NCBI GenBank assembly: GCA_902526645.1
Contig: CABZLS010000002.1
Coordinates: forward strand, 1 to 64,000
DNA length: 64,000 nt
Direction: 5' to 3'
Source of the DNA: an uncultured Pelagibacteraceae bacterium
GTDB taxonomy: Bacteria; Pseudomonadota; Alphaproteobacteria; Pelagibacterales; Pelagibacteraceae
The position numbers were made by a program, and so were the translations under genes. Numbering within the stretch: position 1 is the stretch's first letter; each line of letters begins with the position of its first letter. Positions 1 through 64,000 of the stretch are shown here, one piece after another. The notes beneath the pieces are model-generated. The model was not told where the DNA came from. It ran no database searches and saw nothing but the letters and a program-made list of their open reading frames with translations.

Positions 1-761
1 AAGGTAAGGCTAAAATTATTTATGCCACTTCTGATAAGAATCTTGTAATTCAATATTTTAAAGATGATGCCACAGCATTTAATAATCAAAAAAAAAGCTC
101 AATTGAGGGTAAAGGGGTTTTAAATAACCGAATTTCAGAACATATACTTTCAAATTTGACTGACATAGGAATTAAAAATCATTTAGTTAAAAGACTTAAT
201 ATGAGAGAGCAGTTAGTCAAGTTGGTGGATATCATACCAATAGAATTTATTGTTAGAAATGTAGCTACTGGTTCATTAACAAAAAGATTAGGTATTGAAG
301 ATGGTACAGTTCTAGAAAGACCACTAATTGAGTATTGTCTTAAAGATGATAAACTTGGAGATCCAAATATAAGTAGAGAACATATTTTGACTTTTAATTG
401 GCTTAATACTATCCAGCTAGATTTAATTGATGAAAATTTAAAGCGTTTGAATGATTTTTTATTAGGTTTATTTAGAGGTGTTGGAATTAAATTAATTGAT
501 TTTAAAGTTGAATTTGGTTTCACTTATGAAAGTGGGAAAAACCAGATTGTACTGGCAGATGAAATAAGTCCGGACACCTGTAGACTATGGGACTCTTTAA
601 CTGATAAAAAACTTGATAAAGATAGATTTAGAAATGATCTTGGAGATTTAATTCCAGCATATACTGAAGTTGCAAAAAGACTTGGCATTTTGCATGAACA
701 ATCAAATGTTTCAGCAGTAAATGTAACAAAATTATCTTCAATTAAAAAAAAAGGTAGATGA
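1..761 (+). CDS. purC: SAICAR synthetase PurC, 5' end cut by window
   Basis: Phosphoribosylaminoimidazole-succinocarboxamide synthase, the ATP-dependent step that joins aspartate to CAIR in cytosolic purine synthesis. The frame is open from base 3, beginning GKAKIIYATSD, the usual PurC N-terminal strand, so only a few residues lie outside the window. The ORF-track start at 156 is an internal TTG and should be ignored. VRNVATGSLTKRLG and VLADEISPDTCRLWD are family motifs. It overlaps purS by four bases (ATGA), so the two are translationally coupled in a pur operon. Confidence 0.95.
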   Translation, partial: GKAKIIYATSDKNLVIQYFKDDATAFNNQKKSSIEGKGVLNNRISEHILSNLTDIGIKNHLVKRLNMREQLVKLVDIIPIEFIVRNVATGSLTKRLGIEDGTVLERPLIEYCLKDDKLGDPNISREHILTFNWLNTIQLDLIDENLKRLNDFLLGLFRGVGIKLIDFKVEFGFTYESGKNQIVLADEISPDTCRLWDSLTDKKLDKDRFRNDLGDLIPAYTEVAKRLGILHEQSNVSAVNVTKLSSIKKKGR

Positions 762-1000
762 AAATTTCTGCTATAATAACACTTAAAAAAGATGTCTTAG
801 ACCCTCAAGGAAAAGTAATTCATCAAGCTTTGGATGGGATGGGTTTTAATAATGTTAATGAAGTAAGACAAGGAAAATATTTTGAAATAGATGTTAAAGA
901 AAATGATCCAAAAAAAGCTAAGGAAATTGTTGAAAAAATGTGTTCAAAGCTTTTAGCTAATCTAGTTATTGAGAATTATAAAATTATTGAGATACAATAA
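758..1000 (+). CDS. purS: FGAM synthase subunit PurS
   Basis: Small structural subunit (80 aa) of the three-part phosphoribosylformylglycinamidine synthase, which bridges PurQ and PurL and helps channel ammonia between them. The length and the pattern KKDVLDPQGKVIHQAL followed by GKYFEIDV are typical of PurS. The ATG lies inside the end of purC, and purQ starts three bases after the stop. Its presence agrees with the short PurL and separate PurQ that follow. Cytosolic. No anomaly seen. Confidence 0.95.
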   Translation: MKISAIITLKKDVLDPQGKVIHQALDGMGFNNVNEVRQGKYFEIDVKENDPKKAKEIVEKMCSKLLANLVIENYKIIEIQ

Positions 1001-1003
1001 TTA

Positions 1004-1687
1004 ATGAAATCATCTGTAATTACCTTTCCCGGTTCAAATTGTGATAGAGATATGGATGTAGCTCTCAAAAAATTTGGATTTAAAAATGAAATGGTTTGGC
1101 ATGACGATAATGAATTACCTAAAAGTGATTTAGTAGTATTACCGGGGGGATTTTCGTATGGTGACTATTTAAGGTGTGGAAGTATGGCTGCGAAATCAAA
1201 GATAATGCAATCAGTTATAAATTTTGCAAAATCAGGTGGTTTGGTTATGGGAATTTGTAATGGATTTCAGATATTAGTAGAAGCAGGCTTAGTACCTGGG
1301 GTTTTATTAAGAAATAAATATCTTGAATTTATTTGTAAGAATGTTTTTGTCAAAATTAATAATAAAGATAATCCATATTTTAAAAATTCTGATAAAGATG
1401 TATTTGAATTTCATATTGCTCACAATGAAGGAAATTATTTTTGCACAAATGATCAGTTAAAAGAAATTGAGGATAATAATCAGGTGGCTATTTATTACTG
1501 CAGCAATAATGGAAAAACTGAGGAAACATTTAATCCTAATGGTTCATTAAATAATATTGCAGGTATTTTTAATAAAGAAAAAAATGTCTTAGGGATGATG
1601 CCTCACCCAGAAAGAATGATAGATAAAAGTTTGTCTGGGGAGGATGGATCATTATTTTTTAAAAATCTAATAAATAATATTAAATAA
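1004..1687 (+). CDS. purQ: FGAM synthase glutaminase subunit PurQ
   Basis: Class I glutamine amidotransferase subunit (227 aa) that releases ammonia from glutamine for the FGAR to FGAM step. The nucleophile is Cys85 in GICNGFQIL, and the His/Glu pair is in MMPHPERM near the C-terminus. The oxyanion region is [14 protein letters not shown]. It starts three bases after purS and its TAA overlaps the purL ATG by one base (TAATG), which supports co-translation of the complex. Full length for the family. Confidence 0.96.
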
Positions 1688-3876
1688 TGGAAGTTAACGA
1701 AAAAATTGCCCTAGACCATGGTCTAAAAACAGAAGAATATAAAAAAATTTGTGATTTACTTGAGAGAACTCCTAATTTAACTGAGCTTGGAATTTTTTCA
1801 GCAATGTGGAATGAGCATTGCTCTTACAAATCTTCAAGACTTCATCTAAAGAAATTACCAACAAAAGGAAAAAAAGTCATTCAAGGGCCTGGTGAAAACG
1901 CGGGTGTAATAGATATTGAAGATGGTGATGCAATTGTATTCAAGATTGAAAGTCACAACCACCCCTCTTTTATTGAACCATACCAGGGTGCCGCAACAGG
2001 TGTGGGTGGTATTATGAGAGATGTATTTACAATGGGTGCAAGACCGATTGCTAATTTAAATTCTATTCATTTTGGATCGCCACAACATAAAAAAACAAAG
2101 AACCTGTTGAGAGGAGTTGTTCATGGTATCGGTGGGTATGGTAATTGTATGGGAGTTCCAACTATTGCAGGACAAACTTCATTTGATAGCTCTTACAATG
2201 GAAACATATTAGTCAATGCTATGACTTTAGGTTTAGTTAAAAAAAATAAGATATTTTATTCTAAAGCTGCAGGTTTAAATAAACCAGTCATATATGTTGG
2301 ATCAAAAACTGGGAGAGATGGAATTCACGGAGCAAGTATGGCATCAGCAAGTTTTGATGAAAAAATTGAGGAAAAAAAACCTACAGTTCAAGTGGGTGAT
2401 CCTTTTACAGAAAAACTATTACTAGAGGCTTGTCTAGAGCTTATGGCAGGAGACTCAATTATTGCGATTCAAGACATGGGAGCAGCTGGACTTACATCAT
2501 CTAGTATAGAGATGGCTTCAAAGGGAAATTTGGGAATAGAAATAAATCTTAATAAAGTTCCCTGTAGAGAAACAAAAATGACTCCTTATGAAATAATGCT
2601 TTCAGAGAGTCAGGAAAGAATGTTGATAGTTTTAGAAAATGGAAAAGAAGAAAAGGCAAAAAAAATATTTGATAAATGGAATTTAGATTTTGCCGTAATC
2701 GGAAAAACAACTAATTCAAAAAATATTGAACTATTTTTTGATAATGAGAGAGTTGCAAATATACCTGTTAATACATTAGTTGAAAATTCTCCAATGTATA
2801 ATCGCAAATGGAAAAAGTCTAAACCTCCCAAAAAAAATAAAATTAAAAAAGAAACTTTAAATAAATTGAAAATAAAAGATGTTTTAAAAAAAGTTTTATC
2901 TAATCAAAATATTTGTAGTAAAGAATGGATTTGGCAACAATACGATCACACAGTAATGGGTGACACTATCCAAAAGCCTGGTGGAGATTCAGGTGTTGTA
3001 AGAATTCATGGAACAAATAAAGCAGTAGCCGCCTCGGTTGACTCATCAGCTGTTTATTGTTGGGCTCATCCTTTAACTGGTGGTAAGCAAATAGTAGCAG
3101 AAAGTTGGAGAAATTTAATTTCCGTTGGCGCAAAACCTATTGCAATAACAAACTGCTTAAATTTTGGAAGCCCTGAGAATGAGGACAATATGGGAGAATT
3201 TGTAGAATGTGTTCAGGGGATAGGAGAGGCTAGTAAGTATTTAAACTTTCCGGTGGTCTCTGGAAATGTGTCTTTTTATAATCAAACGAAAGATGTTGGG
3301 ATTAAACCTACTCCTTCTATTGGTGGTGTTGGTTTGATAATTGATTATAAAAAAATGGTTACTATGGATTTTAAAGAAAAAGACAATTTAGTTTTAGCTA
3401 TCGGAAAAACTGAGGGTCATATTGATCAAAGTTTATTTGCTAGATCAATTTTAGATGAAAAAAATGGTCCCCCACCTGAGGTAAATCTATTTAATGAAAA
3501 AAATAATGGTGAAACTTTACTCCATATAATTGAAAATGATTATATCAAAAGTGCACATGATATATCTTTAGGTGGCTTATTAACTGCTGTAAGTAAAATG
3601 TGTATTAAGGGAAATAAAGGAATCAAATTTAAAAAATTCAAAAATTTTATTAATGAAATTGAATATTTTTTTTCAGAAGATCAAGGAAGATATATTATTG
3701 AAATAAAACCAGAAGATTTAAAAAAAGTAAGAAATATTCTGGATAAAAATTCAGTACATCATGAAGAAATAGGCACTATAATTGATAATGAGATGATTAT
3801 TAATGAAAAGACAAAAGTTACAATTGACGAATTAAGATCTTATAATACAAATTGGTTAAACGAATATATGAAATAA
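1687..3876 (+). CDS. purL: FGAM synthase catalytic subunit PurL (small type)
   Basis: ATP-dependent synthetase subunit (729 aa) that converts FGAR and PurQ-derived ammonia to FGAM. It is the small PurL form without a fused glutaminase, consistent with separate purS and purQ just upstream. Visible family motifs include [19 protein letters not shown] near residue 90 and [13 protein letters not shown] near residue 430, the two halves of the duplicated AIRS-type fold. It ends two bases before the bolA start, so bolA and grxD probably share its transcript. Confidence 0.96.
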
Positions 3877-3878
3877 AA

Positions 3879-4109
3879 ATGGCAATGGATTTAAAAGAAA
3901 TTGAAAAATATATCAAAGAGGCAATGCCTGATGCTTCTATTGATATTCAAGATTTAGCAGGAGACGGAAATCACTATTCTGCAACTATAATATCATCTGA
4001 TTTTTCAGGGAAAAGTAAAATTGAACAACACAAAATGGTTTATAACTCTTTAAAAGGTAAAATGGGAAATGAACTACATGCTCTGGCAATTAAAACAAAG
4101 GAAAAATAA
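3879..4109 (+). CDS. bolA: BolA-family protein
   Basis: Small BolA/IbaG-type protein (76 aa) with the class II KH-like fold. The ORF track begins at an internal TTG inside purL (3852). The ATG at 3879, two bases after the purL stop, gives MAMDLKEIEKYI, the normal BolA start. The motif DLAGDGNHYSATIISSDF and the tail MGNELHALAIKT are typical; the conserved His that helps bind a shared [2Fe-2S] cluster is in LHALAIKT. BolA and CGFS glutaredoxins form heterodimers, and the next gene is exactly such a glutaredoxin, overlapping by one base. Confidence 0.92.
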   Translation: MAMDLKEIEKYIKEAMPDASIDIQDLAGDGNHYSATIISSDFSGKSKIEQHKMVYNSLKGKMGNELHALAIKTKEK

Positions 4110-4441
4110 TGAATGAACAAACTAAAGATATAATCCAAAATCATATTGACAACAACGAAGTATGTTTATTTATGAAAGGAACACCTGATGCACCTCAATG
4201 TGGATTTTCTATGGCAGTATCTAATATCCTAAAGATTTTAGAAGTAAATTTTAAAGGAGTTAATGTTCTGGAAGATCAGTCTTTAAGAGAGGGGATAAAG
4301 ATTTATAGTGATTGGCCAACTATACCTCAACTTTATATCAAAAAAGAATTTGTTGGTGGATGTGATATAATTAAAGAGATGTACGAAAGTGGTGATCTTA
4401 AAAAAAAATTTGAGGAAAAAGGAATTAATTTTAAAAAATAA
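4109..4441 (+). CDS. grxD: Monothiol CGFS glutaredoxin (Grx4/GrxD type)
   Basis: Iron-sulfur carrier glutaredoxin of 110 aa. The active site is CGFSM near residue 31, and the glutathione-binding segments WPTIPQLYI and GGCDIIKEM are present, as in E. coli GrxD. It transfers or stores [2Fe-2S] clusters with BolA, whose gene lies immediately upstream with a TAATG overlap. It ends only four bases from the convergent rpsD stop, leaving no room for a separate terminator. Confidence 0.95.
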   Translation: MNEQTKDIIQNHIDNNEVCLFMKGTPDAPQCGFSMAVSNILKILEVNFKGVNVLEDQSLREGIKIYSDWPTIPQLYIKKEFVGGCDIIKEMYESGDLKKKFEEKGINFKK

Positions 4442-4445
4442 AGTT

Positions 4446-5063
4446 TTATCTAGAGTAATATTCAATTACAAGATTTGGTTCCATGACTATTGGATAAGGA
4501 ACTTCTTCAAATTTCGGTATTCTAATAAATTTTAATTTTTTATTTTTAACATCCAATTGTATATACTCTGGAGTTTCTCTTTCTTTATTTGCCAAAGCAA
4601 TATCTATAATGGCTAATTGTTTAGACTTGTCTCTGATTTCAATACTATCTTCTTCTCTCACAAGAAAACTAGAGATATTAACTTTTTTCCCATTTACTTT
4701 TACATGTCCATGATTAATTAATTGTCTTGCTGAAAAAATTGTTGTTGCAAACTTTGCTCTATAAATTACTGCATCTAATCTTCTTTCTAACAAACCTATT
4801 AGATTTTCACTAGTATCTCCTTTTTGCATGCTTGCTTTTTTATAAATATTTCTAAATTGTCTTTCATTTATATTTCCATAATAAGCTTTCAATTTTTGTT
4901 TTGCTTGAAGCTGAATACCATAATCTGAAGGTTTAGATGTCTTAGATTGACCATGTTGACCAGGTCCATATGCTCTTGTATTGAAAGGGCTTTTTGGTCT
5001 ACCCCAGAGGTTCGCCTTAAGTCTTCTATCTACTTTATGTTTAGAGTTTAATCTTTTTGTCAT
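4446..5063 (-). CDS. rpsD: 30S ribosomal protein S4
   Basis: Primary 16S rRNA-binding protein of the small subunit (205 aa). The N-terminal MTKRLNSKHKVDRRL and GPGQHGQ segments and the central S4 RNA-binding domain (about residues 95-155, with RQLINHGHVKVNGKKVNI) are standard. It stands alone, away from an alpha operon, as is common in alphaproteobacteria. On the minus strand it is the last gene after cimA and trmJ, with a 40-base gap upstream. Length and sequence look normal. Confidence 0.97.
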   Translation of the reverse strand: MTKRLNSKHKVDRRLKANLWGRPKSPFNTRAYGPGQHGQSKTSKPSDYGIQLQAKQKLKAYYGNINERQFRNIYKKASMQKGDTSENLIGLLERRLDAVIYRAKFATTIFSARQLINHGHVKVNGKKVNISSFLVREEDSIEIRDKSKQLAIIDIALANKERETPEYIQLDVKNKKLKFIRIPKFEEVPYPIVMEPNLVIEYYSR

Positions 5064-5103
5064 TTAATTATGGGTTTTATAGACTCAGTCTTAATTTTGT
5101 CAA

Positions 5104-5817
5104 TCAACGTTTTTTTCCTAAACTTGCAAATACACCAGATAATATACGTGTTTCTTTATCAGATAGGTCCATTTTATAAAAAATATTTCTTAAGTTCTCA
5201 AGCATTTTTGATCTCTTTTCCTTAGGTCTAAAAAAATTAATTTGATCTAAATTTTTTATACATAAATTTAACATTGTTTGAATCTCTCTTTTACTGGCTG
5301 ATTTAATTTTTTTAGACTTTTTAAATACTGGATTTTTAAATTTAATAAGTCTAGCTACGTATTGAGCAATTATGATTAAACTATGGGACAAATTCAAGGA
5401 TCTAAAATCAGGATTGGTAGGTATTTGTAAAGTATAATTTGCATAACTAATCTCATCGTTTGATAAACCTGACGCCTCTGAACCAAATAAAAAACCAATT
5501 TTCTTTTTAAAATTTATCCTTTTTAAATCATCTAAATTTATGTGTTTGATGTTTTTATTTCTAAATCTTGCAGATGTAGCAATTAGAATATCAATGTTTC
5601 CTAAAGCTTTTTCTAGATCATCATATTTTTTACTTTGACGAATTATATCTTTGGCTCCAACAGATGTAGCCAAAATCTTATCATTTGGAAAGATAGGTTT
5701 TGGGTTTATCAAAATTAATTTTCTAAAATTAAAGTTCTTTATTGCTCTTGCACATGCACCAATATTTTCTGATAATTGAGGTTTATGAAGAATAAAAGAA
5801 ATATTATCTTGGCTCAT
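5104..5817 (-). CDS. trmJ: SPOUT tRNA/rRNA methyltransferase, TrmJ-like
   Basis: S-adenosylmethionine-dependent ribose 2'-O-methyltransferase of the SpoU/TrmH class (237 aa), most like TrmJ, which modifies nucleotide 32 of tRNAs. Knot-forming motifs seen are KPQLSENIGACARAIKNF (residues 12-29), FLFGSEASGLSNDEI and IPTNPDFRSLNLSHS. The C-terminal helical extension (about residues 165-237) also fits TrmJ. The start codon directly abuts the cimA stop with no spacer. The exact RNA target is inferred from family similarity; TrmL or a generic SpoU enzyme is the alternative. Confidence 0.85.
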   Translation of the reverse strand: MSQDNISFILHKPQLSENIGACARAIKNFNFRKLILINPKPIFPNDKILATSVGAKDIIRQSKKYDDLEKALGNIDILIATSARFRNKNIKHINLDDLKRINFKKKIGFLFGSEASGLSNDEISYANYTLQIPTNPDFRSLNLSHSLIIIAQYVARLIKFKNPVFKKSKKIKSASKREIQTMLNLCIKNLDQINFFRPKEKRSKMLENLRNIFYKMDLSDKETRILSGVFASLGKKR

Positions 5818-7419
5818 TTATTTACTTGCAGGTGCATTATCTTTGAATAATTTATAATCCAAACTATCTATTAATGCTTTAAAAGAAGCATCGATAATGT
5901 TTGTAGATACACCAATAGTAAACCAGTTTTTTCCTTGAGAGTCTGTGCTTTCAATCGATACTCTTGTTACAGCCTCTGTTCCTGTATTCAAGATTCTAAC
6001 TTTATAATCTACCAATTTTAAATCTTTTAAATATTTTGAGTATTTTGCCAATCTATCAACGTTTTGCCTTATAGCATTATCTAAAGCATTTACTGGTCCA
6101 TTGCCCTCTCCCTCACACATAATTTTTTCTCCATCAACTTCCAATTGAGCTTTTGCAGAAGAAATTATTTCACCAGATTTATTTTTTTTAACCGAAACAT
6201 CATATTCATTAATAGATATATATCTTGGTATTTCTCCTATAATTCTTCTAGCCAATAATTCAAAAGATGCATCTGCGCCATCATAACTATAACCAATAAA
6301 TTCCCTATCTTTTACTTCGTCTAATAATTTTTTAATTTTTGGATCATTTTCTTGAATATCAATTCTAATACTTTTCAACCTTGAAATTATATTGGATTTC
6401 CCTGATTGATCAGAAACAACGATATTTCTTGCATTACCAACTTCTTCTGGATTGATATGTTCATAAGTTTTAGGATTTTTTTGAACAGCAGATACATGCA
6501 ATCCTCCTTTATGTGAAAAGGCTGCGGCACCCACATAAGGTAAATGCTGGTTGGGTTTTCTATTTAAAATTTCATCTAAAAGTCTTGAACAATCAGTTAG
6601 ATTTTTTATGTTTTCTGATTTTATTCCAATTTCGAATTGAGATGAAAAATCCTTTTTCAAAAAAAACGTTGGTATCAATGACATCAAATTTGCATTTCCA
6701 CATCTTTCACCTAATCCATTTATAGTACCTTGAATTTGTCGAACACCAGATAACACTGCTGCTAATGAATTTGCGACGGCATTTCCAGTATCATTATGGG
6801 CATGAATTCCTAAATTTTTCCCTGGCACTACTTTTGTAACTTCACTTACTATTTTTGTAACTTCATGTGGGAGTGTTCCACCATTCGTGTCACAAAGTAT
6901 GATCCATCTAGCACCTTGGTCATAAGCAGCTTTAATACAAGAAAGTGCGTAATTTGAATTTGCTTTATAACCATCAAAAAAATGTTCTGCGTCAAACATA
7001 AATTCTTTTTTTGCTTTTACAAAATGTTTAGCGCTCTCAGAAATATTATCTAAATTTTCCTCATTAGTTATTCCTAAAGCAACATCAACATGAAAATCCC
7101 AAGACTTACCAACCAAACATACTGCAGAAGTGTTTGAATTCATAATTGCAGATAAACCTGTATCATTTTCTGCACTTCGTCCAGATTTCTTTGTCATACC
7201 AAAAGATGTTAGTATTGAATTATTAAAATTATGTTTCTTTGAAAAAAATTCTGTATCTGTTGGATTTGCCCCAGGCCATCCTGCTTCAATATAATCAACT
7301 CCCAGATTATTCAAAGCTAATGCAATTTTTTCTTTTTCTTCTAAAGAAAAGTCAACACCTTGCGTTTGAGCTCCATCTCTAAGAGTTGTGTCAAAAATAT
7401 ATAATCTTTCTTTACTCAT
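5818..7419 (-). CDS. cimA: (R)-citramalate synthase CimA
   Basis: Condenses acetyl-CoA and pyruvate to citramalate, the threonine-independent entry to isoleucine. It has 533 aa, the long CimA/LeuA2 form. DTTLRDGAQTQGVDFS opens the HMGL-like TIM barrel, metal-ligand segments include HAHNDTGNAVANS, and a LeuA-type regulatory dimer domain fills roughly residues 390-520 (DGADASFELLARR at its start). Its ATG overlaps the restored cysS stop (ATGA), an important clue to the real cysS end. 2-isopropylmalate synthase is less likely given the GWPGANPTD segment. Confidence 0.93.
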   Translation of the reverse strand: MSKERLYIFDTTLRDGAQTQGVDFSLEEKEKIALALNNLGVDYIEAGWPGANPTDTEFFSKKHNFNNSILTSFGMTKKSGRSAENDTGLSAIMNSNTSAVCLVGKSWDFHVDVALGITNEENLDNISESAKHFVKAKKEFMFDAEHFFDGYKANSNYALSCIKAAYDQGARWIILCDTNGGTLPHEVTKIVSEVTKVVPGKNLGIHAHNDTGNAVANSLAAVLSGVRQIQGTINGLGERCGNANLMSLIPTFFLKKDFSSQFEIGIKSENIKNLTDCSRLLDEILNRKPNQHLPYVGAAAFSHKGGLHVSAVQKNPKTYEHINPEEVGNARNIVVSDQSGKSNIISRLKSIRIDIQENDPKIKKLLDEVKDREFIGYSYDGADASFELLARRIIGEIPRYISINEYDVSVKKNKSGEIISSAKAQLEVDGEKIMCEGEGNGPVNALDNAIRQNVDRLAKYSKYLKDLKLVDYKVRILNTGTEAVTRVSIESTDSQGKNWFTIGVSTNIIDASFKALIDSLDYKLFKDNAPASK

Positions 7420-8760
7420 TTAAATTTCCAAATTGTTTTACCATCTTTGTCCTCTATTAAAACACCTTTATCTAAAAGCTCATCTCTTATTCTATCTGCC
7501 TCATTATAATTCTTATTTTCTCTAGCCTTATCTCTTAAAGTTAGCATTTTTTTCAATTTCAAACTCAGTTATAGATGCTTTGTTCTTTTTATAATTATTC
7601 CATTGTTCACTTGTTTCATTCATCAAACCAATAAATTTACAAGCTGAAAGAAATAAATCTATGTTTTCACCTTTGCTTGCTTTTTCATATAATTTATGAA
7701 GGTTGGCTATATATCCAGGGGTATTCAAATCATCATATAATGGTTTTAAAATTTCATCAGTAACATTCACAGACTTAAAATTAGACGAATACACTTTATA
7801 CCATTTGTCCAACGTATTTTCACAATCAATTAATAATTTATCATTCCAATCTAAAGGTTGTTTATAATGAGTACTTAACAAAGCTAATCTAATTATTTGG
7901 CCACTAATTTTTTTTCTAAAATCTTTTATTTGAAGAATATTACCTTGGGACTTGGCCATTTTTTCATTAGATAAAGTAATAAATGCATTGTGGACCCAAT
8001 AATTCGCAAAAACTTTTGTATTATTTGCACATCTAGATTGGGCTATTTCATTTTCGTGGTGTGGAAAAATTAAATCTATGCCTCCACCATGAATATCGAA
8101 TTCATTTCCTAAGAATTTTTTTGACATAGCCGAACACTCTAAATGCCAACCTGGTCTGCCTTTACCCCAAGGAGATTCCCAAGCAGGCTCATCATCATTT
8201 GATGGTTTCCATAAAACAAAATCTTCTAAATTTTTTTTATTTTCACTTATTTCTACTCTTGAACCAGCTACTAAGTCTTTTAATTTTTTATTTGATAATT
8301 TTCCGTAATCAGAAAATTTGTTTACTTCAAAATAAACATGTTTTTTATTTTCGTATGCAAATCCATTTTTAATTAAATCATTAATCATACTAATCATTAA
8401 ATCAATATGTTCAGTTGCTTTCGGTTGATGAGTTGGATCATCACAATTTAAAAATTTACAATCCTCTAAAAAACTCCTTGTTACTTTATCAGTTAATTCT
8501 TTTGTGGATATTTTTTGTTCCTGAGATGATTTAATTATTTTATCATCAATATCTGTTATATTTCTCACATATGTGACAGAGGGAAATTCATTTTTTAATA
8601 ATTTATATAAAATATCAAAAATCACTAAGGGTCTTGCATTTCCTATATGAGGATCATCATAAACTGTGGGTCCGCAAACATACATTCCTACATTTTTTTT
8701 TTCTTTAGGAATAAAATGTTCTTTTTTATTACTTAAATTATTTGTTAAAAAAATATCCAT
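7416..8760 (-). CDS. cysS: Cysteinyl-tRNA synthetase, frameshifted near the C-terminus
   Basis: Charges tRNA-Cys; class I synthetase. HIGN (residues 38-41) and KMAKSQGN are the ATP-binding motifs. Zinc ligands include Cys29 (CGPTVYD), the Cys in LECSAM and the HHENE segment. The ORF track stops at 7528 (410 aa). After the A7 run (plus-strand T run 7547-7553) another frame continues MLTLRDKARENKNYNEADR ... DGKTIWKFK and stops at 7416, overlapping the cimA ATG. That tail is the normal CysS C-terminal anticodon-side helix, giving about 447 aa when the single base is corrected. This is either a homopolymer error in the assembly, a real mutation or slippage. Confidence 0.9.
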
Positions 8761-8811
8761 ATCAGTCGATTAAGAAATATACCTTATTTGATGATTTGTT
8801 AATCTAATTGA

Positions 8812-9549
8812 TTAACTAGGAATCTTACAAACTGGAATTGGCTCCATTTTATGCAAGTTTTGATTTCTAATTTTTTCGTATTCTTCTCTGTGAGGTGAAT
8901 TTGGGTTACCCATTGCATCTTCTAGCTCTGAATATTTGAATCCTAGCTGGCCTTCATCTGTTCTGCCATCATCCCACAAACCATCGGTTGGTGGAGCATC
9001 GATAATTTCTTTTATTATACCAAGTTCTTTGCCTAGTTCCCATACTTCAGTTTTGCTACAATCTGCTATTGGAGATATATCAACGCCGCCATCTCCATAT
9101 TTTGTGTAAAAACCTACTCCAAAATCCTCTACTTTATTTCCTGTTCCAACTACAATACCTTTGTTTGCAGCTGCAACCTGATAAAGAGTAGTCATTCGGA
9201 GTCTTGCCCTTGAATTAGCAAAACCATGTTCATTATCAAATTTATTTAATGTAGATGAAAAGGTTTCAAAAAGCTTATCTAGATTTAAAGTATGAGCTTC
9301 GACATTTTTGAAATTTTCTACTAACCATTGTTGATGTTTTAAACTTAAATCATGTTGATTTTCATTTTGTTTTATCGGCATTGTTAAAACAATAGTTTTT
9401 ATGCCAGTCATGGCGCTCAAAGTACTTGAAACTGATGAGTCTATTCCTCCAGATATTCCAATGATTAGAGATTGTGCCTTAGTTGGCATCTTATCAACGT
9501 ATGTTTTAATCCAATTCGAAATAAATTTTACTTTTTCTGAAGATGTCAT
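8812..9549 (-). CDS. nadE: NH3-dependent NAD synthetase
   Basis: Final step of NAD synthesis: amidates nicotinate adenine dinucleotide using ATP. At 245 aa it is the short form without a nitrilase-type glutaminase domain, so it should use free ammonia. The ATP-pyrophosphatase loop is GISGGIDSSV (residues 31-40). VVGTGNKVEDFGVGFYTKYGDGGVD and the DGRTDEGQLG segment are NadE signatures. A 51-base gap separates it from the downstream cysS start. Confidence 0.94.
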   Translation of the reverse strand: MTSSEKVKFISNWIKTYVDKMPTKAQSLIIGISGGIDSSVSSTLSAMTGIKTIVLTMPIKQNENQHDLSLKHQQWLVENFKNVEAHTLNLDKLFETFSSTLNKFDNEHGFANSRARLRMTTLYQVAAANKGIVVGTGNKVEDFGVGFYTKYGDGGVDISPIADCSKTEVWELGKELGIIKEIIDAPPTDGLWDDGRTDEGQLGFKYSELEDAMGNPNSPHREEYEKIRNQNLHKMEPIPVCKIPS

Positions 9550-9587
9550 ATTTAATATCTAACTATCTTAAATTTTTATGCAATAGC

Positions 9588-10967
9588 TTAAGATGCCGCT
9601 TGAATAGCATTTTTAGAATAGCTGCTATTCTTTTTAATCTCATCAGAAATTAAAAAAGCTAACTCTAAGGCTTGATCTGAATTTAATCTTGGGTCACAAT
9701 GCGTATGATATCTACTAGATAAATCAGCATCAGATATTTTTCTAGCTCCTCCTGTACACTCTGTCACATCTTGACCGGTCATTTCAACATGTAAACCACC
9801 TGCATAAGTTCCTTCAGATTGATGTACACCAAAAACATTTTTGACTTCATTAACTACATTATTAAATGGCCTTGTTTTAAAACCAGTAGTTGATACGATC
9901 GTATTACCATGCATTGGATCACATGACCAAATAACGTTCAGTCCTTCTTTTTTAATTCTTCTAATTAGTTTAGGCAAAAACTTTTCTACATTTTGATGTC
10001 CAAATCTTGAAATTAAAGTTATTTTACCTTTTTCATTTTTTGGATTTAATACTTCACAGATTTTTGCAATCTCTTCAGGTTTAGATGTTGGACCGCACTT
10101 AATTCCAATTGGATTTTCAATTCCTCTGCAAAATTCAACATGACCACCATCTAATTGTCTTGTTCTATCACCAATCCACACGAAATGAGCAGATGTATCA
10201 TGGTGTTCACCGGTAGTTGAGTCTACTCTTGTCATGCTTTCCTCAAATGGTAAATGTAATGCTTCGTGTGATGTCCAAAAATTTACAGTATATAATCTAT
10301 TATTAAAGTCTGAAGTTATACCACATGCTTCCATAAATGCTAAAGCGTCGGCAATTTTGTCTTCTAAGTCTTTAAATTTTTTCGCTTGAGGACTTTTTTT
10401 AATGTAATCCAAATTCCACAAGTGAACTTTATTCAAATCTGCAAAACCACCTTTTGAAAATGCTCTTAAAAGATTAAGTGTTGAAGCTGATTGTGAATAA
10501 GCTTTATACATTCTTTTTGGATCTGGTCTTCTAGCTTTTTCATTAAAATCTATTGCGTTTATATTATCGCCTAAATAACTGGGTAATTCTATATTACCTT
10601 GTTTTTCTGTTGGGGCACTTCTTGGTTTAGAAAATTGTCCAGCAATCCTACCAAGCTTTACAATGGGCAAAGATGCTGAATATGTCATTACTAATGCCAT
10701 TTGAAGAATTACTTTAAAAGTATCTCTTATATTGTCCGGATGAAATTCTGCAAAACTTTCTGCACAATCTCCACCTTGTAATAAAAAAGCTTTACCATCT
10801 ACTACTTTAGCTAATTGATCTTTTAGATGTCTTGTTTCACCTGCAAATACTAGAGGCGGAAACGTTTTTAATTTATTTAAGACAATATTAAGCTCCCTTT
10901 CATCATCATACGTGGGTATGTGTTTGACAGGATACTTTCTCCAACTATTAATTTTCCAATTTTTCAT
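9588..10967 (-). CDS. aroG: Class II DAHP synthase
   Basis: 3-deoxy-D-arabino-heptulosonate-7-phosphate synthase, the first step of the shikimate pathway, joining phosphoenolpyruvate and erythrose 4-phosphate. It is the plant/actinobacterial class II type, recognised from FAGETRHLKDQLAKVVDGKAFLLQGGDCAE and the C-terminal HVEMTGQDVTEC. The ORF track starts at a TTG (10973); the ATG two codons later (MKNWKINSWRKYP) matches the family start and gives 459 aa. It lies between glmS and nadE on the same strand. The gene symbol follows class II usage. Confidence 0.93.
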   Translation of the reverse strand: MKNWKINSWRKYPVKHIPTYDDERELNIVLNKLKTFPPLVFAGETRHLKDQLAKVVDGKAFLLQGGDCAESFAEFHPDNIRDTFKVILQMALVMTYSASLPIVKLGRIAGQFSKPRSAPTEKQGNIELPSYLGDNINAIDFNEKARRPDPKRMYKAYSQSASTLNLLRAFSKGGFADLNKVHLWNLDYIKKSPQAKKFKDLEDKIADALAFMEACGITSDFNNRLYTVNFWTSHEALHLPFEESMTRVDSTTGEHHDTSAHFVWIGDRTRQLDGGHVEFCRGIENPIGIKCGPTSKPEEIAKICEVLNPKNEKGKITLISRFGHQNVEKFLPKLIRRIKKEGLNVIWSCDPMHGNTIVSTTGFKTRPFNNVVNEVKNVFGVHQSEGTYAGGLHVEMTGQDVTECTGGARKISDADLSSRYHTHCDPRLNSDQALELAFLISDEIKKNSSYSKNAIQAAS

Positions 10968-11002
10968 ATTCAACTTAAAAGTGTTGTAGCAGAATTTTTT
11001 AA

Positions 11003-12823
11003 TTATTCAACGGTTACAGATTTAGCTAAATTTCTAGGTTTATCTATATCGTAACCTTTCTTTAATGCAGAATAATAAGCAAGTTTTTGTAATGGAATTG
11101 TCAACAGAAATGGTAAAAGATCCTCATTAGCACTTTCAACTTCTATAGTTTCCCATATGTTTTCTGATAAAACTTCATCTTTACTTTTATTTGTAATTAA
11201 CAAAACTTTTGCACCTCTAGCTATCACTTCTTGCATATTCGATATTGTTTTTTTGTAATAACTATCTCTTGGAGCCAAAACAACAACTGGCATACCCTCT
11301 TCAATTAATGCTAATGGTCCATGTTTCATCTCACCTGCGGGATAACCTTCTGCGTGTACATATGACAACTCTTTTAATTTAAGTGCTCCCTCTAATGCTA
11401 TTGGATAAGAAAAACCTCTTCCCAAAAACATTGATCCCTTAGCTTCATTAAAAGTATTTGATATAGCTTGAATTTTATTATCAATCTTTAAAGTTTTTTC
11501 GACTAATTCAGGCAATGATTTTAAATCATTAAGTTTTTGTAAAAAAACCTCATTTTCAATATCTTTTCTTAACAATCCTAACTTCAATGCAAATATATAA
11601 AGAATTAATATTTGGCCCAAAAAGGCTTTTGTAGACGCGACACCGATCTCTGTTCCACAATGAATTGGTAAAACAAATTCAGAGTCTCTAGCAATAGAGC
11701 TCTCAATAATATTTACCACTGAGCATGTTTTCATGCCATTCTTCTTGCATAAATCCAAAGCTGCATAAGTATCTGCAGTTTCACCTGATTGAGAGACAAA
11801 AATATATAAAGTCTTTTCCTTAAATCTATGATTTCTATATCTAAATTCAGAGGCTATATCTACGTTAACATCTAAGGAGGTTAATTGCTCAAACCAGTAT
11901 TTTGCCATCAAACAAGAATGATAAGCTGTCCCACATCCAATTAATTTTATAGATGTTATATCTTCAACTTTCCATGGAAAATTATATATATTTATATTTT
12001 TATTTGAATTATCAATGTATTCATTAATTCCATTTTTTAGAGTTAAAGGCTGTTCTTCTATTTCTTTTGCCATGAAATGTTTATAATCACCTTTGTCATA
12101 TTTTTGATCTTCTGAAGTTAATTCTAAAACTTTTTTATTTATTTTTTTTCCATCTTCATCATAGAATTCAACTTGATCTTTTTTTATAATACAAAACTCA
12201 CCATCATTAAGATAAGAAATCTTATTTGTCATTGATTTCAGAGCATAGGAGTCTGAACCTAAATAGTTTTCACCTGGTCCATAACCAACAGCTAGTGGCG
12301 ATCCTCTTCTTGCCCCAATCATCAAATCAGGTTGTTCTTTAAAAATAATACCTAAGGCGAAACTACCATGAAGTAATTTTAAAGTTTTTTTAATAGAATT
12401 GATTACATTTTCTGATTTTAAGTGTTCTGTAATTAAATGTACAATCACCTCTGTATCTGTTTGAGATTTAAATTTATGGCCCTTCCCAACTAAAAATTTT
12501 TTCAAAATTGTAGAATTTTCAATTATTCCATTATGTACAACTGAAACATTTTGAGAGGAATGTGGATGAGCATTTATTGAATTTGGTATTCCATGTGTGG
12601 CCCATCTAACATGTCCTATGCCTATAGTGCCCTCCATGTTTTGAACTAGATTATTTTTTTCTAGATTATCTACTCTTCCTTCAGATTTAACCTCATTAAT
12701 TAAACCATTTGACAATGTTGCAATTCCTGCAGAATCATAACCTCTATATTCCAGTTTCTTCAAGGAACTTATTATAGTTGAGGATACGGGTTTGTTACTA
12801 TTAATGCCAATGATTCCACACAT
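11003..12823 (-). CDS. glmS: Glucosamine-6-phosphate synthase GlmS
   Basis: Makes glucosamine 6-phosphate from fructose 6-phosphate and glutamine for peptidoglycan and LPS. It has 606 aa. Cys2 after the initiator Met (MCGIIGI) is the N-terminal amidotransferase nucleophile. HVRWATHG and the NAHPHSS segment are glutaminase motifs. Two SIS domains follow (about 285-420 and 455-590), with SQSGETADT and a C-terminal KPRNLAKSVTVE. It begins three bases after the GlmU-like gene stop, so the two hexosamine genes are coupled. No glmS ribozyme-like leader can be recognised. Confidence 0.97.
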   Translation of the reverse strand: MCGIIGINSNKPVSSTIISSLKKLEYRGYDSAGIATLSNGLINEVKSEGRVDNLEKNNLVQNMEGTIGIGHVRWATHGIPNSINAHPHSSQNVSVVHNGIIENSTILKKFLVGKGHKFKSQTDTEVIVHLITEHLKSENVINSIKKTLKLLHGSFALGIIFKEQPDLMIGARRGSPLAVGYGPGENYLGSDSYALKSMTNKISYLNDGEFCIIKKDQVEFYDEDGKKINKKVLELTSEDQKYDKGDYKHFMAKEIEEQPLTLKNGINEYIDNSNKNINIYNFPWKVEDITSIKLIGCGTAYHSCLMAKYWFEQLTSLDVNVDIASEFRYRNHRFKEKTLYIFVSQSGETADTYAALDLCKKNGMKTCSVVNIIESSIARDSEFVLPIHCGTEIGVASTKAFLGQILILYIFALKLGLLRKDIENEVFLQKLNDLKSLPELVEKTLKIDNKIQAISNTFNEAKGSMFLGRGFSYPIALEGALKLKELSYVHAEGYPAGEMKHGPLALIEEGMPVVVLAPRDSYYKKTISNMQEVIARGAKVLLITNKSKDEVLSENIWETIEVESANEDLLPFLLTIPLQKLAYYSALKKGYDIDKPRNLAKSVTVE

Positions 12824-12826
12824 AAA

Positions 12827-13450
12827 TTATTTCTTTTTTCTTTTATAATTTTTAATTTCAATTTGGGAAGTGCGTGTTAATGCTAATGACTTTTTACCTA
12901 CATTTTTTGTTATTACTGAACCGGCTCCAATTGTGCTCTCATCATATATCGTTAATGGTGCTACGATTGAGGAATTTGATCCAATAAAAACATTATCTTT
13001 AATATTAGTTTTATTTTTTTTAAATCCATCATAATTACAAGTTATTGTTCCGGCTCCTATATTAACTGATTTGCCAATTTTAGTATCACCAATGTAAGAT
13101 AGATGATTTACCTTAGATTTTTTACCTATTACACTTTTTTTAATTTCAACAAAGTTTCCAATTCTAGAACCTTCTTTTATAATGGCTTTTGGTCTAATTC
13201 TTGCATAAGGTCCTATTACAACTTTGTTTTCTATTTTACATGACTCTAAATGTGAAAATGATTTAATTATTACATTATTTCCAACTCTCACTTTTGATCC
13301 AAATACTACATAAGGTTCTATCGTCACATTTTTTCCAATCTTAGTATCTTTTGAAAAAAAAATGGTTTCTGGGCCAATCATTTTTACACCCAATTTTAAG
13401 AATTTATTTCTTAAACTTGTTTGAGAACTTTTAAAATTTAACTCTTTCAT
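12827..13450 (-). CDS. GlmU-like acetyltransferase (left-handed beta helix only)
   Basis: Hexapeptide-repeat acyltransferase of 207 aa corresponding to the C-terminal half of GlmU, which acetylates glucosamine 1-phosphate. SHLESCKIENKVVIGPYARIRP, NHLSYIGDTKIGKSVNIGAGTITCNYDG and SSIVAPLTIYDESTIGAGSVI match GlmU and include the K/N/H-rich acetyl-CoA site. The roughly 230-residue uridylyltransferase domain of bifunctional GlmU is absent, and the upstream DNA cannot hold it because gph diverges 65 bases away. Placement with glmS supports a hexosamine role. A separate uridylyltransferase must be sought elsewhere. Confidence 0.85.
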   Translation of the reverse strand: MKELNFKSSQTSLRNKFLKLGVKMIGPETIFFSKDTKIGKNVTIEPYVVFGSKVRVGNNVIIKSFSHLESCKIENKVVIGPYARIRPKAIIKEGSRIGNFVEIKKSVIGKKSKVNHLSYIGDTKIGKSVNIGAGTITCNYDGFKKNKTNIKDNVFIGSNSSIVAPLTIYDESTIGAGSVITKNVGKKSLALTRTSQIEIKNYKRKKK

Positions 13451-13521
13451 CTTTGAAATTCTTTATATTAAGTATATACCTTTCTTAATTCACAAAATAT
13501 TTCTTAAAAATACTTTTGAAT

Positions 13522-14205
13522 ATGACCAAAAAATTTACAATTCTTTTTGATTTAGATGGAACTTTAGTAAATACAGCACCTGATTTGATGAGGGCTCATA
13601 ATCATGTAATGCAACATTTTGGATATCCAACCAAATCTACTAAGGAAATAAAAAATCTTTTAGGACAAGGAGCTGGGGCAATGATTGGTAGATCTATATG
13701 GGGGCAAGCAAAAAAAGAGTTTGGAAAAGTTGAAGATGAAAAAGTAAAAAAAAAAATGGTCGAACTTTTTGTAGATTTTTATGGAAAAAATATTGTTAAA
13801 GAAAGTACTCTAATTGAAGGTGTTAAAGAATTTTTAATATGGGCTAAAGAAAAAAAAATTGCAATGGCGGTTTGTACAAATAAGACTGAGTATCTTGCAG
13901 TAGATCTTTTAAAAAAAATTGGTATTTATGATTTTTTTGAATACGTAGCAGGACACAACACCTTTGATTATTGTAAACCAGATCCAAGACATTTAACCTC
14001 TGTTATTGAAATTTTAGATGGAGATGTAAATAATTCATTAATGATTGGTGATAGTGAGACAGATGCTAATGCAGCAAAAAATGCTGGTATTCCCGTTATT
14101 TTAATGGAGGATGGATATACTGAAAAAAAAACTACAGAAATTTACCATAATCACTTGGTAAAAGACTTTGTTGGTATTGAAAAGATAGTATCAAAATATC
14201 TTTAA
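13522..14205 (+). CDS. gph: Phosphoglycolate phosphatase-like HAD hydrolase
   Basis: HAD-superfamily phosphatase, probably 2-phosphoglycolate phosphatase. FDLDGTLVNTAPD carries the nucleophile Asp (motif I), VCTNKTE is motif II and MIGDSETDANAAKNAGIP is motif IV. An alpha-helical cap spans roughly residues 20-85, as in Gph. The ORF track starts at a TTG (13516); the ATG two codons later (MTKKFTILFDLDGT) is the better start and gives 227 aa. It diverges from the GlmU-like gene. Other small phosphate esters are possible substrates. Confidence 0.85.
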   Translation: MTKKFTILFDLDGTLVNTAPDLMRAHNHVMQHFGYPTKSTKEIKNLLGQGAGAMIGRSIWGQAKKEFGKVEDEKVKKKMVELFVDFYGKNIVKESTLIEGVKEFLIWAKEKKIAMAVCTNKTEYLAVDLLKKIGIYDFFEYVAGHNTFDYCKPDPRHLTSVIEILDGDVNNSLMIGDSETDANAAKNAGIPVILMEDGYTEKKTTEIYHNHLVKDFVGIEKIVSKYL

Positions 14206-14258
14206 TATTGATTATTTTTTTTTAACTATTAAAAAAGATTTCGATATTAGGAGTTATT

Positions 14259-15761
14259 TTGATTGTTCATAAAATTAGAGTTTACCCGTCTAAAATTTAC
14301 TTACCCAAAAAAAAACAGCTTGCATGGAAAATAGCAGAAATTGCTAGTGACAATTCCAAATTAAGTAAAGATGCTATTGAGATGGCCATTAATAGAATTA
14401 TTGATAATGCATCTGTAGCTATTGCATCCTTAAATAGAAGACCAGTAATTTCATCTAGAGAAATGGCTTTAAAACATTCTAGAAAAAATGGTGCAACATT
14501 ATTTGGAGTCAATAGTAAATTAAAATTTGATTGTGAGTGGGCTGCTTGGTCTAATGGAACGGCAGTGAGAGAACTTGATTTTCATGACACTTTTTTAGCA
14601 GCAGATTATAGTCATCCAGGTGATAATATTCCTCCATTAATAAGTGTAGCTCAACAAAATAAAAAAAGTGGTCTAGATCTTCTTCGTGGAATTATAACGG
14701 CTTATGAAGTTCAAGTTAATTTAGTAAAAGGAATTTGTTTACACAAACATAAAGTTGATCACATAGCTCATTTAGGTCCTAGTGTTGCTGCTGGAATTGG
14801 GTCAATGTTAAGACTTAAGACGGAAACAATTTATCAAGCAGTGCAACAAGCATTGCATACAACTATATCAACGAGACAATCTAGAAAAGGTGAAATTTCC
14901 AGTTGGAAAGCTTATGCTCCTGCACATGCTGGAAAGTTAGCAATTGAAGCTGTTGATAGAGTTATGCGTGGTGAGGGAGCTCCAAGCCCAATTTATGAAG
15001 GTGAAGATAGTGTGATTGCAAGAATTTTAGATGGTAAAAAGGCTTTATACAAAGTTCCACTTCCAAAAATAAATGAGACTAAACGAGCTATACTTGAAAC
15101 TTATACAAAAGAATATTCAGCTGAATACCAGTCACAGGCTTTGATAGATCTAGCTAAAAAACTAAAAAATAAAATAGAAAATATAAATCAAATTAAAAAG
15201 ATAGATATTTATACAAGCCACCATACTCATTACGTAATTGGGACTGGCGCTAACGATCCTCAGAAAATGGATCCAAATGCAAGTAGAGAAACATTAGATC
15301 ACTCCATTATGTATATATTTGCTGTCGCATTAGAGGATGGAGACTGGCATCATATAAAATCTTATACTAAGGCAAGAGCAAAAAGACAAAGTACAATCAA
15401 AATATGGAAATCAGTCAAAACTCATGAAGACAAGAAATGGACTAAAAAATATCATGATCCAAACCCAAAGAAAAAAGCATTTGGCGCAAAAGTAATAATA
15501 ACTCTCAAAAATGGAAGAAAAATAATTGAAGAACAAAGTGTGGCGGATGCTCATCCTTCAGGTTCACGCCCTTTTAAAAGAAGAAATTATATCAAAAAAT
15601 TTCTTTCTCTCACTGAAAATATCTTAATAAAAAAAGAGAGTGATAGATTTCTTAAAATAGTACAAAATTTGAGAAAACTTAAATCAGGTCAGTTAGATAA
15701 ATTGAATATAGAAGTAAAAAAAAGTAAACTTAAAAGAAACTTTAAAAAAGGAATTTTTTAG
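14259..15761 (+). CDS. prpD: 2-methylcitrate dehydratase (MmgE/PrpD family)
   Basis: Dehydrates 2-methylcitrate in the methylcitrate cycle that oxidises propionyl-CoA. It has 500 aa; the family fold is seen in ELDFHDTF and [15 protein letters not shown], the Asp/His-rich active-site segments, and in [16 protein letters not shown]. The start is a TTG at 14259, supported by an AGGAG ribosome site five bases upstream and by the family-like MIVHKIRVY. It overlaps prpB by one base in a prpD-prpB-prpC set. There is no prpE or transporter alongside. Confidence 0.92.
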
Positions 15762-16657
15762 TGCACTTTATTGAAAAAGAACCTAAAGAAAAAAGAGAAG
15801 ATTTTGTTAAAAAATTAAAATCTAATAAAATCTTAAGAGTGCCAGGGGCTTACAACCCTTTAACAGCAAAATTAATCGAAGAGATTGGATATGATGCCGT
15901 TTATGTCTCTGGGGGAGTGATGGCAAACGATCTGGGTTTTCCAGATATTGGGTTAACAACTCTTCAAGATGTTAGTACTCGATCATATTTAATTTCAAGA
16001 GTAACAAACCTTCCTACAATTGTTGATATCGATACAGGCTTTAAATCCTGTAAAGAAACTATTGAAACTTTTGAAGATTTTGGAATATCCGCAGTACATT
16101 TAGAGGATCAAATCGAGCGAAAAAGATGTGGTCACTTAGATAACAAAGAATTAATTAGCACAGATGCTATGGTAAAAAAAATTAAAGAATGTGTAGCAGC
16201 TAAAAAAGATGAGAATTTTAAGATTATCGCTAGGTCAGACGCAAAAAGTGTTGAAGGAATCGATAAAATGATAGAGAGATGTAAAGCTTATATAGATGCT
16301 GGAGCAGAAATAATTTTTCCAGAGGCTTTACAAGATGAAAAAGAATTTGAGAGAGTAAGAAAAGAACTTTCAAGTTATTTACTAGCAAATATGACAGAAT
16401 TTGGTAAATCAAAATTATTTAATTATAAGGAATTAGAAAAATTTGGATATAATATAGTCATTTATCCAGTTACAACTCAGAGATTAGCAATGAAAAACGT
16501 CGAGGATGGTTTAAGAGACATTTATGCAAATGGACATCAGAACAACATTATTGATAAAATGCAAACTAGGAAACGATTGTATGAACTTGTTGATTATGAA
16601 AAATATAATAGTTTAGACGAAAAAATTTATAATTTTAATACTGAAGGACACGAATAA
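15761..16657 (+). CDS. prpB: 2-methylisocitrate lyase
   Basis: Cleaves 2-methylisocitrate to pyruvate and succinate in the cytosol. It has 298 aa and belongs to the isocitrate lyase/PEP mutase TIM barrels. Evidence includes VYVSGGVMANDLGFPDIG, the metal-binding DIDTGF and the catalytic-loop motif KRCGH (KKCGH in most homologues). The GTG start at 15761 shares one base with the prpD TAG, and its own TAA overlaps the prpC ATG by one base. Such tight coupling makes co-expression with prpD and prpC almost certain. Confidence 0.94.
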   Translation: MHFIEKEPKEKREDFVKKLKSNKILRVPGAYNPLTAKLIEEIGYDAVYVSGGVMANDLGFPDIGLTTLQDVSTRSYLISRVTNLPTIVDIDTGFKSCKETIETFEDFGISAVHLEDQIERKRCGHLDNKELISTDAMVKKIKECVAAKKDENFKIIARSDAKSVEGIDKMIERCKAYIDAGAEIIFPEALQDEKEFERVRKELSSYLLANMTEFGKSKLFNYKELEKFGYNIVIYPVTTQRLAMKNVEDGLRDIYANGHQNNIIDKMQTRKRLYELVDYEKYNSLDEKIYNFNTEGHE

Positions 16658-17781
16658 TGAGTGATGAAATTAAGAAAGGTTTACTTGGAATAGTTGTAGA
16701 TGAAACAGAAGTTTCAAAAGTAATGCCTGAAATCAACTCTCTCACGTACAGAGGTTATGCTGCACAAGATTTATGTGAATATTGTAGATTTGAAGAGGTT
16801 GCATACTTAATTTTAAATAAAGACTTACCAAATACCTTAGAGCTAAGAAAATTTGAAAAAGAGGAAAAAAATAATAGAGAATTATCAAAAGATCTTTATT
16901 CAATACTAAAAAAGATGCCCAAAAAATCTCATCCTATGGATGTGGCTAGAACTGCTGTAAGTATAATGGGTCTCGAAGATAAAGAAACAACAGACTCATC
17001 ACAAGAGGCTAATATGCGAAAAGCTATAAGAATTTTAGCTAAAACACCAACTGCTTTGGCAGCTTTTTATAGATTAAGAAAAGGAAAAAAAATTATTAAG
17101 CCAAAAAAAGACTTAAATATTGCAGAAAATTTTTTCTATATGTGTTTTGGAAAAGTTCCTCAAAAAGAAATTGTAAAAGCATTTGATGTATCCCTTATTT
17201 TATATGCTGAACATAGTTTTAATGTTTCTACATTCACAGCTAGGACCATCACAAGCAGCTTATCTGATATTCATGGTGCAATTACTGGGGCAATTGCAAG
17301 CTTGAAAGGGCCACTTCATGGAGGTGCTAACGAAGAGGTGATGCATATGATGAATAAAATTAAAACACCCAAAAATGCTCTAAAATGGATTAATAATGCA
17401 TTAGATAAAAAAGAAGTTGTAATGGGTTTTGGACATAGAGTATACAAATCGGGTGACTCTAGAGTTCCAACTATGAGAAAATATTTTGCAAAAGTTGCTA
17501 AGATTAAAAAGGATAAAAAATTTGAAAAAATTTATGATATTGTTGAAAAAGTAATGATTAATAGAAAAAATATACACCCAAATGTAGATTATCCAACTGG
17601 ACCAACATATCATCTAATGGGTTTTGACACAGATTTTTTTACTCCAATATTTGTTGTTTCAAGAATTACTGGTTGGTCAGCTCATATAATGGAACAACAC
17701 GCGGCAAATAAATTGATAAGACCTTTAGCTAGTTATAAAGGTAGTCAACATCGAAAAGTTGTTCAATTAAATCAAAGATAA
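16657..17781 (+). CDS. prpC: 2-methylcitrate synthase
   Basis: Citrate-synthase-fold enzyme (374 aa) that condenses propionyl-CoA with oxaloacetate. Catalytic segments are EHSFNVSTFTAR, LHGGANEEVM and GFGHRVYKSGDSR, followed by NVDYPTGPTYHLMGF. Position behind prpD and prpB assigns it to methylcitrate rather than citrate synthesis, although many such enzymes retain some citrate synthase activity. Its TAA (17779-17781) directly abuts the convergent nrdB stop with no intervening base. Confidence 0.93.
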   Translation: MSDEIKKGLLGIVVDETEVSKVMPEINSLTYRGYAAQDLCEYCRFEEVAYLILNKDLPNTLELRKFEKEEKNNRELSKDLYSILKKMPKKSHPMDVARTAVSIMGLEDKETTDSSQEANMRKAIRILAKTPTALAAFYRLRKGKKIIKPKKDLNIAENFFYMCFGKVPQKEIVKAFDVSLILYAEHSFNVSTFTARTITSSLSDIHGAITGAIASLKGPLHGGANEEVMHMMNKIKTPKNALKWINNALDKKEVVMGFGHRVYKSGDSRVPTMRKYFAKVAKIKKDKKFEKIYDIVEKVMINRKNIHPNVDYPTGPTYHLMGFDTDFFTPIFVVSRITGWSAHIMEQHAANKLIRPLASYKGSQHRKVVQLNQR

Positions 17782-18807
17782 TTAACTAAACGCTTCTGCC
17801 CAGGTTCCTTGTGTCGATGCTTTAGAATATTCTGTAGCTCTACCTTCAAAGAAGTTCATATGCTCAACTGCATTTAACATAGTATCTAGCCAAGTTAATG
17901 GATTTTTTTGAACATCATAAATTGGTTCTAATCCTAATTGAACTAATCTTCTATTGCCAATAAATCTTATATAGTCTTTTACTTCTTTAGCAGTAAGACC
18001 TTGCATTGGACCCATTTCAAAAGCTAAATCAATGAATGCATCTTCATGTTCAATAATTGTCCTACACGCTTCATAAAGTTCCTTTTTAAGCTTAGGAGTC
18101 CAGATTTCAGGATTTTCTTTAATGAATTCTTTAAAAATTCTAATCATAGAATTACAGTGAAGAGTTTCATCTCGAACAGACCAAGTAACTATTTGCCCCA
18201 TTCCCTTCATTTTGTTATGTCTTGGAAAATTTAAAAGAATAGCAAAACTAGCAAACAATTGAAGTCCTTCAGTAAAAGCACTAAATACTGCAACAGTTTT
18301 TGCTATATCCTCTTTGGAGTTTACATTAAAACCTTGCATATAATCATATTTATCTTTCATCTCTTTATATTTCATAAATGCAGAGTACTCAGACTCTGGC
18401 ATACCAATTGTATCTAACAAATGTGAGTATGCAGCAACGTGCACTGTTTCCATTGCAGCAAATGCAGTCATCATCATTAATACCTCAGTAGGTTTAAATA
18501 CTGTTGTATAGTGTCTTAAATAACAATTATTAACTTCAACATCTGCCTGTGTAAAAAATCTAAAAATTTGTGTTAATAAATTCTTCTCAGGTTGCGATAA
18601 ATTTTTTTGCCAATCTCTAACATCATCACCTAATGGAACTTCTTCTGGTAACCAATGAATTCTTTGTTGAGTAAGCCAAGCATCATAACACCAAGGGTAT
18701 CTAAATGGCTTATAAACCGGATTTTCAACTAGCAATCCCATTTTTTTTGGTTGAATAATTTCTTTTTTTTCTACTTTAATTTTCTCTACTACTGACATGA
18801 TAGACAT
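17782..18807 (-). CDS. nrdB: Class I ribonucleotide reductase small subunit
   Basis: Radical-generating R2 subunit (341 aa) that supplies the tyrosyl radical for deoxynucleotide synthesis. All diiron ligands can be placed: Asp89, Glu120, His123, Glu180, Glu214 and His217. The radical Tyr127 lies four residues after His123, as Tyr122 does after His118 in E. coli. The first ATG (18807) is inside nrdA and gives a 19-base overlap; a second in-frame ATG at 18798 is an alternative start. Translation is therefore coupled to nrdA. Oxygen-dependent class Ia-like enzyme. Confidence 0.95.
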   Translation of the reverse strand: MSIMSVVEKIKVEKKEIIQPKKMGLLVENPVYKPFRYPWCYDAWLTQQRIHWLPEEVPLGDDVRDWQKNLSQPEKNLLTQIFRFFTQADVEVNNCYLRHYTTVFKPTEVLMMMTAFAAMETVHVAAYSHLLDTIGMPESEYSAFMKYKEMKDKYDYMQGFNVNSKEDIAKTVAVFSAFTEGLQLFASFAILLNFPRHNKMKGMGQIVTWSVRDETLHCNSMIRIFKEFIKENPEIWTPKLKKELYEACRTIIEHEDAFIDLAFEMGPMQGLTAKEVKDYIRFIGNRRLVQLGLEPIYDVQKNPLTWLDTMLNAVEHMNFFEGRATEYSKASTQGTWAEAFS

Positions 18808-20729
18808 TCCTCATATTCTGGTTGTTTGTTTGATTGTTGATCTTTAGACTTGTACACATTGGCTGTAACATCTGTAGATTTCACATCATTGACATTTTCA
18901 GCCCTTTGGATTGATTTTGATCTGCAGTAATAAAGGCTTTTTAAGCCTTTTTTCCAAGCGTCAAAATGAATTTTATGTAATTCTCTTTTATGAACGTCAG
19001 CTGGTAAAAATAAATTTACTGACTGAGCTTGCGATATAAATGGTGTTCTATCTCCGCTTAACTCAATAATCCAATTTTGGTTTAATTCAAAAGCAGTTTT
19101 AAAAACATCCTTTTCTAAATCTGTTAAAAAATTTAAATGTGATACTGAACCTTGGTTAGTTGTAATAGTTGACCAAGTTTCATCATCATTTTTACCATGA
19201 CTCTCTAAAATTTCTTCAAGATATCTGTTTCGAACATTAAATGATCCAGACAAAGTTTTATGAGTATAACTATTTGCTGCGATCGGTTCTACTCCAGGAG
19301 AGGCGCCTCCACAAATAATAGAAATAGATGCAGTAGGAGCTATTGCTGTTTTATTTGAAAATCTTTCTTTATAACCATATTCAGCAGCATCTGGACAAGC
19401 TCCTCTTTCTTCAGCTAAATCTTTTGATGCCTGGTTAACTTTCTCATGAATATTTTTAAATATTTTTTTATTCCACGATTTGGCCATCACCGATTCAAGC
19501 GGAATTCTTTTTTGTTGTAAAAAAGAATGAAAACCCATAACTCCAAGACCAACACTTCTTTCTCTTTCAGCAGAATATTTCGCATCTTTAAATTGTTCAG
19601 GAGCTTTATGTATAAAGTCTGATAGAACGTTATCTAAAAATCTCATAACATCACTAATCATGTTAGGATCATCTTTCCATTCTTCATATTTTTCTAAATT
19701 TAAAGATGATAAACAACAAACAGCAGTCCTATCATTTCCATCTTTATCTACTCCTGTTGGTAAGGTTATTTCGCTGCAAAGATTTGAGGTTTTAACTGTT
19801 AAATTTGCTAACTTATGATGTTGCGGAATTTGTCTGTTGACTGTATCTATATAAATTATGTAAGGTTCACCTGTTTCTATTCTAGCTGTTAAGAGTCTTA
19901 TCCATAAATTTCTGGCTGATATAGTTTGTTGAATACTTCCATCAGCTGGACTTTTCAGCGCCCATTGCTCATCCATCTCAACAGCTCTCATAAATGCATC
20001 TGAAACTAATACTCCGTGATGTAAATTTAAAGCTTTTCTGTTGGGATCACCGCCTGTTGGCCTTCTCATCTCAATAAATTCTTCTATCTCTGGATGATCG
20101 ATTGGAAGATAGCATGCTGCAGAGCCTCTTCTTAATGATCCTTGGCTAATTGCCATCGTTAAAGAATCCATAACTTTTATAAATGGAATTATTCCTGAAG
20201 TTTTTCCAACTCTACCAATTTTTTCTCCTATAGATCTTAAATTACCCCAATAACTTCCTATACCACCCCCTTTAGCAGCTAACCAAACGTTCTCACTCCA
20301 AAGATCAAGAATGCCTCCTAAACTATCTGATGCTTCATTAAGAAAACATGAAATAGGTAAACCTCTTTTTGTTCCACCATTAGATAAAACTGGAGTAGCC
20401 GGCATAAACCAAAGGTTACTTATATAATTATAAATTCTTTGTGCATGTAAATTATCATCAGAGTAAGTACTTGCTACTCTTGCAAACAAGTCTTGATAAG
20501 ACTCATTGTGCCCCAAGTATCTATCTTTTAAAGTTGCTTTACCAAAATCAGTTAAATTAGAATCTCTAGATCGATCAATTTTAATAATTATACCTTTATC
20601 ATTTTGAAAAAGTTCAGTTTCATTATTTAAGGAAAACAAATCAGGTCTGTTATTTTTAGATAACTCTTTGACGTTTGGGCTATATTCAGAGACAGCTTTC
20701 TTTAAGGCCTGAGATAGTATTTTATTCAT
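18789..20729 (-). CDS. nrdA: Class I ribonucleotide reductase large subunit
   Basis: Catalytic R1 subunit (646 aa). Active-site cysteines are visible in GLPISCFLN, SNLCSEITLP (radical Cys flanked by Asn and Glu) and VCCLSSLNL. The C-terminal redox pair is in EECLSCQ, the swinging thiols re-reduced by thioredoxin. It is shorter than E. coli NrdA and shows no recognisable N-terminal ATP-cone, so dATP activity control may be missing. The 158-base divergent spacer upstream holds two inverted repeats that may be NrdR sites. Confidence 0.95.
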   Translation of the reverse strand: MNKILSQALKKAVSEYSPNVKELSKNNRPDLFSLNNETELFQNDKGIIIKIDRSRDSNLTDFGKATLKDRYLGHNESYQDLFARVASTYSDDNLHAQRIYNYISNLWFMPATPVLSNGGTKRGLPISCFLNEASDSLGGILDLWSENVWLAAKGGGIGSYWGNLRSIGEKIGRVGKTSGIIPFIKVMDSLTMAISQGSLRRGSAACYLPIDHPEIEEFIEMRRPTGGDPNRKALNLHHGVLVSDAFMRAVEMDEQWALKSPADGSIQQTISARNLWIRLLTARIETGEPYIIYIDTVNRQIPQHHKLANLTVKTSNLCSEITLPTGVDKDGNDRTAVCCLSSLNLEKYEEWKDDPNMISDVMRFLDNVLSDFIHKAPEQFKDAKYSAERERSVGLGVMGFHSFLQQKRIPLESVMAKSWNKKIFKNIHEKVNQASKDLAEERGACPDAAEYGYKERFSNKTAIAPTASISIICGGASPGVEPIAANSYTHKTLSGSFNVRNRYLEEILESHGKNDDETWSTITTNQGSVSHLNFLTDLEKDVFKTAFELNQNWIIELSGDRTPFISQAQSVNLFLPADVHKRELHKIHFDAWKKGLKSLYYCRSKSIQRAENVNDVKSTDVTANVYKSKDQQSNKQPEYEECLSCQ

Positions 20730-20762
20730 TTTTTGTTATTATATATTTTTGTTGTAGCGAAA

Positions 20763-20800
20763 ACAACTACATGTTGTATGCGCTTAGTATTGATATACTA
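20763..20800. promoter_or_regulatory. Two inverted repeats in the nrdA/phosphomutase spacer
   Basis: ACAACTACATGTTGT (20763-20777) and TAGTATTGATATACTA (20785-20800) are near-perfect palindromes whose centres lie about 22 bases apart, roughly two helical turns. They sit 34-71 bases upstream of the nrdA start. Paired 16-base boxes upstream of nrd genes are the usual arrangement for the NrdR repressor, but the sequences match the NrdR consensus only loosely and the spacing is shorter than usual. Confidence 0.4.
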
Positions 20801-20887
20801 AATATTACATAAATCAATAGAACATTTATAGAACATTAGAAAAATAATTCAACTATAAAAATGAGAAAAATGTAGGTAATTAACAGC

Positions 20888-22342
20888 ATGAATCAATCAA
20901 TAAAAATAGACCCATTTGGTTTTAGAGAATATGACGCAAGATGGGTTTTTCAGAAAGATATTAATGAGCTAGGTATCACGAATCTTGGTAAAGGTCTTGG
21001 GACACAAGTTAAAAAACATACCAAAAAAGAAAACCCTAGAATAATAGTTGGACATGATTACAGGTCTTATAGTGAAAAAATAAAAACAGCTCTTAAAAAG
21101 GGTTTAGTTTCAACTGGATGTTTTATTGAAGATGTTGGCTTATCTTTATCACCAATGGTTTATTATGCTCAATTTAATCTAAATGCAGACGCAGTAGCAA
21201 TGGTTACTGCTAGCCATAACGAAAATGGTTGGACTGGAGTAAAAATGGGCATCAAAAAAGGATTAACTCATGCTCCTGAAGAAATGGAAGAATTAAAAGA
21301 AATAACCTTAAATCAAAACTTCGTAAATGGTATTGGAAAAGAAAAAAAAATAGAGAATTTTAATAAAATTTATAAAGAAAATTTAATTAGTAAAAATAAG
21401 ATAAAAAAAAAAATTAAAGCTGTTGTTGCTTGCGGAAATGGTACTGCAGGTATTTTTGCTCCAGATATATTAAGAGGTATAGGTTGTGATGTAATTGAGT
21501 TAGACTGTAATTTAGACTGGACTTTTCCTAAATACAACCCGAATCCTGAAGATCTTGAAATGCTTCATGAAATTGTAAAATCTGTGAAAAATAATAACGC
21601 CGATATAGGTTTTGGATTTGATGGAGATGGAGATCGTGTTGGAGTAATTGACGATAAGGGAAATGAAATATTTTCAGATAAAATTGGCCTACTTATTGCA
21701 AGAAATCTTGCATCCAAACATAGAGCATCTAAATTTATTGTAGACGTAAAATCAACTGGGTTATTTTCAAGTGATAAAATCTTAAAAGAAAATAAATGTG
21801 AAACTATTTTTTGGAAAACTGGACATTCTCATATCAAGAGAAAAGTTCACAATGAAAAAGCCTTAGCAGGATTTGAAAAAAGTGGTCACTTTTTTTTCAA
21901 TCAGCCTCTAGGGTATGGATATGATGATGGTATAAATTCAGCTATTCAAATTTGTCATTTATTAGACGCCCAAAATAAAAAGATGAGTGAATTATACAAA
22001 GAATTACCAAAAACATTTCAATCACCCACCATGGCACCTTATTGCGATGATAAAGAAAAATATAAAGTTGTTAATGAAATTTTAGAAGAAATTCGTAAAT
22101 TGAAAGATAAAAAAATTAAGATTGATAATCAAGAAATTAAAGAAATACTGACTGTAAATGGTGTGAGGTTTTCTTTTGAAGATGGCTCATGGGGTTTAGT
22201 AAGAGCGTCCTCAAACAAACCTTCTTTAGTAGTTGTAACTGAAAGTCCCTCATCAAATGAGAGAAAAATTAAAATATTCGAGTTTATTGATAGTTTACTT
22301 CAACAAACAAAAAAAATAGGTGAATACGATCAAAAAATTTAA
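20888..22342 (+). CDS. manB: Phosphomannomutase/phosphoglucomutase
   Basis: Alpha-D-phosphohexomutase (484 aa) interconverting 1- and 6-phosphosugars for nucleotide-sugar supply. The phosphoserine is Ser109 in TASHNENGW, the magnesium loop is DGDGDR near residue 247, and the sugar-specificity loop GFEKSGHFFF matches the GEMSGH region of PMM/PGM enzymes. A C-terminal phosphate-binding domain contains RASSNKPSLVV. Its TAA directly abuts the convergent stop of the coiled-coil gene. Mannose versus glucose preference cannot be decided from sequence alone. Confidence 0.9.
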   Translation: MNQSIKIDPFGFREYDARWVFQKDINELGITNLGKGLGTQVKKHTKKENPRIIVGHDYRSYSEKIKTALKKGLVSTGCFIEDVGLSLSPMVYYAQFNLNADAVAMVTASHNENGWTGVKMGIKKGLTHAPEEMEELKEITLNQNFVNGIGKEKKIENFNKIYKENLISKNKIKKKIKAVVACGNGTAGIFAPDILRGIGCDVIELDCNLDWTFPKYNPNPEDLEMLHEIVKSVKNNNADIGFGFDGDGDRVGVIDDKGNEIFSDKIGLLIARNLASKHRASKFIVDVKSTGLFSSDKILKENKCETIFWKTGHSHIKRKVHNEKALAGFEKSGHFFFNQPLGYGYDDGINSAIQICHLLDAQNKKMSELYKELPKTFQSPTMAPYCDDKEKYKVVNEILEEIRKLKDKKIKIDNQEIKEILTVNGVRFSFEDGSWGLVRASSNKPSLVVVTESPSSNERKIKIFEFIDSLLQQTKKIGEYDQKI

Positions 22343-23392
22343 TCAATTATCTTGATTTTTTTCATTATCAGAATTTGAAGATGATTGATCATTATAAAAC
22401 TTTTTAATTAACTCTTCCTCTTTAATTTTTTGTTCTTGATCAAACTTGTCTTCCCATTCTTTGATTCTTCTATTTTCCTCTTTGATTCTTTCCTCTTCTT
22501 CAATCTTAGCTTTTAAAGCCAATTCTTTTTCTTCTTCAATTCGCTTTTGTTTTTCCTCTTCTTTTCTTAATTCTTCTTCCCTTTCTCTTTGCTCTTGCTC
22601 TGTTCTTAATCTTTCGCGCTCCGCTGCTTTAATCTTCTCTTCTTTTAATTTAAGTTCTTCCTCTTTTTCTCGTTGAATAGCTTGTTCTTTTATAAGTTGT
22701 CTTTGGAGTTCTTGTTGTCTATCAATTTCTAATTGCCTCAATCTGTTTTCTGTCTCTCTCAATTTTTCCTCTTCATATTTTAACTTTCTAGCGGCTTCTC
22801 TTATTTTTTGCTCCTCATCAAGTCTCTTTTGTCTTTCAATTTCCTTTAATCTAAGTTTTTCTTGCCTTTCTTTTTCCTTTTCTTCTCTTATCTTTTCAAG
22901 CTCAATTTGTTTTGATTTAATTTTTTCCTCTTTTAATTTATTTTTTTCTTCTCTAATTCTTTGCCTTTCTAACATTTTCATTCTTAGCTCTTCTTCTTTG
23001 AGTCTGTGGGTTTCTTCCCTAATTCTTCTTCTTTCCTCGTCTTGTATTTTCTGTTGCTCAATTCTTATTCTTTTTTCCTCTATTTTTTTTCTTTTTTCCT
23101 CATTACGCCTTACCTGTTTTTCATTATCTATAATTAATTTTTTTTGTGCTAGAATTTGTCTTTTTTCCTCTTTTAATTTATTTAGATAATCTTTTTTTTC
23201 TTGTTTTTTTTGTAAAATTTGTGCTCGTTTATCTTCCAACCTTTTTTTCTTTTCAAATTTTATTTTTTCTTTTTTTTTGTTTTCCTTGTATGAGTTATAA
23301 AAATTATCAATTTTTTTTGAAAAATCACTCAGCAAACTTTTGGCACTTTTATTTTTACTAAATATTTTTTTTAGTTCAGATTTTTTACTCAT
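22343..23392 (-). CDS. Long charged coiled-coil protein, function unknown
   Basis: 349 residues made almost entirely of Glu, Lys, Arg, Gln, Leu and Ile. No globular domain, signal peptide or membrane segment is visible. Residues about 40-330 have heptad-like and E/K/R-alternating runs such as EEKRIRIEQQKIQDEERRR and KLKEEKIKSKQIELEKIREE, predicting a very long helix, either a coiled coil or a single alpha helix. The N-terminal 35 residues and the Ser/Asn/Asp-rich tail (YNDQSSSNSDNEKNQDN) are not helical repeats. TolA-like or cytoskeletal scaffolding is possible but not demonstrated. Shadow ORFs opposite it are artefacts of its composition. Confidence 0.75.
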   Translation of the reverse strand: MSKKSELKKIFSKNKSAKSLLSDFSKKIDNFYNSYKENKKKEKIKFEKKKRLEDKRAQILQKKQEKKDYLNKLKEEKRQILAQKKLIIDNEKQVRRNEEKRKKIEEKRIRIEQQKIQDEERRRIREETHRLKEEELRMKMLERQRIREEKNKLKEEKIKSKQIELEKIREEKEKERQEKLRLKEIERQKRLDEEQKIREAARKLKYEEEKLRETENRLRQLEIDRQQELQRQLIKEQAIQREKEEELKLKEEKIKAAERERLRTEQEQREREEELRKEEEKQKRIEEEKELALKAKIEEEERIKEENRRIKEWEDKFDQEQKIKEEELIKKFYNDQSSSNSDNEKNQDN

Positions 23393-23584
23393 TACTAAAT
23401 TTAACTTATAAAGTTTTATTAAATATATTTCATGTGTTTAAAATGAGTTTTAAGGAAATAAGAGATTTAGAAATCTGATACTTTCTCATCGGTTTTATTT
23501 AATTTCAATCGTTGCGTGTATTTTTTTTTAAAAAAAATTCATAAAAAAAAATTATTTCTGCAAGAATCGGTTAGTAGCAAATGA

Positions 23585-23917
23585 ATGATAAAATATTTAA
23601 AATTATATTCTTTTTTATTTTGTTTAATAATGCTTAATAGCTGCGCAACTCCAGGTACAGCTTTTCTTGGTCCAATTTTTACAGGCGCAAAAACTGGAAG
23701 CATTTATCAAGCGTCTTTATCTTATAGCACTGGTAAAATTTTGAATGAATTCAATCCATATATTGACTCAAATATAACCAAAAAAAAGAATAATCTTAAA
23801 AATAATGATTTATTACAAGAATTTCCATATGTAGATAAGAATCCCTTAATTTTAAAGTCTTACAAAATTGATTTAGTTGAATTTTCAGAGTTAATTGAAC
23901 CTGAGCCTCTTCCATAA
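23585..23917 (+). CDS. Small putative lipoprotein
   Basis: A 110-aa protein whose N-terminus MIKYLKLYSFLFCLIMLNSC is a lipoprotein signal: basic residues, a hydrophobic stretch and a lipobox-like LNSC with Cys20. The mature part is short, contains TPGTAFLGPIFTGAKTGSIYQA, a small-residue-rich segment that may be an additional hydrophobic patch, then a polar tail. No known domain is recognised. It is flanked by a 190-base AT-rich upstream spacer in which I see no gene or clear regulatory element, and a hairpin downstream. Confidence 0.7.
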   Translation: MIKYLKLYSFLFCLIMLNSCATPGTAFLGPIFTGAKTGSIYQASLSYSTGKILNEFNPYIDSNITKKKNNLKNNDLLQEFPYVDKNPLILKSYKIDLVEFSELIEPEPLP

Positions 23918-23992
23918 AAATTTTATCAACATTTTTACTAATTCAATTATTACGAGTTATGTTATTTTAACAGAATCATTTATATTGTAGTT

Positions 23993-24033
23993 AAGGGTGG
24001 TAGAGGGAGACTGAAGCCACCCCTTTTTTTTTT
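23993..24033 (+). terminator. Hairpin with T-run after lipoprotein gene
   Basis: GGGTGG (23995-24000) can pair with CCACCC (24017-24022) around a 16-base loop and is followed by ten T residues running into the convergent TSUP gene stop. This looks like a rho-independent terminator for the plus-strand lipoprotein gene. The long loop, which includes GGGAGACTGAAG, is unusual and could alternatively be the 3' end of a small RNA. Confidence 0.5.
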
Positions 24034-24817
24034 ACAAGCCTGAATATCTAAAAACAAAAATTGTACCTACAACATACAAAAAAATACCAAAAAAAACTTG
24101 CAATTTAGTTTTATCAATTTTGTGTGCTGAATTAGCTCCAACTCTAGCCATAAACATAGTGATAGGAATAAAGATTAAAAAAGCAGGAATATTAATAAAA
24201 CCAATGCTTAAAGGTAATTTCGCATTTAATAATGAGCCTGAATAACAAAAACCTATCGCTCCGCACAAAGCAATAATAAAACCAATTGTTGCTGAACTTC
24301 CAATCGCTTTTTTTATAGGATAACCAAAGTATTTTAATATTGGAACATTCATAACAGCACCCCCTATTCCCATTGGAGCAGAAATAAAGCCTGAGATTAG
24401 TCCAAAAACTATTCTGAAGGGTAGTCTAAATTTTTTTTTATTAATTCTTCGTTGATTAGAATTTATTAACAAATATGTACCTAAACAAAAAACCACAATT
24501 GTAAAAAAAACAACTAATGACTTTGTTTTTGCCATTGCTGCAAATGTAGTTCCAAGTAATACTCCAATCACCACAAATAACCCATAAGTTTTAATTATAT
24601 TTTGGTCAACTGAGTTATGTTTATTATGCGTATAAACTGAAACCATTGATGTAGGGATAATAATTGCAAATGAAGTTCCAACGGCTAAATGCATTAAATA
24701 ATTTTTATCAATACCTATTGCTTCAAATAAAAAAAAAAGAAATGGGACTGTTATTAAGCCACCACCTATTCCAAATAAACCCGCAAAAAAACCTACTGGA
24801 AAAGCGGTTAAAATCAT
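24032..24817 (-). CDS. TauE/SafE (TSUP) family membrane transporter
   Basis: Integral membrane protein of 261 aa with about eight hydrophobic segments and the duplicated TSUP signature: GLFGIGGGLITVPFLFFLF near the N-terminus and GFISAPMGIGGAVMNVPIL in the second half. Family members export sulfite, sulfoacetate or other small anions, or take up sulfur compounds. A sulfite-export role would suit an organism with sulfonate catabolism, but the sulfonate island is almost 30 kb away and nothing here fixes the substrate. Confidence 0.88.
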   Translation of the reverse strand: MILTAFPVGFFAGLFGIGGGLITVPFLFFLFEAIGIDKNYLMHLAVGTSFAIIIPTSMVSVYTHNKHNSVDQNIIKTYGLFVVIGVLLGTTFAAMAKTKSLVVFFTIVVFCLGTYLLINSNQRRINKKKFRLPFRIVFGLISGFISAPMGIGGAVMNVPILKYFGYPIKKAIGSSATIGFIIALCGAIGFCYSGSLLNAKLPLSIGFINIPAFLIFIPITMFMARVGANSAHKIDKTKLQVFFGIFLYVVGTIFVFRYSGL

Positions 24818-24857
24818 AAGTAGGATATATATAGTGTATTGGTTAGATATAATTGAG

Positions 24858-25850
24858 TTAAGCAGATTGACCTACAATTCTTTCGACATTTTTATACTTA
24901 ATATTATCCATTATATGATCTATTTTCTGAACATCTGCATCACGAACACACATATTCTCGCTTAAATATCTTTTCCAATGACTAGATCCTGTTTGACCAT
25001 GAAAAAGACCTAAAGTGTGTCTCATAATCTGATTTAATCTAGTTCCTTTCTTTAATTCATCTTTTACATAAGGAATTAAATTTTCTATAACCTCTTGTCT
25101 AGTTAATACATTTTCATTTTTAAAAATTTTTCTCTCAATTTCAGCTAATAAATATGGTGTATGATATGCAGCTCTTCCAATCATAACTCCATCTACTTCC
25201 ATTAAATGTGAATTAATTGCCTCCACTGAAGATATTCCCCCATTAATTATAATTTCTTCATTAGGAAAATCTTTTTTAAGATTATACACGTAATCATATT
25301 TAAGGGGTGGTATATTTAAATTTTGTTTTGGAGTAAACTTACCTAACATTGCTTTACGAGCATGTATTATAAAAGTTTTAATACCTGCAGATTTAAGTAT
25401 GGATATGAAATTATAGAAATTTTCATAATCTTCAACACTATCATAACCTATTCTAGTTTTAATCGTTACAGGAAGGTTTGTAACTGCCTGCATTTTGCTT
25501 AGACAATCTGCTACTAAATTGGGTTCTTTCATAAGACAAGCACCAAATTTATTTTTTTCAACTTTTTTACTTGGACATCCTAAATTTAAATTTATTTCAT
25601 CATATCCAAAATCTTCACCTATTTTACTTGCTTCAGCTAATAACTTTGGTGAAGAACCTCCAATTTGTAATGCTACAGGCTTCTCATTAATATTAAATTC
25701 TAATAGTTTTTTTTTATCTCCTCTACTAATCGCCTCATCAACAATCATCTCTGTATATAAAAGAGAATTTTTAGAGATTAACCTTAAAAAATATCTTTCA
25801 TGACGATCAGTACAATCCATCATCGGTGCTACAGACACTTTTCTATTCAT
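24858..25850 (-). CDS. dusA: tRNA-dihydrouridine synthase DusA
   Basis: FMN enzyme (330 aa) that reduces uridines in the tRNA D-loop. MNRKVSVAPMMDCTDRHERYF is the standard DusA start. NLNLGCPSKKVEKNKFGACLM contains the catalytic Cys loop, and IKTRIGYDS, FIIHARKA and INGGISS line the flavin-binding TIM barrel. A C-terminal helical tRNA-binding domain covers about 245-320 (MRHTLGLFHGQTGSSHWKRYL). The latter segment favours DusA over DusB or DusC. Confidence 0.94.
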   Translation of the reverse strand: MNRKVSVAPMMDCTDRHERYFLRLISKNSLLYTEMIVDEAISRGDKKKLLEFNINEKPVALQIGGSSPKLLAEASKIGEDFGYDEINLNLGCPSKKVEKNKFGACLMKEPNLVADCLSKMQAVTNLPVTIKTRIGYDSVEDYENFYNFISILKSAGIKTFIIHARKAMLGKFTPKQNLNIPPLKYDYVYNLKKDFPNEEIIINGGISSVEAINSHLMEVDGVMIGRAAYHTPYLLAEIERKIFKNENVLTRQEVIENLIPYVKDELKKGTRLNQIMRHTLGLFHGQTGSSHWKRYLSENMCVRDADVQKIDHIMDNIKYKNVERIVGQSA

Positions 25851-25871
25851 AATTTAGCTTTATATTATTTT

Positions 25872-26399
25872 TTATGAGTTTGAAGTATCAGTTTCTTCTA
25901 GATTAGCTTCCGTCTCTTGGTTTTCATTTTCTGAAACTTCATCTAATGAAACTTCTTGATCTTTTTCTTCAGTTCCGGAAGTATTTACTTCAGGCTGAGC
26001 AGTCTGAGATAATTCTGCCAAATCATCTTTTGAAACTTGAATTTTTTCTGGAGCTTTTCTAGCTCTTTTAGATGGTAAAATAGGTGTTCCGCTTTTTGAA
26101 ATTTCTCCTTTGTACAAGCTTTCAAAATCATCACCAATATCTTCATCGTCCTCAGTGCCTTCATCAACTTGCTCAACATGTTTTCTTAATTTATAAACAG
26201 CACTCTCAGTCAAATCTGTAACTTTGACGTTTTCCTCTGCAATCTCTCTTAATGAAATAACAGTGTTTTTATCATTGTCTCTATCAACAGTTGGTTCAAT
26301 ACCTGAATTTAGTTGTGTGGCTCTCTCTTTAGCTACCAGAACTAGTTCGTAAGGACTTTCAACTTTATCAATGCAATCTTCAACAGTTACTCTTGCCAT
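25872..26399 (-). CDS. rpoZ: RNA polymerase omega subunit with long acidic tail
   Basis: The first 65 or so residues ([27 protein letters not shown], then TVISLREIA) are the omega fold that clamps the beta-prime subunit. The protein is 175 aa, longer than the roughly 90-130 aa typical of the family. The extra part is low-complexity and acidic, from [17 protein letters not shown] through a short basic patch ([11 protein letters not shown]) to a Glu/Asn/Thr-rich end. The basal role is polymerase assembly; the tail has no assigned function. It lies upstream of dusA on the same strand. Confidence 0.9.
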
Positions 26400-26443
26400 G
26401 CGGATTATCTACACAGCGAGCTAAAAAAAATCAAGGAGAATTT

Positions 26444-27652
26444 TTAAATATATAGTGGATTTAGCTTATTTCTAACAAAAAACAACAAGACTAAAGATAT
26501 AAAAATGTAGATAAATGACACCATAGCAATTTGCTCAATAGAAAAACCCCTATCAATCAAAAAACCAAATAAAGCTGTCCCAAAAGCAGTGGAAAAAACC
26601 ATCAAAGCTGTGGTTAAAGCTTTAATTGATCCAATAAATTTAACACCATATATTTCAGCCCATGTGGAGGAACCCAAAACATTGGCTAAACCATTAGAAA
26701 TCCCAATTAATCCTAAAAAAATAAAAGATGTAATTGGATTATCAAAATAAAATAAAACTAATGTAGAAAACATCAAGGGTATATTCATAAAGATCAATAA
26801 TTTTCTACTAGTAAATTTATCTATTAAAAAACCAGATCCCAATAAAGTTACAACAGATAATATTGAATAAACCATAAATGATTGAGCAATAACAAAAGAG
26901 CCCCACTCTTTTGCATCAGTAATAAAAGATTGATAAACAAAAACACCAGTTGCAATCCATGGCATTGCAAGCATGTTTAAACAAATAATATAAAATCTAT
27001 AATCTTTAATAACTTCAATTCTTTGCCATTGTTTAATTTCTTTTATTCCAGCATTGTCAAAGTCTACTTGTTCTCTTGTATCAAAATCTAATTTTTTGAT
27101 TAAAAAAAATGATGCCAGTGGTAAAAATATTAAAGTTAAAATAGAGATTGATATCCAAATATTTTGCCAAGCTGTGATTGTAAGTAAATACACTATTAAT
27201 ATGGGCAAAATAAATTCAGCAGTTGAAAGACCAAACCATCCGGCGCTGAGAGCTTTACCCCTAGAAATCGTAAAGTATCTAGTAATAGTTGTTGTTGCAG
27301 TATGAGACATTAACCCTTGCCCAGAAAATCTCATTAAAAAAACAGCTATAAATAAAAACGCTATAGAGGATATATTTGAAAAGAAATAACAAGAAAATGA
27401 TAAAAGTAAAGTTACGTAAAAAGCAAATTTAAAAATATTAATGTCATCAATTTTCTTTCCAACCCAAATTAAAAGAAAACTACTTAATAACGTTGCTGAC
27501 GCATAAATTGAGCCAAATTGTCCATGAGTGATTGAAAGTGTTTCTCTAATACTAGAATTAAACAAACCTAAAAAAAAACTCTGTCCAAAACTAGAAAAAA
27601 ATGTAAAAATAAATCCAAATATAATTACTTTTAAACTTAAGCTATTAAACAT
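26444..27652 (-). CDS. Major facilitator superfamily transporter
   Basis: 402-aa polytopic protein with about twelve hydrophobic segments, such as VIIFGFIFTFFSSFGQSFFLGLF at the N-terminus and MVSFIYIFISLVLLFFV at the end. The MFS inter-helix motif appears as GKKIDDI after TM2, and FLIDKFTSRKLLIF is its counterpart in the second half. The sequence resembles monocarboxylate or sugar-phosphate-type carriers of the oxalate/formate group, but the substrate cannot be told. It diverges from the dehydrogenase at 27661 with only eight bases between the two start codons. Confidence 0.85.
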   Translation of the reverse strand: MFNSLSLKVIIFGFIFTFFSSFGQSFFLGLFNSSIRETLSITHGQFGSIYASATLLSSFLLIWVGKKIDDINIFKFAFYVTLLLSFSCYFFSNISSIAFLFIAVFLMRFSGQGLMSHTATTTITRYFTISRGKALSAGWFGLSTAEFILPILIVYLLTITAWQNIWISISILTLIFLPLASFFLIKKLDFDTREQVDFDNAGIKEIKQWQRIEVIKDYRFYIICLNMLAMPWIATGVFVYQSFITDAKEWGSFVIAQSFMVYSILSVVTLLGSGFLIDKFTSRKLLIFMNIPLMFSTLVLFYFDNPITSFIFLGLIGISNGLANVLGSSTWAEIYGVKFIGSIKALTTALMVFSTAFGTALFGFLIDRGFSIEQIAMVSFIYIFISLVLLFFVRNKLNPLYI

Positions 27653-27660
27653 AAAAAATT

Positions 27661-28530
27661 ATGAGTTGTAATGTTGCTTTCATAGGTCTTGGTGTCATGG
27701 GTTATCCAATGGCTGGTTATATATCAAAAGGTGGACACAATGTAACTGTTTTTAACAGAACAAAATCAAAAGCAGAAAAATGGATAAAAGAATACAAAGG
27801 TAAAATGGCTGAAACTCCTGCTGAGGCTGCAAAAGATGCAGAGTATGTCTTTACATGTGTTGGAAATGATAACGATTTAAGAGAAGTGACATTTGGTGAC
27901 AATGGTGCATTTAAAACAATAAAAAAAGGTGCAATCTATATTGATAACACTACAGCATCAGCAACAATTGCTAGAGAAATTTATGAACATGCAAAGAAAA
28001 ATGGATTTGGTGCATTAGATGCTCCAGTATCTGGTGGACAAGCTGGTGCAGAAAATGGTGCTCTAACAGTTATGATTGGTGGAGATCAAGCGGACTTTGA
28101 TAAAGCAAAAGATAAAATTGATTGCTATAGTAAAAAAATGAAGCTACTTGGTAAAGCAGGTTGTGGACAACTAGCAAAGATGGTTAATCAAATTTGTATA
28201 GCAGGATTAGTTCAAGGATTATCTGAAGGAATTAATTTTGGAATGAAGGCTGGATTAAATATGGAGGATGTAATCGAAGTTATTTCAAAAGGTGCAGCTC
28301 AGTCTTGGCAAATGGAAAATAGATACAAAACGATGATTGATGATAAGTTCGATTTTGGTTTTGCAGTTGACTGGATGAGAAAAGATTTAAAGATTGCAAT
28401 GGATGAAGCAAAAAATAATGGTTCATTATTACCTGTAACAGAACTTGTAGATAAGTTTTATGGAGAAGTTCAAGGTTTAGGCGGAAATCGTTGGGATACT
28501 TCAAGCTTAATAAAAAGATTTAGAAAGTAA
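27661..28530 (+). CDS. Beta-hydroxyacid dehydrogenase (3-hydroxyisobutyrate dehydrogenase family)
   Basis: NAD(P)-dependent dehydrogenase of 289 aa. FIGLGVMGYPMAGYISKGGHNVTVFNR is a Rossmann dinucleotide site with Arg after the second strand, suggesting NADP preference. APVSGGQAGAENG is the substrate loop, and the catalytic Lys is in GQLAKMVNQ. Family members reduce tartronate semialdehyde, oxidise 3-hydroxyisobutyrate or act on gamma-hydroxybutyrate or sulfolactaldehyde; the precise substrate is undetermined. A flavin-fold protein follows three bases after the stop, suggesting joint function. Confidence 0.88.
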   Translation: MSCNVAFIGLGVMGYPMAGYISKGGHNVTVFNRTKSKAEKWIKEYKGKMAETPAEAAKDAEYVFTCVGNDNDLREVTFGDNGAFKTIKKGAIYIDNTTASATIAREIYEHAKKNGFGALDAPVSGGQAGAENGALTVMIGGDQADFDKAKDKIDCYSKKMKLLGKAGCGQLAKMVNQICIAGLVQGLSEGINFGMKAGLNMEDVIEVISKGAAQSWQMENRYKTMIDDKFDFGFAVDWMRKDLKIAMDEAKNNGSLLPVTELVDKFYGEVQGLGGNRWDTSSLIKRFRK

Positions 28531-28533
28531 TGT

Positions 28534-29133
28534 ATGCAACCAGCATACTATGAAAATTTCGAGGAAATTCAAAATAAGTATTGGTCTATGCTTGATGATG
28601 CTGTGACTAATAGAGGATCTCCTTTTAGAATTCCTGTCTTTATTTGTGCACACCAAGATGAGGTAGATGGAAGAATTGTTGTTCTAAGAAAATCAGATAG
28701 AGCAAATAATCTATTACAATTTCATACTGATTTAAGATCACCAAAAGTAGAAATTCTTAAAAAAAATAAGAATGCCTCTCTAGTTTTCTACGATAAAGAA
28801 GAAAAGATACAATTAAGAGTAAAGGTAGAATGTGAAGTTAATAATCAAAATTCTACAACAGAAGAATCTTGGAAAAAAACTCAACATATAAGCAGACGTT
28901 GCTATTTAACTGATAGTCCTCCAGGGACTGCTTCAGAAAATCCAACATCTGGAATGATATCCAAATTAGAAGATTTTGATTATACCATGGAACAAAGTGA
29001 GGAAGGTTATAAAAACTTTACTGTTATTAAATGTAAGATTAAATCTATTGAGTGGCTATATCTTGCAGCAAAAGGACATCGAAGAGCAAAGTTTGATTTA
29101 GAAGCTAATGAAAATGCTTGGCTAGTTCCATAA
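28534..29133 (+). CDS. Pyridoxamine 5'-phosphate oxidase-like flavin-binding protein
   Basis: 199-aa split-barrel flavoprotein of the PNPOx-like (Alr4036-type) group. RIPVFICAHQDEVDGRIVVLRKSD forms the first strands, LQFHTDLRSPKVEILKKNKNASLVFYD the FMN phosphate-binding region, and the C-terminus EWLYLAAKGHRRAKFDL matches PNPOx homologues. It starts three bases after the dehydrogenase. A true PdxH is less likely because the characteristic C-terminal PLP-binding motif is altered. The physiological reaction is unknown. Confidence 0.8.
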   Translation: MQPAYYENFEEIQNKYWSMLDDAVTNRGSPFRIPVFICAHQDEVDGRIVVLRKSDRANNLLQFHTDLRSPKVEILKKNKNASLVFYDKEEKIQLRVKVECEVNNQNSTTEESWKKTQHISRRCYLTDSPPGTASENPTSGMISKLEDFDYTMEQSEEGYKNFTVIKCKIKSIEWLYLAAKGHRRAKFDLEANENAWLVP

Positions 29134-29147
29134 CAAATTTTTATACC

Positions 29148-30314
29148 CTAAAACGTTCCCTTATCTATAGCTTTCAAAACAAATAATTTGTAATTGTAGT
29201 TTCGATGTACTGCGTGGGTGTAAACAATTCGATTATCATCAAAGTTGATAAGCAATGCAATTCCACCATATCCATCCATACCCATCACCGTATCACTTAT
29301 ACCAGGATAATTGGTATGAAAAAAACCTGCGTAAGATTTTGAATAACCATCACCTTGTATATATCCTTTGATAACTCTGTTTGCATAAACGTCCTTAAGA
29401 TAATTTCCTATACATGTATCACTGTTCCAGTCATTCAAGATGGCTATGCCAATTCTTAATGTATCGTAACGTGTTGCTTTAAAATTTGATTGAATAACAC
29501 CCTTTGACTCAATTCCAGTACCATTAAACTCTAACCTTCCAGCAAGACCAACATGATCTTTTAGGACATCATTAATAAATGAAGAAAATTTATGCCCAGT
29601 TTTAAATGAAATATAATTCAAAGCTACATTGGGAGAAAATTGCGAGTATTTAAAACGTTTTTTTGCTGGTTTAGTATTTGCTAATTCATTATTTGCAATA
29701 TCAGCAATAGTTAAATCACCTATATCTCTTCCTGAGCTTAAATAATTATTTTTAATATATTTTTGATCCCCTGTGCTGGCATTGATAACATCTTGCACTG
29801 TAGCTGTTTCTAGCAGCGTTCCTTTAACGATTGGCCAATCAGCTAAAGATGATGATAAAGAATTAATGTAACCTTTACAGATCGCATGACCCATGAGGTA
29901 ACCACCTAAACTTTTGCCTAAAGACATACTGTATATCATCGTGTCATTATCTATTAAATCTCCAAATCTTTCAGGGGGAGATAGCTGATCAATAACAATC
30001 TCTCCATCTTCATACATCAAATAACTAATTAGACCTGTCGACTGCATCTTCTTAACAATCTTTTTTATGATCTTTGGTTCTTTTTGAAGATTAAATTTTA
30101 AAGCAGTTGGTTGAGAAGATGGTTTGGTATAAAACTGATTACTTAACCCTCTAATGTTATAAGTAAGAAAATGGTATTGCAGTGTCTCAAGATTTGGATT
30201 TTTTAATTCCTCAGGAATTTGTCTATTTTTCCATGTTTTAACTTTTTTACTTTCTGCAAAAACGTTACTACTCAATAACAAACCTATAACCACGACCCAA
30301 AAAATCTTTTTCAT
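29148..30314 (-). CDS. Secreted beta-lactamase-fold serine hydrolase
   Basis: 388 aa with a cleavable signal MKKIFWVVVIGLLLSSNVFA. SMSLGKSLGG contains the SxxK catalytic motif of class C beta-lactamases and esterases (Ser131, Lys134). FKYSQFSPN may be the second motif, in which the usual Tyr-x-Asn becomes Tyr-Ser-Gln. It resembles 6-aminohexanoate-dimer hydrolase/EstB-like proteins rather than true antibiotic-resistance enzymes. Periplasmic or surface location is expected. It is preceded on the same strand by the gamma-carbonic-anhydrase-like gene, nine bases away. Confidence 0.8.
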   Translation of the reverse strand: MKKIFWVVVIGLLLSSNVFAESKKVKTWKNRQIPEELKNPNLETLQYHFLTYNIRGLSNQFYTKPSSQPTALKFNLQKEPKIIKKIVKKMQSTGLISYLMYEDGEIVIDQLSPPERFGDLIDNDTMIYSMSLGKSLGGYLMGHAICKGYINSLSSSLADWPIVKGTLLETATVQDVINASTGDQKYIKNNYLSSGRDIGDLTIADIANNELANTKPAKKRFKYSQFSPNVALNYISFKTGHKFSSFINDVLKDHVGLAGRLEFNGTGIESKGVIQSNFKATRYDTLRIGIAILNDWNSDTCIGNYLKDVYANRVIKGYIQGDGYSKSYAGFFHTNYPGISDTVMGMDGYGGIALLINFDDNRIVYTHAVHRNYNYKLFVLKAIDKGTF

Positions 30315-30323
30315 AATTAATCC

Positions 30324-30836
30324 TTAAAAAATTGATTTCGAATATTTTTTCCAGTTATCTTGATAGTGTTTTGTGTTTTCAAATACAGCTTTTTTTTCTT
30401 CCTCTGTAACTTCTCTTACTACCTTACCAGGTGAACCAATTACTAAAGAGTTGTCTGGTATTTCTTTGTTTTCTGTAATTAAAGCTTTTGCTCCTATGAT
30501 ACAATTTTTTCCAATCTTAGCATTGTTAAGAATTACTGCACCAATTCCAATTAAACTGTTGTCCCCTATCGTACATCCATGAAGCATAACCATATGTCCA
30601 ACTGTTACATTCTTTCCAATTTTTAATGGATAGCCTGGATCAGTATGTAAAACACTTCCATCTTGCACATTTGATCCCTCACCTACATGTATATTTTCAA
30701 TATCTCCTCTTAAGGTTGCATTAAACCAAATACTAGAATTTTTTTCTAAAGTAACATCACCAATTATAGTTGCATTAGGTGCTACCCAATTTTCGCCAGA
30801 GTTTTTTGGTTTTTTATCTTTTAAATCGTAAAACAT
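30324..30836 (-). CDS. Gamma-carbonic-anhydrase-like hexapeptide protein
   Basis: 170-aa left-handed beta-helix protein of the YrdA/CaiE/PaaY group. The three zinc-type histidines are present in VLHTDPG and [37 protein letters not shown] is the family N-terminal pattern. Such proteins bind zinc or iron and some hydrate CO2, while others appear to be thioesterases. Activity is unproven here. It is divergent from the redoxin gene, with a 20-base AT-rich spacer. Confidence 0.88.
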
Positions 30837-30856
30837 AATTTATATATTATTACATT

Positions 30857-31411
30857 ATGCCAATACAAACTCCAATATGTGATTTCGGCCAAAAGGCACA
30901 CGACTTTAAGCTTAAATCAACTGATAATGAAATAATTTCTCTAGATGATGTTAAAGGTGAAAATGGAACTTTAATTATGTTTATTTGTAATCATTGTCCT
31001 TATGTCAAAGCAGTTACAAAAGATATTGTTGAAGATTGTAAAAAATTAAAAGACCTGGGTATTAACTCTGTTGCAATTTGTGCAAATGATGCTGAAAATT
31101 ATCCAGAAGACTCATTTGAAAACATGATTTTATTTGCAAAAAAACATCAATTTAGTTTTCCTTATTTAGTGGATGAAACACAAGAAATAGCTAAAACATA
31201 TGATGCAGTATGTACTCCAGATTTCTTTGGTTACAATAAAAATCTAGAACTTCAATACAGAGGTAGATTGAGAGAACTTAAAAATTTAATACCAGTAAGA
31301 GATGGTGAAAGTGATTTATTTAAAGCTATGAAACGAATTTCTCAAACTGGTAAAGGGCCAGAACAACAAACTCCAAGTGCTGGATGCAGTATTAAGTGGA
31401 AAAATAATTGA
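30857..31411 (+). CDS. Thioredoxin-fold redoxin (AhpC/TSA-like)
   Basis: 184-aa cytosolic thioredoxin-fold protein. The redox motif is CNHCPYV, a CxxC pair at the end of strand 1 in MFICNHCPYVKAVTKD. The pattern DFGQKAHDFKLKSTDNEIISLDD and the late CTPDFFGYNKN segment (cis-Pro region) are typical of the uncharacterised redoxin family often annotated as thioredoxin peroxidase. No signal peptide is visible. The stop overlaps the following glycosyltransferase ATG by one base (TGATG). Confidence 0.85.
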   Translation: MPIQTPICDFGQKAHDFKLKSTDNEIISLDDVKGENGTLIMFICNHCPYVKAVTKDIVEDCKKLKDLGINSVAICANDAENYPEDSFENMILFAKKHQFSFPYLVDETQEIAKTYDAVCTPDFFGYNKNLELQYRGRLRELKNLIPVRDGESDLFKAMKRISQTGKGPEQQTPSAGCSIKWKNN

Positions 31412-32496
31412 TGTATTTAATTGTTACAAGATCATTTCCACCTGAATTAGGTGGTATGCAAAATTTAATGTGGGGCCTTGCTAAAGAAATGTCCAAAAAC
31501 TTTATGATAAAAGTTTTTGCTGATCATCAAGAAAATCATAAAGAATTTGATAGAAAAGCTAATTTTTCAATTGAAAGAGTTGGTGGAATTAAATTTTTGA
31601 GAAAAATAAGAAAAGCTCAATTGATTAATGAGTTTCTAAAAGAAAATAAAGTTCAAGGAATAATTGCTGATCATTGGAAAAGTTTAGAATTGATTAAAAC
31701 AGATAAAAAAAAATATTGTTTAATTCATGGTAAAGAAATTAATCATCCCAAAAATAGTTACCAAAATAAAAGGCTAAACAACGTGTTAAATAATGTTAAA
31801 AAAGTTATAGCAAACTCTGAATATACTAAAAATTTAGTGATTGATAATGGAGTAGATAAAAATAAAGTTGTTGTTATTAACCCTGGAGTAAACCCAGCAA
31901 AAGAAATCAACATAAAATCTTTGAATAAAGTTGAAAGTCTTCTTAAAATTAAAACACCAAGATTAATAACTGTCTCAAGATTTGATAAAAGAAAAAATCA
32001 CGAAAAAGTTTTAATGGCAATAAGAAATTTAAAACAATTATATCCTAATATTGTATATATTTGTATTGGATATGGTGAACAAGAAGAAAATATAAAAAGT
32101 TTAGTCAAAGAACTGAATTTAGAAACTCAAGTCATGTTCTTTAAAGAAATAAGTATAGATCTTAAAAACGCCCTTATTGCTAAATCAAATATTTTTGTAA
32201 TGCCCTCAATAATTCATAAAACATCTGTTGAGGGTTTTGGTATTTCTTATATCGAAGCAGCACAGTATGGAATTCCATCTTTGGGTGGAAAAGATGGTGG
32301 AGCATCAGATGCGATCAGTCATGAGAAAACAGGATTAATTTGTAATGGAAATGACTTAGATGATATCTACAGCTCATTAAAAATAATGATTGAAAATAAG
32401 AAGTATTTAGAACTCGGAAAAAATGCTAAAAACTTATGTTCAAAATTTGAGTGGTCTAATATAATTGAAAATTATAAAAAAGTTATAAATGATTAG
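31411..32496 (+). CDS. Glycosyltransferase family 4
   Basis: GT-B-fold glycosyltransferase (361 aa from the ATG; the ORF track begins one codon earlier at a TTG). SFPPELGGMQNLMWGLAKEM is the N-terminal acceptor-side start of GT4 enzymes. VSRFDKRKNHEKVLMAI and IYIGYGEQEE-like YICIGYGEQEENIK are the donor domain, and EGFGISYIEAAQYGIPSLGG is the E-x7-E nucleotide-sugar motif. It probably adds a sugar to LPS or another surface glycan. Donor and acceptor cannot be told. It overlaps the convergent GT9 gene by 14 bases. Confidence 0.9.
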   Translation: MYLIVTRSFPPELGGMQNLMWGLAKEMSKNFMIKVFADHQENHKEFDRKANFSIERVGGIKFLRKIRKAQLINEFLKENKVQGIIADHWKSLELIKTDKKKYCLIHGKEINHPKNSYQNKRLNNVLNNVKKVIANSEYTKNLVIDNGVDKNKVVVINPGVNPAKEINIKSLNKVESLLKIKTPRLITVSRFDKRKNHEKVLMAIRNLKQLYPNIVYICIGYGEQEENIKSLVKELNLETQVMFFKEISIDLKNALIAKSNIFVMPSIIHKTSVEGFGISYIEAAQYGIPSLGGKDGGASDAISHEKTGLICNGNDLDDIYSSLKIMIENKKYLELGKNAKNLCSKFEWSNIIENYKKVIND

Positions 32497-33421
32497 TTAA
32501 TCTTTGAAAAACTTTTTCAGCGCCTAAATTATTTAAGTCATTTACCTGTATTGCTTTGAAATTATCTCTTTCAATACTTACTTTATAAGCCGTAGTATGT
32601 TTACCAAACAAAGTTAAACCTTTGGCGCCAACATGTGCTGTTATGTGCGCTGGTCCAGTATCATTAGCAACAACAAATGAACTGTCTTTAATCAGAGATG
32701 TTAATTGAAAAATATTTAGAGCTTTACCATTATCTAATATTGCTACTGCATCTATATTTTTTGCATCGTTAATTTCATCAATTCCAGGGGCAGTAACAAT
32801 TTTATACTTCTCACCATAATCATTATTAATAAGCTTTATCAAATCATTATAATATGGCCATTTTTTATTAGATAAATGAGGAGAGCAAAAAGGAAATAAT
32901 AAAATATATTTATCTAATTTATAATCATTTTTTATCTCACTAATATCAATTGATGCCCAACTAAAATTTGGTTTTAAAGTATTAATAGTGTTCAATCCAG
33001 AATCATTTAATTGGTAATTAAATCTATCTAATACGGAGTATTTATCAAATTCTTCCTTATTCTTATTTTCTGGTAAAGTTGTTAATGAGCTTGACCAAAC
33101 TTCTTTACTCGCCTTTGGAAAAAGAATATTCTTATAAAAATTTGTTCTAGATGAATTTTGAAGATCAAAAACTTTAACAAAATTATGTTTTTTTATCTCT
33201 CGCATAAGAAAATATAGATAAATTAAATTATATCTTGGTAGTCTTTTATCTAATAAAACCTCGTGAATAAAAGGACACTTTTTAAACAAATCAAAATAAG
33301 GTTTCGTAGTAAGTAGATATATTTGATCATTTTTGTGATTGTCAGATATGTCTTGAATTGCACCGCTAGCTTGGGCTATATCTCCTAAAGATCCATGTTT
33401 AATTATTAAAATGTTTGACAT
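32483..33421 (-). CDS. Glycosyltransferase family 9 (heptosyltransferase-like)
   Basis: 312-aa member of the ADP-heptose:LPS heptosyltransferase family. MSNILIIKHGSLGDIAQASGAI is the family start, and VVANDTGPAHITAHVGAKGLTLFGK is the donor-binding signature with the conserved D-T-G-P-x-H. It likely builds inner-core LPS in the cytoplasm. It sits tail to tail with the GT4 gene (14-base overlap) and head to head with the DUF6165-type gene, indicating a small envelope-glycan group. Confidence 0.92.
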   Translation of the reverse strand: MSNILIIKHGSLGDIAQASGAIQDISDNHKNDQIYLLTTKPYFDLFKKCPFIHEVLLDKRLPRYNLIYLYFLMREIKKHNFVKVFDLQNSSRTNFYKNILFPKASKEVWSSSLTTLPENKNKEEFDKYSVLDRFNYQLNDSGLNTINTLKPNFSWASIDISEIKNDYKLDKYILLFPFCSPHLSNKKWPYYNDLIKLINNDYGEKYKIVTAPGIDEINDAKNIDAVAILDNGKALNIFQLTSLIKDSSFVVANDTGPAHITAHVGAKGLTLFGKHTTAYKVSIERDNFKAIQVNDLNNLGAEKVFQRLTNHL

Positions 33422-33453
33422 ATTTATAACAAGATAACACAGTATTTAATTTT

Positions 33454-33843
33454 ATGAATAAAATTATAGTTGAAGTTTCAATTGGAGAACTTTTAGATAA
33501 AATTTCAATTTTAGAGATTAAGCAGGGTAAAATAAAAGATCCGGAAAAATTAAAATTTATTAATAATGAACATTCAATCTTAAGAAATCAGTTGGAAAAA
33601 AATATCAAGTCTGATGAGAGACTTAATGAACTTTACAAATCTTTAAAAAGGATAAATTCTAAATTATGGGTAATTGAAGATGATAAAAGACAATGTGAAA
33701 AAGATAAAGATTTTGGTGAAAAATTTATAAAACTTTCAAGAGATGTACATTTTTTAAATGATGATAGAGCGAAAATAAAATTAGATATTAATAATCATAC
33801 AGGTTCAACGATCAAAGAAATAAAAGAATATACTAGCTATTAA
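33454..33843 (+). CDS. DUF6165-like hypothetical protein
   Basis: 129-aa soluble, highly charged helical protein. The opening VEVSIGELLDKISILEIKQGKI matches what I recall of DUF6165 proteins, which tend to sit beside lipopolysaccharide glycosyltransferases, as here. No catalytic motif, signal peptide or membrane helix is visible. The first half is probably a helical hairpin; the end (NNHTGSTIKEIKEYTSY) is polar. It starts 32 bases from the GT9 start and precedes the M24-fold gene by eight bases. Confidence 0.65.
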   Translation: MNKIIVEVSIGELLDKISILEIKQGKIKDPEKLKFINNEHSILRNQLEKNIKSDERLNELYKSLKRINSKLWVIEDDKRQCEKDKDFGEKFIKLSRDVHFLNDDRAKIKLDINNHTGSTIKEIKEYTSY

Positions 33844-33851
33844 TTTAATCG

Positions 33852-35003
33852 ATGGCACTTCATTTTTCAAAAGAGGAATTTTCTAATAGAAAAAATAAAG
33901 TTTTAAATTCTATGAAAGAGCAAAATCTAGATGCTCTATTAATGTTTAGACAGGAGTCTATGTATTGGCTTACAGGTTATGACACTTTTGGATATGTTTT
34001 TTTTCAATCATTAATTTTAGATAAAAATGGAAATATAATATTGCTTACAAGAGCTCCTGATTTAAGACAGGCACAAAATACATCTAATATAGAAGATATA
34101 AGAATTTGGGTAGACAAAGATGGATCAAAACCAATTAACGATCTTATAATTATTTTAGACGAATTAAACCTTAAAGGAAAAAAAATAGGCGTTGAGTATG
34201 AAGCTTATGGCTTAACAGGACGTAATGCACTTCTATTGAACAAATCTTTAGAAAATTATTGTAGTTTAGAGGACAAATCAGAGTTAATAACAAAGTTAAG
34301 GGTAGTAAAATCTAAAGAAGAAATTGTTTATGTTAAGAAAGCTGCAGAGCTAGCTGACAAAGCCTTGGCTGAAGTATGGAAATATGCAAAAGCTGGTGTT
34401 AGCGAGTCAAAAATATTGGCTGAAATGAATAGAGTTATATTTGAAGGTGGTGGTGATTATCCTGCAAATGAATTTATTATTGGCTCAGGAAAGAACGCTC
34501 TTCTTTGTCGTTATCAAGCAGAAAAACAAATTTTAAATAATCAAGATCAATTAACTTTAGAATGGGCTGGGACTTACAGACATTATCATTCAGCAATGTT
34601 TAGAACTATTCCTATAGGTAAAGCAGATCCTAAACATCATAAAATGCATGAGGCTTGTGTTGAAGCATTAAAGAATTGTGAAAATAAATTAATTCCAGGA
34701 AATAAGATTGGAGAAGTTTTCGATGCCCATGCAAAAACTTTTGATGATCTTGGTTTTAATAAAGCAAGAATGAATGCCTGTGGTTATTCTTTAGGCACAA
34801 CTTTTTCTCCAAATTGGATGGACTGGCCAATGTTATATACTGGCAATCCTTATGCTATTGAGCCTGGGAATGTATTCTTTATGCATATGATTTTAATGGA
34901 TTCTGAAAATCAATTAGCTATGAACTTGGGCGAAACTTACTTAGTAACTGATAATAGCAATGAAAGACTTGGTAAACAAAAATTAGATTTAGTTATTCTT
35001 TAA
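33852..35003 (+). CDS. M24 (creatinase/EutD-type) hydrolase without metal ligands
   Basis: 383-aa pita-bread-fold protein with an N-terminal creatinase domain (about 1-145) and a C-terminal M24 domain. The canonical metal ligands are lost: the first Asp becomes Glu237 (LTLEWAG), the second becomes Ala248 (HYHSAMFRT), the GHGIG His region is ACGYSLG, the EPG Glu position reads FFMHMIL, and the last Glu shifts in NLGETYLVT. Metal-free members of this fold include creatinase and the ectoine hydrolase EutD/DoeA, which act on C-N bonds. A dipeptidase is therefore unlikely. Substrate unknown; an amino-acid uptake system lies convergently next to it. Confidence 0.8.
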   Translation: MALHFSKEEFSNRKNKVLNSMKEQNLDALLMFRQESMYWLTGYDTFGYVFFQSLILDKNGNIILLTRAPDLRQAQNTSNIEDIRIWVDKDGSKPINDLIIILDELNLKGKKIGVEYEAYGLTGRNALLLNKSLENYCSLEDKSELITKLRVVKSKEEIVYVKKAAELADKALAEVWKYAKAGVSESKILAEMNRVIFEGGGDYPANEFIIGSGKNALLCRYQAEKQILNNQDQLTLEWAGTYRHYHSAMFRTIPIGKADPKHHKMHEACVEALKNCENKLIPGNKIGEVFDAHAKTFDDLGFNKARMNACGYSLGTTFSPNWMDWPMLYTGNPYAIEPGNVFFMHMILMDSENQLAMNLGETYLVTDNSNERLGKQKLDLVIL

Positions 35004-35674
35004 TTAAAGCTGTATTTTTTTTCTAAAAATTTTATCACATTATGAATTATAAAAGTCATAAATAAGTAAATTCCACCTGCAACGATAAATACTTCTATTG
35101 GTTTAAAAGTTGTTGAAATTATATATTTTGCAACACCAGTTAAATCCATCAAAGTGACTGTACTTGCTAACGAAGTACCTTTCATCATTAAAATAATTTC
35201 ATTTCCATAAGCTGGTAAAGATTGTCTAATAGCGATTGGAATTTGAATTTTATAAAAGATAATTTTGTTTGATATACCTAAACTTTTTCCAGCCTCAATT
35301 ATACCAGGTTTAATTGTTTGAAAAGCTGATCTTAAAATTTCAGATGTATATGCACCAGTGTTTAATGCAAAAGCTATAATTGCACACCAATATGGTTCTT
35401 TTAAAATTACCCATAAAACTGTTGATCTCAAATATTCAATCTGACCTAATCCAAAATAAATTATAAAAATTTGAACCAAAAGTGGAGTGCCTCTAAATAC
35501 ATACGAATATCCATAAGCAAATCTATTGATAAATATATTTTTATTTAATCTTAGAATTGCAAAAAATAAGCCAATGAATAATCCCACAATCAAAGAAACT
35601 GACAAAAGCTTTAAAGTTATAAGAGCAGCATTTAATAACTTTGGAAAACTATTGATCATTAGCTCAAAATCCAT
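35000..35674 (-). CDS. Polar amino-acid ABC transporter permease (HisM type)
   Basis: Inner-membrane permease (224 aa from the ATG at 35674; the ORF track begins at a TTG one codon earlier). Five or so membrane segments and the EAA-type coupling loop AGKSLGISNKIIFYKIQIPIAIRQSLP are as in HisM/ArtM. Its ATG overlaps the stop of the upstream permease by one base. It is the last gene of the set, and its end overlaps the convergent M24 gene by four bases. No ATPase gene is next to it. Confidence 0.92.
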   Translation of the reverse strand: MDFELMINSFPKLLNAALITLKLLSVSLIVGLFIGLFFAILRLNKNIFINRFAYGYSYVFRGTPLLVQIFIIYFGLGQIEYLRSTVLWVILKEPYWCAIIAFALNTGAYTSEILRSAFQTIKPGIIEAGKSLGISNKIIFYKIQIPIAIRQSLPAYGNEIILMMKGTSLASTVTLMDLTGVAKYIISTTFKPIEVFIVAGGIYLFMTFIIHNVIKFLEKKYSFN

Positions 35675-36366
35675 CAATACCCCCTGCTATATTTAACTTC
35701 TAATTTATTGATCAGTTTCATACTTAAAAAAGTCAGCAATAAATATAAAACTGCCGCAAATGAATAAAAGAATAATGGATCTCTTGTAGAACCTGCTGCA
35801 ATATAAGATTGTCTCATAATTTCAACTAAACCCGTAACTGAAATTAAAGATGTATCTTTAAGAGTAATTTGCCAAACATTACTTAGATTAGGAATTGCAA
35901 GTCTTAACATTTGAGGAAGGATAATCTTGTAAAACTGTTTAAATTTACTAAAGCCTAAAACTTTTGCTGCTTCGAATTGTCCTTTATCAATTGATTGAAT
36001 TGCTCCTCTAAAAACTTCTGTAGAATAAGCACCTGAAATAATTCCAATAGCAAATGAACCTGTAACAAATGCATTTATTTCTATGTACTCATTGTAACCA
36101 AACATAGAAGCTACAAACATAATTGCACCGCTTCCACCAAAAAAGAAAAGATAAATTACTAATAATTCAGGTACACCTCTGATGACTGTAGTATAAATAT
36201 TTGCAATTAAATTTAGTGATTTAAATTTAGATAATTTTAATGGAGTAAAAATTGCAGCGAAACTAAAACCTATTAGCATTGCTGTAATTGATACAGCTAT
36301 TGTCATTAGGGTTGCACGAAATAACTCATCACCCCAACCAGTATCTCCAAATGCTAGAAGTTCCAT
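35674..36366 (-). CDS. Polar amino-acid ABC transporter permease (HisQ type)
   Basis: Second inner-membrane permease (230 aa). The coupling loop is AAKVLGFSKFKQFYKIILPQMLRLAIPN, followed by WQITLKDTSLISVTGLVEIMR, a typical HisQ/ArtQ region. VIRGVPELLVIYLFFFGG is the other strongly conserved segment. Together with the HisM-type partner it should form the heterodimeric channel of a basic or polar amino-acid importer. It lies 45 bases downstream of the binding-protein gene on the same strand. Confidence 0.93.
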   Translation of the reverse strand: MELLAFGDTGWGDELFRATLMTIAVSITAMLIGFSFAAIFTPLKLSKFKSLNLIANIYTTVIRGVPELLVIYLFFFGGSGAIMFVASMFGYNEYIEINAFVTGSFAIGIISGAYSTEVFRGAIQSIDKGQFEAAKVLGFSKFKQFYKIILPQMLRLAIPNLSNVWQITLKDTSLISVTGLVEIMRQSYIAAGSTRDPLFFYSFAAVLYLLLTFLSMKLINKLEVKYSRGY

Positions 36367-36411
36367 ACAGACTGGCGACTATACATGATAGTCGCCAAAT
36401 CTTAAATTGAA

Positions 36412-37242
36412 TTACATAGAAGCGTCGAAACCGAACCACTTAGTAGCTATTCTACTAATATCTCCGTTCTTTCTCGCTTTGTTAATTGCAGCGTTAAACT
36501 TTTTCAAAAGCTCAGTATCATCTTTTCTAATACCAACACCTACACCATTGCCAAATGCACCACCTGAAAAAGTTGGTCCAGTTAATACAACTGGCTTACC
36601 AGATTTTTCTGCATAATCACTAAATGCTACTGCAGCAGCTAATGCAGCATCACATCTTCCTGATGCTAAATCTAGGTTAACTTCATCTTGAGTTTTATAA
36701 GTTCTTACGTTTACTTTTCCAACATCTCCCGAGTCTAAGAAGTTTTGGTGAATTGTAGCAGTTTGAACACAAACAGTTTTACCTGCTAATGCTGCTGTAA
36801 GAGTTTTTAATGCTTTTTTTGCAGCTGCGTTAGGTTTAGTAAGATTTATTCCAGCCGGAGTATCTAAACCTTCAAGACTAGAGCCTTTCATAACTGCTAA
36901 TGAAGCAACTTCATCTGCATAACCTTGAGAAAAACTAATCGCTTTTTGTCTCTCAGCTGTAATTGACATCCCAGCCATTATTGCATCAAATTTTCTCATA
37001 ATTAGAGCGGGAATCATTCCATCCCAATCTTGTTCAACTATAGTACATTGTTGCCCTATATATCTGCAAAGTGTCCAAGCTAGTTCAACTTCAAATCCAA
37101 TTAACTTTCCTGACTCATCTTTTGAGTTCCATGGTGGATAAGCACCCTCTGTTCCAATTCTTATCTTGTCGGCATTAACATTTCCTATAACTAATAAGGA
37201 AAGTAAAACTGAAAAGATTATTTTTTTAAATATATTCATCAT
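36412..37242 (-). CDS. Periplasmic amino-acid-binding protein (HisJ/ArgT-like)
   Basis: Family 3 solute-binding protein (276 aa) with signal MMNIFKKIIFSVLLSLLVIGNVNA. IRIGTEGAYPPWNSKDESGKLIGFEVELA is the lobe 1 start, and MIPALIMRKFDAIMAGMSIT contains the ligand-binding segment. A Cys pair around CRYIGQQC resembles the disulfide of lysine/arginine/ornithine-binding proteins, so a cationic amino acid or opine-like ligand is likely. An AAAGGAGA ribosome site precedes tandem ATGs. It heads the operon with both permeases; no ATPase follows. Confidence 0.92.
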   Translation of the reverse strand: MMNIFKKIIFSVLLSLLVIGNVNADKIRIGTEGAYPPWNSKDESGKLIGFEVELAWTLCRYIGQQCTIVEQDWDGMIPALIMRKFDAIMAGMSITAERQKAISFSQGYADEVASLAVMKGSSLEGLDTPAGINLTKPNAAAKKALKTLTAALAGKTVCVQTATIHQNFLDSGDVGKVNVRTYKTQDEVNLDLASGRCDAALAAAVAFSDYAEKSGKPVVLTGPTFSGGAFGNGVGVGIRKDDTELLKKFNAAINKARKNGDISRIATKWFGFDASM

Positions 37243-37298
37243 ATTCTCCTTTAATAAAATTTAAGTATTTCACAAATTAGTAGTTTGGAAAAGAGAAA

Positions 37299-38339
37299 TT
37301 AATGATTAATCGATGATGAAAAATTCCAAGAACAATCAAAGCTAGGCACATAAACCCTAGATAATTTAGTATTGCCAAAATGATGATAAAAAACATTAAG
37401 CCAATTTTCAACTTGATGGGGTTTTTTATCTTGACTGCCTACTTGTGCCGTTATCACCCCTTTTGGTTTAAGAATTCGAACTAATGAGTCCATATTTTTT
37501 GCTGCAAGATCTATGCAAAATTGATCATCATTTAAATCAACAAATATATGATCATATGTATCATCTTTAATAGATTTTATACTTTCAAAAGCATCTCCCC
37601 AAACACATTTAACAGAATTTTTTTCTGTAGCTTTCTTTCCAATATCACCTAAATGTTTATTACAAACATCTACTACTTCTGGGTCAAGTTCAAACCAATC
37701 TATAAAATTAAAATTTTTTGAAATGCATTCTCTAGCAACACCACCATCTCCACCACCAATAATAGCCGCTCTCTCATTTTTTTTATTCAATTTCAGCCCT
37801 GCTCCAACAAAAGTTGAGCTATATAAATGTTCATCTGAAGCTGCCACTTGTATTTCGCCATCTATAAATAAAGATTTTCCAAATTGCTCTAATTCTAAAA
37901 TTTCAATGTGTTGACCAACTTTTGATTTAAAATCTTCAAGCACTTCATTTACAACGTAGGATTTTTGTAAACCAGGTGAACTATAAATATCGTGATAAAG
38001 AGATTTGGTATCTCTATTAAATTCTTTTTTAACTATACGCTTGTATTCAAATTCTTTTTTGACAATATCAATTGCTACTGATGGACTTATTTTTCCACAG
38101 GTAAAAAAATCAAAACTAATTATTCCATTTTCTGGAAATGTATGAAAACTGATATGACTTTCAGCCAGTAAGGCTAAAATAGTAAATCCTTGAGGTTCAA
38201 ATTTATATTTTGAAATATTTAAAATAGTTACATTAGCTGCTTTAGCTATTTTATGTATTATTCTTTCATAAACTGAAGGGTCGTACTCTTTTGTAGTACC
38301 TATAATATCTAAAGTAATATGCTCTCCAACTTTAATCAT
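37299..38339 (-). CDS. SpeD-SpeE fusion: S-adenosylmethionine decarboxylase / aminopropyltransferase
   Basis: 346-aa bifunctional polyamine protein. Residues 1-120 are a class 1B AdoMet decarboxylase: ESHISFHTFPE carries the self-cleaving Ser61 that becomes the pyruvoyl group, with His66 and Cys81 (FTCG). Residues about 125-346 are a spermidine-synthase domain with IIGGGDGGVARE and FVDLND. The usual YHE near the amine site reads HLYSST, so amine specificity may differ. It produces MTA, and the genes that would consume it (aldolase, mtnA, mtnP) lie directly upstream on the same strand, one base away. Confidence 0.92.
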   Translation of the reverse strand: MIKVGEHITLDIIGTTKEYDPSVYERIIHKIAKAANVTILNISKYKFEPQGFTILALLAESHISFHTFPENGIISFDFFTCGKISPSVAIDIVKKEFEYKRIVKKEFNRDTKSLYHDIYSSPGLQKSYVVNEVLEDFKSKVGQHIEILELEQFGKSLFIDGEIQVAASDEHLYSSTFVGAGLKLNKKNERAAIIGGGDGGVARECISKNFNFIDWFELDPEVVDVCNKHLGDIGKKATEKNSVKCVWGDAFESIKSIKDDTYDHIFVDLNDDQFCIDLAAKNMDSLVRILKPKGVITAQVGSQDKKPHQVENWLNVFYHHFGNTKLSRVYVPSFDCSWNFSSSINH

Positions 38340-38340
38340 C

Positions 38341-38994
38341 TTACCCTTTTTTATAACTCTTAGCCTTATCTAAAACTTTTTTCATTTCTTCAAATGAAAG
38401 AATCTTAGGTTGTCCTAACTTTAGAGCAATAGTGTATTGATGACAAATATTTTCTATCTCTTGTGCAAGTTCAAATGCATCCTCTAAATTTTTACCAAAA
38501 GCAACCTGGCCGTGATTAGACATTAAACATGCAGATCTATTTTCTAAAGCTTTGATAACATTATTAGATAACTCTTCGGTTCCAAAAGTAGCGTATTCAG
38601 CACATTTAATGTCATCTCCTCCTGCTAGAGCTATCATATAATGAAATGGTGGAATAGGTTTTCCATGTGAAGATACAGCTGTTGCGTGTGGAGAATGAGC
38701 ATGAACAATGGCATATGCCTCTTTTTTATTTGTATAAATATCTCGATGAAATCTCCATTCAGATGAAGGTTTGTTTACTTTATTGTTTTTTTCATCCTCG
38801 TTTAAACCCAAAAAAACAATATCCTCAGGTTTTAGTGTTTCATATTTTTTTCCTGATGGAGTAATTAAGTATCCCTCTATATCATCTTCTCTTCCTCTCA
38901 ATGATATATTACCTGACCTAAGAGGTGAAAGATTAGTAGAATTTAATTTTAATGAGTACTCAATAATTTGATTTCTTTGATCTAAATTCTTCAT
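38341..38994 (-). CDS. Class II aldolase, FucA-type; likely methylthioribulose-1-phosphate aldolase
   Basis: 217-aa zinc aldolase/epimerase-family protein. Glu79 (PSSEWRFH), His98 and His100 (VHAHSPHAT) and His161 (SNHGQVAFG) are each offset by exactly +6 from E. coli FucA Glu73, His92, His94 and His155. FHYMIALAGGDDIKCAEYATFGTEEL is FucA-like. Beside MtnA and MtnP this points to cleavage of 5-methylthioribulose 1-phosphate to DHAP and methylthioacetaldehyde (Ald2, the DHAP shunt). An MtnB dehydratase is the alternative. The start overlaps the mtnA stop by four bases. Confidence 0.85.
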   Translation of the reverse strand: MKNLDQRNQIIEYSLKLNSTNLSPLRSGNISLRGREDDIEGYLITPSGKKYETLKPEDIVFLGLNEDEKNNKVNKPSSEWRFHRDIYTNKKEAYAIVHAHSPHATAVSSHGKPIPPFHYMIALAGGDDIKCAEYATFGTEELSNNVIKALENRSACLMSNHGQVAFGKNLEDAFELAQEIENICHQYTIALKLGQPKILSFEEMKKVLDKAKSYKKG

Positions 38995-40061
38995 TTGAAT
39001 AATTCTTTTAGTCCTTTTTCTGATGCTTCACATACACCTTTTTCGGTAATTAATCCTGTAACATATTTTGCTGGGGTCACATCAAAAGCTAAATTCATAG
39101 CTTTGCTCTTTTTTGGATAAATTTGAATTTTTTTTATATCTCCTTTTTTATCTAAACCTTCAACATGAGATAATTCCTCTGAATTTCTCTCTTCAATCGG
39201 AATATCTTTATGATCTTTTATATTCCAATCAATTGTTGAACTTGGTAGTGCAACGTAAAAAGGAATCTTATTATCATGAGCAGCCAATGCTTTAAGATAA
39301 GTTCCAACTTTATTGCAAACATCTCCATTGGCTAAAGTTCTGTCTGTTCCAACTATACACATGTCGACTTCACCTCTTTGCATTAATATACCACCTGTAT
39401 TATCTGCAATGATTGTGTTTTTAATTCCCTCTTCATTTAATTCATAGGATGTAAGATTTGCTCCTTGATTTCTTGGTCTAGTTTCGTCTGCCCACACATG
39501 GACGGGAATTCCTTTTTTGTGTGCATGATAAATTGGAGAAGTTGCGGTCCCCCAATTTATTGTTGCAAGCCAACCTGCGTTACAATGAGTTAATATATTA
39601 ACTGTATCCTTTTTTTTATTATAGATTTCTTCAATAATTTTTAGTCCATTTAAACCTATACTTTCACAAAATTTCACATCCTCTTCACATATATCTTTTA
39701 CTTCATTCAAGGCTATTTCTAAGATTTTATCGCTATTAACACCTGATAATTTATTCATCATTCTATCAACAGCCCACTTTAAATTAATTGCCGTTGGTCT
39801 TGAACTAATTAAATCTTCTGCAGATTTCTTTAAAAATGATTGGTCCTTATTTTCAATTATAGCTAAAACCATTCCATAAGCTGCTGTAGCTCCTATTAAA
39901 GGTGCACCTCTTACTTCCATTGATTTAATAGCATTTATTGTATCCTTAACTGTTTTTAGGTCTTTAATAATAAATTGATGTGGAAGTTTTGTTTGATCAA
40001 TAATTTTTACAACATTATTTTCAAACCAAATAGTACGATATTCTTTTCCCTCAATTTTCAT
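38991..40061 (-). CDS. mtnA: Methylthioribose-1-phosphate isomerase
   Basis: Converts methylthioribose 1-phosphate to methylthioribulose 1-phosphate. It has 356 aa of the eIF2B-like isomerase fold. The catalytic Cys lies in THCNAGWLAT, the catalytic Asp in VGTDRTLANGDVCNKVGTY, and MEVRGAPLIGATAAYG is a family marker. Four-base overlaps with both the upstream hydrolase and downstream aldolase genes make this a tightly coupled operon. Other ribose-phosphate isomerases of the fold are less likely given mtnP nearby. Confidence 0.94.
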   Translation of the reverse strand: MKIEGKEYRTIWFENNVVKIIDQTKLPHQFIIKDLKTVKDTINAIKSMEVRGAPLIGATAAYGMVLAIIENKDQSFLKKSAEDLISSRPTAINLKWAVDRMMNKLSGVNSDKILEIALNEVKDICEEDVKFCESIGLNGLKIIEEIYNKKKDTVNILTHCNAGWLATINWGTATSPIYHAHKKGIPVHVWADETRPRNQGANLTSYELNEEGIKNTIIADNTGGILMQRGEVDMCIVGTDRTLANGDVCNKVGTYLKALAAHDNKIPFYVALPSSTIDWNIKDHKDIPIEERNSEELSHVEGLDKKGDIKKIQIYPKKSKAMNLAFDVTPAKYVTGLITEKGVCEASEKGLKELFK

Positions 40062-40990
40062 TTTAATCTTGAAGCAATAAAATTAAGAATTTCTGGATTA
40101 TAGTATTGAAAACAAAGTCCTTGGTTCATTTCGTGTCCTGGATTTTTCCGAGCTGAAACATTTTCTTCCCAATCATCTCCTTTTACAACACAAGATTTCC
40201 CGTTAATTTTGAAATCTTCAGAAATAACAATTCTTTTAACTCCTGGAACTTCTTCTAACCATTCAGATAACAATCCCTCATATTTATCCTTAGGGTGAGT
40301 AAAAGCTAAAACAGGAACATTATCAGATTGTTTAATATTATTAATTTGTCTTACTCGTAATTCAGCAGGGCCTGGATATTTTCTAGCAAATTTTTTTAAA
40401 GCCTTTTCAGGGCCTACTTTTTTTACCTTATAACTTGAGGAAAGCTTACCAAAACAAGCTTGCATATATGATATGCCCCCACCTACTTTTTCGGGGTAAG
40501 CTGATAACAACATTAAAGTTAATAGACCCCCGCATGAATGACCTGATATAATAATTTGTTTTCTTGGAACTCCTATACTTATAAATTTTTCAACTAATTC
40601 TAAATTTTTTTCAACTCTTTTATCTAATTTGTGTTTACCTACATAAGGAGTTTTAGACTTCCACCAATGTTTTTTTAACGACATATCACCCGCAAAATCA
40701 TTTGTGCAGAAATTATAAACCATAATTTTTTTACCATTTATTTCCTTATCAACTAATGAAGCTTGATTTCTTATTTGATTAACCCAAATACATTCACTCT
40801 TATGAGCTTTATCATTTGAATTTTGACCATGATTGTAAATAATTACAATTTTATTTTTGGGGTCATCAATATTAATGCCTTCTTTTACTGAGGCTGATTT
40901 GGTTATAAAACCACTTTTTAAAATTTTTCCATTTGCGTAAGCTGTATTTGAAACTATTAAAAATATTAGAATTAATAATAATTTTTTCAT
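40058..40990 (-). CDS. Secreted alpha/beta hydrolase, unknown substrate
   Basis: 310 aa with signal MKKLLLILIFLIVSNTAYA. IISGHSCGGLLTLMLLSAYP contains the nucleophile elbow G-H-S-C-G of a serine alpha/beta hydrolase, and VLAFTHPKDKYEG and NPGHEMNQG hold candidates for the acid and His. It is therefore a periplasmic or exported esterase-like enzyme. It lies between mtnP and mtnA with four-base overlaps at both ends, although MTA salvage is cytosolic, so the link is unexplained. I do not recognise a specific family. Confidence 0.75.
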   Translation of the reverse strand: MKKLLLILIFLIVSNTAYANGKILKSGFITKSASVKEGINIDDPKNKIVIIYNHGQNSNDKAHKSECIWVNQIRNQASLVDKEINGKKIMVYNFCTNDFAGDMSLKKHWWKSKTPYVGKHKLDKRVEKNLELVEKFISIGVPRKQIIISGHSCGGLLTLMLLSAYPEKVGGGISYMQACFGKLSSSYKVKKVGPEKALKKFARKYPGPAELRVRQINNIKQSDNVPVLAFTHPKDKYEGLLSEWLEEVPGVKRIVISEDFKINGKSCVVKGDDWEENVSARKNPGHEMNQGLCFQYYNPEILNFIASRLK

Positions 40991-41859
40991 TTTTTTAATA
41001 CCCTTCCTGCTACTGTATTTAATTTTTCTATAGTTTTTTTCGTTCTTTTTTCAGGTGCTGTAATAATTGCAACATCTAAACAATTATTAGTTGGATCATT
41101 AGGATCAATATGATTTTCAAAGTTTTCTATTAAATTTTTAATCATATTTTTTGCCTTAGCAGCATTACCTAATAAAACTTTTACAACTTGTTGAACATCA
41201 ACGTTTTCATGATCAGGATGCCAACAATCATAGTCAGTGACCATTGATACAGATGCATACCTTATCTCTGCCTCTCTTGCTAATTTCGCCTCTGGCATGT
41301 TAGTCATTCCAATTACATCTGCTTTCCAAGATCTGTATAAATTTGACTCTGCTAATGTTGAAAATTGTGGTCCTTCCATAACAACGTATGTTCCATTTCT
41401 TTGATAATCAATTTTTTCTTTTTTTATTGCTTCTTCACATGCATCCATTAACCCCTTTGAGGTGGGATGTGCCATTGAAACATGTGCTACAATTTCATCA
41501 TCAAAAAAAGTTTTTACTCGTGAAAAAGTTCTATCAATAAACTGATCAACTATCACAAATTTTCCAGGAGGTAGATCTTCTTTTAATGAACCTACAGCAG
41601 AAACTGAAACGATATCCGTAACTCCTAATTGTTTTAAAGAATCGATGTTTGCTCTAAAATTTATATTTGAAGGTGAAATAAAATGTCCTCGGCCATGTCT
41701 TGGCAAAAAATAAACTTCTTTATCATTATAATTTGTTTTTAGAATTTGGTCCGATGGCTTACCCCAAGGTGTATTTAGATCTAATAACTCACGATTTTCA
41801 AATTCCTCTACATCATAAAGTCCACTACCTCCTATGATTGCTAATTTATTTATTGTCAT
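40987..41859 (-). CDS. mtnP: S-methyl-5'-thioadenosine phosphorylase
   Basis: Phosphorolyses MTA to adenine and methylthioribose 1-phosphate. It has 290 aa. AIIGGSGLYDVEEF, FLPRHGRGHFISP (phosphate site), VSAVGSLKED, EGPQFSTLAES and TNMPEAKLAREAEI are family motifs, and SMVTDYDCWHP carries the purine-binding Asp pair. It is the first gene of the minus-strand operon mtnP-hydrolase-mtnA-aldolase-speDE. The divergent apt gene 41 bases away can reclaim the adenine produced. Confidence 0.95.
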   Translation of the reverse strand: MTINKLAIIGGSGLYDVEEFENRELLDLNTPWGKPSDQILKTNYNDKEVYFLPRHGRGHFISPSNINFRANIDSLKQLGVTDIVSVSAVGSLKEDLPPGKFVIVDQFIDRTFSRVKTFFDDEIVAHVSMAHPTSKGLMDACEEAIKKEKIDYQRNGTYVVMEGPQFSTLAESNLYRSWKADVIGMTNMPEAKLAREAEIRYASVSMVTDYDCWHPDHENVDVQQVVKVLLGNAAKAKNMIKNLIENFENHIDPNDPTNNCLDVAIITAPEKRTKKTIEKLNTVAGRVLKK

Positions 41860-41900
41860 GTTTTAAAATTAATCTATTTATAGATTTATAAAAAACAATT

Positions 41901-42428
41901 ATGAATTTAAAAAACTTTATTAGATCAATTCCTGATTATCCAAAAAAAGGCATATTATTTAGAGATATAACAACACTTATAAAAGATGAAAAGGCTTTTG
42001 CAGAAACAATTAATCAAATAGTTGAAAAATCGAAGAAATATAAATTTGATAAAATTGCTGCTATTGAGTCTAGGGGTTTTGTTTTTGCCTCTGCGGTTTC
42101 ATACATTTTAAAAAAGCCATTTATAATGTTAAGAAAAAAAGACAAACTACCTGCAGATGTCCACTCAATAGATTTTGAGCTAGAATACGGAACTGCGACT
42201 ATTGAGGTACACAAGGATTCTATAAAAGAAAATGAGTCAGTTCTAATAATAGACGATTTAATTGCCACAGGCGGTACAGCAGAGGCTGCAGCAAAACTTA
42301 TTGAAATTTCTAAAGGCAAGGTTTCAGCTTTTATATTTGTAATTAATTTGTTTGATTTAGGTGGTGCAGAATTGCTTACAAAAAAAAATTATAAAATTGA
42401 AAATTTAATTAATTTTCCAGGTCATTAG
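41901..42428 (+). CDS. apt: Adenine phosphoribosyltransferase
   Basis: Salvages adenine to AMP using PRPP. It has 175 aa. IRSIPDYPKKGILFRDITTLI is the standard Apt N-terminus, AAIESRGFVFA the purine-side segment and VLIIDDLIATGGTAEAA the PRPP-binding loop. It is divergent from mtnP, which releases adenine, so the two probably share regulation in the AT-rich 41-base spacer. Its end lies seven bases from the convergent GT17 gene. Cytosolic; no anomalies. Confidence 0.95.
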   Translation: MNLKNFIRSIPDYPKKGILFRDITTLIKDEKAFAETINQIVEKSKKYKFDKIAAIESRGFVFASAVSYILKKPFIMLRKKDKLPADVHSIDFELEYGTATIEVHKDSIKENESVLIIDDLIATGGTAEAAAKLIEISKGKVSAFIFVINLFDLGGAELLTKKNYKIENLINFPGH

Positions 42429-42435
42429 TTCAAAA

Positions 42436-43233
42436 TCAAATAATCCATTCAGAATACTTTTCTTTATTTAATCTAATATAAGTTGGGTATACATTATCTA
42501 TAGTAACTACTTTAAGCTTTTTATTTGGATCTATAAAAAATTTTCTTTTATTTATATTTTCTTTGATAAAATTTTCGTCTGCAAAAACAGTGAATTCACT
42601 ATGAGCATAAGAATTTAATTTTTTTACAATATCTTTTGGTTTTTTTAAAAAAGAAAAATGCCATCCTCCATTTTCTAAAAATTGTGTTTTAAAAAAAAAT
42701 TTCCTTAAAAAACCTCTTCTAGTAAATTTTCTATCTCTTAACCATTGAGGTGATTTTAAATACTTCTTATAACAAATTGCAGAACCATTCCAATTTTGGT
42801 CAGATAACAAATTCAACTTATAAATAAATTCTTTTTGATTGAAAATTGCAAATCTTTTTATTTTTATATTATTCAAAATTTCAAGATTTGGAATTTCATC
42901 AGCATCAGAGATAATGATTAAATCATCTGAACTACACTCTGTTAAGGCTCTACTAATTGCATTCCTATTAAAGTTTTCTCTATAAAAATTTGGGCTCCAT
43001 CCTTTTTTATAGTTCACAACTTTTTCAGGAATATCATCAACAACTAAATATATAATTTTATTTTCAAATTTAGAAAATTTTTTAATATCAAAATTGAGTT
43101 TTTTTTCATTTCCAGAGTGGTCTCTTGTGGCTTCAACAATAACAAATTTATCTACATACTCATTGAGAATATTTAATCTCAACTCAATCATTAAGTCTTC
43201 ATCAAAGTACATGACACAATCGTAAATTTTCAT
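42436..43233 (-). CDS. Glycosyltransferase family 17-like protein
   Basis: 265-aa protein starting MKIYDCVMYFDEDLMIELRLNIL, then VDKFVIVEATRDHSG, the pattern of GT17 (bisecting GlcNAc-transferase-like) proteins. DDLIIISDADEIPN is a DxD metal/nucleotide-sugar motif, and NGGWHFSFLKKP is a conserved C-terminal segment. No membrane helix is obvious, so it is probably cytosolic and acts on surface-glycan precursors. Donor and acceptor are unknown. It ends next to apt and starts ten bases before the tRNA-Met gene on the same strand. Confidence 0.8.
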   Translation of the reverse strand: MKIYDCVMYFDEDLMIELRLNILNEYVDKFVIVEATRDHSGNEKKLNFDIKKFSKFENKIIYLVVDDIPEKVVNYKKGWSPNFYRENFNRNAISRALTECSSDDLIIISDADEIPNLEILNNIKIKRFAIFNQKEFIYKLNLLSDQNWNGSAICYKKYLKSPQWLRDRKFTRRGFLRKFFFKTQFLENGGWHFSFLKKPKDIVKKLNSYAHSEFTVFADENFIKENINKRKFFIDPNKKLKVVTIDNVYPTYIRLNKEKYSEWII

Positions 43234-43243
43234 AATTTATAAA

Positions 43244-43320
43244 TGGTAGCGGGAAGTGGGATCGAACCACTGACCTCGGGCTTATGAGTCCCGCGCTCTA
43301 ACCAACTGAGCTACCCCGCC
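43244..43320 (-). tRNA. tRNA-Met (CAT), elongator type
   Basis: 77-base cloverleaf with encoded CCA: acceptor GGCGGGG/TCCCGCT, D-stem GCTC/GAGC, anticodon loop CTCATAA (CAT), T-arm AGTGG-TTCGATC-CCACT. The C11-G24 pair and the incomplete run of G-C pairs in the anticodon stem argue against the initiator. The anticodon stem has an A31xG39 mismatch, and G-U pairs close both ends of the acceptor stem. A lysidine-modified tRNA-Ile2 is the remaining alternative. Confidence 0.93.
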
Positions 43321-43385
43321 ATTTTATTCACATTGATATATACTACTAATTTTTTTTCTTGCAAACAATAAACTATAAGATTGTG

Positions 43386-44354
43386 TTATTTTAAAAAAGA
43401 TAGACTATTCAACTTTGAATAAAGATCAGATGCAAATAAATATAAATTTTTATCATAATCAATATTGACTTCTTTATTATTTAGTTTCTGTTCTAATTTT
43501 AGATCGTAATTCAATCCTAAAATTTTTAAAAGATCTTTTTTATATTCAATGTTTTGAAACGACTCATATTTAATAAATAAACAACTTTTGTTATTTTTAT
43601 GTTTGTCTAAAATATTTTGATAAAAAATAATCCATTGTTCAATCCAATAATTTAAACAAGAAAAATTTTGATAATTTTTGGGCGAATACCAAGACTTGTG
43701 ATCTAAACCAAATTCATTGTGGCCGAGATAATTCATATATCTTTTTACAAAATTATTTTTACTTTGAATTTTCTTAAAATTAATATGTTGATTATATAAA
43801 GAGAATGCATGTTGCAAAGGCTCTCTAAAAGTTATTAAAAATCTAGAAAGAGGAAATATCTTATTGATGATATGTATTCTTTTATAATTTAGATTATTTT
43901 TACTTAGGTACCTTTTTTTTTCTTTATTAAGTAAAATCAAATCTAAATAATTTTTTAATTCTTCATATAAATCATTTTCCTCATAAGTTGAAAAAAAAAC
44001 CTCATCAAGTGCTTCGGGACTTTTGACATCATAGAATATTCCATCTTTATGTAATCTTTCTTTTTTATCAAAAATTTTTTTTTTCTTTATTTTAGAAAAT
44101 AAGTTTGGTGCCATGATAAAAGGCATATTTTCATAAGTTAAGGAGGTGAATTGATTTGTATTATACAAAAAATATAAAAGAGCTGTTGTACCTGATCTTG
44201 GAAGACCAGTTATAAATATATGTTTTTCATTAATAATTTTATCATTTTTTTTTAAAAAAAGAATTTTTTCTATTTCATATAATGATTTTTTTATAAATTT
44301 GTTACTTAATAATAAATCATGAAGGAATATTTCTAATAAATTATAATTTTGCAT
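43386..44354 (-). CDS. Sulfotransferase-family protein
   Basis: 322 aa. IFITGLPRSGTTALLYFLYNT (about residues 46-66) is the 5'-phosphosulfate-binding loop of PAPS-dependent sulfotransferases, and FPLSRFLITFREPLQHAFSLYNQH carries the 3'-phosphate-binding Arg/Ser pattern. LFIKYESF is also typical. The enzyme would sulfate a sugar or other hydroxyl acceptor. It is the last gene of a four-gene overlapping operon, overlapping the 121-aa membrane gene by 14 bases. The acceptor is unknown, and PAPS supply in this organism is doubtful. Confidence 0.82.
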   Translation of the reverse strand: MQNYNLLEIFLHDLLLSNKFIKKSLYEIEKILFLKKNDKIINEKHIFITGLPRSGTTALLYFLYNTNQFTSLTYENMPFIMAPNLFSKIKKKKIFDKKERLHKDGIFYDVKSPEALDEVFFSTYEENDLYEELKNYLDLILLNKEKKRYLSKNNLNYKRIHIINKIFPLSRFLITFREPLQHAFSLYNQHINFKKIQSKNNFVKRYMNYLGHNEFGLDHKSWYSPKNYQNFSCLNYWIEQWIIFYQNILDKHKNNKSCLFIKYESFQNIEYKKDLLKILGLNYDLKLEQKLNNKEVNIDYDKNLYLFASDLYSKLNSLSFLK

Positions 44355-44706
44355 TAATATTTTTTCTCAAAAAATAGTATATTATTGATATGAATATTGC
44401 TTCTAATATACCAAATAAACTAAGTATTAAATTGTAAAAATTTTTATCAAAAAAAATGAAAATCATTAACAATATAAAGATAAATGATAAAAAAATTATT
44501 ATCTTAAGCGAAAAAAATATAAGTTTTCTTGAGTAAATTAATAAAGCTGTTTGCTTCCAGTGATCTGATACTTTTTTAAAGCTAAATAGTTTAAGAATCT
44601 TTTTATAAATTCTAAAATTTTTTTTAATTAAATTCGGAAAACGAACATATTTTAAAAATTCATACGATAAAATTATAATAAAAAATAAACCCAAGTGGGT
44701 TATCAT
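44341..44706 (-). CDS. Small membrane protein (121 aa), unknown
   Basis: Three hydrophobic stretches are visible: about residues 4-20 (HLGLFFIIILSYEFLKY), 66-88 (IFFSLKIIIFLSFIFILLMIFIF) and 92-113 (NLILSLFGILEAIFISIIYYFL), with a basic cytosolic loop between the first two. No family is recognised. Four- and fourteen-base overlaps with its neighbours show it belongs to the same operon as the 67-aa protein and the sulfotransferase. Possibly a membrane partner for them; that is inference only. Confidence 0.65.
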   Translation of the reverse strand: MITHLGLFFIIILSYEFLKYVRFPNLIKKNFRIYKKILKLFSFKKVSDHWKQTALLIYSRKLIFFSLKIIIFLSFIFILLMIFIFFDKNFYNLILSLFGILEAIFISIIYYFLRKNINAKL

Positions 44707-44906
44707 TTTTTTTCTTCCACTTTTTTATTTTTTTTATTTTTTAAGAATCTTTTTAGAGGAAACCATAAAATACCAAAAATTGCTGCAAAAATACCAATTA
44801 CAACACCTAAAGTTGCAGCAATCAAGCCAGCACCAGTCCCTGGACCTAGGTATGCATGTGCGTAAACTATAGAGAAGCTATATAATATTAAAACTAATTT
44901 AAACAT
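44703..44906 (-). CDS. Small glycine-rich membrane protein (67 aa)
   Basis: An N-terminal hydrophobic segment (MFKLVLILYSFSIVYAHA, signal-like) is followed by YLGPGTGAGLIAATLGVVIGIFAAIFGILWFPLKRFLK, a glycine-rich helix ending in a basic anchor. I recognise the YLGPGTG...WFPLKR pattern as recurring in small envelope proteins of other bacteria, but without a known function. It overlaps the upstream arylsulfotransferase-fold gene by 13 bases and the downstream gene by four. Confidence 0.7.
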   Translation of the reverse strand: MFKLVLILYSFSIVYAHAYLGPGTGAGLIAATLGVVIGIFAAIFGILWFPLKRFLKNKKNKKVEEKK

Positions 44907-46243
44907 TTTTTATTTTTTATATCATCTTTTATTTTATAAATTAATTCCTCATCTTCAATAATTCTACTCCAACTTACAAATCCAATATCTCCATTTTTAT
45001 CTTTATTTACAAACTCCCACTCTTTTTCGCCTTTATTATTAAACATTATGATCCGTCCATGATTTTGTTCCTCAACGATTAGTGATCCATCCTCAAGTAT
45101 ATGAGATAGACCTTGGGTAATAGTTTTAAAATTCTCTTTTTTAAGTTGTGATTCAAATAATCTTTTAAATTCTTTAGTTTCAAAATTATAAATTAATATT
45201 TCTGAGTGTTCATTATTAATAACAAAATTATTATTATTAAAAATTGATATTTCCTTATCAGAAATTATATCAACATCGTGCTGTTCAAAGAAAGGGCCTG
45301 TTATATAATTAATTACTTTGTTATCGCTCGGCCTATAATGAATAATTGCTGATAAATGTCTAGAGCTTAAAAATAAATCACCTTTTTTCCAGTAATCTGT
45401 ATCTTTTAAAACTGGCTCAATATCATTTAAATGAATTGGATCATGCGTTCCATATAAAGACGAATTATATGCATAGTTGTTTGGAAAAATTTTATTTTCG
45501 ATTAAAATTTCAATTATACTTTTTTTATAAAGTATTTTTCCATCTTTATTCATCTTAATGATTGCATCATCATAAAAATTTTTAATTTTATATTTATCAA
45601 TATATTTTGAAGGAGAATTTAATCTAGCTACAGATAAAATATTATTATCATGATCTAACATCTTGCTGTGATGAAATGTTTCTTCATCATTTATCCATTT
45701 TAAATTTGAGCAAAAATCAATCTTAAATTCAATACTATATTCACTATCACTTATAAGCGAACCATCATTTAAAATTAAAGGATGTCTATATTCAAATCTA
45801 ATTGGAGAATCATCAATTCTTAATTTTGGAAAATCTTCTATATTTTGAACTTGATTATACATTTCTAAAATATCATGTTTATAAGTATGAATTACTTTAA
45901 AACTACTTAAATCGATTATATTAACCTCAGATCTATTTGAACTATGATCATATCTAGGTAAAACCAAAAGAATATTTCTTTGATTTTCAATAAATCTCTC
46001 AAATCTTTTTTTGTCTTTATGTTTTATTAATTTAGAGGGGGTACCTACATTTAGGCTTCCACTTCTAACCATTTTTGTAAAATTTATTGGTATCGAAGCA
46101 ATAAAGATTGCTGTTTTTGTTAAAGGTTTAAATCTTTTTCCACCATCATAATAATATTTTACTAGAGAACCAAAAGCTAACGCTCCTACTAATGACAATA
46201 AAATTAAAAGAATAACTATCCAAATCTCTATTTTTTTAAACAT
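44894..46243 (-). CDS. Membrane-anchored arylsulfotransferase-fold protein
   Basis: 449 aa from the ATG at 46243 (MFKKIEIWIVILL); the ORF track begins 13 codons earlier at a weaker start. One N-terminal helix (about 8-25) should anchor a large extracytoplasmic beta-propeller-like domain. Repeated blade-like segments include FHHSKMLDHDNNILSVAR, YGTHDPIHLNDIEPV and LSHILEDGSLIVEEQNHGR, resembling Arylsulfotran_2/ASST proteins. Such His residues line the ASST active site, but catalysis is unproven. It heads the four-gene operon that ends with the sulfotransferase. Confidence 0.7.
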   Translation of the reverse strand: MFKKIEIWIVILLILLSLVGALAFGSLVKYYYDGGKRFKPLTKTAIFIASIPINFTKMVRSGSLNVGTPSKLIKHKDKKRFERFIENQRNILLVLPRYDHSSNRSEVNIIDLSSFKVIHTYKHDILEMYNQVQNIEDFPKLRIDDSPIRFEYRHPLILNDGSLISDSEYSIEFKIDFCSNLKWINDEETFHHSKMLDHDNNILSVARLNSPSKYIDKYKIKNFYDDAIIKMNKDGKILYKKSIIEILIENKIFPNNYAYNSSLYGTHDPIHLNDIEPVLKDTDYWKKGDLFLSSRHLSAIIHYRPSDNKVINYITGPFFEQHDVDIISDKEISIFNNNNFVINNEHSEILIYNFETKEFKRLFESQLKKENFKTITQGLSHILEDGSLIVEEQNHGRIIMFNNKGEKEWEFVNKDKNGDIGFVSWSRIIEDEELIYKIKDDIKNKKCLN

Positions 46244-46400
46244 TATTAAATTTAGTTTATCAATTGAGTATCTTTGTACCAATATGTATATTTACTTTAA
46301 TTTGATAGGAAATTACTAATATTAGGTAGAATAATTGAATTTATTAATTTTTTGATCAAATAAGATCAAATCACTAATCAAATTTTTTAAAATCGTTATT

Positions 46401-46619
46401 TTAATTGAAAATTAATAATCCAAACAAGACTAGTCCAGTTGACGCAAATGCAGAGAAGTAAAGTTTTCTCTTTGACTCATTTTTTTGGTTTAATTTTACT
46501 CTGTTAAGTAAAACATTTATGTCAGTACTTTTCGAAGTTTTACTTGGTTTTTCTTCCTCTAAATATTTAGCAATTAATTTTTTTTTTAAAGAAGATAATG
46601 TTGAGTTTGAATTTTTCAC
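46401..46619 (-). CDS. Tiny membrane protein, paralogue 1
   Basis: 72 aa. A polar N-terminus (Ser/Lys-rich) leads to TDINVLLNRVKLNQKNESKRK and then a single C-terminal membrane helix (LYFSAFASTGLVLFGLLIF). The DINVL...K block plus tail helix is shared with the neighbouring 75-aa gene, so the two are probably tandem paralogues. It is tail-anchored in appearance. No family or function is recognised. The 157-base stretch between it and the arylsulfotransferase-fold start is AT-rich, with nothing I can name. Confidence 0.6.
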   Translation of the reverse strand: MKNSNSTLSSLKKKLIAKYLEEEKPSKTSKSTDINVLLNRVKLNQKNESKRKLYFSAFASTGLVLFGLLIFN

Positions 46620-46661
46620 GGCGCTATTAAATCATTCGAATACGTTTAAATCAATGTTAAA

Positions 46662-46892
46662 TCAAAGAGATAAATAAACTCCTAAGATACCTAGTCCTAA
46701 AACTAATGATGAAAGAATAATTAAATTTTTTCTAAATTCTTTGCTTTCAGTTTCTTGAAGCTTTGACTTTAAAACATTTATATCAACTCTATTTGTGACA
46801 GTTTTTCTTTGTTTTAAAGGCTTTTCAGCACCAACATTGTCATTTGGGGTATCGACAAAAGTCCTTGTATCTGTAAAGCCTTTATTATTCAT
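46662..46892 (-). CDS. Tiny membrane protein, paralogue 2
   Basis: 76 aa from the ATG at 46892 (MNNKGFTDTRTF); the longer ORF-track start at 46952 adds residues not resembling the paralogue. VDINVLKSKLQETESKEFRK followed by the tail helix NLIILSSLVLGLGILGVYLSL mirrors the 72-aa gene downstream. Likely a tail-anchored inner-membrane protein with the polar part in the cytosol. It diverges from the double-winged-helix regulator, with about 110 bases between the two chosen starts. Confidence 0.6.
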   Translation of the reverse strand: MNNKGFTDTRTFVDTPNDNVGAEKPLKQRKTVTNRVDINVLKSKLQETESKEFRKNLIILSSLVLGLGILGVYLSL

Positions 46893-47002
46893 AGCTAAAT
46901 TAAACACAAAGGACTTAATGATGCAATTTAAGAAAAGTTCAAAGTGGGTCACTATTAAATTGACAAGTGTCCAATTTGGGTTTCTACTACGAATTAAAAA
47001 TT

Positions 47003-47980
47003 ATGAACCCTCAAGAAATTGATCTCTCAAAAACATTAACCGATGACCAGGTTTATGAGACAATTATGGCCAACTATTCAGGTTTAAGCAGAGAATGGAT
47101 CACTCATCAATGGAATTGGATGAACAATGTGTATTGGGCATTTACCGATCATTATAAATATATGATTGTTATATCTTTAGTTGAAAAGACACTTCAATTT
47201 TATAATCAAATGAATATTCAATATTCTTATGAGGAGTATTATTCTAAATCATACCAACAAATTGAAAAATTTAGTATTACAGAACTTTGTGAAAAATTAA
47301 ATCTTCCAAAAGAAACTGTCAGAAGAAAAGTTTTAGAACTTGAAAATGATGGAATTATAAATCGAAGTAAAAAAAAAATTATTATTGATAGGAAAGCTTT
47401 TGTATTCGTAAAGCCTGAAATTCAAATAAAGCTTTCATCAAAATATATTAATTTAGTCGCAAATTTATTAAACAAGTCTAAGTTTCTCAATCTAAAAGCT
47501 GATCAAAAAACAATTGAGGGTTTAATTAAAAAAAATTTTTCTTTATGTTGGAGTTGGTTTTACAGAATGCAAATTCCTCTTATAATTGGGTATGATAAAT
47601 TTATGCAAGATTTAACTACTTTTCATATTTGGGGTACTATATGTATGAACCAAGTTTTTAATGTTTCAAAACATTTAGAAAAAAATGATTCGTCCCCACC
47701 ATTAGATCACTGGACTACAAGTAATATTCTTATTAAAAATGTAGGTGCCACTACAGGCATAAGTGCTATGTCAATTTCTGAAATGACTAAAATCCCTCGA
47801 GCGACGATTATAAGAAAATGTAAATATCTTATAAAAAATGACTTAGTAAAGTTAAATGATAAAAAACAATATATCTTATCTTCTCTGAATTTTAGAAAAA
47901 TTTTACCTTATCAAGTTGAAGCTTTTAGATATAAAGCAAAGTTTATTAGAAAAATTTTGAATCTGCTTGTAATTTCCTGA
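47003..47980 (+). CDS. Regulator with two winged-helix domains
   Basis: 325 aa from the ATG at 47003 (MNPQEIDLSKTL); the ORF-track start 12 codons earlier lies in the divergent spacer. A first wHTH is at about residues 90-128 (FSITELCEKLNLPKETVRRKVLELENDGII), and a second similar one at about 253-295 (MSISEMTKIPRATIIRKCKYLIKNDLV). The parts before each are aromatic-rich helices (YSGLSREWITHQWNWMNNVYWAF). It looks like an internal duplication of a Crp/MarR-type DNA-binding unit without the cyclic-nucleotide domain. Effector and targets unknown. Confidence 0.7.
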   Translation: MNPQEIDLSKTLTDDQVYETIMANYSGLSREWITHQWNWMNNVYWAFTDHYKYMIVISLVEKTLQFYNQMNIQYSYEEYYSKSYQQIEKFSITELCEKLNLPKETVRRKVLELENDGIINRSKKKIIIDRKAFVFVKPEIQIKLSSKYINLVANLLNKSKFLNLKADQKTIEGLIKKNFSLCWSWFYRMQIPLIIGYDKFMQDLTTFHIWGTICMNQVFNVSKHLEKNDSSPPLDHWTTSNILIKNVGATTGISAMSISEMTKIPRATIIRKCKYLIKNDLVKLNDKKQYILSSLNFRKILPYQVEAFRYKAKFIRKILNLLVIS

Positions 47981-48016
47981 AATTTAATTAATCTTTAGTC
48001 AATAGAGAAAAGATAA

Positions 48017-48868
48017 ATGGGTATCGTAACAACTATTGCTCCATTCGCACTCGCTATAATAATGTTAGGATTAGGAGCTTCATTAACAATTAAAGATTTC
48101 ACAAGAGTATTTCTCAACCCAAAAGTATTTTTTGTTGGTTTAATTTGCCAATTAGTTGTTCTTCCTATTATTGGTTACTTATTAATTGTTATTTTAAAAA
48201 CTCCAATAGAACTTGCATTAGGAGTTATGTTAATTGCAGCAGCACCTGGAGGGGTTACCTCAAATGTTCTAACAAAATTTGCAGATGGTGACGTAGCACT
48301 CTCAATATCTTTAACTGCATTTACAAGCTTAATAAGTATTGTATCTGTTCCTTATATTATTTTTTTATCTATAGATTTATTTAATATTAGTTACGTTAGT
48401 AAAGAAGTTTCAATGTTAGGAATTTCACTAAAAATGTTTGGTGTAGTAACAGTGCCTGTAATATTAGGAATGATTTTGAGAAAGTTTTCAAGTGATTTTA
48501 TTGAAAGAAATATGAAAATAATACAAAGAATATCTATTGGATTATTTATATTTGTTTTTTTAGCTATCTACATTGAAGAATGGGATAGTATTGTAATGTT
48601 CTTAACTGCTGCAGGAACTATTGCTCTAACTCTTAATATTTTAATGATGGTAATAGGTTATTATGTTGCAAAATTTTTTGCTTCTGGTGTTGCACAACAA
48701 AGATGTATTTCTTTGGAATGTGGACTTCAAAATGGAACATTAGCGGTTTTTGTTGGTACCCAATTATTTGGCGAAAACATGACTTACATGGTGCCAACTG
48801 CTGCTTATGCCTTAGTTATGATGTTAACCTCAGTAATATTCGTGATCTTTTTAAAAAGAAAAACATAA
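48017..48868 (+). CDS. Bile-acid:sodium symporter (BASS) family transporter
   Basis: 283-aa inner-membrane protein with about nine or ten helices. IIMLGLGASLTIKDFTRVFLNPK is the family start, AAAPGGVTSNVLTKFADGDVALSISLTA contains the crossover and sodium-binding region, and SLECGLQNGTLAVFVG is the second motif. Bacterial members import organic anions with sodium. The substrate is not determined; the abutting convergent gene is a methylamine-type dehydrogenase, which is only positional evidence. The TAA lies directly against that gene's stop. Confidence 0.92.
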   Translation: MGIVTTIAPFALAIIMLGLGASLTIKDFTRVFLNPKVFFVGLICQLVVLPIIGYLLIVILKTPIELALGVMLIAAAPGGVTSNVLTKFADGDVALSISLTAFTSLISIVSVPYIIFLSIDLFNISYVSKEVSMLGISLKMFGVVTVPVILGMILRKFSSDFIERNMKIIQRISIGLFIFVFLAIYIEEWDSIVMFLTAAGTIALTLNILMMVIGYYVAKFFASGVAQQRCISLECGLQNGTLAVFVGTQLFGENMTYMVPTAAYALVMMLTSVIFVIFLKRKT

Positions 48869-51313
48869 TTATGAATTTTTAAAATCTGTTTGTTTTAAAG
48901 CCTTTGTTTCAATTGATATTGGATATTTCTTTTTTTCTACTTCTATAAAAATATTTTTATTTTTAAGTTCTTTATCTGAATAGTCATTATTTATATAACC
49001 AAAAGTTATATTTTTTTTGAAATTAAATGAATAGTTTCCTGAGGTCGACCTTCCAATAATTTTATTATCTATATATATTGGCTCATCATGAAGCAATAAT
49101 GGCTCACCTGGTTTACTGTCATCAAGGGTAAACATTGAAAATCTTTTTTTAATTTTCTCATTTTTAATTCTTTCCAAAGCTTTTTTGCCAATGAAATCTA
49201 CATCTTTCTTTTTACTAATTGTAAAAGCTAATCCAGCTTGAAACTGGTTTTCCTCTGGAGAAATATCATGTCCCCAATGTAAAAATCCGCTCTCCATTCG
49301 CATAATATCCATTGCATGCATGCCACAATTTGAAAGATTAAAATCCTTACCTTTTTCTATGAGTAGTTCATAAAATCTTTTTGCATCATCTATTTTTATA
49401 TATAATTCGTATCCTAACTCACCAACATACGATAATCTCTGTGCCCAAATTTTAATTCCTTCTATTGTAATATATTTTGCAGTACCAAATTTAAAATTAT
49501 CATTTTCAAAATTATCTACAGAAATTGTCTTAATAAAATCTCTACTCTTTGGTCCAAAAACTCCAAATACACAATAATCATCAGTTATGTCTTTTAATTT
49601 TACATCTTCGGAAAGATGTTTTCTAATGTGAAATTTATCCCTTTCTCTTGTAGCTGCAGAACTTATAATTCTAAAATGATTTTGATTTACACACACTACA
49701 GTTAAGTCAGCCTCAATACCACCATCGCTATTTAACATATGAGTGTAAATACATTTTCCAGCCTCATTTTTAATATTTGCAGTACAAATTCTTTGTAATT
49801 CTTGATGAGCCTTATCAGATTTTATCTCAAATTTAGAAAATGGAGTTAAATCAAATAAACCTACATTTTTAATAGTATTATTAGTTTCATATTCTGCTGA
49901 AGGATACCAATTTTGGTAATTATAGCTATATTCATACTCCGATCTTTCGCCATCGAGCGCAAACCACATAGGTCTCTCATACCCACCTGAAACTCCAAAA
50001 CATGCTCCAAAACTTTTAAGATTTTCATGATGAGGGAGGGTTTTAATATTCCTTGAAGTTTTATGTTGTTTAAATGGCCAATGCATTCCATATAAATCTC
50101 CTAATGACTCTGTAATCCTTTTTTTAATAAATCCTAATTCTGAATGAAATTTTTGAAATCTCTTAATATCATAACTAAAAATATCTTCATTGATATGTCC
50201 TGTCATTAACCATTCTGCTGTCACTTTACCAACACCTCCCCCACTTCCAATTCCAATACTATTAAGGCCACAACAAACAAAAAAGTTTTTAATTTCAGGA
50301 ACTTCACCTAATAAAGTATTTGTATCTGGAGTAAAAGACTCAGGTCCTGAAAAAAATTTTCTAATACCCGCAGTTTCTAATACCGGAAATCGTTTAATAG
50401 CAGATCTTAAATAAGGTTCAAAATGTTCAAAATTTTCTTGGAACTCACCAAAAGAAAAATCTTCAGGAACTGTATTTGTTTTATTCCAAGCAGGAATTGA
50501 ATTTCCCTCAAAAATACCAACTAATATCTTACCTGCGTCTTCTTTAATATATGTTCTATTATCAAAATCTCGAATTACAGGCAAAGTTTTTGAAAGATTT
50601 TTTATAGGTTCTGTAATAATATAAAAATGTTCAGCAGGATATAGTGGTATACTTACTCCAGCTTTTTCTCCTATCTGTCTTGACCACATTCCTGAAGCCA
50701 AAACAATATATTCACAATTAATTGTTTGACCATTAACTGTTACACCAGAAATTTTTCCATTCTTAGTTATGATTGTCTCTACAGGTGATTTCTCAAAAAT
50801 TTGTGCGCCTTCTTGTCTAGCGGCTTTTGCAAGCATATGAGTAACACCTGAGGGATCTGCCGCCCCATCCCCAGGCATAAAAATGCCACCTAGTACATCA
50901 TCAGTATTTAAAATTGGATAATCTTTTTTTATTTGATCTTTGTCTAAAATTCTTACATCAACATCATAAAGTTGAGCTGTTGTAGCTTGTCTTTGTAACT
51001 CTTGCCACCTTCCTCTAGTTTCAGCAATAGAGAGTGCCCCGTTTAACCTTAATCCAGCTGAATGATCAACTTTCTTTTCAAGTTCTTTATATAAATCTAA
51101 AGTATATTTCCTTATTTTTGTTATTGCTGCTGATGGACCTAGTTGACTAACAAGTCCTGCGGCATGCCATGTTGTGCCTGAAGTAAGCTGATCCCTCTCT
51201 AGAAGAATAGTATCTTTCCAGCCAAATTTAGCTAAATGATAAGCAACTGAACATCCTACCACTCCACCTCCAATAACAACTACCTTGGCATTTAAGGGTG
51301 TTTTTTTAATCAT
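48869..51313 (-). CDS. Dimethylglycine/sarcosine dehydrogenase-type flavoprotein
   Basis: 814 aa. Residues 10-40 (AKVVVIGGGVVGCSVAYHLA) bind FAD, and GTTWHAAGLV contains His50, the residue that attaches FAD covalently in mitochondrial-type DMGDH and SarDH. The DAO domain runs to about 380, followed by FAO_M linker and GcvT-like folate domains (about 425-800, e.g. GLFDLTPFSKFEI, GELGYELYI and GMHAMDIMRMESGF). It should oxidatively demethylate an N-methyl amine, passing C1 to tetrahydrofolate. Dimethylglycine and sarcosine are the leading candidates, as in glycine betaine use. Confidence 0.9.
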   Translation of the reverse strand: MIKKTPLNAKVVVIGGGVVGCSVAYHLAKFGWKDTILLERDQLTSGTTWHAAGLVSQLGPSAAITKIRKYTLDLYKELEKKVDHSAGLRLNGALSIAETRGRWQELQRQATTAQLYDVDVRILDKDQIKKDYPILNTDDVLGGIFMPGDGAADPSGVTHMLAKAARQEGAQIFEKSPVETIITKNGKISGVTVNGQTINCEYIVLASGMWSRQIGEKAGVSIPLYPAEHFYIITEPIKNLSKTLPVIRDFDNRTYIKEDAGKILVGIFEGNSIPAWNKTNTVPEDFSFGEFQENFEHFEPYLRSAIKRFPVLETAGIRKFFSGPESFTPDTNTLLGEVPEIKNFFVCCGLNSIGIGSGGGVGKVTAEWLMTGHINEDIFSYDIKRFQKFHSELGFIKKRITESLGDLYGMHWPFKQHKTSRNIKTLPHHENLKSFGACFGVSGGYERPMWFALDGERSEYEYSYNYQNWYPSAEYETNNTIKNVGLFDLTPFSKFEIKSDKAHQELQRICTANIKNEAGKCIYTHMLNSDGGIEADLTVVCVNQNHFRIISSAATRERDKFHIRKHLSEDVKLKDITDDYCVFGVFGPKSRDFIKTISVDNFENDNFKFGTAKYITIEGIKIWAQRLSYVGELGYELYIKIDDAKRFYELLIEKGKDFNLSNCGMHAMDIMRMESGFLHWGHDISPEENQFQAGLAFTISKKKDVDFIGKKALERIKNEKIKKRFSMFTLDDSKPGEPLLLHDEPIYIDNKIIGRSTSGNYSFNFKKNITFGYINNDYSDKELKNKNIFIEVEKKKYPISIETKALKQTDFKNS

Positions 51314-51344
51314 TTATGTTAATTAATACATTAAAAATCACTAA

Positions 51345-52322
51345 ATGAAAAAAATATTAATTACAGGTGCCGCAGGATATATTGGCTCATGCTTATTTTT
51401 TTATTTAAAAGATGAATTTAAAGTCTCAGTTCTTGATAAGAAAGAAAATGTAAATTTTTCAGTCATTAACTGTGACTTACTTAATCTTAATAAATTAGAT
51501 AAAATACTTAAAAAAGAAAAACCAGAATTTATTGTTCATTTTGCAGCTCAATCACTAGTGGATGAGACTATAAACAAGAGAAAATATTATCAAAATAACA
51601 TAGTGGCTACAAATAATTTAATAAAAAGTATGAAAAAAAATAAAATAAATAATATTATTTTTTCCAGTACTGCGGCTCTATATAAATATAAGAATAAGAT
51701 TATTTCTGAAAAAAGTGAAATTAAACCAATAAGCACATATGCTAAAACTAAATTTGAATGTGAAAAATCAATAAAAAAATCAAAAATAAATTCTGTAATT
51801 CTAAGATTTTTTAATGTTTGCTCTAGTCTTAAGTCTAAAAATAAAATTGTTGGTGAGCTACATAATCCTGAAACCCATCTTATTCCAACCTTAGTTTACA
51901 AAAATATGAAAAAAAAGTTAGTCTATATTTATGGAGACAACTATAAAACTAGGGACGGAACATGTATCAGAGATTACATTCATATAAATGACATATGTTC
52001 TGCAGTAAAAAAATCCATAAATTATTTATCAAAAAATAAAAATAAATTTGAGATTATCAACATTGGTTCATCCACCAAAATTACAAACTTAGAAATTATT
52101 AAAAATGTCGAAAAATTGACAAAAATTCAAACTAAATTCAAACTTGTTAGGAGACGAAAAGGTGATGTAGCAAAATTGAGTTGTTCAATTAACAAAGCAA
52201 GAAAAAAATTAAAATGGAACCCAACTTTTTCAAATATCCCTAGAATTATAAAAGATGAAATATCTTGGATTAAGCATTTAGATAAATTAAATATTAAAAG
52301 AAAATTTAGAAACTATTTATGA
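51345..52322 (+). CDS. galE: UDP-glucose 4-epimerase-like (GalE family)
   Basis: 325-aa short-chain dehydrogenase/epimerase. ITGAAGYIGSCLFFYL is the NAD-binding GxxGxxG, HFAAQSLVDETI and IIFSSTAALY follow, and the catalytic YxxxK is STYAKTKFECE. The C-terminal half (HLIPTLVYKNMKKKL, DGTCIRDYIHINDIC) is GalE-like and interacts with the nucleotide sugar. The sequence is Lys/Asn-rich even for this genome. It overlaps the next epimerase gene by four bases, so both probably feed one surface polysaccharide. Confidence 0.85.
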   Translation: MKKILITGAAGYIGSCLFFYLKDEFKVSVLDKKENVNFSVINCDLLNLNKLDKILKKEKPEFIVHFAAQSLVDETINKRKYYQNNIVATNNLIKSMKKNKINNIIFSSTAALYKYKNKIISEKSEIKPISTYAKTKFECEKSIKKSKINSVILRFFNVCSSLKSKNKIVGELHNPETHLIPTLVYKNMKKKLVYIYGDNYKTRDGTCIRDYIHINDICSAVKKSINYLSKNKNKFEIINIGSSTKITNLEIIKNVEKLTKIQTKFKLVRRRKGDVAKLSCSINKARKKLKWNPTFSNIPRIIKDEISWIKHLDKLNIKRKFRNYL

Positions 52323-53320
52323 AAATATTTATTACCGGTACTTCAGGATTTATAGGTTTTGCCCTTGCTTTATCATTATTAAAAAAGGGATATAGAGTAC
52401 ATGGTTATGACTCTGTAAATAAATATTACGATGTAAAACTTAAATATGCTAGAAATAAAATTTTAAAAAAGTTTAAAAATTTTAGATTTACAAAAGGATT
52501 ATTAGAAAATGAAAAAAAACTAAAAAATACTATTCTAAATTTTAAACCAGATTTTATTATTCATTTAGCAGCACAGGCAGGTGTAAGATATAGCCTCAAA
52601 AAGCCAAGAACTTATCTTTCATCAAATATTATTGGAACTTATAATATAATTGAAATAGCAAATTTAGCTAAAATAAAACATTTACTAATTGCTTCAACCT
52701 CCTCTGCTTACGGTGCTAACTCTAAATCTCCTTTCTCAGAACTTGATAAAGCTGATAAACAATTAAGTGTATATGCAGCAACAAAAAAAGCTACAGAGAG
52801 CTTAGCACACTCATATTCTAGTCTCTGGAAACTTCCAATAACAATGCTCAGATTTTTTACAGTTTATGGACCTTGGGGAAGGCCTGATATGGCACTATTT
52901 AAATTCACTAAAGCCATAATTAGAGGAAAAAAAATTGATATTTATAATAAGGGAGAAATGTATCGTGATTTTACATATATAGATGATGTTGTTAAAGCTG
53001 TAGAATTATTAATTAAAAAGATACCAAAACTTAACTCTAAAAAGAAAATTAGAAATGATAGTATTTCTCCAGTTGCACCATTTAGAATCGTTAATATAGG
53101 TAACCAAAAGAAAGTTTACCTCAAAAACTTTGTTAAGGAATTGGAAAATGTTTTACAAAAAAAATCAATAAAAAACTTTATGCCAATGCAAAAAGGTGAT
53201 GTTAAGCTTACATTCTCAGACACTAAACTTTTAAAAAAACTTACCGGTTTCCAGCCAAAAACATCCTATAAGCTAGGAGTAAGAAAATTCGTAGATTGGT
53301 ACAAATCATTTTATCTTTAA
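52319..53320 (+). CDS. NAD-dependent epimerase (UDP-glucuronate 4-epimerase-like)
   Basis: 333-aa SDR epimerase. FITGTSGFIGFALALSLLKKGYRVHGYDSVNKYYDVKLK matches UDP-glucuronate/galacturonate epimerases, as do AAQAGVRYSLKKPRTYLSSNI and MLRFFTVYGPWGRPDMALFKFT. The catalytic YAATK is present after the STSSAYG strand. It supplies a uronic acid for LPS or a related surface glycan. It overlaps galE (ATGA) and, at its end, the convergent alanine dehydrogenase gene by four bases. Confidence 0.88.
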   Translation: MKIFITGTSGFIGFALALSLLKKGYRVHGYDSVNKYYDVKLKYARNKILKKFKNFRFTKGLLENEKKLKNTILNFKPDFIIHLAAQAGVRYSLKKPRTYLSSNIIGTYNIIEIANLAKIKHLLIASTSSAYGANSKSPFSELDKADKQLSVYAATKKATESLAHSYSSLWKLPITMLRFFTVYGPWGRPDMALFKFTKAIIRGKKIDIYNKGEMYRDFTYIDDVVKAVELLIKKIPKLNSKKKIRNDSISPVAPFRIVNIGNQKKVYLKNFVKELENVLQKKSIKNFMPMQKGDVKLTFSDTKLLKKLTGFQPKTSYKLGVRKFVDWYKSFYL

Positions 53321-54429
53321 AATAATTGCGATGGGTCAGAGTATTCATAGTTAAATACATCAGCGACTGCTTTATATGTAACTTGCCCCTTGTATACATT
53401 AAGTCCTGCCAAAAAATTCTTGTCTTCTTTAAATACTTTTTGATAACCTTTATTTGCTAATTTTACCAAATAAGGAAGTGTAGCTGTATTCAATGCAAAA
53501 GTTGAAGTTCTTGGAACTCCTCCTGGCATATTTGCTACACAGTAATGAACAACGTCGTCTACAATATATGTTGGATTTCCATGAGTTGTAGGTTTACTTG
53601 TTTCAACACATCCGCCTTGATCAATTGCGACATCAACAATCACAGATCCTCTTTTCATTAGTTTTAACATGTCTTTGGTAACTAATTTTGGAGCTTCAGC
53701 TCCTGGAATTAAAACTCCACCCACTAATAAATCTGCTTCAGAAACCAATTTTTTTAAATCTATTTTATTACTTTGTTCTGGAATAATTTTATCTCCAAAC
53801 ATTTCAACTAATTGCTTAAGTCTTGTCTCAGATTTATCTACAATACGAACCTTGGCTTTCATACCGGCAGCTATTATGGCAGCATTTTCCCCCACAACTC
53901 CTCCACCAAGAATTAATACATTTGCTGGTTCTCCTCCAGGAGCTCCACCTAATAATACTCCTCTACCTTTTTGATTTTTTTCCAAGCAATGTGCGCCAGC
54001 TTGTACTGACATTCTACCAGCTACAGCACTCATTGGTGCAAGCAATGGAAGTCTACCATTATTATCAGTTACAGTCTCATAGGCAATATTTATACTTTTT
54101 GATTTTATCAATCCCTCAGTTAATTCTTTAGCAGCAGCTAAGTGTAGATAAGTATATACAATTTGATTTTCTTTAATCATATCTACCTCAACTTTTTGAG
54201 GTTCTTTAACTTTAACAATGATTTCGGCATCATTAAAAATATCAGCTGCGCTTTCAGTAATTTTAGCTCCAGCTTTTATATACTGATCATTTTCAAAACC
54301 TGCTTCAAAACCTCCATTACTTTCAATCAAGACTTCATGACCCTCTGAAACAAGTGTTTTAACACTATCGGGTGTTAAACCTATTCGATTCTCTTGGGGT
54401 TTAATTTCCTTTGGAACTCCAATTTTCAT
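53317..54429 (-). CDS. ald: Alanine dehydrogenase
   Basis: NAD-dependent reversible deamination of L-alanine to pyruvate and ammonia. It has 370 aa. KIGVPKEIKPQENRIGLTPDSV is the family start, and the pyruvate/catalytic segments include YTYLHLAAAKELT and LLAPMSAVAGRMS. VLILGGGVVGENAAIIAAGM is the NAD site. It lies nine bases downstream of the aminotransferase gene, so it would regenerate pyruvate from the alanine made by that enzyme and release ammonium, the classical pairing in taurine catabolism. Confidence 0.94.
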   Translation of the reverse strand: MKIGVPKEIKPQENRIGLTPDSVKTLVSEGHEVLIESNGGFEAGFENDQYIKAGAKITESAADIFNDAEIIVKVKEPQKVEVDMIKENQIVYTYLHLAAAKELTEGLIKSKSINIAYETVTDNNGRLPLLAPMSAVAGRMSVQAGAHCLEKNQKGRGVLLGGAPGGEPANVLILGGGVVGENAAIIAAGMKAKVRIVDKSETRLKQLVEMFGDKIIPEQSNKIDLKKLVSEADLLVGGVLIPGAEAPKLVTKDMLKLMKRGSVIVDVAIDQGGCVETSKPTTHGNPTYIVDDVVHYCVANMPGGVPRTSTFALNTATLPYLVKLANKGYQKVFKEDKNFLAGLNVYKGQVTYKAVADVFNYEYSDPSQLF

Positions 54430-54438
54430 TATTGAAAT

Positions 54439-55785
54439 TTAATTCTTTTTACTTTTTGCGTAATTTGTAATACCCGTTCGAAGTTTTTCAATGATTTCGT
54501 CAATATGTTTTTTTTCACAAATAAACATTGGTGCAATAATTAAACAATCACCTGTAGCTTTAAAGTTTACTCCTGCATCATAACAATGTTTAAAAGTAGC
54601 AAGACCTGCTTTACCAGGTCTTCCATCTGTTTTGATATCAATTCCACCCATCATTCCATAACCTCTGATATTATCGACTACATCAATATCTTTTAGAGAA
54701 AATAAACCTTCTTGAAAATAAGGAGCAAGCTCTTTTGCTCTGTTAAATATATCATCTTTTTCAAAAATATCTTGGACTGCTAATGCTGCTGCAACAGAAA
54801 CAGGTATTCCTGAATATGTATAGCCATGGAATAATTCAATTACACCTTTTGGAGAATTATCCATTACCGCATCATAAATTTCTTCTTTACAAGCAACTAC
54901 GCCAAACGGAACTATGCCATTGGTTGTAGCTTTTGCCATTGTCATAATATCAGGTGTTACTCCAAATTCTTGTGCACCAAAAGGAGAGCCTGTTCTACCC
55001 CAACCAGTTATTACTTCATCAAAAATTAAAAGTATTTTATGTTTATCACAAAGCTCTCTTAATCTTTGCAAATATCCAACTGGTGGGACCAATGTTCCTG
55101 TAGAACCAGCAATAGGTTCAACAATACATGCAGCAATATTTTCTGATCCAAAATTTGTACAAATCCTTTCTAGATCATTTGCAATTTCAGCTCCTGTATC
55201 TGGTTGTCCAGATATAAACTTATGTTCATCTAAATGCGTATGTCTCATATGAACAACACCGGGCATTAGAACGCTTGCGTAAGCTTTAACATTATTTATC
55301 ATTCCCCCAACTGATGTTGCTCCAATATTCATTCCGTGATATGCACGTTCTCTTCCAACAAATCTAAATCTTTGACCTTCTCCTCTTGCTTTGTGATAAG
55401 CAATACTAATTTTAATTGCTGTTTCGACTGCAGTAGATCCACATATAGTATAAAAAATTTTATTTAAATTTCCTGGTGTATGTTTCGAAATTCTGGTTGC
55501 TAATTCAAATGATCCACCAAAACCCTGTTGGAAAGGTTGGCAGTAATCTAGGGTATTTAGTTGATTTGTTATTGCCTCAATAATTTCTTTTCTTCCGTGT
55601 CCTAAAGGATTACAAAATAAACCAGAGCTTGCATCTATCTGTGTTTTTCCTTGATGATTTTTTAAATAAACTCCTTTTGCCTCAACAATCAGTTTAGGAT
55701 TTTCCTTAAAATCCTTATTTGAAGTAAATGGCATCCAGTGTTCATTTAATGAATTAGGTACTGAAGTTCTTTTTTCTGAGCTCAT
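54439..55785 (-). CDS. Omega-amino acid:pyruvate aminotransferase, likely taurine-pyruvate type
   Basis: Class III PLP aminotransferase (448 aa). The Schiff-base Lys is Lys285 in MAKATTNG, and the PLP-ring Asp is Asp256 in IFDEVITGWGR. EHWMPFTSNKDF and TPGNLNKIFYTICGSTAVETA follow the beta-alanine/taurine:pyruvate subgroup, although the usual N-S-G-S-E is I-C-G-S-T. Adjacent ald and divergent tauABC favour taurine to sulfoacetaldehyde with alanine as co-product (Tpa). Beta-alanine or hypotaurine are alternative donors. I leave the symbol blank because substrate choice rests on context. Confidence 0.85.
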   Translation of the reverse strand: MSSEKRTSVPNSLNEHWMPFTSNKDFKENPKLIVEAKGVYLKNHQGKTQIDASSGLFCNPLGHGRKEIIEAITNQLNTLDYCQPFQQGFGGSFELATRISKHTPGNLNKIFYTICGSTAVETAIKISIAYHKARGEGQRFRFVGRERAYHGMNIGATSVGGMINNVKAYASVLMPGVVHMRHTHLDEHKFISGQPDTGAEIANDLERICTNFGSENIAACIVEPIAGSTGTLVPPVGYLQRLRELCDKHKILLIFDEVITGWGRTGSPFGAQEFGVTPDIMTMAKATTNGIVPFGVVACKEEIYDAVMDNSPKGVIELFHGYTYSGIPVSVAAALAVQDIFEKDDIFNRAKELAPYFQEGLFSLKDIDVVDNIRGYGMMGGIDIKTDGRPGKAGLATFKHCYDAGVNFKATGDCLIIAPMFICEKKHIDEIIEKLRTGITNYAKSKKN

Positions 55786-55863
55786 AAAATTAATTTTTAA
55801 AAAATCGTATATTAAATTAATGCTTAGACTAATTAAGTCTAATAAACCACCAAAATAATTGTC

Positions 55864-55885
55864 ACAACTAATAGTTGTATGACCA
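55864..55885. promoter_or_regulatory. Palindromic operator-like sites in the tpa/tauA spacer
   Basis: Two overlapping elements lie in the 181-base divergent spacer. ACAACTAATAGTTGT (55864-55878) is a perfect inverted repeat around a central A. TTGTATGACCA (55875-55885) fits the TnGTnnnACnA form bound by FadR-type GntR regulators. A TATAAT read on the minus strand (55885-55890) touches the second element, so a repressor here could block the aminotransferase promoter. No regulator gene is adjacent. Confidence 0.45.
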
Positions 55886-55966
55886 TTATAACCATTTTTT
55901 TGTTTTACATACCGGTCAATTTAATCTTAAACTTGGAACATATAAATAATCAACTAAGAGGAATAA

Positions 55967-56908
55967 ATGAAAAAAATAATTAGTTTTATTCTTGGATGTT
56001 TTGTAGCTCTTAATTTATCAATCTCAGTTGCTAATTCAGCTGCGAATGAAGTTAGAGTTGCTTACTTTTTAGAATGGCCAAGTCCAAACCTTGAAGATAT
56101 GATGAAAAAAAACTTTGCTAAAGCTTTAGGAGTTCCTGTTAAATGGACAAACTTCACTAATGGTGGTGCAATGACCGACGCTATGTTGGCGGGAGATATT
56201 GATATCTCTTACTCTCAAGGTTTAGTTCCGTTTATTAATGCTGTTAAATCAAAAGCTCCTATCAAGCTTGTAGATATAGCTATGGAATACGGAATGGGTG
56301 GTACAACATGTGTAACATCAAATGCTTCTGGTATAACAAAAGCTAATGCGACAGAACTTGAGGGTAAAAAAGTTGCTGTTCCATTAGGTACAATGGCTGA
56401 GTACGTTTTTGATGAAAGTATGAAAGTTGTTGGAGCTGACCGAAAAAAAATGGATATCATTCAAATGGATCCTGAAGAGGGAGCTGCTGCGTTAGTAAGT
56501 GGTGATGTCGTAATGGCATGTTTATTCGGTGGTAACTCTATTAAAGCTGCAACTGCAGTAGGATCTAGATTACTTACAGTTCAAGAAGCTAGAGATGCTG
56601 GTATCTTAGGTATAGATATTACTTCAGTAACTACAAAGTTTATGAAGGAAAATCCTGGCATGCTTAGAACTTTTATTGAGGTAACTCATGAAGCAAATGC
56701 AAGATATAGAGCTGGAAAAAGCGATATGAATTCAATGTCAAAAGCTTCTGAAATGAAAGTTGCTGATATGAAAGAGACTTTAAGTGGCTTTAAATTCCTA
56801 ACTCCAGAGGAAACAAAACAGTCTATGGAGAGTGGAAATCTTGATGCATTCTTAAAAGGAATGGGAACACCAAGAGGAAACGTAGACACAAGTTTCTTGC
56901 CTTTATAA
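55967..56908 (+). CDS. tauA: Taurine-type ABC transporter binding protein TauA
   Basis: Periplasmic binding protein of 313 aa with a signal peptide (MKKIISFILGCFVALNLSISVANSA). EVRVAYFLEWPSPNLEDMM is the lobe 1 start of NMT1/TauA-like proteins, followed by MTDAMLAGDIDISYSQGLVPF, a ligand-pocket segment. An AGAGGA ribosome site lies five bases from the ATG. A strong hairpin follows the gene, which may keep binding-protein mRNA more abundant than tauB-tauC. Taurine is the likely ligand by family and context; other sulfonates are possible. Confidence 0.9.
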   Translation: MKKIISFILGCFVALNLSISVANSAANEVRVAYFLEWPSPNLEDMMKKNFAKALGVPVKWTNFTNGGAMTDAMLAGDIDISYSQGLVPFINAVKSKAPIKLVDIAMEYGMGGTTCVTSNASGITKANATELEGKKVAVPLGTMAEYVFDESMKVVGADRKKMDIIQMDPEEGAAALVSGDVVMACLFGGNSIKAATAVGSRLLTVQEARDAGILGIDITSVTTKFMKENPGMLRTFIEVTHEANARYRAGKSDMNSMSKASEMKVADMKETLSGFKFLTPEETKQSMESGNLDAFLKGMGTPRGNVDTSFLPL

Positions 56909-56930
56909 TATAAAGGTAATTAAAATTTAA

Positions 56931-56968
56931 ATAGGCGCCAATTTTATTAAATTGGTGCCTATTTTTTT
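56931..56968 (+). terminator. Strong hairpin and T-run between tauA and tauB
   Basis: ATAGGCGCCAATTT (56931-56944) pairs with AAATTGGTGCCTAT (56949-56962) over 14 positions with a single G-U, closed by a four-base loop and followed by a run of T. It is a textbook rho-independent terminator. Lying between the binding-protein and ATPase genes, it probably acts as a partial terminator or as a 3' stabiliser of tauA mRNA. Confidence 0.88.
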
Positions 56969-56995
56969 ATTAAAAATTAAAATATAAAGATTTTT

Positions 56996-57793
56996 ATGAG
57001 TGATTTAGTTTCTCAAAATCTAAATATGATTTTCAAAACTCCAAAAGGAGAAACTGTTCATGCTTTAAAAGATTTAAATTTTACTTTAAAAAAAGGAGAA
57101 CTTTTAACTGTTCTTGGTCCATCAGGTTGTGGAAAAACAACTTTATTAAATATCACTGCAGGATTTATAAGACCTACATCAGGAAGCATTACTTTAAATA
57201 ATAAAGAGATTGATGGTCCTGGAGTTGAAAGAGGAATGGTTTTTCAACAAGGGGCATTATTTGAATGGCTAACAGTATCTGAAAATGTCAACTTTGGATT
57301 AAGAATGAAAAATGAAGATCCAATTAAGACTCAAAAAAAAGTTGATGAATGGTTAGAAATAGTTGGATTAAAAGGATTTGGAAATACACCAACTTATCAA
57401 TTATCTGGAGGAATGCAGCAAAGAGTTGCCCTTGCTAGATGTTTAATAAATGATCCTGATTTAATTCTAATGGATGAACCATTAGGAGCACTTGATGCGT
57501 TAACAAGAGAAAAAATGCAATCATTAGTTCTAAAAATTTGGAAAGAAACTGGAAAGACAATTATCTTAATCACTCACTCTGTTGAAGAAGCTTTATTGCT
57601 TGGTGAAAGGTTATATGTAATGGCTCCAAGACCAGGAAGAATACATAAAGAATACAATCTACCATTTGCATCAATGGGATTAAAAGACGATTTGAGAGAA
57701 ATTAAAAAAAATAAAGAATTTTCTGCAAAACGTGAAGAAATTTTAGAAATGATTTGGAATATGGAAGAAGAAATTATGGGGAAAGACAATTAA
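56996..57793 (+). CDS. tauB: Taurine-type ABC transporter ATPase TauB
   Basis: 265-aa ATPase. Walker A is GPSGCGKTT (about 38-46), the Q-loop lies in VFQQGALFEWLTV, the signature is LSGGMQQRVALA, Walker B is LILMDEPLGALD and the H-loop is LITHSVEEA. MAPRPGRIHKEYNLPF is typical of the TauB/SsuB/NrtD group. It begins 87 bases after tauA, past the hairpin, and its stop is contiguous with the tauC ATG, so tauB and tauC are translated together. Confidence 0.95.
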   Translation: MSDLVSQNLNMIFKTPKGETVHALKDLNFTLKKGELLTVLGPSGCGKTTLLNITAGFIRPTSGSITLNNKEIDGPGVERGMVFQQGALFEWLTVSENVNFGLRMKNEDPIKTQKKVDEWLEIVGLKGFGNTPTYQLSGGMQQRVALARCLINDPDLILMDEPLGALDALTREKMQSLVLKIWKETGKTIILITHSVEEALLLGERLYVMAPRPGRIHKEYNLPFASMGLKDDLREIKKNKEFSAKREEILEMIWNMEEEIMGKDN

Positions 57794-59716
57794 ATGTTAA
57801 CACAAATAGTAACTTTTCTAATTTTTTTTGCTGTAGTTGGGTGTATTCTTTACGGAAGACGTCTTATAAGAACTGAAAAAGTTGATGCAGTATTTGGAAA
57901 TCCAGAAAGAGCAAGAGGTGGTACTCATTGGGTCATAGTTGGTAGTAGTTTTCTTCTTTTAGTGTGGCTTTATTATTCATGGGATATCGCAAAAGGTTTT
58001 TATCCAAAATCTGCTAATGAACTTTGTCAAGTAGCTAAAGTTAATGACTCTTTATTAGGATTAAAATACCAATTCCCAATAGAAGAGAGGCAATTTAAAA
58101 GCACCTCTCAAATTAAAAAAGAGAATAAAAATCTTCAAATAATCTTAGATGAAATACAAAATTCTAATGAGCTAAATAGTCAACAAAAAATAATTCTTGC
58201 TAATTTTATCAATAAAACCAATCAATTAATTCCATTACTTACAAATGAGGACTTGCTTGAAATTGATACTAAACAAAAAATAGATGACATTACTGGCAGA
58301 ATTAATCTTTTGACTGAAAATTTCCAAAAACCTGATTATCCATTTGAATCAGAACAAGAATATAATGAAAGACAAAAAGCTGTAAGTGAAGAAGGTGGAT
58401 GGGGTATAGTTAAAGTAAGCGCTGGAACTGGATCTATAGAAAATACAATAGAGGTTCCTCTAATTCCAGCAACTGATAGAGGTTTAAAATTTCATACCGC
58501 TGCACAAAAATTAAATTTAATAAGTGATGATTTCTTTAAATTAAGAAATCATAATCCTCAATTTAAAGAAAAAATTAAAGAACTTAAGGATGAAATTAAA
58601 TCTTATAGACAAGATTTAGATAGCGAAGATTTATCATCAACGTACGCCAAAAACATTGTAAAAATCGCTCGAAGAATAGAATTTGCAAGTATCTACCCAC
58701 CTAATGCATTAGATAAAATGCAAAATGCAATTATTAAATTTGATGTTGCTCAAAAAGAAGCTCAAGGAGGATTAAGATTTATTGATATCTTTTTGTTTCC
58801 AGCAGGAACTATTATTGCAAGTGGTCCAAGTTGTTCTGAACAAGGTTCTGGTAGATGGCTTCCAAAACCTTCTGATACTTTTAATAAATTTGCGCTAATG
58901 TTAAAACCAAGTGTAGGTTACAAGGATATTCCCCTTTTATGGATTGATATGGTCGATGTAAGCAAAATGATCGGTTTTATTTTGCCTGATTGGATTGCAG
59001 ATATTCTTCCTGGTGAATATCCTGTTCATACTAAAGATGGAATAGTTAAACAAAACTTTAAAGGCTATGTTCTTAAAGTTGTTACAGGTGACTTTGAATT
59101 ATTTAAAATCCCAGTGCCATACGGTCATATTTGGGATTCATTTATGAGGGTATTCTTAGGACTAGTTTTTGGTATCCTTATAGGCGTTCCTTTAGGATTG
59201 TTTATGGGCTTAAATAGATTTGCCAAAGGTTTTTTTGATCCATTAATCGAACTATATAGACCAGTGCCTCCATTAGCTTGGGCTCCTCTAATTATTTCTG
59301 TTTTAGGAATTGATAATACAGGAAAGGTTTTTTTATTATTTATGGTGTCATTATCTATAATGATTATTTCAGCTAGAGCCGGTGCATCCGGAACTCAATT
59401 ATCAAAAATTCATGCTGCTCACTCTTTGGGAGCATCTAAAAAACAAATATTAAGATATGTAATTTTCCCTAATTCTTTACCTGAAATATTAACAGGAATA
59501 AGAGTTGCAGTGGGAATGTGTTGGGGAACTTTAGTTGCAGCTGAATTTTTAGCCGGAACGACAGGTATTGGATTTGTAGAAAATGTTGCTAAAAAATATT
59601 TTCAATATGAGGTCATTTGGATCACGATATTTATAATGGGAATGTTAGGTCTCTTATTTGATGTAACTTTAAGAAAAATTATTGATAAGACAATTCCATG
59701 GCGTGGAAAAGGTTAA
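57794..59716 (+). CDS. tauC: TauC permease with large extra extracytoplasmic domain
   Basis: 640 aa, more than twice the usual 250-280 aa of TauC. The real permease is residues 444-640, with the coupling loop HSLGASKKQILRYVIFPNSLPEILTGI. Two extra N-terminal helices (about 3-20 and 45-63) precede a roughly 290-residue hydrophilic, largely helical region. A TauC-like RWLPKPSDTFNKF segment follows near residue 355. The insert therefore sits between the first permease helix and its normal linker and should project into the periplasm. I do not recognise the domain; interaction with TauA is a reasonable guess only. Confidence 0.9.
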   Translation: MLTQIVTFLIFFAVVGCILYGRRLIRTEKVDAVFGNPERARGGTHWVIVGSSFLLLVWLYYSWDIAKGFYPKSANELCQVAKVNDSLLGLKYQFPIEERQFKSTSQIKKENKNLQIILDEIQNSNELNSQQKIILANFINKTNQLIPLLTNEDLLEIDTKQKIDDITGRINLLTENFQKPDYPFESEQEYNERQKAVSEEGGWGIVKVSAGTGSIENTIEVPLIPATDRGLKFHTAAQKLNLISDDFFKLRNHNPQFKEKIKELKDEIKSYRQDLDSEDLSSTYAKNIVKIARRIEFASIYPPNALDKMQNAIIKFDVAQKEAQGGLRFIDIFLFPAGTIIASGPSCSEQGSGRWLPKPSDTFNKFALMLKPSVGYKDIPLLWIDMVDVSKMIGFILPDWIADILPGEYPVHTKDGIVKQNFKGYVLKVVTGDFELFKIPVPYGHIWDSFMRVFLGLVFGILIGVPLGLFMGLNRFAKGFFDPLIELYRPVPPLAWAPLIISVLGIDNTGKVFLLFMVSLSIMIISARAGASGTQLSKIHAAHSLGASKKQILRYVIFPNSLPEILTGIRVAVGMCWGTLVAAEFLAGTTGIGFVENVAKKYFQYEVIWITIFIMGMLGLLFDVTLRKIIDKTIPWRGKG

Positions 59717-59717
59717 T

Positions 59718-60722
59718 TTGAAAACTAAAATTTTAAAAAAAGAAATTATTAAAATTTTCAAAAAGTTTGGTTTAAATAATAATCATGCTTTAATTTCAGC
59801 AAATGCAATTATAAATGCAGAACTTGTTGGTGCATATGGACACGGACTTTCAAGACTAAAAATGTATTGTGATCGATTATCTAAAAAACTAATTAATCCA
59901 AAACCAAAGATAAAAATAAAAAAAATATCATCATCAATTTCTCATATCGATGCTGATGATTGTATTGGTTTTGTTGCTGCAGATATTGCGATTAAACAGG
60001 CAATTAAAAATGCAAAAAAAACTGGCATTAGCTTAGTGGCTGTTAAAAATAGTGGTCATTACGGTTTGTCAGGATATTACGCAGAACAAGCTGTTAAAAA
60101 AAATTTAATAACAATGATTTATACTAATGCTCCCCCTGCTGTTGCACCTCATGGAGCTTTAAAAAGTTTATTTGGCACCAATCCAATTTGTTTTGGAACT
60201 CCGACGGGTTCTAAAATACCATTTATTTTAGATACATCTATTTCAATGATTAATAGAGGAAATATCAGATTAGCGGAAAGAAATAATAAAAGAATACCAA
60301 AAGGTGTTGCCTTAGATAAATTTGGTAAACCAACAACAGATGCAAAAAAAGCCCTTCAAGGTGTGCAACTACCTCTAGCAGGTTTTAGGGGTTCTGGCTT
60401 AGCGTGGATGGTTGATATATTGAGCGGGGTATTAACTGGCGGAAATCATGCAGGAAAAGTAAAAGATCCTTTTGATGATTTTTCAGGTCCTCAAAAAATT
60501 GGGCATTTATTTATCACATTTAAAACAAATTTATTTGTAAAAAATTATAACTCTAGGATAAAAGATAATATAAAAAAAATTAAAAGATTGCCAAAAATTA
60601 AAGGTGTAAAAGAAATAATGTACCCTGGTCAAAATAAATATAAAAGATTTAAAATGAATTCAAAAAAAGAAATTAAGGTAACACATATAACAAAAAAAGA
60701 TTTAGAAACTCTAAAAATATAA
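59718..60722 (+). CDS. Ldh2/ComC family dehydrogenase, likely sulfolactate dehydrogenase
   Basis: 334 aa from the TTG at 59718, which lies just after the tauC stop with AAAAGG upstream; the ORF-track start is inside tauC. Family marks of malate/L-lactate/sulfolactate dehydrogenases are GAYGHGLSRLKMYCDRL, VAVKNSGHYGLSGYYAEQA (catalytic His) and NAPPAVAPHGA. GFRGSGLAWMVDILSGVLTGG is the late conserved block. By context it probably oxidises or forms sulfolactate (ComC-like). Ureidoglycolate or malate are alternatives. Confidence 0.82.
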   Translation: MKTKILKKEIIKIFKKFGLNNNHALISANAIINAELVGAYGHGLSRLKMYCDRLSKKLINPKPKIKIKKISSSISHIDADDCIGFVAADIAIKQAIKNAKKTGISLVAVKNSGHYGLSGYYAEQAVKKNLITMIYTNAPPAVAPHGALKSLFGTNPICFGTPTGSKIPFILDTSISMINRGNIRLAERNNKRIPKGVALDKFGKPTTDAKKALQGVQLPLAGFRGSGLAWMVDILSGVLTGGNHAGKVKDPFDDFSGPQKIGHLFITFKTNLFVKNYNSRIKDNIKKIKRLPKIKGVKEIMYPGQNKYKRFKMNSKKEIKVTHITKKDLETLKI

Positions 60723-60724
60723 TT

Positions 60725-61636
60725 ATGCTTTCAAGTAAAGAAATAGTTGTACCAAATAATCTTTTAAATTTTGCACATAAAAAAAAAGGAGTAAAAGCAG
60801 GAATTGTTAATGCTGGAAAACCTTTGCCAATGCTTTCTGTACAAGATGCAGTGAAAGAAAATTTGATTGAGCCTATTTTTATTGGTGATAAAAAAGAAAT
60901 TCAAAAATGTGCAGAGAATTTGAAATGGGATATATCAAAATATGAAATTATTCATGAACCCGTTGAAAATAATACGGCAACAATAGCTGCAAAATTAGCT
61001 AGTGAAAAAAAAATAAGAATTATTGTTAAGGGACATATTCATACAGATGTTTTAATGAAAGAAGTTCTTAAAAGAGAATATAATTTGTTAGGTAAAACTA
61101 GACTTAGTCACATTTGGCATATGACTTTGGAAAAAGAAGATAAGCCGCTGATTATTACCGATGGTGCTTTAAACGTTTTACCAAATGTTAAAACAAAAAT
61201 GCATATTTTAAAAAATGTTATAAATTTTTCAAATCGAATTGGTATTGAAAGACCTAAAGTTGCAGTTTTGTCAGCTACAGAAGAAGTTTTAGATAGCGTT
61301 CCAAGCTCTAAAGAAGCTGAAGAAATAACAAAATTGGCTAAGAAAGAAAATTTGAATGCTGATGTTTTTGGTCCATTAGCGTTCGATAACAGTATTTCAA
61401 AAAAATCTGCAGCTATAAAAGGAATAAAAAATGATGTAGCGGGAGTGGCTGATGTTTTACTAGTCCCAAGTGTCGAAACAGGTAATGGTTTGGTTAAAAT
61501 GTTAATTTATTTTTGTGGTGCATGTGCTGCTGGTGTTGTTGTGGGTGGTAAAGTACCAGTTGTAATCACAAGTCGTTCTGATGAAGCAGAAGCTAGATTA
61601 GCTTCTATTGCTGCAGCAGTTGTTGCATTAAATTAA
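60725..61636 (+). CDS. Phosphate acetyl/butyryltransferase
   Basis: 303-aa PTA_PTB family enzyme that exchanges acyl phosphate with acyl-CoA. IVKGHIHTDVLMKEVL, SHIWHMTLEKEDKPLIITDGALNVLP and the C-terminal DVLLVPSVETGNGLVKML with PVVITSRSDEAEARL are family motifs. In taurine catabolism, Xsc makes acetyl phosphate from sulfoacetaldehyde and Pta turns it into acetyl-CoA, so this fits the cluster. No acetate kinase is nearby. It starts two bases after the dehydrogenase. Acyl-chain preference cannot be fixed. Confidence 0.88.
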   Translation: MLSSKEIVVPNNLLNFAHKKKGVKAGIVNAGKPLPMLSVQDAVKENLIEPIFIGDKKEIQKCAENLKWDISKYEIIHEPVENNTATIAAKLASEKKIRIIVKGHIHTDVLMKEVLKREYNLLGKTRLSHIWHMTLEKEDKPLIITDGALNVLPNVKTKMHILKNVINFSNRIGIERPKVAVLSATEEVLDSVPSSKEAEEITKLAKKENLNADVFGPLAFDNSISKKSAAIKGIKNDVAGVADVLLVPSVETGNGLVKMLIYFCGACAAGVVVGGKVPVVITSRSDEAEARLASIAAAVVALN

Positions 61637-61695
61637 TTGTTGATTGCATTAAAATCAAAATTGTCTTAAATAATTGATCAATAAATAAGGAAATA

Positions 61696-62982
61696 ATGGC
61701 AATCAAATATTTAAAAAAATCTCCAAAAACGTCATCCACGGATGACACAAAGACTACAGGAATTGTTCAAGACTTATTAAAAGATATAGAAAAAACTAAA
61801 GAACAAGGTTGTATAGATTTAACAAAAAAATTTGACAAATATGATGGTGAGATTGTTGTATCAAAAGAAAGAATTGAGGAAATTAAAAAGACTTTAGATC
61901 AAAAAACTAAAGATGATATTCAATTTTCCTTTGACCGAGTAAGAAAATTTGCAGAAGCCCAACTCAAAAACTATGGTCAAGATTTTGAAGTAGAATTATC
62001 AAACGGTTTATACGCTGGTCAAAAATTAGTCCCAGTAAATACTGCTGGGTGTTATATTCCTGGTGGAAGATATGCTCATATAGCCTCTGCAGTTATGAGT
62101 GTTACAACGGCAAAAGTCGCTGGTGTAAAAAATATCATTGCTTGTAGTCCTCCAAAAGAAGGTGTGGGTGCACACCCAACTATTGTTTATACAGCAGATC
62201 TTTGTGGCGCAGATGTAATTTTAAATTTAGGTGGAGTGCCTGCTATAGCGGCAATGACTAATGGTTTATTTAAAAATCCACCAGCTGATATTATTGTCGG
62301 TCCAGGAAACCAATTTGTAGCTGAAGCGAAAAGAATTTTATTTGGAAAGGTTGGTATTGATTTATTTGCAGGACCTACTGAAATTGGAATCATTGCTGAT
62401 GCAAAAGCAGATCCAGAGATAGTAGCTGTTGATTTAGTTGGTCAAGCTGAGCATGGTTACAATTCTCCTTGTTGGTTATACACAACAAGTAAAGAACTTG
62501 CCGAAAAAGTAATGAAAAGAGTTCCAGAATTAATTGCAGAACTTCCTGAAGTACCAAGAACAAATGCTGATGCTGCATGGAGAGATTATGGTGAAGTTAT
62601 CCTTTGTGATACTGATGAAGAGATGGTTAAAATCAGTGATGAGTACGCTCCTGAACATTTAGAAGTTCAAACAGAAAATTTAAAATGGTTCCACGAAAGA
62701 TTAACTAATTATGGATCTTTATTTGTAGGTGAAGAAACAACGGTAGCTTATGGAGATAAATGTTCAGGTACAAATCACATTTTACCTACTAAAGGTGCTG
62801 GAAGATATACAGGTGGTTTATTTGTAGGTAAATTTATAAAAACTTTAAGTTTCCAAAGAATGACTAAAGAGTCTACAGAACTTGTAGGTGCTGCAGCGGC
62901 CAGAATATCTAGATACGAAGGTATGGAGGCACATGCAAGAACTGGTGATGTTAGATTAAGAAAATACGGATACTCTAATTAA
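61696..62982 (+). CDS. hpsN: HpsN-like sulfopropanediol dehydrogenase (histidinol dehydrogenase family)
   Basis: 428-aa HisD-superfamily protein. VNTAGCYIPGGRYAHIASAVMSV, GPGNQFVAEAKRILFG, DLFAGPTEI and EYAPEHLEVQ (Glu/His acid-base pair) are shared with HisD. GDKCSGTNHILPTKGAGRYTGGLFVGKF and the end HARTGDVRLRKYG are typical of HpsN rather than of HisD. HpsN oxidises (R)-2,3-dihydroxypropane-1-sulfonate to sulfolactate with 2 NAD. Location beside tauABC and the sulfolactate-type dehydrogenase supports this. An AAGGAAA ribosome site precedes the ATG. Confidence 0.85.
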   Translation: MAIKYLKKSPKTSSTDDTKTTGIVQDLLKDIEKTKEQGCIDLTKKFDKYDGEIVVSKERIEEIKKTLDQKTKDDIQFSFDRVRKFAEAQLKNYGQDFEVELSNGLYAGQKLVPVNTAGCYIPGGRYAHIASAVMSVTTAKVAGVKNIIACSPPKEGVGAHPTIVYTADLCGADVILNLGGVPAIAAMTNGLFKNPPADIIVGPGNQFVAEAKRILFGKVGIDLFAGPTEIGIIADAKADPEIVAVDLVGQAEHGYNSPCWLYTTSKELAEKVMKRVPELIAELPEVPRTNADAAWRDYGEVILCDTDEEMVKISDEYAPEHLEVQTENLKWFHERLTNYGSLFVGEETTVAYGDKCSGTNHILPTKGAGRYTGGLFVGKFIKTLSFQRMTKESTELVGAAAARISRYEGMEAHARTGDVRLRKYGYSN

Positions 62983-63583
62983 CTGTTTCTAAGATAACAA
63001 ATATTGTAAGCAAACTCATAAAACTAATAATAAATATATTTATTATTTTCCAAACTTTTTCATTTTGAGCATATTGAGATAAATATTTAGATAAATACCC
63101 AATAACAAAAAAGAAAACAAAAGAAGCAATTGATGCCCCTATTCCAAAGAATATTTTTTGATTTAAAATAAAATTTTTTGAAAAATTACCTAAAAAAAAA
63201 ACTGTATCTGAATAAACATGTGGGTTTAGATATGTAAAACCAAGAGTTTTTAAAAAGATATTAAATTTTGAGATATCTAGAACTTCATCTTTAAAATTAA
63301 CTTTTAAATTTAAAGACTTAATTTTTGTATAAATAAAGTGAATTAAGAAAATTATTAAAAGAATATTAAATATTAGCTCGATTGTTGAGTTGAAGTATTG
63401 AATAAAATAATGAAAAAGAAATATTCCTAAAAATATTAAAATGAAGTCTGATATAGAACAAATAAAACAAACTAAAAAGATATGTTGTTTTTTTAAACCC
63501 TGCTCTATTACAAAAATATTTTGAGCACCAATTGCTAAAATTAAACTAAGTCCTGTAAGAAAACCTAATACTAGGTATTCCAT
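62975..63583 (-). CDS. LysE/ArgO-type amino-acid exporter
   Basis: 202-aa inner-membrane protein with about six helices. GFLTGLSLILAIGAQNIFVIEQGLKK is the LysE/ArgO signature containing the conserved GAQN. LGFTYLNPHVYSDTVFFLG corresponds to the NPH(A/V) loop. Such proteins export arginine, lysine or related solutes. It is convergent with the hpsN-like gene, the stops overlapping by eight bases, and it follows the VOC gene on the minus strand by 11 bases. Confidence 0.9.
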   Translation of the reverse strand: MEYLVLGFLTGLSLILAIGAQNIFVIEQGLKKQHIFLVCFICSISDFILIFLGIFLFHYFIQYFNSTIELIFNILLIIFLIHFIYTKIKSLNLKVNFKDEVLDISKFNIFLKTLGFTYLNPHVYSDTVFFLGNFSKNFILNQKIFFGIGASIASFVFFFVIGYLSKYLSQYAQNEKVWKIINIFIISFMSLLTIFVILETVN

Positions 63584-63594
63584 CTAAATTAAGA

Positions 63595-64000
63595 TTATTC
63601 TGGATTAGCAGTTAAAGTTTTGATTTCTAAAATATTTTCGTTTGGGTCTTTTACAAAAAATGTTTCTTGCTCATATTTTGTACCTTTAAATCTAAGATAA
63701 GGTTCATCATAATACTTTGCACCTTTTTCTTTCAGTCTATTTTTTAAAGTATCAAAATCTTTTCTTGATAGATGGACTCCAAAATGTGGAACAGAAACAT
63801 TGCCCATATCAACATCATGTCTCTCATTATCAAGTTTGTGTTCACTTGCATGTAGAGTTAATTCATTCCCCCAAAAATCAACATCTGCCCACTCTTGTGC
63901 TGAATTATCAAGTCTACATCCTAAAGTTTCGCTGTAAAACTTTTTAGCTGTTTCTAGATCTCCACATGGAATTGCTAGATGAAAACAATTTGTGTTTTTG
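63595..64000 (-). CDS. VOC/glyoxalase-family protein, 5' end cut by window
   Basis: The reading frame stays open to the window edge, so the ORF-track start at 63807 is internal. Codons from 63999 give NTNCFHLAIPCGDLETAKKFYSETLG, then WADVDFWGNELTLHAS, the first beta-alpha-beta module of a vicinal-oxygen-chelate protein; VPHFGVHLSRKDF and FFVKDPNENILEIK are the second. His (FHLAI), His (PHFGVHL) and Glu (ILEIK) are candidate metal ligands. It could be a dioxygenase-like or resistance-type VOC member; no substrate can be assigned. Confidence 0.85.
   Translation of the reverse strand, partial: KNTNCFHLAIPCGDLETAKKFYSETLGCRLDNSAQEWADVDFWGNELTLHASEHKLDNERHDVDMGNVSVPHFGVHLSRKDFDTLKNRLKEKGAKYYDEPYLRFKGTKYEQETFFVKDPNENILEIKTLTANPE

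Follow-up and report, generated by a model that had tools for sequence, protein, structure and literature searches.

Proteins of the M24 family share a pita-bread fold, and in the metallopeptidases among them, such as Xaa-Pro dipeptidase and aminopeptidase P (1WY2, 1WN1), a dinuclear metal site is bound by a D-D-H-E-E ligand set. The DMSP lyase DddP also has the M24 fold, and two DddP-family sequences in our alignment keep D, D, H, E and E at the ligand columns. Creatinase (1CHM, 7YTO) has the pita-bread fold without a complete metal site. The ectoine hydrolase DoeA, or EutD (6TWJ, 6TWK, 6YO9; TIGR02993), is reportedly metal-free, and its ring opening is said to proceed via a covalent intermediate on Glu255. 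Here, we analyzed an M24 relative encoded in a stretch of 64,000 nucleotides (the window) from an uncultured Pelagibacteraceae bacterium (contig CABZLS010000002.1). Its uninterrupted, ATG-started open reading frame encodes 383 amino acids, which contain the Pfam domains Creatinase_N and Peptidase_M24, both far above the gathering threshold (117 bits for the M24 pita-bread fold). The features of the locus are as follows.

33852..35003, + strand: predicted DoeA-type M24 (pita-bread) hydrolase without metal ligands, 383 amino acids (domains, alignment, Foldseek)
34560..34562, + strand: Glu237 codon, first metal-ligand position (Asp in prolidase, Glu255 in DoeA); proposed nucleophile (alignment; role by analogy with DoeA)
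34593..34595, + strand: Ala248 codon, second ligand position, where prolidase has Asp and DoeA has Pro266 (alignment)
34779..34787, + strand: C310-G311-Y312 codons in place of the GHG motif with the ligand His; Tyr312 corresponds to DoeA Tyr329 (alignment, conservation)
34884..34886, + strand: His345 codon in place of the EPG ligand Glu; corresponds to DoeA His361 (alignment, conservation)
34929..34934, + strand: G360-E361 codons; the last ligand position is Gly, and E361 is not conserved in the subfamily (alignment, conservation)
33454..33843, + strand: DUF6165 gene directly upstream of the M24 gene (domain search), on the same strand in 28 of the 80 best SAR11 loci
35000..37242, - strand: PAAT-type ABC genes (permease, permease, basic-amino-acid-like substrate-binding protein), convergent, with a 4-bp overlap with the stop of the M24 gene

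The original prediction held that this protein has lost all five metal ligands. In an alignment with prolidase 1WY2, creatinase 1CHM, DoeA 6TWK and DddP relatives, the prolidase ligands D212, D223, H287, E316 and E330 share their columns with E237, A248, Y312, H345 and G360 of our protein, with E255, P266, Y329, H361 and T376 of DoeA, and with N248, A259, H323, E357 and H375 of creatinase. Glu237, Ala248, the CGY motif and His345 are thus present as described, and the canonical dinuclear ligand set is absent, E-A-Y-H-G standing in place of D-D-H-E-E. Replacement extends to all five columns; however, the exchange of Asp for Glu at position 237 retains a carboxylate, so that this position is changed rather than lost. 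Judged from the aligned residues, the five-ligand replacement is not unique to this protein, but is the known signature of DoeA/EutD.

Conservation was assessed among the best 80 matches of a contig scan, all of which derive from SAR11, and among 71 other orthologs, while genome and plasmid searches gave the wider breadth. E237, Y245, Y312, D44, Q52, R67, D70, P320 and G360 are invariant in both sets (80/80 and 71/71), and H345 is kept in all 80 SAR11 matches and 69 of the 71 others. The last Glu, thought to have shifted by one position, is indeed found at E361; however, Glu occupies this position in only 15 of the 71 non-SAR11 orthologs, and this variability rules E361 out as a substitute ligand and speaks against any role in catalysis or metal binding within the subfamily. 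Purifying selection is strong across SAR11, with dN of 0.05 to 0.14 against dS of 0.75 to 1.7; a dN/dS below 0.1 and the lack of stop codons rule out a pseudogene.

The AlphaFold model of the protein (pLDDT 93.9, pTM 0.92) has its top Foldseek matches in the DoeA structures 6TWK, 6YO9 and 6TWJ (TM 0.92-0.95, rmsd 1.7-1.9), the best being 6TWK with a TM of 0.95 and an rmsd of 1.8; prolidases give a TM of 0.79-0.89 and creatinases of 0.86-0.88. The structure run covered the window and the genome loci, and active sites were compared by alignment and Foldseek score. DoeA is likewise the best sequence match in the PDB (114 bits; prolidase reaches 79 and creatinase 25), and ectoine_DoeA_2 (NF038259) is the top-scoring NCBIfam model. 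Both groups show the E/x/Y/H/x pattern at the ligand positions. Identity reaches 90% or more within DoeA as well as within the subfamily at 43 columns, among them E237/E255, Y245/Y263, H246/H264, Y312/Y329, P320/P337, W322/W339 and H345/H361 (subfamily/DoeA), as well as D44/D47, Q52/Q55, R67/R70 and D70/D73. The anticipated kinship to the metal-free DoeA/EutD enzymes is therefore borne out by fold and sequence, and also by phylogeny. In two maximum likelihood trees, built with a quick method and with SH-aLRT support only, the M24 subfamily forms a single clade (SH-aLRT 99-100), which together with its sister clade DoeA is separated from creatinase, DddP and the prolidases (SH-aLRT 92 and 87).

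The protein is nevertheless a member of the sister clade and not DoeA itself. The subfamily was not placed inside the DoeA clade but beside it (SH-aLRT 100), whereas 11 of the 12 DoeA_2-like proteins that were fetched cluster with DoeA. Identity to DoeA is about 25%, no eut genes are found nearby, and the scores lie well below the cut-offs of the DoeA models (144 of 613 bits for TIGR02993, 169.5 of 575 bits for NF038259). Furthermore, 29 positions are fixed differently in the two groups, including A309 (R326 in DoeA), F51 (H54), E35 (S38), G47 (S50) and G360 (T376), and the reaction type itself could thus differ. The DddP model NF043017 did not match (28 of 600 bits), and the DddP clade is distant.

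We consider it probable that the protein is a metal-independent C-N hydrolase of the DoeA/EutD type, which belongs to an uncharacterized alphaproteobacterial sister subfamily, uses Glu237 as nucleophile and acts on a small metabolite. By analogy with DoeA Glu255, Glu237 would attack an sp2 carbon bound to nitrogen, while His246, His345 and Tyr312 could provide acid/base and oxyanion functions, and the conserved residues Arg67, Asp70 and Arg220 might anchor the substrate. Since the subfamily shares the catalytic residues of DoeA and is its sister group, it probably cleaves a small molecule at a C-N bond, most likely that of an amidine, a cyclic imine or an amide. The substrate is predicted to be a small, carboxylate-bearing cytoplasmic metabolite, and the enzyme may serve the repair of metabolites or cell wall precursors. 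The original prediction had proposed the opening of a C-N bond in an osmolyte or a guanidino compound; the C-N chemistry appears likely, whereas the links to osmolytes and to creatine found no support.

Of 37 genus-level SAR11 genomes, 17 encode close orthologs with at least 79% identity, and 79 of 385 class-level genomes contain a match with an E-value below 1e-40, mostly with 43-63% identity outside SAR11. Orthologs were also found in Rhizobium and Sinorhizobium records of a plasmid collection, and more distant relatives (33-35% identity) in two actinobacterial plasmids. Of 59 loci outside SAR11, 30, from 19 families, have pgeF upstream of the M24 gene, on the same strand and no more than 2.5 kb away, in the order lgt-midA-pgeF-[M24]-(lipoprotein)-prs-rplY-pth-ychF and with gaps in the alignment that are mostly below 30 bp; in Sinorhizobium and Rhizobium, 1-5 bp separate the annotated genes. 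The cluster lgt-midA-pgeF-[M24]-prs is probably the ancestral setting of the M24 gene, which makes a housekeeping or repair metabolite a likelier substrate than an imported osmolyte. Among the best 80 SAR11 loci, 40 have the gene after M23 and 2-oxopentenoate-hydratase-like genes, and in 27 it lies next to DUF6165/GT9 with the convergent PAAT genes directly adjacent.

Relatives with 33-43% identity occur in catabolic clusters of Rhodococcus and Paenarthrobacter plasmids (L084, L085) and of Terrarubrum (L083), in the company of genes for creatininase-family proteins, RidA and PLP enzymes, or for hydantoinase, 5-oxoprolinase and allophanate hydrolase; these neighborhoods hint at C-N chemistry on cyclic compounds. 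One alphaproteobacterial family (loci L140 and L141 of genomes G174 and G367; also G277 and G443) has 33-39 M24 candidates per genome, some of which are DoeA-type genes arrayed in tandem, three at a time, close to an Asp/Glu-racemase-like and an acyl-CoA-dehydrogenase-like gene.

A more specific form of the C-N hydrolase reading would be a hydrolase that proofreads metabolites or edits cell wall precursors and is functionally coupled to PgeF. PgeF/YfiH is a cytoplasmic editing amidase that cleaves UDP-MurNAc-L-Ser (PMC8844914), and its gene directly precedes the M24 gene in the loci described above. However, the cluster also contains lgt, midA, prs, rplY, pth and ychF, and the linkage to pgeF may thus reflect housekeeping clustering only; moreover, the M24 gene is unlinked from pgeF in SAR11 and in around half of the other loci. 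This coupling is possible, though rather unlikely. It is unlikely, too, that the subfamily is an unrecognized metal-free M24 family with a housekeeping role in editing or repair in Alphaproteobacteria, encoded together with PgeF, which would use its Glu nucleophile to remove a damaged or mis-made cell wall or nucleotide-linked metabolite and whose SAR11 copies lie elsewhere in the genome.

The shared fold and catalytic residues could also be read as those of a divergent DoeA, i.e., an ectoine or hydroxyectoine hydrolase served by the local uptake system; the adjoining PAAT-type transporter belongs to the same broad ABC class as the ehu transporters. The low model scores and the fixed differences argue against this, and a separate DoeA-family protein coexists with the M24 gene in around 15 genomes; the window's own genome encodes a nearer relative of DoeA (L031 7250-8416, 454 bits). 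No EutE deacetylase, linked or encoded elsewhere in the genome, was found in 41 SAR11-order genomes, several of which are incomplete; together with the failed DoeA cut-offs, this speaks against the osmolyte link. The neighboring substrate-binding protein prefers models of Lys/Arg/Orn binding proteins (231 bits) over EhuB (67 bits), and its adjacency to the M24 gene is not conserved. A role in ectoine hydrolysis is therefore very unlikely. The DoeA-like paralog of the window's genome (454 bits to TIGR02993, cut-off 613) lies on contig C1 of G000 (L031 6501-8419, G000:C1:134246), behind an EutA-like gene and ahead of a polyamine-type Pot ABC operon.

The uptake system, an opine-type transporter according to the original prediction, had also been taken as a clue to function. 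Its genes are convergent, overlap the M24 gene at the 3' end and are directly adjacent in only 27 of the 80 best SAR11 loci, with other contexts elsewhere, and we therefore rejected the transporter as a functional partner. The M24 gene occupies varied positions in SAR11, and the transporter is thus local to some SAR11 lineages; it was not noted among the non-SAR11 neighborhoods that were read, and no ATP-binding gene adjoins the PAAT genes in the window. We judge the transporter to be an incidental neighbor. Further downstream, positions 37299-42428 of the window encode a fused AdoMet decarboxylase/spermidine synthase, a class II aldolase and apparent MtnA, MtnP and adenine phosphoribosyltransferase proteins, a set that resembles a methylthioadenosine salvage pathway next to polyamine synthesis.

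Equally, we regard it as highly improbable that the protein is a creatinase-like amidinohydrolase, whose substrate, creatine or some other guanidino compound, would be supplied by an opine- or arginine-type transporter. The fold is common to both (TM 0.86), and in one SAR11 genome (L032) around 2.4 kb separate the ortholog from genes for a creatinase and an amidinotransferase-like protein. However, creatinase keeps the ligand His and Glu (H323, E357), where our protein has Tyr312 and His345, and has N248 opposite Glu237; it matches with 25 bits only and forms a distant clade that does not group with the subfamily in either tree. In SAR11, the true creatinase is a separate gene, whose product scores 535 bits against 1CHM. 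In view of ligands, score and phylogeny, we rejected the suggested kinship with creatinase, and the substrate is apparently neither ectoine nor creatine. In the SAR11 loci L032 7592-10969 (G012) and L036 1058-3392 (G003), the creatinase gene lies beside an amidinotransferase-like gene, with a DMT permease upstream and, in G012, a threonine-aldolase-like gene downstream, and these loci are likely creatine/guanidinoacetate clusters.

A prolidase-like metalloenzyme with a site rebuilt from E237/H246/H345 or D44/D70 is hardly plausible. Conservation of these residues is complete or almost complete, and E237, H246 and H345 might in principle coordinate a metal in an unusual manner, but the same set is found in DoeA, which has substrate- and product-bound structures and is reportedly metal-free, and the subfamily lies outside the prolidases.

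Taken together, the ligand loss is real but follows the pattern already known from DoeA, and the protein falls into an uncharacterized sister group of the ectoine hydrolases in Alphaproteobacteria. Databases list these M24 proteins under 'Xaa-Pro peptidase family protein', a name at odds with their active site, and the linkage to pgeF is the best lead to their substrate.
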